Both the position numbers and the translations under genes were made by a program. Under the pieces are notes generated by a model, which worked only from the letters and a program-made list of their open reading frames with translations, did not search any database and was not told the origin of the DNA. 38,591 nt of DNA. Source: a bacterium. Its GTDB lineage: Bacteria; Planctomycetota; UBA1135; GCA-002686595. This document shows, one piece after another, positions 1 through 38,591 of this stretch. The stretch's first letter is position 1, and every line of letters starts with the position of its first letter. The stretch lies in NCBI GenBank assembly GCA_030426745.1, contig JAUHYB010000003.1, forward strand, positions 1 to 38,591, read 5' to 3'.

Positions 1-170
1 GTTGGGAGGACCATGAGCAGGAGTACTCGCCGGACCAGCCGGGCGCGTACGTCGCGAAGGGCGGCTGGAAGCTCACGATCGGCTGGCGGAAGCACTACCC
101 GCTGATCCGCATCGACGAGCGCCCCGGGAAGTGGACCGAACCGCGCCGCCGCTACCGCCGGGTCGCGTAG
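1..170 (+). CDS. C-terminal end of an unknown protein (partial)
   Basis: The reading frame that begins at base 3 is open to a TAG at 168-170 and encodes the last 55 residues of a protein whose start lies outside the window. The peptide is rich in Trp, Tyr, Arg and Pro and ends in a basic stretch (RRRYRRVA). Its mix of aromatic and charged residues looks like real coding sequence rather than GC-driven open frame; the other two forward frames soon hit stops (near 13-17 and 103-105). I do not recognise the family and assign no function. Two adjacent palindromes at 243-272 could terminate its transcript. Confidence 0.55.
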   Translation, partial: WEDHEQEYSPDQPGAYVAKGGWKLTIGWRKHYPLIRIDERPGKWTEPRRRYRRVA

Positions 171-877
171 GGCGGCCGTCGATCGGGAGCGACGATGGGG
201 GGCTGGGAGCGGGGCAGCGGCCCGTACCGCGGTCCAGCCTCGCGCGGCGTACGCCGCGGCCCTCCCGGGAGGCACCAGGTGTCTCGAGCTTCGCTCTCTT
301 GGAAGGGCGCTGTCCGCCACAGACCCTCAGCGCGACACGGCAGTTGCACGACCTCGCGCACTGGCATGGCTCGACGGGGGCGCGCCACGCGCATCGACAC
401 ACGAGCCCTGGACGGCGAAGCCGCTCACCTCCGCCGCACGGCTCTCGCGACGCCCGCGCGCCCCTCCCGCAGCGCACGACGCCGCAACCTCCCTCACCGG
501 CCGCGGCGCTCATGACGCCATACCGCTCATCCCGGTCGAAGCTCTCGGAACCGTGCGCTCCCGCCGTTGCCTCTCACCGAGCGTGGGCCGTCATCGCGCC
601 GGCGCTCGGCTCCCGGTGACGCCGGCGGAGCCGGGTGACCTCGCCTTGCCTCTCGACTGCCCCTCGCCGGAGCACTCGCGGACCCTCCCGCCGGTCTCTT
701 CGACTGTGCCTCCGCCTTCGCCCCGCCGTCGCTGCGCCGACCTGCGGCGCGCGCTACACTGCTCGGCCTCGATTCCCGTGGAGGCTCCCGTCGATCCGCT
801 CGATCGAGCCACCGAATCGACCCGCGCCCGCCGATCGCCCTCCAGCGCCCAGTCGTCCCCGTCGCCCGCCGTCACCG
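171..877. other. 707-bp intergenic region upstream of ffh
   Basis: No convincing gene is seen here; the open frames in it have arginine/proline/serine-rich, shadow-like products. It holds a perfect 16-bp palindrome at 243-258 (CGCGGCGTACGCCGCG), directly followed by a 12-bp palindrome at 261-272 (CCTCCCGGGAGG). A 7-bp inverted repeat lies at 607-613/627-633. A -10-like TACACT at 755-760 has no clear -35 box; if used, it would give ffh a leader of about 110 nt. I looked for the conserved SRP RNA core and did not find it. Confidence 0.5.
243..272. terminator. Paired palindromes after the partial gene
   Basis: A perfect 16-bp palindrome (243-258) and a perfect 12-bp palindrome (261-272) stand two bases apart, about 70 bp past the stop of the partial gene. 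Both could form GC hairpins in RNA. No T-tract follows, so a terminator role is inference from position and structure. Confidence 0.35.
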
Positions 878-2488
878 ATGTTCGAGACCCTCACCCAACG
901 CCTGAACGACTCCTTCTCCTTCCTGCGCGGCCGGAAGGAGCTGACCGAGGAGAACATCGACGAGGGCCTGCGCGCCGTGCGGCAGGCGTTGCTCGAGGCG
1001 GACGTGCACTTCCAGGTCGCGCGCGACCTGACGGCGAAGGTCCGCGAGCGGGCGCTCGGGGCGGAGCGCCTCACCGGCGTCGACCCCTCGCAGCAGTTCG
1101 CGCACGCGTTCCACCAGGAACTCGTCGAGCTGATGGGGCCCGAGGACGCGCGGCTCGGCTTCGCGAAGAGCGGGCCGACCGTGATCCTGATGGCGGGTCT
1201 GCAGGGCGCCGGCAAGACGACGACCTGCGCGAAGCTGGCGAAGCACCTGCGCGAGAAGTACCAGCGCCGGCCCCTCCTGGTCGCCGCCGACGTGAAGCGC
1301 CCCGCCGCGGTCGAGCAGCTGCGCGTGCTCGGTCGCCAGCTCGACGTGGAGGTCTTCCACGCCGAGGGCGAGGCCCCGCCGGAGGTCTGCCGCCAGGGCG
1401 TGGCGCACGCGAAGCGCAACGGGCACGACCTGGTCATCCTCGACACGGCGGGTCGCCTGCACGTCGACGACGACCTGATGGCGGAGGTCGCGGAGATCGC
1501 GGCGGCGACGAAGCCCGACGACCAGATCCTGGTCGTGGACGCGATGACCGGTCAGGACGCCGTGAACTCGGCGAAGGCGTTCCACGAGCGCCTGGCGCTG
1601 ACCGGCGTGATCCTGACCAAGATGGACGGCGACGCGCGCGGCGGCGCGGCGGTGTCGCTGAAGTCCGTCACCGGCTGCCCGATCCTGTTCGTCGGCACGG
1701 GCGAGAAGATCGGCGACCTCGACGCCTTCCACGCCGAGCGCATGGCGGGCCGCATCCTCGGCATGGGCGACGTCGTGTCGCTGGTCGAGAAGGCGCAGGA
1801 GGAGATCAGCGAGCAGGAAGCGCAGGCGAGCTACGAGAAGCTCGTGCTGGGCAGCTTCACGCTGGAGGACATGCTCGCGCAGTTCCGCATGATGCGGAAG
1901 CTGGGCCCGATGAAGAAGGTGCTCGGGATGATGCCGGGCATGGGGGAGATGGCGAAGAACGTCGACATCGACGACAAGCAGATGAATCGCCTGGAGGCGA
2001 TCTTCACGTCGATGACGCCGCGCGAACGACTGCACCCGGACATCCTGGACATGAGCCGTCGGCGCCGCGTCGCGCGCGGCTGCGGCCAGGACGTGGGGGC
2101 GGTGAACGAGCTGCTGAAGCGCTTCAAGGACATGAAGAAGATGATGAAGCAGCTGGGCAAGATGGGCCTCGGCGCCGGGATGGGCGCGAAGGCGAAGAAG
2201 GACGCGCTGCGCGGGATGAGCGCCAGCGGCGAGCTCGCGTCCGGCGAGGGCGGCGGCGGGCTGCTCGGCGGCCTGGGCAGCCTCGGCGGCGCGGTGAAGT
2301 CGGGGGTGGGCGGCCTCGGCAGCTTGCTCGGCGGCGGCGGCGGCGGCGCGGCGCCCTCCCCGGAGGAGATGGCCGCGATGATGGGCCGCGGCGGCGCGCG
2401 CCCCGGCGGTTCGGCCACCCGCAAGAGCGGGACGAAGCGCAAGGACAAGAAGAAGCCCAAGAAGAGCCGCAAGAACAAGCGGCGCTGA
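878..2488 (+). CDS. ffh: Signal recognition particle protein Ffh (SRP54)
   Basis: This is the SRP GTPase, which binds signal sequences of nascent membrane proteins together with SRP RNA and docks to FtsY. The 536 residues show the N domain (1-95), the G domain with GLQGAGKT (107-114), DTAGR (189-193) and TKMDG (247-251), and a methionine-rich M domain (about 325-430). The M domain carries the RNA-binding SRRRRVARGCG (393-403). The ATG at 878 starts the family's usual N-terminus; the frame is open further upstream but that part is unrelated in composition. After the M domain come about 60 Gly/Ser-rich residues and a strongly basic C-terminus (515-536), making it longer than the usual 450-500 residues. 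rpsP follows, as in many bacteria. Identity is secure; the role of the tail is unknown. Confidence 0.97.
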   Translation: MFETLTQRLNDSFSFLRGRKELTEENIDEGLRAVRQALLEADVHFQVARDLTAKVRERALGAERLTGVDPSQQFAHAFHQELVELMGPEDARLGFAKSGPTVILMAGLQGAGKTTTCAKLAKHLREKYQRRPLLVAADVKRPAAVEQLRVLGRQLDVEVFHAEGEAPPEVCRQGVAHAKRNGHDLVILDTAGRLHVDDDLMAEVAEIAAATKPDDQILVVDAMTGQDAVNSAKAFHERLALTGVILTKMDGDARGGAAVSLKSVTGCPILFVGTGEKIGDLDAFHAERMAGRILGMGDVVSLVEKAQEEISEQEAQASYEKLVLGSFTLEDMLAQFRMMRKLGPMKKVLGMMPGMGEMAKNVDIDDKQMNRLEAIFTSMTPRERLHPDILDMSRRRRVARGCGQDVGAVNELLKRFKDMKKMMKQLGKMGLGAGMGAKAKKDALRGMSASGELASGEGGGGLLGGLGSLGGAVKSGVGGLGSLLGGGGGGAAPSPEEMAAMMGRGGARPGGSATRKSGTKRKDKKKPKKSRKNKRR

Positions 2489-2894
2489 CGGTCGACGCGC
2501 GCCGCGCGGAGCCGGTCGCGACCCGCCGATCCTCCCGCCGCGGCGAGCGAACGGGCAGGCCCCGGGACGACCACGCGCGGACCACGCGCGGCCTCCGGTG
2601 GGACCCGGCGCGGACCCGGCGGCCCATCCGGCAGCCCATCCGGCAGCCCATCCGGCAGCCCGTCCGGCGGTGCCGGCGAAGCGCCTGCTCGGCGACTCCC
2701 GAGGACCTCGCGGTGACCCACCGGCGCCTCCCGGCGCGCGGCCCCGCGTCGCGCCCGCGGTCCGGAACCCGCGAATTCGTGCGCGCGGGCTTGCCAGACC
2801 GCTCCCGATTCGCTTTCCTGTTCGGCTCCCAATCCCGAACGGGATTCCTTCCGGGGGCGCCCAGGGCCGCCCGGAGACCTCCAACTGACGAACC
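2489..2894. other. ffh-rpsP intergenic region
   Basis: This 406-bp gap has no convincing gene. It contains a 4 x 12-bp tandem repeat at 2622-2669 and, further on, an isolated -35-like TTGCCA at 2791-2796 without a good -10 partner. ffh and rpsP are therefore probably transcribed separately, although no promoter can be assigned firmly. Confidence 0.4.
2622..2669. repeat. 12-bp tandem repeat, 4 copies
   Basis: Three exact copies of GCCCATCCGGCA (from 2622, 2634 and 2646) are followed by a fourth copy with two changes (2658-2669). It lies in noncoding DNA between ffh and rpsP. Unlike most other repeats in this window, its unit has no obvious self-complementary stem. Confidence 0.85.
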
Positions 2895-3332
2895 ATGGCC
2901 GTTGTCATCCGCATGAAGCGCACCGGGCGCCGGAACCGCCCGTGCTACCGCATCTCCGTCGCCGATCGCCGCTTCCCGCGCGACGGGAAGACCCTCGAGA
3001 CGCTCGGTCTGTACGACCCGGTGTCGTCGAACCCCGAGGCGCAGATCCGCATCGACGTCGAGCGCGCGAAGCATTGGATCGCCAACGGCGCGATCCCGAG
3101 CGAGACCGTCGCGTCGATCCTGCGTCGCCAGGGTGCCTTCGAGGGCGCGCCGGAGCGCCAGCCGCGTGACCGCAAGGGTCGCGAGGGCGGCAGCGCGCGC
3201 GGCAACCGCGTCCGCGCCGCGAAGAAGGCGCGCGCCGAGGCCAAGAAGGCCCGCTACGACGAGCGCATCGCCGCGAAGCGCGCCGCCGCCAAGGCCGCGG
3301 CCGCGCCGAGCGACGACGCGGCCGAGGAGTAG
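2895..3332 (+). CDS. rpsP: Small ribosomal subunit protein S16
   Basis: S16 is an rRNA-binding protein of the 30S body. The first 80 residues match the family: MAVVIRMKRTGRR at the start, RISVADRR, LGLYDP and the region IDVERAKHWIANGA. Beyond this core the protein has about 65 extra residues that are basic and Ala/Lys/Arg-rich and end acidic (DDAAEE), so its 145 residues compare with the usual 80-100. The ATG at 2895 gives the canonical N-terminus; no clear Shine-Dalgarno sequence precedes it. In many bacteria rimM, trmD and rplS follow; here a repeat array, a strong hairpin and an unrelated gene follow. Confidence 0.96.
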   Translation: MAVVIRMKRTGRRNRPCYRISVADRRFPRDGKTLETLGLYDPVSSNPEAQIRIDVERAKHWIANGAIPSETVASILRRQGAFEGAPERQPRDRKGREGGSARGNRVRAAKKARAEAKKARYDERIAAKRAAAKAAAAPSDDAAEE

Positions 3333-3360
3333 GCCGCTCCACGACGCGGCCGCGGTCGCG

Positions 3361-3430
3361 TCGACCCGGGACCGCCCCGGCGTGTCGACCCGGGACCGCC
3401 CCGGCGTGTCGACCCGGGACCGCCCCGGCG
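3361..3430. repeat. 24-bp tandem repeat, 3 copies, hairpin-forming
   Basis: The unit TCGACCCGGGACCGCCCCGG plus CGTG begins at 3361, 3385 and 3409; the third copy is 22 bp before it diverges. Each unit contains CCGGG and CCCGG arms around a 5-nt loop and can fold into a small hairpin. The array starts 28 bp after the rpsP stop and runs into the 12-bp stem at 3426-3454. Confidence 0.9.
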
Positions 3431-3454
3431 CGGCGATCCGCGATCGCCGCGCCG
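3426..3454 (+). terminator. Strong hairpin downstream of rpsP
   Basis: A perfect 12-bp inverted repeat, CGGCGCGGCGAT (3426-3437) and ATCGCCGCGCCG (3443-3454), surrounds a 5-nt loop. It follows rpsP and the 24-bp repeats and precedes the next gene by 132 bp. There is no T-tract, so termination would be by a hairpin-only or factor-assisted route; that is inference. Confidence 0.6.
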
Positions 3455-3586
3455 TGGCGCGTCTACGCCGACCGCGGTCCGCACCGACGCGCGGCGGCGA
3501 TCCGCGCGACCCGTCGCGCCCCGCCGCGCGAACGCCCCTCTCCGCGCGCCGCGCCCTCGGCGCGCTCGGCCCCCATCCTCCGCGCC

Positions 3587-4726
3587 ATGGCCACCAAGAA
3601 GTCGGACCGGATCACGAAGTTGCTCGCGGCGGTCCCGCTGAGCTCGCCGATCCCCGAGGTCCTCCCCGACGCGTCGCTGCTCGAGCACGGCATGTACGCC
3701 GTGCTGCTGCGCCACCTCCCCGCGACGAAGGCGAAGTCGTCGCTGAACGCGATGCAGAAGGCGTTCCCCGACTGGAACGAGCTGCGCGTGTCGCAGGCGC
3801 AGGAGATCGCGGACGCGATGACGCCGCGCGGCAAGGGCAAGACCCGCCCGGGCACGCAGCTCTCCGCCGCGCAGGACGTGAAGGAGTACCTCGCGCAGGT
3901 GTTCCAGGAGACCCACGGGCTGGACCTCGAGTTCCTGCGCACCGACCCCGCCGGCGGCGCGAAGCAGCTGGCGAACGTGCCGATCCTGGGCAACGAGCTG
4001 ACCGCCTTCCTGGCGTGGATCGCCGAGGACGGCGCGCTGCCGGTGTCCGGCGGCATGGTGCGCGTGCTCGACCGCATGGGCGCGATGACGCGCACGACGT
4101 CGATGAAGAAGGCGCGCGCCGCGCTGGAGCCGATGGTCCCGGCCAAGGACGGCCTGCGCTTCGGCATGTCGGTCGGCCTCGTCGCCGACCGCTGGTGCGA
4201 CGCGCGCAAGCCGTTGTGCTGGGAGTGCCCGCTCGCGCCCGACTGCCCGATGGGCAAGAAGGTCGTGAAGGACTGGGAGGCGCAGCAGAAGCGCCTGGCC
4301 GTCCAGCGCGCGAAGGAAGAAGCCCGCGCCGAGGCCGCCCGCAAGAAGGAAGAAGCGCGCCTCGCCCGCGAGGCCGAGCGCGAGCGCAAGCGCCTCGAGA
4401 AGGAGGCCGAGAAGGAGCGCAAGCGCGCCGAGCGCGAAGCCGCCGCCGAGGCCCGCCGCAAGGAGGCCGAGAAGCAGAAGGCCGCCGTGGCGAAGAAGAA
4501 GGCCGCCGCGAAGAAGAAGGCCGACGCCGCCAAGAAGAAGGCCGCGGCGAAGAAGAAGGTCGCCGCCAAGAAGACCAAGGTCGCGAAGGCGCGCACGACC
4601 AAGAAGAAGACGACGGCCAAGAAGGCGACCAAGAAGGTCGCGAAGAAGGCCGCCAAGAAGACGACGCGCAAGAAGGCCGCGCGCACGACGAAGAAGCGCG
4701 CGACCAAGACGACGCGCCGTCGCTGA
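3587..4726 (+). CDS. Endonuclease III-like Fe-S protein with histone-H1-like tail
   Basis: Residues 20-225 resemble the HhH-GPD DNA glycosylase family. The [4Fe-4S] cysteines fit the endonuclease III spacing C-X6-C-X2-C-X5-C exactly (Cys204, 211, 214, 220). The helix-hairpin-helix region, normally LPGVGRKTA with the catalytic Lys, reads VPILGNELTA (131-140). The VDTHV segment with the catalytic Asp reads PVSGGMV (152-158). Both catalytic residues therefore seem lost, so the protein may bind DNA without cutting it, or use other residues. Residues 230-379 are a charged helical stretch and then Ala/Lys repeats (AAKKKA type) like histone H1 or HU tails. ATG at 3587 has no clear ribosome site. The fold call is good; activity is unknown. 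Confidence 0.8.
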   Translation: MATKKSDRITKLLAAVPLSSPIPEVLPDASLLEHGMYAVLLRHLPATKAKSSLNAMQKAFPDWNELRVSQAQEIADAMTPRGKGKTRPGTQLSAAQDVKEYLAQVFQETHGLDLEFLRTDPAGGAKQLANVPILGNELTAFLAWIAEDGALPVSGGMVRVLDRMGAMTRTTSMKKARAALEPMVPAKDGLRFGMSVGLVADRWCDARKPLCWECPLAPDCPMGKKVVKDWEAQQKRLAVQRAKEEARAEAARKKEEARLAREAERERKRLEKEAEKERKRAEREAAAEARRKEAEKQKAAVAKKKAAAKKKADAAKKKAAAKKKVAAKKTKVAKARTTKKKTTAKKATKKVAKKAAKKTTRKKAARTTKKRATKTTRRR

Positions 4727-4759
4727 TCGGCGGACGGCCGCGCACCCGAACGGACCGCC

Positions 4760-5368
4760 GTGGAGCTGATCCTCGCCTCCGCCTCGCCCCGCCGCCGCGA
4801 CCTGCTCGCGGCGGCGGGGTTGCGCTTCCGCGTCGAGCCGTCGGACGCCGACGAGGACCTCGACGCGCCGCTCGACCCGGAGGAGCTGGCCGAGGAGCTC
4901 GCGCGCACCAAGGCGCGCGTCGTCGCGGAGCGGCACCGCGGGGAGGCCGCGCTCGTCATCGGCTCGGACACGGTCGTCGCCGTCGGCGGCGCGGACGGCG
5001 ACCCGGCCCGCGTGCTGGGCAAGCCCGAGGACGAGGCCGAGGCCCGCGCGATGCTCGAGCTCCTGTCGGGCACCCGCCACCGCGTCGTGACCGGCGTGTG
5101 CGTCGTGGACGCCCGCGACGGGTCGGACATCGCGGGGCGCGAGCGCACCTGGGTCACGATGCGGGCGATCACGCCGGCCGAGGTGGACGCCTACGTCGCG
5201 TCCGGCGAGTGGCGCGACAAGGCCGGCGGCTACGCGATCCAGGAGAACGCGGACGCCTTCGTCACGGCGCTGGAGGAGGGCGGCTTCGACAACGTCGTCG
5301 GGCTGCCCGTCGAGCGCACGCTCGCGCTGCTGCGCGAGGCCGGCTGGGACGGCGCGGCGGGGGACTGA
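4760..5368 (+). CDS. maf: Maf-family nucleoside triphosphate pyrophosphatase
   Basis: Maf proteins hydrolyse non-canonical or excess nucleoside triphosphates (dTTP, UTP or modified bases, by subfamily) to monophosphates. The 202-residue product shows the N-terminal signature [10 protein letters not shown] (7-16), [26 protein letters not shown] and the C-terminal KAGGYAIQ, with VGLPV near the end. The start is a GTG at 4760, giving the usual MELILAS N-terminus, 33 bp after the previous stop. Length is typical for the family. The exact substrate class cannot be assigned from the visible motifs. Confidence 0.93.
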
Positions 5369-5392
5369 CGCGCGGCGAAGCCCCGGCCGGGC

Positions 5393-5421
5393 TTGCGCGG
5401 GCCGGGGGGCGGGGCTACGCT
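5393..5421 (+). promoter_or_regulatory. Candidate sigma70 promoter for rpmE
   Basis: TTGCGC (5393-5398), a 17-bp spacer and TACGCT (5416-5421) fit a housekeeping promoter. It lies 25 bp after the maf stop and would start a leader of about 130 nt before rpmE. Confidence 0.5.
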
Positions 5422-5432
5422 CTGCGGCTCGC

Positions 5433-5531
5433 CTCCGCCCGGGAGACTCCCGGCGGAGCCCCGAGCCCTTCGGCCGCACGGCGGCCGTCCCCCAGAGACC
5501 TCCGGCCGCATCGCGGCCGACCCCCAGAGGA
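5433..5531 (+). promoter_or_regulatory. Structured rpmE leader with three hairpins
   Basis: Three hairpins stand in series between the promoter and rpmE. The first is CTCCGCCCGGGA/TCCCGGCGGAG (5433-5444/5448-5458) with one bulge and a 3-nt loop. The second is CGGCCGC-ACG-GCGGCCG (5471-5487). The third is CGGCCGC-ATC-GCGGCCG (5503-5519). The last two are a 32-bp direct repeat and share the 3' flank CCCCCAGAG. Ribosomal protein leaders for L31 are known in other phyla, where they bind the protein; a similar role here is inference. Confidence 0.5.
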
Positions 5532-5561
5532 CGCCCGACACCGACCGGGCGAACGTCCCCG

Positions 5562-5780
5562 ATGAAGACCGACATCCATCCGACGCGCCACGAGTGCACC
5601 GTGACCTGCGGTTGCGGAAACACCTTCCAGACCGGCGCCACCGTCAAGGAGCTGCGCGTCGAGATCTGCGGCGCCTGCCACCCCTTCTACACCGGCAAGC
5701 AGAAGTTCGTGGACGCCGCCGGCCGCGTGGACCGCTTCCTGAAGAAGTACGGCGGTCAGAAGTCCGGGGACCAGAAGTAG
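5562..5780 (+). CDS. rpmE: Large ribosomal subunit protein L31, zinc-binding form
   Basis: L31 bridges the 50S and 30S subunits. The 72-residue product starts MKTDIHP, as in other L31 proteins, and ends in a lysine-rich tail. It is the C+ (zinc) type: the Cys pair in CGC (16 and 18) and CGAC (37 and 40) before HPFYTGKQK are in place. Such forms are zinc stores, and non-zinc paralogues replace them in zinc limitation in some bacteria; no paralogue is seen in this window. The ATG at 5562 follows the structured leader, and prfA starts 63 bp downstream. Confidence 0.97.
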
Positions 5781-5843
5781 GTCGGCGCCGCGCGGAGGAC
5801 TCCGGGCGCGCGTCGCGCGTCCGGTCCGCCGGGCCCACCCGCG

Positions 5844-6920
5844 ATGGAGTTCGCCGAGGCGATCGTCGCGAAGCTCGCCGAACGCGCCGCGCGCGCGAGC
5901 GAGCTCGACGAGTTGATGGCGTCACCCGAGGTGCTGACCGACCACAAGCTGGTCGCGCAGTACTCGAAGGAGAAGGGGCAGCTGGCCGAGGCGGTCGAGC
6001 TGCACGAAGAGCTCGAAGCGCTCCTGCAGGAGCGTGAGGAAGCCCTGTTGCTCGCCGAGGACGACGACGCCGACACGGCGGCGTACGCCCGCGAGATCCT
6101 GGAGTCCTACGAGGAGCGCTCGGAGTCGCTGGACGAGCGCATCAAGTCCGCGCTCGTCACGGAGAAGGACGACTTCCGCGACAAGGTCATCGTCGAGGTG
6201 CGCGCCGGCACCGGCGGCGACGAGGCGACGCTGTTCGCCGCGGACCTCTACCGCATGTACAAGCGCTTCGCGGAGTCGCGGCGCTGGAAGCTCGAGGAGC
6301 TCGAGGTCACGAGCAGCGAGGTCGGCGGCTTCAAGGAGATCACCTTCGGCGTCTCCGGCGAGGGCGCGTGGCGCTACCTGCGCTTCGAGTCCGGCGGCCA
6401 CCGCGTCCAGCGCGTGCCCGCGACCGAGACCCAGGGCCGCATCCACACCTCGGCCGCGACCGTCGCGGTGCTGCCCGAGGCCGAGGAGGCGGAGATCGAC
6501 GTCAAGGACGACGACCTGCGCATCGACACGATGCGCGCCGGCGGACCCGGCGGCCAGTCGGTGAACACGACGGCCTCCGCGGTGCGCATCACGCACCTGC
6601 CGACGGACACGGTCGTGATCTGCCAGGACGAGAAGTCCCAGCACAAGAACAAGGCCAAGGCGATGCGCATCCTGCTCTCGCGCCTCCTCGAGGCCGAGCA
6701 GCGCCGCCTGCACGAGGAGCGCGCCGCCCAGCGGAAGAGCCAGGTCGGCACGGGCGACCGCAGCGCCCGCGTGCGCACGTACAACTTCCCCCAGAACCGC
6801 GCCACCGATCACCGGCTGGGAGAGAACTTCTCCCTCGAACAGGTGATCGCTGGCAAGATGGACGCCCTGGTGGAGGCCCTGGACGAGCGGGATCGCGAGG
6901 AACGCATCGCGAACCTGTGA
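5844..6920 (+). CDS. prfA: Peptide chain release factor 1
   Basis: RF1 recognises UAA and UAG in the ribosomal A site and triggers peptidyl-tRNA hydrolysis. The 358-residue product has the codon-recognition PxT motif (PAT, 192-194, in [14 protein letters not shown]), which marks RF1 rather than RF2. It also has the catalytic GGQ (236-238) in [10 protein letters not shown]. The N-terminal part is a charged helical domain. Length and start (ATG at 5844) are normal. No programmed frameshift is present or expected. prmC, whose product methylates the GGQ glutamine, lies downstream but is separated by a membrane-protein gene. Confidence 0.98.
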
Positions 6921-7090
6921 TCCCCGCGCGCGTTGGGGGTAGGGTCTCCCGTCCCCCGACGGCCCGTGCCGGGGGAGAGGCCCGCCCGCCGCGCTCCCCC
7001 CTCGGCGGCGCTCCTCGCGGGTCGTTCGCGTCCGCGAGCGCCTCGCCGTCCGTCCGCCCTCACGACCCCCCGCCCCTCACCGAACCCGCC

Positions 7091-8266
7091 ATGAACGAGT
7101 CCGGGACCAAGGATTTCGACGACCTCGAGCCGTTGCCGCCCGAGAGCGAGCTGACCGAGCTGGAACCCCTCGACGAGCTGGAACCGCTCGACGAGCTCGA
7201 GCCGCTCGAGGAGCTGGAGCCCCTCGAGGAGCTCGAGCCGATCACCGAGCCGAAGCCGGCGCCGAAGCCGGCCGCCGCCGCGCCCGAGCCGAAGCCCGCG
7301 CCGAAGCCCGCGCCGGCCGCCGAGCCGGTGCTGGAGGAGCTCGGGGACGCGGCCGCCGCCACGGCGCTGCCGACCTCCGCGCACACGCCGGCCCACGGCG
7401 ACGGCGGGACCGGCGGCGTCGACGAGGCCGCCGCCGCGGCCGCGTCGGGAGTCGCCGCGACCGCGAAGCCGGAGACCCCGGCCGCCGCCAAGGCGCCCGC
7501 GTCGCCCGTCGGCGCTCCGAAGGCGCCCGGCGCGAAGCCGCGCAAGTCGCAGGAGGAGCGCGACGCCGAGAAGGCCGCGCGCGCCGCGGCGAAGAAGGCG
7601 GAGCTGGACGCGCGCCTCGGCAAGATCGAGGGCAAGCGCGAGCTGGAAGCCGCGCCGCTCATGCTGCGCAAGGCCGCGCTGATCCTGATGGGCGCCTCGA
7701 TGCTGCCCTTCGGCGGCGCGATGACGCCCGGCGTGTTCGTCGGCAAGCTCGTGCTGCTGGCCGCCGCCTTCGTGTTCCACCAGGGGCACGTCCACAAGGC
7801 CGGCGAGAAGGCCGCGGGCTTCGTCGCGTCGCTGGCGAAGAACGGGATGATCCCCGTGATGGTCACCGCCGGCGTGCTGGCGATCGTCGGCTTCGCGGTG
7901 CCGATCGGGATGGACCAGTTCCCGTTCAGCGCCATCGGCGAGATGCTGGCGCTGGCGCTCGCCTGCTTCACCTACACGCACATCTTCGACTACGAGCACG
8001 GCGGCAAGTTCAACCCGATCTTTCCGCTGATGTTCCTGGGCCCCGCGATCATGGGCCTGCTCGGCATCGTCAAGCTCGGCGGCACGTCGGGCCTGTTGAT
8101 GATCGCGGCGGCGCTCGGCGCGCTCGGCGTGGCGATCGCCGGCTTCATGGCCGTCTACACGATGTTCGTCGCGATCAAGCAGGCGAAGCTCGAGGGCGAC
8201 ATGAAGAAGCAAGCGCAGGCCGAGGCGCGCAAGGCGGCGCGCGAGGCCCGGCGCAAGCAGGGCTAG
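7091..8266 (+). CDS. Membrane protein with acidic N-terminal hexapeptide repeats
   Basis: I do not recognise this 391-residue protein. It begins with about five copies of the repeat ELEPL[D/E] (22-51), encoded by near-identical 18-bp units. An Ala/Pro/Lys-rich disordered stretch follows (52-150), then a charged helix with KSQEERDAEKAARAAAKKAE (152-171). After that come five or six hydrophobic segments (about 195-212, 215-230, 253-273, 281-297, 310-327 and 334-360) and a basic C-terminal helix. The layout suggests an inner-membrane domain with a long cytoplasmic acidic arm. The ATG at 7091 comes just before the repeats; the frame runs open upstream into prfA, but that part is not credible coding. 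It sits between prfA and prmC; its function is unknown. Confidence 0.82.
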   Translation: MNESGTKDFDDLEPLPPESELTELEPLDELEPLDELEPLEELEPLEELEPITEPKPAPKPAAAAPEPKPAPKPAPAAEPVLEELGDAAAATALPTSAHTPAHGDGGTGGVDEAAAAAASGVAATAKPETPAAAKAPASPVGAPKAPGAKPRKSQEERDAEKAARAAAKKAELDARLGKIEGKRELEAAPLMLRKAALILMGASMLPFGGAMTPGVFVGKLVLLAAAFVFHQGHVHKAGEKAAGFVASLAKNGMIPVMVTAGVLAIVGFAVPIGMDQFPFSAIGEMLALALACFTYTHIFDYEHGGKFNPIFPLMFLGPAIMGLLGIVKLGGTSGLLMIAAALGALGVAIAGFMAVYTMFVAIKQAKLEGDMKKQAQAEARKAAREARRKQG

Positions 8267-8294
8267 GTCCCGCGCGGCGCAGGAGACCCAGCCG

Positions 8295-9284
8295 GTGCAC
8301 GACGCTCCGCGACCGAACGGCGGCGCCCCGCGACCCGCGCAGACCGCGGGCGGCGGGGCGCCGTCGCGCGCGTCCTCCGGTTCCAGCGCTGCCGGCGGTC
8401 GCCCGCCCGCGCCGCGCACGGCGGGGGAGATGCTCGCGATGGCGCGCGCCTTCCTCGAGCGCAAGGAGCTCGAGGAGGCGCGGCTCGAGGCCGAGCTGCT
8501 CTGCGCCCACGCGCTGGGGCTCGACCGGCTGCGCCTGTTCCTGCAGCTCGAGCGGCCGGTCGAGGGCGTCGAGGTCGACCGCGCGCGCGACCTCCTGGTG
8601 CGCCGCGGCCGCCGCGAGCCCGTCGCGTACATCACCGGCAAGCGCGAGTTCTACGGCCGCGACTTCGCGATCCGGCCGGGCGTGTTGATCCCGCGGCCGG
8701 AGACCGAGCTGCTCGTCGACGTCGCGCGCGAGGCGCTGGACGGCCGCGAGGCGCCGCGCGTCTACGAGCTGGGCTGCGGCAGCGGGTGCATCGCGGTGTC
8801 GATCGCGCTCGAGGTCGCCGGCGCGCGCGTGGTGACCTGCGACCTGTCACCGACCGCCGTGTCGCAGGCGCGCGCGAACGCCGAGGCGCTGGGCGCGGCG
8901 GACGCGGTCGAGGTGCTCGTCGGCGACGGCCTCGAGGTGCTGGCGCAGCGCCGCGCGTCCGACGACGCGCCGCTCGACCTGCTCGTCTCGAACCCGCCCT
9001 ACGTCGACCCGGCGACGCGCGGAACGCTCGCGCCGGAGGTGCGCGACTACGAACCCGAGCTGGCGCTCTACGCCCCGGAGGGCGACGTCGACCACTGGAC
9101 GCGCGCGTTGTGCGCGTTCGCGGCGCGGCACCTGGCGCCGGGCGGCGCGCTGCTCGTCGAGCTGGGCGCCGGCCGCGGCGAGGCCTCGCTCGCCGCCGCC
9201 CGCGAGGCCGGCCTGGACGCCGAGTTGCGCCGCGACCTCGCGCGCATCGACCGGGTGCTCGTCGCGCATCGGCGCGCTGAATGA
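8295..9284 (+). CDS. prmC: Release factor glutamine methyltransferase PrmC
   Basis: PrmC N5-methylates the GGQ glutamine of RF1 and RF2 using S-adenosylmethionine. Visible are the helical N-terminal domain (about 47-105), YITGKREFYG and LIPRPETE typical of the family, SAM motif I ELGCGSGC (158-165) and the substrate-binding NPPY (233-236). The GTG at 8295 is preceded by AGGAGA about nine bases upstream and gives 329 residues; the first 45 are low-complexity. A start at 8430 (ATG after GGGGGAG) would give a more usual length and is a real alternative. The stop codon lies within the first unit of a 25-bp tandem array. Confidence 0.94.
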   Translation: MHDAPRPNGGAPRPAQTAGGGAPSRASSGSSAAGGRPPAPRTAGEMLAMARAFLERKELEEARLEAELLCAHALGLDRLRLFLQLERPVEGVEVDRARDLLVRRGRREPVAYITGKREFYGRDFAIRPGVLIPRPETELLVDVAREALDGREAPRVYELGCGSGCIAVSIALEVAGARVVTCDLSPTAVSQARANAEALGAADAVEVLVGDGLEVLAQRRASDDAPLDLLVSNPPYVDPATRGTLAPEVRDYEPELALYAPEGDVDHWTRALCAFAARHLAPGGALLVELGAGRGEASLAAAREAGLDAELRRDLARIDRVLVAHRRAE

Positions 9285-9363
9285 CACCGCGCGTCGGCGC
9301 GCTGAATGACACCGCGCGTCGGCGCGCTGAGTGACACCGCGCGTCGGCGCGGTGACTGACTCG
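9264..9363. repeat. 25-bp tandem repeat, 4 copies, overlapping the prmC stop
   Basis: Units begin at 9264, 9289, 9314 and 9339; copies 2 and 3 differ by one base, and the first and last are more diverged. The core GCGCG-TCGG-CGCGC can form a hairpin, and each unit carries a TGA after it. The first unit includes the end of prmC, so the array seems to copy the 3' end of that gene. It fills the gap between convergent prmC and the PilZ gene. Confidence 0.9.
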
Positions 9364-9402
9364 GCGCGTAAGCGCGGGCGCACCGCGCGCCGGAAGACCG
9401 GC

Positions 9403-9855
9403 CTACTCGGACGCCGCCGCGGCGCGCGTGACGTCGTCGCCCGGTCGCTGCGCGACGTAGCTCGCCAGCGCCGACTGGTCGGGCTCGGCGATGTCGTTCA
9501 GGAACAGCGCGACCTCGTAGTGGTCGAGGCGCGCGCTGATCTTCTCGCAGCGCACGACGACGCCGCCGCCGGTGATGAAGCGCTTGCCCTCGTCGACGGG
9601 CAGCTCCAGGTCGATGCGCATCGCCGTCATCACCGGGATCGGCCGGTCGAGGAAGAAGCACACGCCGGCGCGGCTGACGTCGCGCACGCGGGCGCGGAAC
9701 TCGCCGTCCGGCAGCGCCAGGCTGATCGCCCAGTCGGCGGTCGCGCGGGGCCAGCGCCGGCGCTCGCGACCCGAGCCGGTCGCGGGGCCGTTCACGGCGT
9801 CGGCGGGATCCGCGGGCTGGTCACGGTGCTCTTCGGGGCTGGATTCTTGGGCCAT
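9403..9855 (-). CDS. PilZ-domain protein (c-di-GMP binding)
   Basis: PilZ domains bind cyclic di-GMP and pass the signal to motility, polysaccharide or secretion machines. In this 150-residue product both binding motifs are intact: RRWPR (RxxxR, 33-37) and DVSRAG (DxSxxG, 59-64), followed by the beta-barrel to about 125. The N-terminal 30 residues are polar and probably disordered. I chose the ATG at 9855; an upstream TTG (9939) would add 28 Pro/Arg-rich residues. A TAGGAT hexamer lies about 35 bp upstream of the ATG. It is a single-domain protein, divergent from ssb, with no cyclase or effector nearby to name its target. Confidence 0.87.
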   Translation of the reverse strand: MAQESSPEEHRDQPADPADAVNGPATGSGRERRRWPRATADWAISLALPDGEFRARVRDVSRAGVCFFLDRPIPVMTAMRIDLELPVDEGKRFITGGGVVVRCEKISARLDHYEVALFLNDIAEPDQSALASYVAQRPGDDVTRAAAASE

Positions 9856-10074
9856 GGGCTGCGTCGGGGGGCGGTCGCGAGTGCGCCATCCTAGCCGGGG
9901 TCGGCGCGCTGGGGAAGCGGCGCGCGGCGGCCTCGACAATGGCGGTTCGGGGCGCGAATTCGGCGCGGACGCGAGCTAAGCTCGGCGGTCCGGGACGGGG
10001 ACTCCGTCCGCGGACGGGCGACGGCCCACACACGAAGCACTACAACGAAAACGACGAGCCAGAACGCAACGCCG

Positions 10075-10614
10075 ATGTCGAGCTACAACCGAGTGATCCT
10101 GATGGGGAACCTGACGCGGGACCCCGAACTCCGCTACACGCAGAGCAACATGCCGATCTGCAAGATCGGCCTCGCCGTCAATCGTCGCTTCAAGGACGGT
10201 CAGACCGGCGAGTGGCGCGAGGAGCCGACCTTCGTCGACGTGACGATCTTCGGCAAGCGCGGCGAGGCCTTCGCCAAGTACCACCAGAAGGGCAAGCCGG
10301 CCTTCATCGAGGGCGAGCTGCGCCTCGACACCTGGGAGGACCAGCAGGGTCAGAAGCGGTCGAAGCTCTACGTCGTCGGCAACGAGTGGCAGTTCGTGAA
10401 CGCCGGCGGCGGCGGTCGCGGCGGCTACGAGGGCGGCGGCGGCGGCGGCGGCTACCAGGACGAGCCCTCCGGCAACCAGGGGTACGGCGGCGGCGGCGGC
10501 GGCGGCTCGCAGGGCGGCGGCGGATCCCAGGGCGGCTATGGCGACTACGGCGGCGGCGGTCAGCAGGGCCAGCCGTCGGGCGGCTACCTCGAGGTCGAGG
10601 ACACGCCCTTCTAG
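10075..10614 (+). CDS. ssb: Single-stranded DNA-binding protein
   Basis: SSB coats single-stranded DNA and recruits repair and replication proteins. The 179-residue product has the OB fold in about 1-108: MSSYNRVILMGNLTRDPELRY at the start, FVDVTIFGKRGE and the beta strands after it. A glycine-rich linker follows (about 112-165) with GGGG and GGSQ runs. The acidic, hydrophobic-ended tip EVEDTPF stands in for the usual DDDIPF and keeps the terminal Pro-Phe that partners bind. The 5' leader just before the ATG is unusually A-rich for this genome. A TAAGCT hexamer at 9977-9982 may be its -10 box. Confidence 0.97.
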   Translation: MSSYNRVILMGNLTRDPELRYTQSNMPICKIGLAVNRRFKDGQTGEWREEPTFVDVTIFGKRGEAFAKYHQKGKPAFIEGELRLDTWEDQQGQKRSKLYVVGNEWQFVNAGGGGRGGYEGGGGGGGYQDEPSGNQGYGGGGGGGSQGGGGSQGGYGDYGGGGQQGQPSGGYLEVEDTPF

Positions 10615-10629
10615 CGACCCGTGCACGGA

Positions 10630-10657
10630 CGCGGCGCCGGCGACCCCCGGCGCCGCG
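10630..10657 (+). terminator. Hairpin between ssb and moaD-moaE
   Basis: An 11-bp perfect stem, CGCGGCGCCGG (10630-10640) and CCGGCGCCGCG (10647-10657), has a 6-nt loop. It starts 15 bp past the ssb stop and ends 15 bp before the next start. It may end or attenuate the ssb transcript; there is no T-tract. Confidence 0.5.
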
Positions 10658-10672
10658 CGCGATCCGCGAACG

Positions 10673-11386
10673 ATGCGCCTCGTGATCCAACTCTTCGCCG
10701 GCCTGCGCGAACGCGCCGGGGCCGGCGAGCTCGTTCTCGACGAGCTGCCGGACGAGCTGCGGCTGGGCGAGCTGAAGCGCGAGCTGGCGCGGCGGCACCC
10801 CGAGCTCGGCGACCTGTCGCACGTGGCGGGCGTCGTCGGCACGGACTACGTCGGCGACGACCACGCCGTACGCGAGGGCGACGCGGTCGCCTTCCTGCCG
10901 CCGGTGTCGGGCGGCGCGCCGGGCGATGACGAGCGCCTCGCCGCCGGCGTCTTCGAGCTGACCGCCGACCCGATCGACGTGGAGGCCTGCCGCAGGCGCG
11001 TCGAGCACGACTCCTGCGGCGCGGTCGTCGTCTTCTGCGGCAACGCGCGCGACACGAACCGCGGGCAGAGCGTGGTGCGCCTCGACTACGAGGCCTTCGA
11101 CGCGATGGCCGGTCCCGAGATGCGGCGCATCTTCGAGCGCTGCGTCGCGGAGCACGGCGACGCGGACGGCGCGCGGCCGCACCTCGCGCTGCGCATGCTG
11201 TGCGTGCACCGCACCGGCCCGGTGGGGGTCGGCGAACCGTCGGTCGTGATCGCCGTCGCCAGCCCGCACCGCGACGCGGCCTTCCTCGCCGCGCGCTTCC
11301 TGATCGACGAGCTGAAGGAGAGCCTGCCCGTGTGGAAGAAGGAGGTCTACGCGGACGGCCACCACTGGATCGGAGACCGCTCGTGA
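10673..11386 (+). CDS. Fused molybdopterin synthase MoaD-MoaE (MoaX-like)
   Basis: Molybdopterin synthase turns cyclic pyranopterin phosphate into molybdopterin. Residues 1-81 are a MoaD-like ubiquitin fold ending VSGG (78-81); MoaD needs a free C-terminal Gly-Gly to carry its thiocarboxylate. Residues 88-237 are MoaE, with FELTADPIDVEA, VVFCGNARDTN, HRTGPVGVGE and the active-site PVWKKE (lysines at the family positions). The two are in one frame with a short AP-GDDE linker, so a cut after Gly81 would be needed; such processing has been described for mycobacterial MoaX. The 237-residue frame is intact. The next gene overlaps it by 4 bp. No other molybdopterin gene is in the window. Confidence 0.93.
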   Translation: MRLVIQLFAGLRERAGAGELVLDELPDELRLGELKRELARRHPELGDLSHVAGVVGTDYVGDDHAVREGDAVAFLPPVSGGAPGDDERLAAGVFELTADPIDVEACRRRVEHDSCGAVVVFCGNARDTNRGQSVVRLDYEAFDAMAGPEMRRIFERCVAEHGDADGARPHLALRMLCVHRTGPVGVGEPSVVIAVASPHRDAAFLAARFLIDELKESLPVWKKEVYADGHHWIGDRS

Positions 11387-12045
11387 TCGACGTCACCATC
11401 GTTCCCGTCACGCCCTTCCAGCAGAACTGCACGCTCCTGCGCTGCGCGGCGACCGGCAAGGGCGCGGTGTGCGACCCGGGCGGCGAGGTCGACCGCCTGG
11501 TGCGCGAGATCGAGGCCCGCGACATCGACGTCGAGACGGTCCTCCTGACGCACGGGCACGTCGACCACGCGTCGGGCGCGGCCGAGCTCGCCGAGCGCCT
11601 CGACGTGCCGATCGTCGGCCCGCACCGCGAGGACCTGTTCTGGCTCGAGGGCCTGCCCGACCAGGCCAGGATGTTCGGCTTCGAGGGCGACGTGCGCGTG
11701 CCGCGGATCGACCGCTGGCTGGAGGGCGGCGACACGGCGCGCTTCGGCGACGTCGAGCTGGAGGTCAAGCACTGCCCCGGCCACACGCCGGGCCACGTGG
11801 TCTTCTTCCACCGGCCGGGCATGCTGGCGCTGGTCGGCGACGTGCTCTTCCAGGGCTCGATCGGGCGGACGGACTTCCCGCGCGGGGACTTCGACACGCT
11901 GATCCGCTCGATCCGGGAGGAGCTGCTGCCGCTGGGCGACGACGTCCGGTTCGTCTGCGGGCACGGGCCGAACTCGACCTTCGGGCACGAGCGCCGGACG
12001 AACCCGTTCCTGCTCGACCCGGACCGCTTCCGCGGGCTGGTCTAG
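11383..12045 (+). CDS. Metallo-beta-lactamase-fold hydrolase, glyoxalase II-like (YcbL type)
   Basis: The 220-residue protein carries the metal-binding THGHVDH (56-62), the downstream CPGHTPGH, the GDVLF motif and GHGPNST. This pattern fits the small hydroxyacylglutathione hydrolase-like group represented by YcbL. The opening segment VPVTPFQQNC is also typical of that group. Members hydrolyse thioesters such as S-lactoylglutathione, although their natural substrate is often unknown. The GTG at 11383 overlaps the stop of the MoaD-MoaE gene (GTGA), so the two are translationally coupled. The coupling does not by itself imply a role in cofactor synthesis. Confidence 0.9.
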   Translation: MIDVTIVPVTPFQQNCTLLRCAATGKGAVCDPGGEVDRLVREIEARDIDVETVLLTHGHVDHASGAAELAERLDVPIVGPHREDLFWLEGLPDQARMFGFEGDVRVPRIDRWLEGGDTARFGDVELEVKHCPGHTPGHVVFFHRPGMLALVGDVLFQGSIGRTDFPRGDFDTLIRSIREELLPLGDDVRFVCGHGPNSTFGHERRTNPFLLDPDRFRGLV

Positions 12046-12244
12046 GGGTCTTCGGAGGCCCCCCGATCCGCCGTATCGCCGTGGGAATCGCCCCGGCGCG
12101 GTGATAGTCTCTTCGCCCGGAATCCCGGCCCGCGGCTCACGCGCCGGGTCCGCAGCCGCCGGTCGCGCGCCGCAGGGACGCGCGGTGGAGTCGGCGCGGA
12201 TCCGCACCGGTCGGGACACCGGACGACACCCCGGAAGAGATCCG

Positions 12245-13930
12245 ATGACTGACGGCAAGACACTCTCGTTGAACGCGGCGGACGTCGAGCGCGAGGAGCT
12301 CGAAGTCGACGTCCTGCTCGTCGGCGCCGGCCCGGCGTCGCTCTCCTGCGCGATCCACCTGCAGCGCCTCCTGGCGGAGCGCGGCGTCGAGGACAAGACG
12401 ATCCTCGTGCTGGAGAAGGCCGAGGAGATCGGACACCACACGCTCTCCGGCGCGGTGATGAAGACCAAGGGCATCGCCGAGCTGTACCCCGACTGGAAGG
12501 ACCGCGACTTCCCGGTCGAGGCCGAGGTCGGGTACGACGCGATGGTCTACCTGCGCAAGAACGGCAAGCACAACCGCCTCGACGGCATGCTCGTGCCGCC
12601 GCAACTGCGCAACCACGGCAACGTGATCATCAGCCTGAACCACGTGGTGAACTGGCTGAAGGACCGCGCCGAGGAAGCGGGCGTCGAGGTCTACGCGGGC
12701 TTCGCCGGCGCCGAAGTCGCCTACGACGGCGACCGCGTGATCGGCGTGCAGACGCGTGACAGCGGCATCGGCAAGGACGGCGAGCAGAAGGGCACCTTCG
12801 AACCCGGCATGGACGTGCGCGCGGCGGTCACGGTCTTCGCCGAGGGCACGCGCGGCAACCTGGCGAAGGGCCTGATCAAGAAGCTGGGCCTCGCGGCCGA
12901 GAGCAACCCGCAGACGTACTCGACGGGCTGCAAGGAGATCTGGGAGATCCCGGCGGAGCGCGGCAAGGAGCTGCTCGGCACGGTCTTCCACACGGCGGGC
13001 GAACCGCTGGGCCTGGACGGTTACGGCGGCGGCTGGATCTACGGCATCGCCGAGGACAAGGTCTCGGTCGGATTCGTCACGCCGCTGGACCACCACGACG
13101 CGAAGCTCGACCCGCACGCGCTGTTCGTGAAGTGGAAGCAACACCCCTTCGTGAACAAGATCATCGAGGGCGGCAAGGTGCTGCGCTACGGCGCGAAGAC
13201 GATCCCCGAGGGCGGCTACTTCGCCATGCCCGAGCTGCAGGGCGACGGCTTCTGCCTGGTGGGGGACACCGCCGGCTTCCTGAACGCGTCGTCGCTGAAG
13301 GGCGTGCACCTCGCGATCAAGTCGGGGATGCTCGCCGCGGAGGCGATCGCCGACGCGCTCGTCGCCGGCGACACCTCGGCCGCGAAGCTCGCGAAGTACA
13401 CCGAGCTGTTCGAGGCCTCGTGGGCCAAGGACGAGCTCTACAAGGTCCGCAACTTCCGCCAGGCCTTCGACGGCGGGATCTTCGGCGGGATGCTCGACGT
13501 CGCGGTGCAGATGGTCACCGGCGGTCGCGGCCTGGTCGCGCGCCGCAAGGGCCACGCGGATCACGACACGATGCGCCCCGTCGCCGAGAGTCGGATGACC
13601 AAGCCCGACTACAACGACAGCGACGCGATGGACAAGCTGACCGACGTCTACTGGTCCGGCGCCATCCACGAGGAGGACCAGCCGAGCCACCTCGTCGTGC
13701 CCGACCCGTCGATCTGCGTCGACCGCTGCACCGTCGAGTACGGCAACCCCTGTCAGCACTTCTGCCCGGCCGCCGTCTACGAGTGGCCGGAGACGCCGAA
13801 CCCGACCGGCGTCGTGATCAACGCGTCGAACTGCGTGCACTGCAAGACGTGCGACATCGCCGATCCCTACGAGAACATCGAGTGGGTCGTCCCCGAGGGC
13901 GGCGGCGGTCCCAAGTACATCGACATGTGA
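12245..13930 (+). CDS. Electron transfer flavoprotein-quinone oxidoreductase
   Basis: ETF-QO takes electrons from reduced ETF, which collects them from acyl-CoA and other dehydrogenases, and passes them to membrane quinone. The 561-residue product begins with an FAD-binding motif LLVGAGPASLS (24-34), has the central FAD/quinone domain, and ends with a ferredoxin-like domain. Its [4Fe-4S] ligands are the Cys of HFCPAAVYE and the CVHCKTC cluster, followed by ENIEWVVPEGGGGP. Length and ending match the family. The ATG at 12245 has a purine-rich GGAAGAGA just upstream. A GATAGT hexamer at 12103-12108 may be a -10 box without a good -35. No ETF alpha or beta gene is in the window. Confidence 0.96.
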   Translation: MTDGKTLSLNAADVEREELEVDVLLVGAGPASLSCAIHLQRLLAERGVEDKTILVLEKAEEIGHHTLSGAVMKTKGIAELYPDWKDRDFPVEAEVGYDAMVYLRKNGKHNRLDGMLVPPQLRNHGNVIISLNHVVNWLKDRAEEAGVEVYAGFAGAEVAYDGDRVIGVQTRDSGIGKDGEQKGTFEPGMDVRAAVTVFAEGTRGNLAKGLIKKLGLAAESNPQTYSTGCKEIWEIPAERGKELLGTVFHTAGEPLGLDGYGGGWIYGIAEDKVSVGFVTPLDHHDAKLDPHALFVKWKQHPFVNKIIEGGKVLRYGAKTIPEGGYFAMPELQGDGFCLVGDTAGFLNASSLKGVHLAIKSGMLAAEAIADALVAGDTSAAKLAKYTELFEASWAKDELYKVRNFRQAFDGGIFGGMLDVAVQMVTGGRGLVARRKGHADHDTMRPVAESRMTKPDYNDSDAMDKLTDVYWSGAIHEEDQPSHLVVPDPSICVDRCTVEYGNPCQHFCPAAVYEWPETPNPTGVVINASNCVHCKTCDIADPYENIEWVVPEGGGGPKYIDM

Positions 13931-14050
13931 CGACGGCGCGCCTCGCGCGACCGGACTCGACGAATCCAGACAACCCGCTCCGACGAACACCGCTGCGCGC
14001 GCGCGCCGCGACCCGAACCACCGCGCTTCCCGACGATCCCCCCCGACGAC

Positions 14051-15520
14051 ATGAAACTGACGCACAAGGACTACTCCGGAACCTGCCCCAAGACCGACCT
14101 CGTGATCTGCTTCGGCCTGAAGGGCAAGAAGCCGGCGCTGCCGGGCGACGTGAAGCTGCCGAAGGCGGCGCTCGAGGACTTCGAGGGGGAGCCGCGCGCC
14201 GCGCGCTTCACCGACGTCACGGCCGGCGCCGCGCGTCGGGTGCTGCTGGTCGGCCTCGGTGAGGCGAAGGAGCTGACCGCGGAGGGCATGCGCCGCGCCG
14301 CGGGCGTCGCCGTCAGCCAGGCCGAGTCCTCGGGCGCGAAGTCGGCCGTCGTCTACGTGGACGACGCCGTCGCGAACCTCGCGGGCGGCGCCGAGGCGGT
14401 CGGCTGCGCCGTCGCGGAAGGCCTCGTGATGGGCCACTACCGCTACGACCTCGGCAAGAGCAAGCCGGAGCCGCGCAAGCTGGCGCGCGTGTCGACGCTG
14501 TCGCCCGGCGCGGACTACCGTCGCGGCGCGAAGCGCGGCCAGGCGCTGGGCGAGGCGAACTGCTTCACGCGCGACCTGCAGAACCGCGCGGGCAACCAGC
14601 TGACGCCGTCGATCATGGCGTCCGAAGCGCGCGGCCTGGCGCGTCGCTCGGACCGCATCACCTGCAAGGTGATCGACGAAGCCGGCATGAAGAAGTTCGG
14701 CATGGGCCTCCTGCTCGGCGTGTCCGCCGGCTCCGAGGAACCGGCCAAGCTGATCCACCTGACGTACAAGCCGAAGGGCAAGAGCAAGGGCCGCATCGCC
14801 TTCGTCGGCAAGGGCCTGACCTTCGACGCCGGCGGCATCAGCCTGAAGCCGGCGCGCGGTATGGAGGACATGCGCTACGACATGTCCGGCTCCGCCGCGG
14901 TGCTCGGCGCCTTCCACGCGCTCGCGTCGATCGACGTGCCCTACGAGGTGCACGGCATCGTCCCGAGCTCGGAGAACCTCGCCGACGGCAAGGCGACCAA
15001 GCCGGGCGACGTCCACGTCGGCATGAACGGCACGACGGTCGAGATCGTGAACACCGACGCCGAGGGTCGCCTGATCCTCGCCGACGCGCTGACCTACACC
15101 GTCACCAAGGTGAAGCCCGAGACGATCATCGACCTCGCGACGCTGACCGGCGCGGTGGTCGTGGGCCTCGGCCACGAGATCTCCGGCATGTTCGCCAGCA
15201 CCGACGGCCTGCGCGACGACCTGTCGAAGGCCGGCGAGGACTGCGGCGAGCGCGTCTGGCCGCTGCCGCTGCTGCCCGACTTCCTGGAGAACATGAAGGG
15301 CGGCCCTGCCGACGTCCGGAACATCACGACGCCCGAGATGGGCGGCGGCTCGATCGCCGGCGCGGCCTTCCTGTCGCACTTCGTGGGCGACACCGAGTGG
15401 GCGCACCTCGACATCGCCGGAACGGCCTGGAACGCCAAGGCCCGCGACTACGTGGGCGGGAAGGGGGGTACGGGGGTTGGCACCCGTCTCCTGATCCAGT
15501 ACCTTCACCGCCGAAACTAG
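14051..15520 (+). CDS. pepA: Leucyl aminopeptidase, family M17
   Basis: This cytosolic hexameric di-metal enzyme removes N-terminal residues from peptides. The 489-residue product shows the M17 active site: Lys254 and Asp259 in VGKGLTFDAGG, Lys266 in SLKP, Asp277 in MRYDMSG, and Asp336, Glu338 and Arg340 in the signature NTDAEGRLILADAL. The N-terminal domain (1-165) is the variable one of this family. The ATG at 14051 follows a 120-bp gap after the ETF-QO gene. In some bacteria PepA also binds DNA in site-specific recombination; nothing here points to that. The xerD-type gene is far away on the other strand. Confidence 0.95.
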   Translation: MKLTHKDYSGTCPKTDLVICFGLKGKKPALPGDVKLPKAALEDFEGEPRAARFTDVTAGAARRVLLVGLGEAKELTAEGMRRAAGVAVSQAESSGAKSAVVYVDDAVANLAGGAEAVGCAVAEGLVMGHYRYDLGKSKPEPRKLARVSTLSPGADYRRGAKRGQALGEANCFTRDLQNRAGNQLTPSIMASEARGLARRSDRITCKVIDEAGMKKFGMGLLLGVSAGSEEPAKLIHLTYKPKGKSKGRIAFVGKGLTFDAGGISLKPARGMEDMRYDMSGSAAVLGAFHALASIDVPYEVHGIVPSSENLADGKATKPGDVHVGMNGTTVEIVNTDAEGRLILADALTYTVTKVKPETIIDLATLTGAVVVGLGHEISGMFASTDGLRDDLSKAGEDCGERVWPLPLLPDFLENMKGGPADVRNITTPEMGGGSIAGAAFLSHFVGDTEWAHLDIAGTAWNAKARDYVGGKGGTGVGTRLLIQYLHRRN

Positions 15521-15778
15521 GCTCAGCGCGACGAACTCTCGGCGGGCGCCCGGAGGGCCGGGATCCGGCCCCATCCGCGGGGGCACCGCCGGGACGAGTC
15601 ACCGGGGTCCCGCGCGGATCCTTCCCCTGGGTGACACCGCCCGGGGGAATGCTCTCGGGCGCTCGCCGGAACACCTCCGATACTCTCCTCCGGCACCCCA
15701 CCCCTCCGGCTCCCCAAAGACGGGCGGTCCACTCGGGCCGCCGCCGACCTCTCCTCAACCTCGCACCGCACTCGCCTC

Positions 15779-16921
15779 GTGACCGTCCAGGACAAAGAAC
15801 TCGTTCCCGGCCTCGCCGGGATTCCGGCCGCCGAGTCGTCGATCAGCTACATCGACGGACAAGCCGGCATCCTCGAGTACCGCGGTCACCGCATCGAGAC
15901 GCTCGCCGAGAAGAGCAACTTCGAGGAGACGTGCTGGCTGCTGTGGCACGGTGAGCTGCCGACGCGCAAGCAACTCGACGGCTTCCGCGCGCGCCTCGCC
16001 GGCTACCGCGGCATCCCGCAAGAAGCGGTCGACGTCATCGAGCGCCTGCCGAAGGGCGGCCACCCGATGGCCGCGCTGCAAGCGGGCATGGCGACGCTGG
16101 GCATGTACAGCCCGAACGTCGACGTGCACGACCAGTCGCAGCGCGAGGACGCGTACGCGCGCCTGATCGCCGCGACGCCGACGCTGGTCGCCGCCTTCGC
16201 GCGCGCGCGCGCCGGCAAGCCGTTCGTCGCGCCCGACCCCGACCTCGACACGGCCGCGAACTTCCTCTACATGCTCACCGGCGAGACGCCGGACGAGCTC
16301 GCGGCGCACGTCCTCGACGTCTGCCTCGTGCTGCACGCCGACCACACGATGAACGCGTCGACCTTCGCCGCGCGCGTCGTGGCCTCGACCGAGGCCGACC
16401 CGTACTCGGTCTGCGCTTCGGCCGTCGGCGCGCTGAAGGGCCCGCTGCACGGCGGCGCGAACGAGCGCGTGCTGCAACAGCTCGAGACGATCGGTTCCGC
16501 CGACGCCGTCCCCGCCTGGCTCGACAAGGTCAGCGCGGAGAAGGGCAAGATCATGGGCTTCGGCCACCGCGTCTACAAGACGAAGGACCCGCGCGCGAAG
16601 CGCCTGCAGACCCTCGTCCGCGAGGTGCGCGAGAAGCTCGGCAGCACGCCGGTGTACGACACCGCGCTCGCGCTCGAGGACGCCGTCGTCGCCAAGCTCG
16701 GCGCCAAGGGCATCCACCCGAACGTCGACTTCTTCAGCGGCATCGTCTACGAGAAGCTCGGCATCCCGACGGACTTCTTCACGCCGATCTTCGCGATCGC
16801 GCGCGTCTCCGGCTGGCTGTCGCACTGGAACGAGCAGATGCACGACAACCGCATCTTCCGTCCGGGCCAGATCTTCACCGGCTCGCACGACGCGGTCTAC
16901 GTGCCGATCGACGAGCGCTGA
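15779..16921 (+). CDS. gltA: Citrate synthase (type II-like fold; citrate or 2-methylcitrate)
   Basis: The enzyme condenses acetyl-CoA (or propionyl-CoA) with oxaloacetate at the entry of the TCA cycle. In the 380-residue product the catalytic triad is present: His224 in GPLHGG, His263 in GFGHRVY and Asp317 in NVDFFSG. HADHTMNAST (186-195) and RPGQIFTG near the C-terminus are also typical. The short length, without the N-terminal domain of the NADH-regulated enterobacterial form, fits the group shared by citrate and methylcitrate synthases; the two are hard to tell apart from motifs. The start is a GTG at 15779 without a Shine-Dalgarno sequence. A TAC-rich -10-like box (GATACT, 15679-15684) lies about 95 bp upstream. 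Confidence 0.93.
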   Translation: MTVQDKELVPGLAGIPAAESSISYIDGQAGILEYRGHRIETLAEKSNFEETCWLLWHGELPTRKQLDGFRARLAGYRGIPQEAVDVIERLPKGGHPMAALQAGMATLGMYSPNVDVHDQSQREDAYARLIAATPTLVAAFARARAGKPFVAPDPDLDTAANFLYMLTGETPDELAAHVLDVCLVLHADHTMNASTFAARVVASTEADPYSVCASAVGALKGPLHGGANERVLQQLETIGSADAVPAWLDKVSAEKGKIMGFGHRVYKTKDPRAKRLQTLVREVREKLGSTPVYDTALALEDAVVAKLGAKGIHPNVDFFSGIVYEKLGIPTDFFTPIFAIARVSGWLSHWNEQMHDNRIFRPGQIFTGSHDAVYVPIDER

Positions 16922-16957
16922 GCGCCGCGCGCCTCCCCGGGGCGCGCCACCCTCCAC

Positions 16958-16997
16958 CGACGCCGCCCCGCCGCCCACGCGCCGCGGGGCGGCGTCG
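16958..16997 (+). terminator. Strong terminator hairpin after citrate synthase
   Basis: A perfect 14-bp stem, CGACGCCGCCCCGC (16958-16971) and GCGGGGCGGCGTCG (16984-16997), has a 12-nt loop. It starts 36 bp past the gltA stop, and its right arm merges into the first unit of the 26-bp array. No T-tract follows. Confidence 0.75.
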
Positions 16998-17227
16998 CGC
17001 TTCTTGCGCGCGGAACGGCACCGCGCTTCTTGCGCGCGGAACGGCGTCGCGCTGGAAGCGCGCGGAACGGTACCGCGCTGGAAGCGCGCGGAACGGTACC
17101 GCGCTGGAAGCGCGCGGAACGGCACCGCGCTGGAAGCGCGCGGAACGGCGTCGCGCTGGAAGCGCGCAGAACGGTACCGCGCTGGAAGCGCGCAGAACGG
17201 CACCGCGCTGGAAGCGCGCGGAACGGC
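16990..17227. repeat. 26-bp tandem hairpin array, 9 copies
   Basis: The core element recurs at exactly 26-bp steps from 17000 to 17208. The first two copies carry CGCGC-TTCTT-GCGCG; the other seven carry the perfect stem CGCGCT-GGA-AGCGCG. Between cores the spacer reads GGAACGG or AGAACGG with C/T and A/G variation. The array fills the gap between convergent gltA and tRNA-Leu. Each unit can fold on its own on either strand. Confidence 0.95.
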
Positions 17228-17250
17228 GCGCGCTCGCGTCGTGGGCGGGG

Positions 17251-17337
17251 TGGTGGGGAGACCGGGGATCGAACCCGGACGCCCTCGCGGGCTTCGGATT
17301 TTAAGTCCGATGCGTCTGCCAGTTCCGCCATCTCCCC
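17251..17337 (-). tRNA. tRNA-Leu (anticodon UAA), CCA encoded
   Basis: Reading the minus strand from 17337, the 7-bp acceptor stem GGGGAGA pairs with TCTCCCC, followed by discriminator A and an encoded CCA (17253-17251). The anticodon loop CTTAAAA gives UAA, which reads UUA and UUG. A long variable arm (AGCCCGCGAGGGCGT) marks a class II tRNA, and the T arm has GGTTCGATCC. A TAGGAT hexamer at 17379-17384 (minus) may be the -10 box; no clear -35 is seen. Confidence 0.97.
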
Positions 17338-17463
17338 GCGGAGCCCGGGGGCGGGTCGCCCGCGGGCCGGCGCCGGGCATCCTACCGCGCGGCCCCGTCG
17401 CCGTCGCCCGCGTCGTCGCCGGCGTCGTGGTCGCGTCCCGCGTCGGTGGGCGGCCCTGCGACC

Positions 17464-17491
17464 TTGACGCGACCCCGGTGCCGGGTATGCT
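17464..17491 (+). promoter_or_regulatory. Sigma70 promoter for tRNA-Cys
   Basis: TTGACG (17464-17469), a 16-bp spacer and TATGCT (17486-17491) make one of the best housekeeping promoter matches in the window. The tRNA begins 17 bp further on. Confidence 0.75.
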
Positions 17492-17508
17492 CTTCGGTCC
17501 TCACGGAG

Positions 17509-17584
17509 GGCGGCATAGCCAAGTGGCTAAGGCGACGGATTGCAAATCCGTTATTCCCCGGTTCGAGTCCGGGTGCCGCCTCCA
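17509..17584 (+). tRNA. tRNA-Cys (anticodon GCA), CCA encoded
   Basis: The acceptor stem GGCGGCA pairs with TGCCGCC, with discriminator U (the tRNA-Cys identity base) and an encoded CCA at 17582-17584. The anticodon loop TTGCAAA gives GCA. The D arm (AGCCAAGTGGCTAAGGC) and T arm (GGTTCGAGTCC) are regular and the length is 76 nt. Confidence 0.98.
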
Positions 17585-17606
17585 CCTCCGCCCGCCCCGC
17601 TTCGCA

Positions 17607-17673
17607 GGCGGTGATTCCCCGGCGGTGATTCCCCGGCAGTGCCTTCCGGCAGTGCCTTCCGGCGGTGCCTTCC
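17607..17673. repeat. 13-14-bp tandem repeats, 5 copies
   Basis: Two copies of GGCGGTGATTCCCC (17607, 17621) are followed by two of GGCAGTGCCTTCC (17635, 17648) and one of GGCGGTGCCTTCC (17661). They lie between tRNA-Cys and the next gene. The two sub-types look like steps of one drifting array. Confidence 0.85.
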
Positions 17674-17752
17674 GCCGGGGTCGCAGTCGGCGCTCTGCGC
17701 CCGGGGCCGTCGCACGGCGCGTGACGGCGCGCCGCTTCCCTGGAGAGACCGC

Positions 17753-18469
17753 ATGGTCGACGACGCTCGAGAGCCGCGACCGGATCCGCTGCGCGCGGAG
17801 GGGGACCTCCGGACGACGACGCGCGCCGCGACCCTCGCGACCGTCGTCGCGGTGACGGCGCTGGGCGCGCTGGGGCTCGCGATCGGCGCGGACGCCTGGT
17901 CGGTGCTCGCGTGGCTCGCGCTCGCCGCGCCGGCGGCCGGACACCTCGTCGCGCGCGCCGCGTCGACCCGTCGCGGGACGCTCGTCGCCTGGTGCGCGCC
18001 GCCCGTGCTGTGGGCGCTGCTGGTCGTCGCGCTCGCGTCGCGCAGCGCCGCGCCGCCCGCCTGGCCCGGCGCGCTCGCCGCGTGCGGCCTCTACGCGTTC
18101 GGCCTCGCGACGGGGCGGGTCGGTCGTTCCGGCGCGGCCGGCGCGGGCGTGTGGCTCGCGGCGCTCGCGCTGCTCGCCGGCGCGCCGATGGGCTGGGGCG
18201 TCGTGACGCGGCCGTGGCCCCCGGAGATCGCGGCCTTCCTGCTCGACCTGTCGCCGCTGTCGGTCGTGCTGGAGAGCGCCGGCGCCGACTGGATGCGACA
18301 CCCCGCCGTCTACGACCCGGCGGGCACCCTGGACATCGGACCGCAAATGCGCGTCGCATGGCGCGGGACGCTTGCGGGTCCGGGCCTGCTTGTGTTGGGA
18401 TGCGCCGCCCTCGGCGCGGCGGTCGTGTCGCGACCGCGCAGCCTCGCGCCGGCGAGGAAGGACTCATGA
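17753..18469 (+). CDS. Hypothetical polytopic membrane protein
   Basis: I do not recognise this 238-residue protein. It has a short charged N-terminus and about six hydrophobic segments (27-47, 50-68, 78-95, 104-121, 131-152 and 207-225). Between the last two is a polar loop of about 50 residues with WPPEIAAFLLDLSP and DWMRHPAVYDP, which may face outside. The ATG at 17753 has GGAGAG six bases upstream, a good ribosome site. Its stop overlaps the start of the NIL-domain gene (ATGA), so the two are coupled and may work together. Confidence 0.78.
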   Translation: MVDDAREPRPDPLRAEGDLRTTTRAATLATVVAVTALGALGLAIGADAWSVLAWLALAAPAAGHLVARAASTRRGTLVAWCAPPVLWALLVVALASRSAAPPAWPGALAACGLYAFGLATGRVGRSGAAGAGVWLAALALLAGAPMGWGVVTRPWPPEIAAFLLDLSPLSVVLESAGADWMRHPAVYDPAGTLDIGPQMRVAWRGTLAGPGLLVLGCAALGAAVVSRPRSLAPARKDS

Positions 18470-18720
18470 TGGCGATCCGCAAGATCTTCTGCACCTTTCC
18501 CCAGCAGCTCATCTCCGAGCCCATCGTCAGCCACACGCTGGGCGAGAAGTTCGGCGTGATCCCGAACATCCGCGCCGCGAGCATCTCCGACACCGTCGCA
18601 CTGGTCGCCGTCGAGATCGAGGGCGAGGAGGGCGCGATCAAGCAGTCGATCGAGTACCTGCGCGAGCGCGGGGTGAAGGTCGAGGAGATCTCCGACTCGG
18701 AGGACGCGCCGAAGCTCTGA
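18466..18720 (+). CDS. Stand-alone NIL-domain protein
   Basis: The 84-residue product consists almost wholly of an ACT-like fold of the NIL type, a domain known from the C-terminus of MetN and from some ferredoxin-like proteins linked to methionine or homocysteine metabolism. Visible are SEPIVSHTLGEKFGVIPNIRAA, here quoted as its parts SEPIVSHTLGEKFG and VIPNIRAA, then VEIEGEEGAI and the helix IEYLRERGVKVEEI. AGGAAGGA lies just upstream of the two adjacent ATG codons (18466 and 18469), so either could be the start. In MetN the domain senses methionine; here no transporter is attached. A PurS assignment was considered because of size, but the motif pattern fits NIL better. Confidence 0.75.
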   Translation: MMAIRKIFCTFPQQLISEPIVSHTLGEKFGVIPNIRAASISDTVALVAVEIEGEEGAIKQSIEYLRERGVKVEEISDSEDAPKL

Positions 18721-18726
18721 GCCGTC

Positions 18727-20562
18727 GTGGTCGTCGGTGAGGAGAGAGGGCGCCCGAAGCGGCGCCGGGAGGCGCACGGCGCCCGCGCGTGGGCCGCGGC
18801 GCTGTCGCTGCTGCTGACGCTCGCGGCGGCCTGCAACTCGAACGGCGCGCGGTCGAACGACGTCCGGGTGCAGCGCGGCGCGGTCGCGTCGGAGCACCCG
18901 CTGGCGACGGCGGTCGGCCTGGACGTGCTCGCGCGCGGCGGCAACGCGGCGGACGCGGCGGTCGCGACCGCCTTCGCGCTGGCCGTGGTCTATCCGCAGG
19001 CTGGCAACCTGGGCGGCGGCGGCTTCGCGCTGTGGGTGCCGCGCGAGGGCAACGCGCTCGCGCTGGACTTCCGCGAGACCGCGCCCGCGTCGACGCTGGT
19101 CGCGCGCTACCTGGACGACGACGGGAAGGCCGTCGCGGACCGCTCGCGCCGCGGCCCGCTGGCCGTCGGTACGCCCGGCTCGCCGCGCGGCCTGTTCGCG
19201 CTGTACGACGAGTGCGGGTCCGGCCTGTTGCGCTTCCGCGATCTGGTGCAGCCGGCGATCGAGCTGGCGCGCGACGGCTTCGTCGTCGATCCGTGGCTCG
19301 CGCAACACCTGGTGGACGCGCGCGACGACCCGAAGTGGAACGACGCCGCGCGCGCGCTGTTCTATCCCGGCGGCGAGCCGCTGGCCGAGGGCGCCGTGTT
19401 CGTGCAACCGGCGCTGGCCGACACGCTCGAGCGCATCGCGCGCGGCGGACCCGACGCGTTCTACACCGGCGGCGTCGCGACGGAGACGGCCGAAGCGCTC
19501 GCCGCGCTGCCGGTCGAAGGGCTGACGCACCGCGTCGGCGGCTCGGTCGACCTGGCGGACCTCGCCGGCTACGCGCCGAAGTGGCGCGAACCGCTGCGCG
19601 GCTGGTTCCTGGGGCACGAGCTGTTCTCGATGCCGCCGCCCAGCTCGGGCGGGCTGGTGGTGATGCAGAGCCTGGCCGTGCTGGAGGGCCTGCCGCTGGA
19701 CACCGAGCTCGCCAAGGGCGACGGCGAGCCGACCGCGCGCATGCTGCACTGGTGGATCGAGGCGCTGCGCGGCAGCTTCGCGGACCGCGCGCAGCACATG
19801 GGCGATCCGGACAAGGTCGACGTGCCGGTGCGCGCCTTGCTGTCGCCCGCGTGGGTCGCGTCGCGCCGCGCGTCGATCGGCGAGTACGCGCGCACCGACG
19901 TCGCGCCCTGGCGGCCGCCGGTCCTCGAGCCGACCGAGACGACGCACGTCTCCGTCGTCGACCGCGACGGCAACGCGCTGTCGATGACGACGACGCTGAA
20001 CGGCCGCTTCGGCGCGGGCATCCTCGCACCGGGCGGCTTCCTGCTGAACAACGAGCTGGACGACTTCGCGATCCAGCCGGACGCGCCGAACATGTACGGG
20101 CTGGTCGGCAGCTCGGCGAACGCGATCGCGCCGGGCAAGCGGCCGCTGTCGTCGATGACGCCGACGGTGGTGCGCTCGCCCGACGGGATGCCGGAGCTCG
20201 TGCTCGGCAGCCCGGGCGGCCCGCGCATCATCACCAGCGTGATGCAGGTCGTGCTGCGCGTGCTGGTGCTCGAACAGGACCTCGTCGCCGCCGTCGACGC
20301 GCCGCGACTGCACCAGCAGTGGAGCCCCGCGGCGACCTGGTTCGAGGCGAGCTTCCACGGCGGCTGGGACCCCGACCTGATCGCGGCGCTCGAGGCGCGC
20401 GGCCACCCGATCGAGCTCGTCGAGCGGCGCCTCGGCAGCGTGCAGGCCGTGCACGTCGATCCGCGCGGCGTGACGACCGCGTACTCGGACGCGCGCCGCG
20501 GCGGGGCGGCCGGCGTCGAGGGCGGCGCGGTCGCCCAGCCGGCGTCGCCGCCGCGGCGCTAG
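18727..20562 (+). CDS. ggt: Gamma-glutamyltransferase, probable lipoprotein
   Basis: The enzyme cleaves gamma-glutamyl bonds (glutathione and analogues) outside the cytoplasmic membrane. The 611-residue precursor has a basic N-terminus, a hydrophobic segment (20-35) and a probable lipobox AAAC with Cys36, so it is likely a lipid-anchored exported protein. The catalytic fold is complete: VASEHPLA, GGNAADAAVA, the autoprocessing site ETTHVSVVD with nucleophile Thr405, and the SSMTPT and GSPGGPRI segments that bind substrate. The GTG at 18727 comes 6 bp after the NIL gene. Ordinary GGTs have a plain signal peptide, so the lipobox is a mild oddity. Hydrolase and acylase relatives share this fold; the substrate is not proven. 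Confidence 0.92.
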   Translation: MVVGEERGRPKRRREAHGARAWAAALSLLLTLAAACNSNGARSNDVRVQRGAVASEHPLATAVGLDVLARGGNAADAAVATAFALAVVYPQAGNLGGGGFALWVPREGNALALDFRETAPASTLVARYLDDDGKAVADRSRRGPLAVGTPGSPRGLFALYDECGSGLLRFRDLVQPAIELARDGFVVDPWLAQHLVDARDDPKWNDAARALFYPGGEPLAEGAVFVQPALADTLERIARGGPDAFYTGGVATETAEALAALPVEGLTHRVGGSVDLADLAGYAPKWREPLRGWFLGHELFSMPPPSSGGLVVMQSLAVLEGLPLDTELAKGDGEPTARMLHWWIEALRGSFADRAQHMGDPDKVDVPVRALLSPAWVASRRASIGEYARTDVAPWRPPVLEPTETTHVSVVDRDGNALSMTTTLNGRFGAGILAPGGFLLNNELDDFAIQPDAPNMYGLVGSSANAIAPGKRPLSSMTPTVVRSPDGMPELVLGSPGGPRIITSVMQVVLRVLVLEQDLVAAVDAPRLHQQWSPAATWFEASFHGGWDPDLIAALEARGHPIELVERRLGSVQAVHVDPRGVTTAYSDARRGGAAGVEGGAVAQPASPPRR

Positions 20563-20629
20563 TCCCGGCGCGCTGCGCTCGGGTCGCGCGGGGCTCGGGG
20601 ACGTGGGCGCTCGGGGACACGGACATGGA

Positions 20630-20663
20630 GAGAGCCCGCCGGACCGCGGTCCGACGGGCTCTC
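20630..20663. terminator. Bidirectional terminator hairpin
   Basis: A 16-bp stem with one mismatch, starting GAGAGCCCG and ending CGGGCTCTC with a 2-nt loop, fills the centre of the 135-bp gap between the convergent ggt and zinc-ribbon genes. It can serve both transcripts. Confidence 0.8.
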
Positions 20664-20697
20664 GTCGTTCGGCGTGGGGCGCGGGCGCGCCCCGCGA

Positions 20698-22161
20698 TCA
20701 CAGGTCGTCGAGCGCGTCGAGGTCGTCCTCGCCGCCGACGTCGTCGGACGGCGTCTCCTCGGGCTTCGACCCTTTGTCGCGCTTGGTGTGCGTCAACCAG
20801 TAGCCGTGGTCCGAGTCGTAGCGCTTCCACAGGTCGCACCAGCTCTGGATGGCGCGCTTGTCGTAGTAGTGCCAGGTGTCGGGCTGGCTGTCGGGGTACT
20901 GCCAGCCGAGGTTGATGCCGTTGCAGATCTCGGTCAGCGTCTTCTGCGCCGCGTTCGCCGTCAGGAACTGGTCGTTGTCCGTCAGGTCGAACGTCTTCAT
21001 CACGTTGAGGATCGCGGGGATGGCGAACTTGCCCTCCTCGACGAGCTTCTTGCCCGCGCGGCGGCCGGCGGCGCCGGCGAAGGGGTCCATCATCTGCGCG
21101 GCGAGCTCTTGCAGCTCGGCCCAGCGCTCCTCGGTGCAGCCCTGCGGCACGCCGAAGTCCTCGATGGCGGCCAGGTCGACCGACGCGGGATCCTTGAAGG
21201 TGCGCGCGGGCTTCTCGGCGGCGGGTTCGGACGCGTTCGTCTCGTTCGCGGCGCCGCTCGGCGCCTCGGCGGCGGCGTCCGTCGACGCGGCGTCGTCCGT
21301 GCCGCTCGACTCCTCGGTGGTCCCAGGGTCATCGGTGGCGGCGTCGTCGCTCGCGGCGTCGTCCGTCGTCGCGTCGCCGTCCGCGCTCGCGGGGTCGGCG
21401 GCCGCGTCGTTCGCGGCGTCGCTCGACGCGTCCGCGCCGGTCTCGCCGTTGCCGGAAGCGATCACCTCGTCGGCGCTGTCGCCGCCCTGGTTCATCAGGA
21501 AGAAGCCGGCGCCGGCGGCGAGCAGGATCATCACGCCCGCGACGACCAGCAGCATGGGGTTCTGCTTCTTCTGCGGGCGGCGTCCGCGACGTCCGCCGCG
21601 GCCGCCGTCCTCGGCGTCGTCGTCCTCGTCACCGCCGCGACCGCGGCCGCCGCGGCGGCTCTTGGCGGGGGCGGAGCGGCGCGACGAACCGCCGCGACGC
21701 GAGCCGCCGCGGGACGAACCGCGCGCGGGAGCCTCGTCGGCCTCGTCCGCGCCGCGACGCGCGCGCGCGCCGGCGGGGGCGCCGCGACGGGCGGGCGACG
21801 GCTTGGCGGCCCCTGACTTCGCGGCGGGCTTGGCGGCCGGCTTGGACGTGGTCTGCTGCTTCGCGGCGGCCTCGGCCTCGGCGCGGCGCTGCGCGAGCAG
21901 GCGCTCCTTCATCGACGGTCCGGTGCGCTCCTTCTTCGGCGCGGGCTCGGGCGACTCGGCCTTCGCCGGCGCGACCTTGCGCGCGGGCATCGGCGGAGGC
22001 GTCGCGGCGGCCGGCTTGGCGGGCTGCGGCGCGTCCTCTCGGACGGGCCCGATCTCGACCACGCCGCCGCACGACTTGCACTTGGCGCGGTCCGCCTCGA
22101 AGGAGGCGGGCACCTTGAAGTTGGCTCCGCAGGAGGAGCACTCACCGAGGCGATACTTCAT
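20698..22161 (-). CDS. Zinc-ribbon membrane protein A
   Basis: I know no function for this 487-residue protein, but its layout is clear. It has an N-terminal zinc ribbon (Cys8, 11, 28, 31), a long basic Ala/Pro/Arg/Gly-rich segment (45-200), one transmembrane helix (about 202-223) preceded by KQNPML, an acidic Asp/Ala/Ser/Thr-rich linker (225-320) and a folded C-terminal domain (about 325-460) with several Trp and Tyr. By the positive-inside rule the ribbon faces the cytoplasm and the C-terminal domain the other side. The C-terminal domain shares a spacing pattern with protein B upstream (see below). The ATG at 22161 follows a 94-bp gap, so both are probably one transcript. Confidence 0.85.
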   Translation of the reverse strand: MKYRLGECSSCGANFKVPASFEADRAKCKSCGGVVEIGPVREDAPQPAKPAAATPPPMPARKVAPAKAESPEPAPKKERTGPSMKERLLAQRRAEAEAAAKQQTTSKPAAKPAAKSGAAKPSPARRGAPAGARARRGADEADEAPARGSSRGGSRRGGSSRRSAPAKSRRGGRGRGGDEDDDAEDGGRGGRRGRRPQKKQNPMLLVVAGVMILLAAGAGFFLMNQGGDSADEVIASGNGETGADASSDAANDAAADPASADGDATTDDAASDDAATDDPGTTEESSGTDDAASTDAAAEAPSGAANETNASEPAAEKPARTFKDPASVDLAAIEDFGVPQGCTEERWAELQELAAQMMDPFAGAAGRRAGKKLVEEGKFAIPAILNVMKTFDLTDNDQFLTANAAQKTLTEICNGINLGWQYPDSQPDTWHYYDKRAIQSWCDLWKRYDSDHGYWLTHTKRDKGSKPEETPSDDVGGEDDLDALDDL

Positions 22162-22255
22162 TGAGGGTCTCTCGAAGGGATGGGGGGATGCGGTGCGCCG
22201 GTCCGTGGGGGGCGGGGTGGCGGCGCGTGTTCGTGGGGCGAGCGGGCGCCCGGGA

Positions 22256-23557
22256 TCAGTCGTCCTGCGCGGCTTCGCGCTTGGCCTTCTCGTACTCGCG
22301 GCGTTCCTTCTCGGTCAGCTCGCTCATGTCCGTGATCGCCTCGAGGCCGTCCGTCTGGTCTTCCTCGTCGATGCCGTCGAAGCGGCGGTACTTCTTGTCG
22401 TACCAGTAGAACCACTGCTTGATGCCGGAGTCGAGGCGCTCGCTGGTGCCGCCCAGCGACTCGAGCGCGACGGTCGTCGAGTATCCGGTGATGTCCTTGA
22501 GCATCTTGGCCATCGCGGTCAGGCGGACCTGTGCGTCGTACTCGTCGCCGCCCGACGCCTTCGCGGCCTCGAGGTCCTGGTACGCGCTGTACAGGCCGTT
22601 GATCAGGATCGGCGTCGCGGGCTTGCCGATCGCCTCGAGTTCCTCGCGCGTGGCGTTCAGCTCGCCGGGTCGCAGGTTCACGTCCTCGAGCTTCTTCACC
22701 AGCTCGTCGATGCGCGCCGCGAGTTCCGGCGACGTCGTCGGGTCGTGCTGCAACACGCGCGGTTCGCTCTCGAGCACCAGCGATCCGTCGGACAGCGTCT
22801 TCTTCACCGTCTTCTTCGTGCGGCCCGCGAAGTTCGCGCGCATCTCGGCCTCCGAGATCCAGCGCTCCCACTTCCACGCGCGCCACTTGCCGCCGTCCTG
22901 GACGAGGCCCCAGTGGATGCCGCGCATGCCGGGCTTGGTCGTGTCGACCGGCGCGAGCTCGAACTGCACGGTCGCGAACTCGTCGGACTCGGCGATCACC
23001 TTGCCGTCGGTCGGCTTCCACATGCCGACGAGGTTGTCCTCGCCGTCCGCGGTCAGCTCGGCGATCACGGCGTTCGCGAAGGCCGACTTCTCGGAGCTGG
23101 TCAGCGCGTCGTAGCCGGACGGGTCGGGCATCGCGCCCTCTTCGTCGGCGTTCTTCCACGACCACGCGTGGGGCAGGTCGATCATGCCCTGCAGGTCGAG
23201 CTCGTTGCGCGACGCGGCCAGCTCGTGCACGCGGCGCGCCGTCTTGGCCAGCGGCGAGTCCCAGCCGGTCGGGTCGACGTAGGTCTCCTTCGCGGCGACC
23301 TCGGGGACCTCGATCTCGGGCGTCGCGACGCGGCCGCCCTTGCGCTCGCCGGACATCGCGAAGATGACGATCGCGATCACGACCACGCCGGCGCCGATGC
23401 CGATCGGCAGCATCGGGTTCGACTTCGACTGACGCGCGCGGGCGCCGGCGGGGCGCGCGACGTAGACGCGCTCGCACTCCGAGCAGCGCACCTTCGCGCC
23501 TTCCTTGCTGTCGGGGAGCTTGGCCTGGAGGCCGCAGGAGGGGCACTGGATCAGCAT
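22256..23557 (-). CDS. Zinc-ribbon membrane protein B
   Basis: The 433-residue protein begins with a zinc ribbon (Cys5, 8, 25, 28). It continues with a short basic linker, KSNPML and a transmembrane helix (about 50-68), then a periplasmic region of about 360 residues. The middle part (about 95-260) is Trp-rich and beta-like (WGLVQDGGKWRAWKWERW); the C-terminal part is helical and has GKPATPILINGLY, similar in style to a HEAT-type helix pair. The C-terminus (WFYWYDKKYRRFD) recalls the WCDLWKRYD segment of protein A, and both have the NPML motif before the helix. I infer paralogues that arose by duplication. Function is unknown; the N-terminal ribbon type is common in Planctomycetota. Confidence 0.85.
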   Translation of the reverse strand: MLIQCPSCGLQAKLPDSKEGAKVRCSECERVYVARPAGARARQSKSNPMLPIGIGAGVVVIAIVIFAMSGERKGGRVATPEIEVPEVAAKETYVDPTGWDSPLAKTARRVHELAASRNELDLQGMIDLPHAWSWKNADEEGAMPDPSGYDALTSSEKSAFANAVIAELTADGEDNLVGMWKPTDGKVIAESDEFATVQFELAPVDTTKPGMRGIHWGLVQDGGKWRAWKWERWISEAEMRANFAGRTKKTVKKTLSDGSLVLESEPRVLQHDPTTSPELAARIDELVKKLEDVNLRPGELNATREELEAIGKPATPILINGLYSAYQDLEAAKASGGDEYDAQVRLTAMAKMLKDITGYSTTVALESLGGTSERLDSGIKQWFYWYDKKYRRFDGIDEEDQTDGLEAITDMSELTEKERREYEKAKREAAQDD

Positions 23558-23706
23558 CGGGTCGCCGGGGTCGGGTCAGCTCTGGCGAGCGGAGGGGAGG
23601 GGGCGGGCGGGAGCGCGATCGACGCGCGTCGACCGAGGGCGCGCCGCGACGAGCCCAGCGGGGCCGCGCGTCGGCGTCGACACGCTCCAAGCCTTTGAAG
23701 CCACGG

Positions 23707-23735
23707 AAGATACACCAGCACCAGCGACGCCGCAA
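23707..23735 (-). promoter_or_regulatory. Promoter of the zinc-ribbon operon
   Basis: On the minus strand, TTGCGG (23735-23730), a 17-bp spacer and TATCTT (23712-23707) form a good sigma70-type promoter. The leader to the ATG of protein B would be about 140 nt. Confidence 0.6.
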
Positions 23736-23774
23736 GGAGCGCGGGCGGGGCTCCCGGCGCGCGCGTCGAGGGCC

Positions 23775-23780
23775 TAAGAT
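23775..23780 (+). promoter_or_regulatory. Candidate -10 box just before uvrB
   Basis: TAAGAT ends nine bases before the uvrB ATG, which would start transcription about at the start codon (leaderless mRNA). No good -35 box is seen at 16-18 bp, so this rests on the hexamer alone. Confidence 0.35.
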
Positions 23781-23789
23781 CGCGCGCCC

Positions 23790-25852
<2,063 letters not shown>

Positions 25853-25856
<4 letters not shown>

Positions 25857-27706
25857 CCGAGCCCGCCTGGACGATGGACGGCGTGCCGCGCCGGCCCGGC
25901 GTCTACCTGTTCCGCGACGCGGGCGGGAAGGTGCTGTACGTGGGCAAGGCGCGCGACCTGCGCGCGCGGCTGTCGAGCTATCGGCGCCCCGGCGGCGACG
26001 GGCGCTTCTCGATCCCGTTCCTGGCGCGCGACGCGCGGGACGTCGAGACGATCGTCACGCGCACCGAGTCCGAGGCGCTGCTGCTCGAGGACGCGCTGAT
26101 CAAGCAACACAAGCCGCCGCACAACGTGCGCCTGAAGGACGACAAGTCCTTCTTGATGCTGCGGCTCGACACGGCGGAGCGCTTCCCGCGGCTGAAGTTC
26201 GTGCGGGCGCACTCGCCGAAGCACGGCAAGCAGGAGGGGCGCTCGCGCTTCTTCGGCCCGTACGCGTCCGCGCGCGCCGTGCGCGCGACGCTGTCGGACC
26301 TGCACCGCGTCGTGCCGCTGCGCGACTGCCCGGACTCGGTGATGAACCACCGCAGCCGGCCGTGCTTGAAGCACCAGATCGGCCAGTGCTCGGCGCCCTG
26401 CGTCGACCTGATCTCGGCGACGGACTACGAGGAACTCGTCCAGCGCGCCACGCGCATCCTGTCCGGCGACATCCGCGAGCTGGAGGAGGACCTGGAGGCG
26501 CGCATGCAGCGCGCAGCCGAGGAGCTGGAGTACGAGCGCGCTGCGCAGTGGCGCGACCGGCTGAAGGCGCTGCGCCGCACGGTCGAGGGGCAGGGCGTGA
26601 AGCCGCGCGACCGCGTCGCGCGCGACGTGCTGGGGCTGGCGCGCCGGGGCGACACGGCGGTCGTGCACCGGCTGGCGTTCCGCGACGGACGGCTGGCGGA
26701 GAGCCGCACGCACCGCTTCCGGTCCGAGCTGCCGGACGAGGAGCTGCTGCACTCGGTGTTGACCGCGCTGTACGGCGGCGGCCGGCGCGCGGCGCCCGAC
26801 GAGCTCGTGCTGCCCTGCGAGCCCGCCGACGGCGAGCTGCTGGAGGGCGCGCTGTCCGAGGCCGGCGTGAAGCTGGTCGTGCCCGGCGGCGGCGACCGGC
26901 TGAAGATGCTGGACGTCGCGGGCGAGAACGCGCGCGAGGCGCTGACGAAGTTCGAGCGCGAGACCGCCGACGGCGAGGCCGTGCTGGAGGACGTCGCCGC
27001 GCTGCTCGACCTGGACGAGCCGCCCGAGGTCATCGATTGCTTCGACGTGTCGAACTTCCAGGGCTCGCACGTCGTCGCCAGCCGCGTGCGCTTCCGCCGC
27101 GGGATCGCCGACCGCTCGGGCTACCGCCGCTTCAAGGTGCGCGGCGTCGAGGGCCAGGACGACTTCGCGTCGATGCGCGAGGTCGTGGGCCGCAGCCTGC
27201 GCCGCGGCGCGAAGGAGGACGACCTGCCCGACCTCGTCGTGATCGACGGCGGGCGCGCGCAGCTGGACTCGGCGCTGTCCGCGCGCGAGGAAGCCGGCGC
27301 GTGGTCGGTCGCGATGGTCGGCCTGGCCAAGGCGCGCGCAGAGCGGTCGGTGAAGGGCAAGCGCAAGGCGCGCAGCGAGGAGCGGCTCGTGTTGCCGGAC
27401 GTCGAGTCGCCGATCGAGCTGCCGCGGCACTCCGCGGTGCGGCTCCTGTTCGAGCGCATCCGCGACGAGGCGCACCGCTTCGCGATCACCTACCACCGCA
27501 AGGAGCGCGGCCGCATCCGCTCGCGGATGGACGGCATCCCCGGCGTGGGCCCGGCGAAGCGCAAGGCGCTGATCCAGCGCTTCGGCTCGGTCGCGGGCGT
27601 CTCCGAGGCGTCCGTCGAGGAACTCGCTTCCGTCCCGGGCATCAGCGGCGCGCTCGCGAAGACGATCCTGGACCACCTGGGCGGTCGCGACGACGCGGCG
27701 AGCTGA
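25853..27706 (+). CDS. uvrC: Excinuclease ABC subunit C
   Basis: UvrC makes both incisions around the lesion. The 617-residue product has the GIY-YIG nuclease (GVY 16-18, YVG 29-31) for the 3' cut and a UVR domain (about 210-240). It then has the RNase H-like nuclease region ([14 protein letters not shown] and [12 protein letters not shown]) for the 5' cut, and two helix-hairpin-helix motifs at the end ([12 protein letters not shown] and [12 protein letters not shown]). The start is a GTG at 25853 that overlaps the uvrB stop by 4 bp (GTGA). Length is normal. The GIY-YIG domain and the catalytic region look complete. Confidence 0.97.
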
Positions 27707-27788
27707 CGCGCGCCCCGCGGGAGGATGCGCGGTTCGCGGCGGCGCGACCGCTCCCGGTGGGGTATGGTGTCCGGCTGCGAGATTCGGC

Positions 27789-28805
27789 ATGGAACCCACC
27801 GAGACACGGACGACGGACGGCGCGAACGCCGGCGTGACGACCCCGGCGAGCCGGGAGCGCGCGCAGGGCGCCGGCGCCCCCGCGCGCGGCTTCGACGACG
27901 ACGCCTCGCTGCACCGCACGGCCACGACGCCCGCGGGGCGGGTCGTGCACGTCGCGTCCTTCGCGGCGGCGGAGCGCCTGATCGCGGGCGGCGCCGACTC
28001 GCGCGACGTGCTGATCGCTCGCGGCGGCGACCTCGACGCGGCGCAGCGCCACCTGGTCGCGTCGAACCCGACCGGTCCGCTGGAACCCGCGACGCCGCAC
28101 GCCTTCGAGCCGCGGCTGCTGGTCTGCCTGCCGACGTACAACGAGCTCGAGAACCTCGAGTCGATGGTGCGCGCGATCCTCACGTGGCTCGACTGCGACA
28201 TCCTCGTCGTCGACGACGACTCGCCGGACGGCACCGGCGCGCTGGCCGACCGCCTGGCGGAGGAGCTGCCCGCGGTGCACGTGCTGCACAAGAAGGAGAA
28301 GGCCGGGCTCGGTCACGCCTACCTCGCCGCCTTCGCGTGGGGCATGGAGCGCGGTTACGAGCGCCTGTTCCAGATCGACTGCGACTTCAGCCACGCGCCG
28401 TGGGACCTGCCGCGGCTCGCGTACGCCGGCGTCGACAACGAGCTCGTCATCGGCAGCCGCTACGTCGAGGGCGGCGGCACCGAGGGCTGGGTGATGCGCC
28501 GCCGCATGCTGTCGAAGGGCGGCAACCTCTACGCGAAGCTCTTCCTGGGCTTCGACGTGCAGGACTACACCGCCGGCTTCCGCTGCTACGACGCGCGGCT
28601 CCTGTCGCGCATCGACCTGAACGGCATCGCCGCGTCGGGCTACTCGTTCCAGGTCGAGATGACCTGGCGCTCGAAGCGCGCGAAGGCGTCGGTCAAGGAG
28701 CTGCCGATCCGCTTCGTGGACCGCGAGCACGGCGTGTCGAAGATGACCGGTTCGATCGCGCGCGAGGCGCTCGCGGTCATCCCCAGCCTGCGCTTCGGTC
28801 GCTGA
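27789..28805 (+). CDS. GT2 glycosyltransferase, polyprenyl-phosphate-mannose synthase-like
   Basis: This family moves mannose (or another hexose) from a nucleotide sugar onto a polyprenyl phosphate at the inner face of the membrane. Residues 108-338 form the catalytic domain: LLVCLPTYNELENL (110-123), VVDDDSPDGTG (140-150) and QIDCDFSH with the metal-binding DxD. GSRYVEGG, QDYTAGFRCY and the C-terminal RFVDREHGVSKM follow. This fits the soluble, DPM1-like type without membrane helices. The first 107 residues are an unusual extension (mostly polar, with a small region around GRVVHVASFAAAERLI) that I cannot assign. The ATG at 27789 lies 20 bp after a TATGGT hexamer (27763-27768). Sugar identity is not proven. 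Confidence 0.87.
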   Translation: MEPTETRTTDGANAGVTTPASRERAQGAGAPARGFDDDASLHRTATTPAGRVVHVASFAAAERLIAGGADSRDVLIARGGDLDAAQRHLVASNPTGPLEPATPHAFEPRLLVCLPTYNELENLESMVRAILTWLDCDILVVDDDSPDGTGALADRLAEELPAVHVLHKKEKAGLGHAYLAAFAWGMERGYERLFQIDCDFSHAPWDLPRLAYAGVDNELVIGSRYVEGGGTEGWVMRRRMLSKGGNLYAKLFLGFDVQDYTAGFRCYDARLLSRIDLNGIAASGYSFQVEMTWRSKRAKASVKELPIRFVDREHGVSKMTGSIAREALAVIPSLRFGR

Positions 28806-28806
28806 C

Positions 28807-29304
28807 GTGGCCCGCACGCTCCTCGTGATGCGTCACGGGAAGTCGGACTGGGCGACCAGCATCGGTCGCGACCACGAACGACTCCTGAACGAGCGCGGAC
28901 GCCGGGCGGCGGCCCGAATGGGGCGGCTCATGGTCGAGCGCGACGTCGTGCCGGACCTGGTCGTGTCGTCGACGGCGGCGCGCACGCGGGAGACGACGGA
29001 GCTGACGGTCGCGGAGCTCGACGCGACGCCGCCGGTGGAGTTCGATCCGGCGCTGTACCTGACCGACCCCGCGACGGCGATGGCGCGCGTGGCGGCCGCG
29101 GCGGGGGACCCGCGCACGCTGCTGCTGGTGAACCACGAGCCGACTTGCTCGGGGCTGGTGTCGCGCCTGACCGGCGAGGCGGCGCCGCGCTTCCCGACGG
29201 CGACGGTCGCCTGCGTCGAGCTCGCGATCGACGACTGGTCCGCGCTGCGCGCCGGCGCGGGACGCCTGGCGTGGCTCGCGCGCCCGAAGGAACTCCGCGA
29301 CTGA
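28807..29304 (+). CDS. sixA: SixA-like phosphohistidine phosphatase
   Basis: Members remove phosphate from phosphohistidine, in E. coli from phosphotransfer domains and PTS proteins. The 165-residue product starts with the histidine-phosphatase signature LLVMRHGKSDW (His10) and keeps the later LLVNHEP histidine, with SSTAARTRETTE in between. The length is that of SixA and not of phosphoglycerate mutases. The start is a GTG at 28807, one base after the preceding stop. The hybrid kinase gene faces it 629 bp away, but it has no visible HPt domain, so a functional link is only a possibility. Other small-molecule phosphatases share the fold. Confidence 0.85.
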   Translation: MARTLLVMRHGKSDWATSIGRDHERLLNERGRRAAARMGRLMVERDVVPDLVVSSTAARTRETTELTVAELDATPPVEFDPALYLTDPATAMARVAAAAGDPRTLLLVNHEPTCSGLVSRLTGEAAPRFPTATVACVELAIDDWSALRAGAGRLAWLARPKELRD

Positions 29305-29339
29305 CCTCGCGACGCTCGGGTCGGCGGAGGACGGGAGAG

Positions 29340-29371
29340 CCCCGGGCCACGCCGCCCGGCAGCGGCCGGGG
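29340..29371 (+). terminator. Terminator-like hairpin after sixA
   Basis: CCCCGGGCC (29340-29348) pairs with GGCCGGGG (29364-29371) with one bulge, and TTCTT follows. It lies 35 bp past the sixA stop. Confidence 0.6.
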
Positions 29372-29482
29372 TTCTTCGAGCGCGCGAGCGCGTGTTCCGG
29401 CGAGCGACGGAGGCGACGGCGGTCCGGCGCACGGGGTCCTGCGAGATGGAACGCGGGCGGTGCACCGCGCCGTTGCAGGGAC

Positions 29483-29517
29483 GGACCGCGCGGGCGGCTG
29501 CAGCGCCCGGGCGGTCC
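29483..29517. terminator. Second hairpin in the sixA-kinase gap
   Basis: GGACCGC-G-CGGGCG pairs with CGCCCG-G-GCGGTCC, 13 bp with one mismatch and a short loop. Position between convergent genes suggests a terminator; the role is not shown by the sequence. Confidence 0.4.
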
Positions 29518-29882
29518 ATTCCAACAACGGCGTTCTCCACGGCCGGGACACGTGGAAGGCAACGCGACTCCGCCGTCGCGGCTTCACGCGAAGGCCCCGC
29601 GAAGGAGCAAAGAGCGCGAAGAAGGACGAACCACGCGCAGGAGAAGAGCAACGGATGAAAGGCACGCTCCACCCCAGCACAGGCAACAACGGAGCAGCTC
29701 CAAGGTCCCGGCACCGTGAACGGGACGGCGCAGCGCCGCCCCGCGGCGCTGGAGCCGACCGCAGCGCCGGAGGCAAGAGCGGCCCTCCGTACGGGCGTAC
29801 GGCGTCGGGCCTTCGTCGTGCCGCGCAGGGCCGTCGGCTCGGGCGCGGTCCGTCGGTGGCTGTCGCTCGGCGGCGGTCCGTC

Positions 29883-29938
29883 GGCCGAGATCAGCCGGTC
29901 GAGATCAATCGGCCGAGATCAATCGGCCGAGATCAATC
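29883..29938. repeat. 14-bp tandem repeat, 4 copies, overlapping the kinase stop
   Basis: Units start at 29883, 29897, 29911 and 29925. On the minus strand the unit reads GATTGATCTCGGCC, with two exact copies next to the gene and two diverged ones further on. It contains GATC, and copies join in the palindrome TCGGCCGA. The kinase stop codon (29935-29933) lies in the first unit, so the array begins inside the coding end. Confidence 0.9.
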
Positions 29939-31930
29939 CGTGGTGGGGGTCGCCTCCTCGAGCACGTCGCGGACGGCTTGCACCAGGTCGCGCGCCTCGA
30001 AGGGCTTGGCCAGCACGTGCACGTCCTCGCGCTCGAGGAAGTCGGGCGACAGCACCTGCGCGCCGTAGCCGGTCATGAACAGCACGGGCAGCCGCGGCTC
30101 CAGCTCGCGCAGGGCCTCGAAGGTCGCGCGACCGTCGCGCTCCGGCATCACGACGTCGAGCAGCGCCAGGTCGACGTCGTCGCCGGCTTCGCGGAAGCGC
30201 GCCAGCGCCTCGTTCCCGTCCTGCGCCTCGATCACGTCGTAGCCCGCGCGCTCGAGCAACCGCCGCGTCATGCGGCGCAGGGAGCTGGAGTCCTCGGCGA
30301 GCAGGATGCGCGCGCCGCCCTTCCGTCGTCCGTTGGTCGTCGGCTCGGGGCGCGCCTCGGACTCCTCGACCTGCGCGGCCGGCAAGCGCACCTCGAACGC
30401 GGTGCCGTCGCCGACCTGCGACTCGACGTCCACGCGGCCGCCGTGCTGCTGGACGATGCCGTAGATCATCGAGAGGCCGAGGCCCGTGCCGCTGCCCAGC
30501 TCCTTCGACGTGAAGAAGGGGTCGAAGATGCGGTCGCGGAACTCCTCGGGGATGCCCGCGCCGTCGTCCTCGACGCGCAGGACCACGTCGGCGCCGTGGC
30601 CGTTCTCGGCGCGCTCGCGCCGCGTCGTCACCGTGATGCGGCCGCCGCCTTGAATCGCGTCGCGGGCGTTCAGGCACAGGTTCATCAGGATCTGGTCGAG
30701 CTGCGTCGGGTCCGCCTCGACCAACGTGCAGTCGTCGGTCGGCTGGAACTCGAGCAGGATGTCGGCGGGGATCAGGCGCCGCAGCAGCTGGATCGACTCG
30801 TGCAGGCGCTCGTTCCAGTCGACGGTCTCGGTGGTGAGGACCTGGCGGCGACCGATCGCCAGCAGGCGCGACGTGAGGTCGGCCGCGCGCTCGCCGGCGG
30901 TGCGGATCTCGTCCAGCGTGACCTCCAGCTCCTCGCGCGTCGTCGCGGAGCGCGCCAGCTCGGCGTTGCCGAGGATGACCGACAGGAGGTTGTTGAAGTC
31001 GTGCGCGACGCCGGCGGAGAGGCGGCCCAGCGCCTCCAGCTTCTGCGCCTGGCGCAGCTCGGCCTCCATCTGCTCGCGCTCCTCCTCGGCCGCGACGCGC
31101 CGCGCCGACAACAGCGCGTGCGCCGCCTGGTCGGCGAGCTCGCCCGCGAAGACGATCTCCTGCTCGCGCCAGGTGCGCGGCGGGCCGACGTGCTCGTGGC
31201 AGATCGCCCCGACGACCTTGCCCTCGACGCGCAGGACGGAGTCGAGCATCGCGCCGATCCCGCGCACGTCGAGGTAGCCGTGCGCGAACTCGCTGGTGCG
31301 CGGGTCGTGCACCGCGTCGTGCGCGGCGATCGCGCGGCCTTCCTCCAGCGCCGCGAAGTAGCGCGGGTAGTCGCGGGCGGTCAGCTGCGTGCCCGAGCTG
31401 AACGTGCGCTTGGTGCGCTCGTACAGGCACGCGCAACTCAGCACCTCGGCCGCGTCGTCGAGCAGCCACACGCTGATGCGTTCGACCTGCATCGTCTCCG
31501 CCGCCAGCACGCAGATCGCGCGCGCGGCCGCCTCGAAGTCACCGCCGGACAGCTCCTTGGTGCGCGCGAGTTGCAGCAGCGCGCGCTGGTACCCGGTGCT
31601 GGCGTGGCGCTCGTCCTCGATCCCGCCCAGCGGCCAGAAGACGCACACCGACAGCGGGATGTCCTCGGTCGCGATGTTCAGCACGACGACGCGCGAGTCG
31701 AACGCCTTGCCGTCGCGCGTGTGGCAGCGCACGAGCCGCCCGTCGGGCGGGCCGCCCTCGAGCTCGACGCCGAAGGGGCACAGGCTGGTCAGCGGCATCT
31801 CCGGCGCCTCGCCGGGCAGCAGCCCGAAGAGCTGCTCGGCCGCTTCGTTCGCGTGCACGACGCGGCCCTGCCGGTCGGCGACGACGACGGCGTCCGCGGC
31901 GTCCGCGAAGAGTGCGATCAGGCGATGCAT
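29933..31930 (-). CDS. Hybrid sensor histidine kinase (PAS-GAF-HisKA-HATPase-REC)
   Basis: The 665-residue protein reads: PAS-like sensor (about 1-110), GAF domain (about 130-275), HisKA with the H-box [10 protein letters not shown] (phospho-acceptor His310), and an HATPase domain. In the HATPase domain are the N box ([10 protein letters not shown], about 417-426), [15 protein letters not shown] and GTGLGLS. A C-terminal receiver has an acidic pair in LLAED and phospho-acceptor Asp592 in LLDVVMP, with Lys in LAKPF. All catalytic residues look intact. No transmembrane helix is seen, so it senses a cytoplasmic cue. The layout resembles orphan hybrid kinases; a partner regulator or HPt protein is not nearby. 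The start at ATG 31930 follows a good promoter. Confidence 0.94.
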
Positions 31931-31962
31931 GGCGCGAGGGGGCGCGGTGGCGCGACCCGTGC

Positions 31963-31991
31963 ATTGTCCCGCGCCGCCGCGCGGCGGCCAA
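31963..31991 (-). promoter_or_regulatory. Candidate promoter of the hybrid kinase
   Basis: On the minus strand TTGGCC (31991-31986), a 17-bp spacer and GACAAT (31968-31963) lie 32 bp upstream of the ATG. The gene is thus probably transcribed apart from the GT39-like gene upstream. Confidence 0.5.
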
Positions 31992-32050
31992 GGCCTTGTG
32001 TGCCTCCGTGCGGCGCTCGCTGTTCCTGGACAGGGCGCGCGCGCGGTGAC

Positions 32051-33718
32051 TCACTTCGAGTCGACGCCGTGACCCAGGGGCACGTCGCGCCCGAGGATCC
32101 GCGTGAAGTCGAGCGAAATCGTCCGCGCGCGGTCCGGCGCGACGCGCTCCCACAGCTCGAGGGCGGCGGGGTGCGCGCGGTCGCCCCGGACGACGTCGAA
32201 CGCGCGCGCGAGGCGCCAGTTCTCGTCGGACTCGAGGAAGGCGTGCAGCGTCCGCCGGTGCTCCATCGCCTGGTGCGGCTTGATCGAGTGGTCGTAGAGC
32301 ACGATCGAGACGGGCACCTCGTCGAGCGCCGCGCCCAGCTCGCGCGGCGTGGGGTAGAACGCGCGGTAGCCCTCGCCGGTCCAGCTCGAGTGCGACAGGA
32401 ACTTGGTCGCGCGCAGGACGTAGCGGTCGGGTCGGCGCTCGTCGGTCAACGCGAACTCGCTGACGGCGAGCCCCTCGCCGATGGAGCCCGAGTCGACCAG
32501 CACCGCGAGCCCGTCGTACGCCGGTTCGCCCTGCACGAACGCGACGGCCTCGTCGAAGCCGTGGTAGCGCTTGGCGGGGAACGACCAGCCGAGCGCCAGG
32601 AACGCGACGGCGAGCAGCAGCGCGCCGGCGAGCGACGCGCGCGACGCGAGCGCGGGCACGCGCGCCGCGAGGTCGCGCGCCCCCGCCGCGGCGAGGATGC
32701 ACAGCGCCGGCGCGAGCAGCACCAGGTGGCGCGTCTCGATCGAGCTGGGCACGAGCACGTGGAAGACCGCGACGGCCGCGCACCACGCCACGCACGCGAC
32801 CCACGGGCCTTCCGCGTCGCGGCCGCGCGCGCGCGACCACGCGCCGAAGACCGCGAGCGCCAGCACCAGCGCGCCGCCCAGCGCGACGAGTTCGCGGGCG
32901 TAGAAGGGCGCGGACTCCAGCACGAAGCGCAGGCTGGCGCCGTGCCCGCCGCCCCACGTCGAGCGGTTCACGTCGAGGAACAGCACCGTCCACGGCCCGG
33001 CGAGCAGCGCGACGATCGCCGCCGACAGGTAGAGGGGGCGCGAGCGCAGCAGCGACCAGCGCCGGCCGATCAGGATCGCGAGCGGCGGCACCAGCGCGAG
33101 CGCCAGCCCGTTGGCCTTGGTCAGGATCGCCGCGACCGCGAACAGGCCGAACGCGACGCCGTCGCGCCAGCGGCCGCGGTCCATCAGGCGCGCGAAGGCG
33201 AGGACGGCCGCGAGGCACCACAGCGCCAGCGCGACCTCGGTCATCGCGGCGGCGGAGTAGCTCTGCACGAGCGGCAGCAGCGGGAACACCAGCGCGCCCG
33301 CCGCGGCGCACCACGGCCCGACGCGGGGTGCGAGCGCGGCGTAGCACAGCGCGGCGACCAGCGCGGCCAGGAACGCGCCCAGCAGCACGACCGACTCGCG
33401 GTGCACGCCGAACACGAGCGTCCACGCCGCTTGCACCGCGTGGTAACCGGGCGGCCACTGGCCGATCGCGACCTTCGGGTAGTGGACGTAGTACTGCTCG
33501 GCGAAGGTGCGCGGGTCGCCGAACTCGCCGGCGGCGAGGTAGTCGTGGACCATCACGCCGCTGACCAGGTGCGCCGCCTCGTCGTCGGCGAAGCCGAAGC
33601 CGCTCTCCAGCGCGCCGCGACGGTCGTGCAGCAGCGCCGCCAGCGCGAAGGCCGCCACGAGCACGACGAGCGCGCCCGCGACGAGTCTCGCCCGCGCGCT
33701 CAGTTCCCGATCCTCCAC
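32051..33718 (-). CDS. GT39-like polyprenyl-phosphate-sugar dependent membrane glycosyltransferase
   Basis: The 555-residue protein has about ten hydrophobic segments and a soluble C-terminal region. Near the N-terminus is the acidic motif ADDEAAH (44-50) in the first outer loop, typical of the GT39/ArnT/PMT-type family, which use polyprenyl-phosphate sugars as donors on the outer face of the membrane. The acceptor cannot be inferred. The GTG at 33718 is my start choice; it overlaps the end of the UbiA-like gene by 19 bp, and no ribosome site is visible, as expected for coupled translation. An internal start further in would still leave the acidic loop. It closes the HAD-UbiA-GT39 unit. Confidence 0.82.
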   Translation of the reverse strand: MEDRELSARARLVAGALVVLVAAFALAALLHDRRGALESGFGFADDEAAHLVSGVMVHDYLAAGEFGDPRTFAEQYYVHYPKVAIGQWPPGYHAVQAAWTLVFGVHRESVVLLGAFLAALVAALCYAALAPRVGPWCAAAGALVFPLLPLVQSYSAAAMTEVALALWCLAAVLAFARLMDRGRWRDGVAFGLFAVAAILTKANGLALALVPPLAILIGRRWSLLRSRPLYLSAAIVALLAGPWTVLFLDVNRSTWGGGHGASLRFVLESAPFYARELVALGGALVLALAVFGAWSRARGRDAEGPWVACVAWCAAVAVFHVLVPSSIETRHLVLLAPALCILAAAGARDLAARVPALASRASLAGALLLAVAFLALGWSFPAKRYHGFDEAVAFVQGEPAYDGLAVLVDSGSIGEGLAVSEFALTDERRPDRYVLRATKFLSHSSWTGEGYRAFYPTPRELGAALDEVPVSIVLYDHSIKPHQAMEHRRTLHAFLESDENWRLARAFDVVRGDRAHPAALELWERVAPDRARTISLDFTRILGRDVPLGHGVDSK

Positions 33719-34677
33719 AGCGGCACGAAGTGCGACGGCTCGTAGTTCAGCCAGTCGTACAGCGCGGGGAAGTCGAGGAACATGCAGAACACGAACAGGA
33801 TCGACGTGAACAGCGCGTACGCGAAGAAGCCGCGCTCGCGGTACAGGCGCTCGGGGTGTTGCACCGGGCTGTCGGCGCGCATGCCGATCATCGTGTAGTA
33901 CGCGAAGAAGCCGGCGACCGCGGGCGCGGCCAGGATCAGCTCCAGCTTGTAGCGCACGAGGAAGACGCCGGAGAAGAGCGCGCACGCCGTCATGTAGAAG
34001 ACCGCGCTGCCCATCAGGCGCTGCTCGTCGTAGTAGGCGAACGACCGGCGGTAGCTCGCGGCGACGGCCGGGTCGCCGATGCGCCGGTACTCGGCGTAGC
34101 GCTTGATCGCCATGAAGAAGGCGCCGACCATCCAGTAGGCGAGCGCCAGCGAGAGCGGCGGCCAAAGGTCCGGGATCAGCGCGTGCCAGCCCAGGAACAG
34201 CCGGATCGGGTTGTTCACCGACTCCGACACGACGTCGAGGTAGACGATGTCCTTCGAGCGGATGGGCGGGATGTTGTAGACGCACCCCATGACCCACAGC
34301 GCCAGCGCGGAGTAGGCGAAGGCCGTGCCGACCTGCGACGCCATCCACAGGCCGAGCGCGCCGAGGCCCAGCCACTCGATCATCGCGCCGTGCATGCTGA
34401 CCAGGCCGCGCGCGGCGGGGCGGTCCTTCTTCGTCGGGTGCAGGCGGTCGAGCGGCGCGTCGAGCCACTCGTTCAACACGTAGTTGCTGGACGCGACGAT
34501 GCACGTCGCGAAGAACGCCAGGAGCAGGCGCGGCGCCGAGCTCCACGCGAACAGCGCGGGCTCGTAGAAGAAGGCGAGCACGATGCCCAGCAGCATGAAC
34601 GCGTTCTTGAACCAGTGGTCCACGCGCGCGATCTGCACGTAGGGCTTCAGCGCGAAGCCGCGTTCGGAGTCAGCCAC
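33700..34677 (-). CDS. UbiA-family prenyltransferase, possibly polyprenyl-phosphate phosphoribosyltransferase
   Basis: UbiA enzymes move prenyl groups or act on polyprenyl phosphates inside the membrane. The 325-residue product has several transmembrane helices and the metal-binding NxxxDxxxD motif as N69-D73-D77 (NEWLDAPLD), then RLHPTKKDRPAARG. This last motif fits the subgroup that transfers phosphoribose from PRPP to decaprenyl phosphate, and those genes often sit beside or are fused to a HAD phosphatase, as here. The GTG at 34677 overlaps the HAD stop by 8 bp; an upstream TTG at 34686 is less likely. I call the family firmly and the reaction only tentatively. Confidence 0.85.
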   Translation of the reverse strand: MADSERGFALKPYVQIARVDHWFKNAFMLLGIVLAFFYEPALFAWSSAPRLLLAFFATCIVASSNYVLNEWLDAPLDRLHPTKKDRPAARGLVSMHGAMIEWLGLGALGLWMASQVGTAFAYSALALWVMGCVYNIPPIRSKDIVYLDVVSESVNNPIRLFLGWHALIPDLWPPLSLALAYWMVGAFFMAIKRYAEYRRIGDPAVAASYRRSFAYYDEQRLMGSAVFYMTACALFSGVFLVRYKLELILAAPAVAGFFAYYTMIGMRADSPVQHPERLYRERGFFAYALFTSILFVFCMFLDFPALYDWLNYEPSHFVPLWRIGN

Positions 34678-35380
34678 GGTCCGCAAGGCGCTCCCTCAAC
34701 GCGTCGTGGGTCGTGTGGTCGGGGTGGCCCGCGCTCTCCTCGCCGACCAGCGCGCACGCCATGCCGGCCGCCGTCGCGCCGGCGTGGTCGACCTCGACGC
34801 GGTCGCCGACGTACAGCACCTCGCCGGGCGCGAAGCCCCAGCGCTCGCAGGCCGCGAGGAAGCCGGCGGGGTGCGGCTTGAAGGCGTTGACCTCGACGTC
34901 CGTCGCGCACAGCGTCAGCGACACTTCGGCGTCGAGCCCCAGCGCCGCGAGCTTCGCGTCCACGGGGTAGTCGCTGAACACGCCGACCTCGAGCCCGCGC
35001 GATCGCGCCGCGCGGAACAGCTCCGCCGCGCCCGCTCGCCGCGCCGCCGCGAGGTGGCGCAGCGGCCGCTCGTGCATCCACTCCAGCACCGACGCGCGCA
35101 CGCGGTCCGCCGGCTCGCCGAGCGCCGCCGCGGGGCGGGCGTACTGCAGCTCCTCCAGCGACTCGTCGGGCCGGCCGAGGTCGCGCAACGCCTCGCGGTC
35201 GCGACGGAAGCGCGCGAGGCGACGCACCGTGCGGTACCCCTCGAACGGCGCCATCCGGCGCAGCGGGACGGTGACGAGCTCGCGCAGCATCCGCTTCTTC
35301 AGAGGCGACTGCCGGTACAGGGTTCCGTCGAGATCGAAGAGGATCGCGCGGAGGTGGGGACGGGAAGGGTCGGGGGACAT
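34670..35380 (-). CDS. HAD-superfamily phosphatase
   Basis: The 236-residue protein has all four HAD motifs: FDLDGTLY with nucleophile Asp16 and acid/base Asp18, VFSDY (motif II), the Lys in AFKPHP (motif III), and GDRVEVDHAGA (motif IV). A helical cap lies between motifs I and II. Its stop is overlapped by the UbiA-like gene, so the two are cotranslated. In related systems a HAD enzyme could remove the 5-phosphate from polyprenyl-phosphoribose phosphate; that is an inference from context. The ATG at 35380 is the most upstream start that fits the domain. Confidence 0.87.
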   Translation of the reverse strand: MSPDPSRPHLRAILFDLDGTLYRQSPLKKRMLRELVTVPLRRMAPFEGYRTVRRLARFRRDREALRDLGRPDESLEELQYARPAAALGEPADRVRASVLEWMHERPLRHLAAARRAGAAELFRAARSRGLEVGVFSDYPVDAKLAALGLDAEVSLTLCATDVEVNAFKPHPAGFLAACERWGFAPGEVLYVGDRVEVDHAGATAAGMACALVGEESAGHPDHTTHDALRERLADRG

Positions 35381-35428
35381 CGACGATCCCTCATCGGAGT
35401 CGGCGGGCGCCGGGCTGAACCCGGACCG

Positions 35429-36358
35429 CTAACCCCGCGGGTGGTACAGGCGGTGGAGGCCGCGGATGTGGTCCTCGTCCAGGTGGGTGTAGATCTCGGT
35501 GGTGCGGATGGAGGCGTGGCCGAGCAGCTCCTGCACGGCGCGCAGGTCGGCCCCGCCGGCGAGCAGGTGGCTGGCGAAGCTGTGACGCAGGCTGTGGGGG
35601 TGGACGTCCGCCGGCAGGCCCGCGCGCAGGGCGGCGGCCTTCACGCGGCGCCAGGCGTTCGTGCGGTCGAGCGGCTTGCCGGCGGCGGACAGGAAGACCT
35701 CGCGGCGCTGCCGGGCTCCGGGCAGGCGGGCGCGGCCGCCGGTGATCCAGTCGCGGAGCGCGCCGCGCGCGCGGGCGCCGATCGGCACCACGCGCTCCTT
35801 CGAGCCCTTGCCCAGGAGGCGCACGACGCGCAGCTCGCTGTCCAGGCGGTCCGTCGTCAGCCCGACGGCCTCGCTGATGCGCGCGCCGCAGGCGTACAGG
35901 ACCTCGAGCAGCGCGCGGTCCCGCTGGTCGCGCCAGGAGTCGCCGTCCGGCGCGACGAGCAGGCGCTCGACCTCCTCGACGTTCAGCGTATGCGGCAGGA
36001 GCTTCGCGAGCACCGGCGACTGCAGCCGCGCGGTCGGGTCGCGGGGGACGACGCCCTCGCTCGCGAGCCAGCGCATCCACATGCGCAGCGACGTCAGGTC
36101 GCGCGCGACGGTCGACTCGGCGAGCCCCTCGGCGCGCCGGTGGGCCAGGTAGTCGACGACGAGCACCGCGTCGATGTCCTCGATCGCGGCCGCGCCGCGC
36201 CGCCCGGCCCAGGCGAGGAAGGTCGTGAGGTCCGCCCGGTAGGCCGCCAGGGTGGCGCGCGCGAGCCCCGCCTCGACCCGGAGGGCCGTCAGGAAGTCGT
36301 CCAGCAGCGCGCGGAGCGCGGGCGGCGCGGCGTCGTCGGTGGGGCGGGCGGTCGTCAC
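35429..36358 (-). CDS. xerD: Tyrosine recombinase, XerD-like
   Basis: Xer recombinases resolve chromosome dimers at dif. The 309-residue product has the N-terminal SAM-like domain (about 15-105) and the catalytic domain with the full set Arg160 (GARISEA), Lys184 (LGKGSKER), His255 and Arg258 (HSLRH), His281 (LGHASI) and nucleophile Tyr290 (TTEIYTHL). The C-terminus LHRLYHPRG is closer to XerD than XerC. A longer frame goes upstream, but the GTG at 36358 has GGAGG nine bases before it and gives the usual N-terminus. It is divergent from the dksA-type gene and lies 48 bp from the HAD gene. XerC or another integrase is not excluded. Confidence 0.86.
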   Translation of the reverse strand: MTTARPTDDAAPPALRALLDDFLTALRVEAGLARATLAAYRADLTTFLAWAGRRGAAAIEDIDAVLVVDYLAHRRAEGLAESTVARDLTSLRMWMRWLASEGVVPRDPTARLQSPVLAKLLPHTLNVEEVERLLVAPDGDSWRDQRDRALLEVLYACGARISEAVGLTTDRLDSELRVVRLLGKGSKERVVPIGARARGALRDWITGGRARLPGARQRREVFLSAAGKPLDRTNAWRRVKAAALRAGLPADVHPHSLRHSFASHLLAGGADLRAVQELLGHASIRTTEIYTHLDEDHIRGLHRLYHPRG

Positions 36359-36413
36359 GCGGCAGAGCCTCCGTTCCGCGCGGCGCCGACGCAAGCACGT
36401 CCCCCGACTGCTC

Positions 36414-36442
36414 TTGTGGCCCATTTCGGGCACCCCTATACT
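36414..36442 (+). promoter_or_regulatory. Promoter of the dksA-lspA unit
   Basis: TTGTGG (36414-36419), a 17-bp spacer and TATACT (36437-36442) are a strong sigma70 match. A leader of about 30 nt precedes the ATG at 36479. It lies 55 bp from the divergent xerD start. Confidence 0.7.
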
Positions 36443-36478
36443 CCCGCGCCCTCCGGTCCCCCCGGCCCGCTCGACACC

Positions 36479-36832
36479 ATGCCCGGACGTAAGCTCTCCC
36501 CCGCCGACCTCGCGGCCTTCGAGGAACAACTGCGCCTGATGCTGGGCGTGGTCCGCGGCGACATCTCCCGCCTCGAGGCGGAGTCCGCCAGCCACGCGAA
36601 CGCCGACCGCCAGGGCGACGACGGGGACGGCTACTCGCTGGAGCTGTCGTTCGAGCTGATGCAGCGCGACGAGGCCACGGCGGGGCGCATGCTCGACGCG
36701 CTCGAGCGCCTGGCCGACGGCACCTTCGGGCGCTGCCAGGCCTGCGACCAGTGGATCAAGAAGGACCGCCTGCGGGCGATCCCGTACGCCGAGTACTGCA
36801 TCGAGTGCCAGCGACAGGCCGAGGCCGGTTGA
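36479..36832 (+). CDS. DksA/TraR-type zinc-finger protein
   Basis: The 117-residue product has a helical coiled-coil region (about 8-80) and a C4 zinc finger CQAC-X17-CIEC (Cys86, 89, 107, 110), followed by a short tail. This is the layout of DksA/TraR proteins, which bind the RNA polymerase secondary channel. The tip of the coil reads GDDGDGY and lacks the DxxDxA of E. coli DksA, so it may not be a true DksA functionally. The ATG at 36479 opens the frame after a good promoter. The stop overlaps the lspA start by one base (TGATG). A dksA-type gene before lspA is a known arrangement. Confidence 0.85.
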   Translation: MPGRKLSPADLAAFEEQLRLMLGVVRGDISRLEAESASHANADRQGDDGDGYSLELSFELMQRDEATAGRMLDALERLADGTFGRCQACDQWIKKDRLRAIPYAEYCIECQRQAEAG

Positions 36833-37599
36833 TGGGGGACGCGGATCCCACGGGCGTCGCGCCCGCGGCGACGGAGCCGACGCCCGGCGCGCCCGCTGCC
36901 GACCTGGCCGCGGACGGCGCGACGCGGCACGGCGGCAAGGCCCCGCGCCCCGGCGCGCGGACGCTGCTCGCGCGCTTCGGCGGCGCGCTCGTCCTCGTCG
37001 CGCTCGACCTGTGGTCGAAGGCGGCGGTCTTCGCCTGGCTCGGTCCGCTGGAGCGCGCCGGCGAGCTGCCGATCACCTGCCCCTGCGGCCACCGGCGCAT
37101 GCACGTGCTGGGCGAGGACGTGGACTGGTTCACCTTCATGCTGTCGAAGAACCCCGGCGCGGCCTTCGGCGGCTTCGCGAGCTTCCCGCACGCCCTGGTC
37201 GCGGGGAGGGTGCTGGCGGTGCTGTTCCTGGTGTGGATGCTGCTGCGCACCCCGCGGGGCCGGCCGTGGTTCACGCTGGCGCTCGTGCTGGTGCTCGGCG
37301 GCGCGATGGGGAACCTCTACGACAACCTCTTCCTGATCGACCCGAACACCGCGCACCCCTACGGCGAGGTGCGCGACTTCATCGACGTCTACTTCGCGGA
37401 CCTGCCCTTCCGCGACGCGCCCTACCACTTCCCGACCTTCAACGTCGCCGACTCGGGGATCACGGTGGGGGCGGTGCTCCTGTTCCTGACGTCCTTCGCC
37501 GGGCGCGACGACGATCGCGCGGACGGGGACACGGACGGGGACGCGGACGGGAACGCCGGGCCGGCGGTTGACGTTGCCGCCGCCGACGGGACCCGGTAG
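36832..37599 (+). CDS. lspA: Lipoprotein signal peptidase
   Basis: LspA is an inner-membrane aspartyl protease that cuts the signal peptide from prolipoproteins after lipid attachment. The 255-residue protein has four hydrophobic helices. The catalytic dyad is Asp164 in GNLYDNLF and Asp207 in FNVADSGITVG. NPGAAFG (108-114) is the conserved loop. The first 45 residues are a low-complexity, polar extension, and the C-terminus (226-241) has Asp-Gly repeats (DGDTDGDADG) encoded by 6-12-bp repeats; both are unusual. The insert between the catalytic Asp residues is longer than usual. The ATG at 36832 overlaps the previous stop by one base. Confidence 0.94.
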   Translation: MGDADPTGVAPAATEPTPGAPAADLAADGATRHGGKAPRPGARTLLARFGGALVLVALDLWSKAAVFAWLGPLERAGELPITCPCGHRRMHVLGEDVDWFTFMLSKNPGAAFGGFASFPHALVAGRVLAVLFLVWMLLRTPRGRPWFTLALVLVLGGAMGNLYDNLFLIDPNTAHPYGEVRDFIDVYFADLPFRDAPYHFPTFNVADSGITVGAVLLFLTSFAGRDDDRADGDTDGDADGNAGPAVDVAAADGTR

Positions 37600-37602
37600 C
37601 CT
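37574..37602 (+). promoter_or_regulatory. Candidate promoter of pyrD inside lspA
   Basis: TTGCCG (37574-37579), a 17-bp spacer and TAGCCT (37597-37602) lie at the end of lspA; the -10 box begins with its TAG stop. The box ends seven bases before the pyrD ATG, which would make the mRNA leaderless. Confidence 0.45.
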
Positions 37603-37609
37603 GACGTCG

Positions 37610-38539
37610 ATGGCGGATCTGTCGGTCCAACTGGCCTCGCTGGAGCTGCGCAACCCGCTGCTGTCCGCGTCGGGCACCTTCGGCCACGGGCTGGAGATGC
37701 AGTTCCTGTCGCCGCCCGAGCGCCTCGGCGGGCTGGTCAGCAAGACCGTGTCGCTGCTGCCGCGCCGCGGCAACGACAACCCGCGCATCTACGAGACCGA
37801 GGCGGGCTTCCTGAACTCGATCGGCCTCGAGAACCGCGGGATCGAGTCCTACCTGGAGAGCACGCTGGCCGAGGTCGCGGACGCCGACTGCGTCGTGTTC
37901 ACGAACATCGGCGGCGAGCGCGAGGAGGAGTTCGTCGAGCTCGCGCGCCGCCTGGAGGAGCGCGACGAGGTCGACGCGCTGGAGCTCAACCTGTCCTGCC
38001 CGAACGTGCAGGGCGGCAAGCTGCCGTTCGGCACCGATCCGGCGACGGCCGAGAGCGTGCTGCGCCGCGTGCGCGACGTCTCGACCAAGCCGCTGTTCGC
38101 GAAGCTGTCGCCGAACGTCACGCGCATCGGCGACATGGCGCGCGCGGTCGAGGCCGGCGGCGCGGACGGGGTGACGGCGGTGAACACGCTGCTCGGCATG
38201 GCCGTCGACTGGCGCCGCCGCGCGTGGCGCCTCGCGACGAAGCAGGGCGGCTACTCCGGCGTCGGCATCAAGCCCGTCGCGCTGCGCTGCGCGTGGGAGT
38301 GCGCGAACGCCGTGGACATCCCCGTGATCGGCTGCGGCGGCATCGCGAACGCGGAGGACGTGCTCGAGTTCCTGGCCGTCGGCTGCGCCGCGGTGCAGGT
38401 CGGCACGGCGTCCTTCTCCGACCCCGGCCTGCTGGGCCGGCTGGCGGGGGAGGTGTCCGCGCTTCTCGACGAGCACGACGTCGCGTCGGTGCGCGACTTC
38501 GTCGGCTGCATGGACCGGCCGCGGCCGGCGAAGGTGTGA
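37610..38539 (+). CDS. pyrD: Dihydroorotate dehydrogenase, class 1B catalytic subunit
   Basis: The enzyme oxidises dihydroorotate to orotate in pyrimidine synthesis. The 309-residue product has the FMN-binding start NPLLSASGTFG and SKTVS, LNSIGLEN, the substrate-binding NLSCPNV with catalytic Cys130, KLSPN, and the C-terminal GCGGI and GTASFSDPG. Cys in the active-site position marks class 1B (the class 1A and 1B base, as opposed to Ser in class 2); class 1B normally needs a PyrK partner, which is not in this window. The ATG at 37610 is the family start; an upstream in-frame TTG at 37568 would only add residues from the lspA overlap. Confidence 0.95.
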   Translation: MADLSVQLASLELRNPLLSASGTFGHGLEMQFLSPPERLGGLVSKTVSLLPRRGNDNPRIYETEAGFLNSIGLENRGIESYLESTLAEVADADCVVFTNIGGEREEEFVELARRLEERDEVDALELNLSCPNVQGGKLPFGTDPATAESVLRRVRDVSTKPLFAKLSPNVTRIGDMARAVEAGGADGVTAVNTLLGMAVDWRRRAWRLATKQGGYSGVGIKPVALRCAWECANAVDIPVIGCGGIANAEDVLEFLAVGCAAVQVGTASFSDPGLLGRLAGEVSALLDEHDVASVRDFVGCMDRPRPAKV

Positions 38540-38555
38540 GGCCCCGGGGGGTGCG

Positions 38556-38591
38556 ATGCGACTCGAAGAGCTCTCGCCCGGGCTGATCCGT
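38556..38591 (+). CDS. Start of an unknown gene (partial)
   Basis: After pyrD an ATG at 38556 opens a frame that runs off the window after 12 codons (MRLEELSPGLIR). A G-rich stretch stands just before it. The peptide is too short to recognise; its frame and codon use fit coding sequence, and co-transcription with pyrD is likely. Confidence 0.35.
   Translation, partial: MRLEELSPGLIR

Follow-up and report, generated by a model that had tools for sequence, protein, structure and literature searches.

HhH-GPD proteins bind DNA. In Escherichia coli endonuclease III (EndoIII, Nth), the catalytic residues are Lys120 and Asp138, and in MutY and other monofunctional HhH-GPD glycosylases, which share the Fe-S loop, the Lys is dispensable. 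The EndoIII-3 protein of Deinococcus radiodurans is reported to have no detectable EndoIII activity, yet it keeps both the catalytic Lys and the catalytic Asp (PMC9268735). Lys/Ala-rich basic tails mark the H1-like nucleoid proteins, and in HupB a basic repeat tail is carried on a folded head (PMC5676037).

The gene described here, designated gene X, lies in a 38,591-nt stretch of planctomycete DNA, which is referred to as the window. With EndoIII, its product shares the fold (by Foldseek and by profile comparison), the helical order and, for the protein of the window, the spacing of the Fe-S loop. It differs from EndoIII in having neither of the two catalytic residues nor the base-flipping residues, in its degenerate helix-hairpin-helix (HhH), in a nearly invariant DWNExRV motif and a basic tail, in predicted lobes that do not superpose as one body, and in the lack of the Fe-S site in many of its relatives. 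The closest solved structure by both sequence and fold is D. radiodurans EndoIII-3 (4uob, 8a5g), but the matched chain has no tail of this kind. As in the monofunctional glycosylases, the Asp is kept in a sub-clade related to X, whereas the X of the window lacks the Asp too, and it scored only 20 bits with the mutY equivalog model TIGR01084 (cut-off 286.5). The tail is of the Lys/Ala-rich type of the H1-like nucleoid proteins; compared with HupB, however, the head fold is different, a stalk lies between head and tail, and the neighbouring genes are translation genes. With RimM and RbfA, X shares gene position (after rpsP, or beside rbfA) but not the fold, which is unrelated. No description of the pairing of a dead EndoIII head with a basic tail was found in the open-access literature searched. 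A preliminary description of the window, made from the sequence alone, had likewise known of no such family, and the family proved to be real. Judged from the sequences compared, most planctomycetes have probably put an old repair fold to a new use.

An EndoIII-related protein in the Planctomycetota

The open reading frame of gene X spans exactly positions 3587-4726 of the window (forward strand), has an ATG start and encodes 379 amino acids, comprising a degenerate EndoIII head, a charged stalk and an H1-like Lys/Ala tail. The start fits the relatives, whose proteins open with the same (S/T)KKS(D/E) segment. The sole Pfam match was the EndIII_4Fe-2S model PF10576 (21.1 bits; cut-off 20.5), which was also the only recurrent match among 60 relatives; the HhH-GPD model PF00730 gave no match to X in the Pfam scan. 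With X as the phmmer query, D. radiodurans EndoIII-3 was retrieved at 5e-8, and a profile of the 60 relatives matched EndoIII among the solved chains with E = 2.7e-9 (8a5g). X is related to EndoIII by sequence and by fold. Domain scans detected no RimM domain (PF01782 or TIGR02273) in X, and no RNA- or ribosome-binding domain was recognised in it.

An AlphaFold2 model of the head (residues 1-243) had a mean pLDDT of 93.8, and every top PDB fold match of this model in Foldseek was EndoIII or MutY. Superposition on EndoIII structures gave a TM-score of 0.43 and an rmsd of about 9 Å over some 230 columns, and the two lobes of X are therefore predicted to be arranged differently relative to each other than in EndoIII, the fit being one of local structure. 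The model of a relative lacking the Fe-S cysteines showed the same local-structure fit.

A PF00730 search of the genome containing the window returned only two proteins, and X was not among them. This genome encodes a canonical Nth with both Lys and Asp in place (L001) and a protein that we read as AlkA-like (L002). The possibility that X replaces the only Nth of the genome was rejected, as the canonical Nth is also present.

X was present in 35 of the 37 genomes of the taxonomic family of the window, and 55 of the 61 closest genomes contained a match. Across the Planctomycetota a match was obtained in 291 of 294 genomes, a figure that overstates the presence of X because about 44 of the matches were weak (E > 1e-12), leaving about 247 at E <= 1e-12. 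The weak matches that were examined mostly covered the C-terminal half only, as expected of canonical Nth. In the same search X was apparently absent from one family (f49), and a search of plasmids yielded no relative of the X head. In a scan of genome contigs, a single-sequence query found nothing, and an alignment-based query recovered 67 loci. The named matches in this GTDB scan were Planctomycetota, including strains Poly30, Pla86 and Pla163, X carriers for which complete chromosomes have been sequenced.

Conservation in the head

The E. coli Nth reference sequence, which was checked against deposited records, was aligned with X. Lys120 aligns with Glu137 of X, in the degenerate HhH P132-I-L-G-N-E-L-T-A (3980-4006, forward strand), the residue assignment within this hairpin being that of the alignment. 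Asp138 aligns with Ser154, in PVSGG (4040-4054, forward strand). The preliminary description had read NEL in the Lys region and Ser at the Asp position, correctly in both cases, and had asked whether these changes were conserved in homologues. Conservation was counted over 79 non-canonical rows, which represent many families of the phylum, and both residues were found to be lost across the relatives. A Lys occupied the Lys120 position in a single row (L182), in a degenerate context, and was otherwise absent outside canonical Nth copies. Asp was present at the Asp138 position in 20 of the 79 rows and in 3 of the 45 rpsP-linked rows, so that 42 of the latter lacked it. A mostly yebC-linked clade (L155, L158, L160, L175, L176, L178, L183 and L193) has Asp at this position without the Lys; it may comprise still-active monofunctional glycosylases and represent an evolutionary intermediate.

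Among the relatives of X, neither the HhH glycines nor the positions used by EndoIII for base flipping (Gln41 and Leu81) were conserved, and no Lys was widely conserved. The only widely conserved acidic residues were Asp62, Glu65 and Glu73, in or beside the motif D62-W-N-E-L-R-V68 (3770-3790, forward strand), which is absent from E. coli Nth. Within this motif Asn64 and Arg67 were present in all 79 rows, Glu65 in 96%, Trp63 in 86% and Asp62 in 85%. Across the aligned rows, conservation is shifted from the old EndoIII active site to the new DWNExRV motif.

The [4Fe-4S] loop of X, C204-X6-C211-X2-C214-X5-C220 (4196-4246, forward strand; PF10576 above cut-off), has the exact cysteine spacing of EndoIII, as had been described. 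A sub-clade within the family of the window (SH-aLRT 99) has no Fe-S cysteines but an unchanged loop length (for example, W-N-D-E-E-N-P-P-F against W-C-D-A-R-K-P-L-C), and its fold was still confidently predicted. The cysteines were lost again in other lineages, and a quick tree required 11 changes of Fe-S state, a rough count given some weakly supported branches and a few partly matched proteins. On this sequence distribution, the common function of the X family cannot depend on the cluster, and a universal role as an Fe-S "reader" is unlikely because the cysteines were lost repeatedly. The preliminary description had proposed the Fe-S fold as a reader; this part of it was not supported, since the HhH glycines and flipping positions are not preserved either.

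The C-terminal extension

The head is followed by an extension of about 154 residues (about 150 had been estimated beforehand), in which a near-neutral, helix-like stalk precedes a basic segment. The stalk (residues 226-300; 4262-4486, forward strand) is composed largely of Glu, Arg, Lys and Ala, has a net charge of +7 and, as far as it was modelled (to residue 242), is helical. The H1-like Lys/Ala/Thr tail (residues 301-379; 4487-4723, forward strand) has a net charge of +38, and that of the head is +5. The relatives have the same design: the first 60 residues of their extensions are near neutral (fractions of Glu 0.21, Arg 0.22 and Lys 0.16), and the last 60 are dominated by Lys (0.37) and Ala (0.28), with little Glu (0.04).

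A Lys/Ala tail was present in 67/67 of the X loci recovered from GTDB, which answers the question, raised with the preliminary description, of whether the tail is conserved in homologues. Elsewhere in 574 kb there were only two tail-like segments, and one of these lies antisense to gene X. This control, together with the uniformly tailed relatives, led us to reject the tail as a by-product of high G+C content or composition. Lys-rich C-terminal tails on X were also recurrent in many other planctomycete families. In one order-level family (f7; L041, L042, L044, L045, L048 and L049) the Lys-rich arm is N-terminal and the place of the gene in ffh-rpsP-X-maf is unchanged; in another (f8) X has no tail.

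Gene order and the absence of RimM

In the window, X is preceded by ffh (SRP54; 878-2485) and, immediately upstream, by rpsP (30S ribosomal protein bS16; 2895-3332). It is followed after a gap of 33 nt by maf (4760-5368) and then by a gene for a prfA/RF-1 type release factor (5844-6920), all on the forward strand. The order ffh-rpsP-X-maf-prfA is kept in the taxonomic family of the window. S16 was encoded upstream of X in 65 of the 67 loci, the other two lying at contig ends (fewer than 300 bases from the match), and Maf was encoded downstream in all 60 loci with room for it. No promoter-like site was found near gene X. The bS16 protein of the window (145 amino acids in total) has a Lys/Ala-rich C-terminal extension of its own, and four 24-bp tandem repeats (GTCGACCCGGGACCGCCCCGGCGT; 3360-3456) lie in the 254 nt that separate rpsP from X.

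Fifteen distant loci of the same order had the arrangement seen in the family of the window. Among 75 loci outside this family, these 15 included, 38 were rpsP-linked, 10 rbfA-linked and 17 yebC-linked, and 10 had other neighbours, three of the last being canonical-like paralogs. The rbfA-linked arrangement is infB-DUF503-rbfA-X-hisG-yebC; elsewhere X lies directly before yebC, and two loci (L171 and L181) combine arrangements, with rpsP-X and yebC further downstream. The YebC protein binds RNA and acts as a translation factor (PMC12234827, PMC11990639). The neighbourhoods of X point more to work on the ribosome or RNA than to the nucleoid.

RimM was searched for in 119 planctomycete genomes. 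PF01782 matched in none and TIGR02273 in one, with a positive result in each of the ten bacterial control genomes; 114 of the 119 had RbfA. The sole RimM match (L212, in genome G154) is partial; it is close to the end of a contig and has a trmD-like sequence as its neighbour. Either one lineage truly retains RimM or the sequence is a contaminant. The order in most bacteria is rpsP-rimM-trmD. In planctomycetes that have X at another place or lack it, trmD came after rpsP with no rimM (L227-L230 and L232, read from ORF sequences). Family f49, where sampled, lacked RimM as well as X, and the presence of X is therefore not strictly coupled to the loss of RimM. In a search for KhpA, only 6 of 14 controls scored above the cut-off.

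Possible role of gene X

With somewhat less than even confidence, we interpret X as a nucleic-acid binder without catalytic activity that is linked with ribosome assembly or translation. X is a descendant of EndoIII that has kept the fold and not the glycosylase/lyase residues, and the charged stalk tethers its head to the highly basic H1-like tail. The tail might supply non-specific affinity for nucleic acid and the head might dock on a specific partner through the DWNExRV face. This partner would be the ribosome, its rRNA or an intermediate of assembly, so that X would act as an accessory factor in assembly or translation. The proposed site of action is based on genomic context, in that different neighbourhoods place X by 30S-assembly or translation genes. 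Such evidence is indirect, however, as housekeeping operons acquire unrelated genes, and DNA is what HhH-GPD proteins bind and what bacterial H1-like tails (HupB, PMC5676037) act on. The yebC-adjacent sub-clade has its Asp, and some members of the X family may therefore be catalytic still.

The main rival, a modified form of the idea in the preliminary description, is a nucleoid or DNA-damage tether, in which the EndoIII head would bind distorted or damaged DNA without cutting it and the H1-like tail would condense or clamp it. This is consistent with the fold of the head, with the tight binding of damaged DNA by D. radiodurans EndoIII-3 despite its undetectable activity (PMC9268735) and with the stabilisation of DNA binding by the basic tail of mycobacterial HupB (PMC5676037), and it stays open because both fold and tail are of types known on DNA. 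We consider it rather unlikely, as conservation is lacking at the HhH glycines and at the intercalation positions Gln41 and Leu81, Fe-S is lost repeatedly, the tail is absent in f8, and the stable neighbours are translation genes and not DNA-repair or nucleoid genes. X might instead still be an enzyme, either a monofunctional glycosylase or one with relocated catalytic residues, and the tail a processivity clamp. The mostly yebC-linked clade, with its Asp and no Lys as in MutY-type monofunctional enzymes, would agree with this, and basic or disordered tails aid lesion search in other glycosylases (PMC9266487). Neither residue is present, however, in the window X or in 42 of the 45 rpsP-linked rows, no Lys is widely conserved and the widely conserved acids are only Asp62, Glu65 and Glu73, which makes an enzymatic role improbable.

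A special case of the ribosome-assembly interpretation is that X is a non-orthologous replacement of RimM in 30S head maturation, following the loss of RimM in the phylum. X lies directly after rpsP, the usual RimM slot, or after rbfA, whose product is also a 30S assembly factor; nearly all the planctomycetes sampled lack RimM, whereas RbfA is present; and where X has another place or is missing, rpsP is followed by trmD with no rimM. The absence of both X and RimM from f49 argues against such a replacement, and X, which lacks a RimM domain and is not expected to be related in fold, could be an analogue at most; we regard this proposal as unlikely. That a DNA-repair glycosylase became a ribosome-assembly factor, its remodelled head and basic tail acting on pre-30S rRNA and taking over the job of RimM at least in part, is likewise a long shot.

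X would be an instance, spanning a phylum, of a repair-enzyme fold put to non-enzymatic use. A family in which Fe-S was lost several times and a new surface motif was kept unchanged offers a natural test of the purpose of the Fe-S cluster in EndoIII. The question is also raised of how 30S maturation proceeds in planctomycetes without RimM.

Repeats and tRNA genes in the window

An Rfam search of the whole window detected two tRNAs only, encoded on opposite strands at 17254-17337 (reverse) and 17509-17581 (forward). They lie in a region (17006-17674) containing a 26-bp repeat array of 8.8 copies, followed by the two tRNA genes and two shorter arrays. A further tandem repeat of 25 bp (4.6 copies, 91% matches) was found at 9263-9376.
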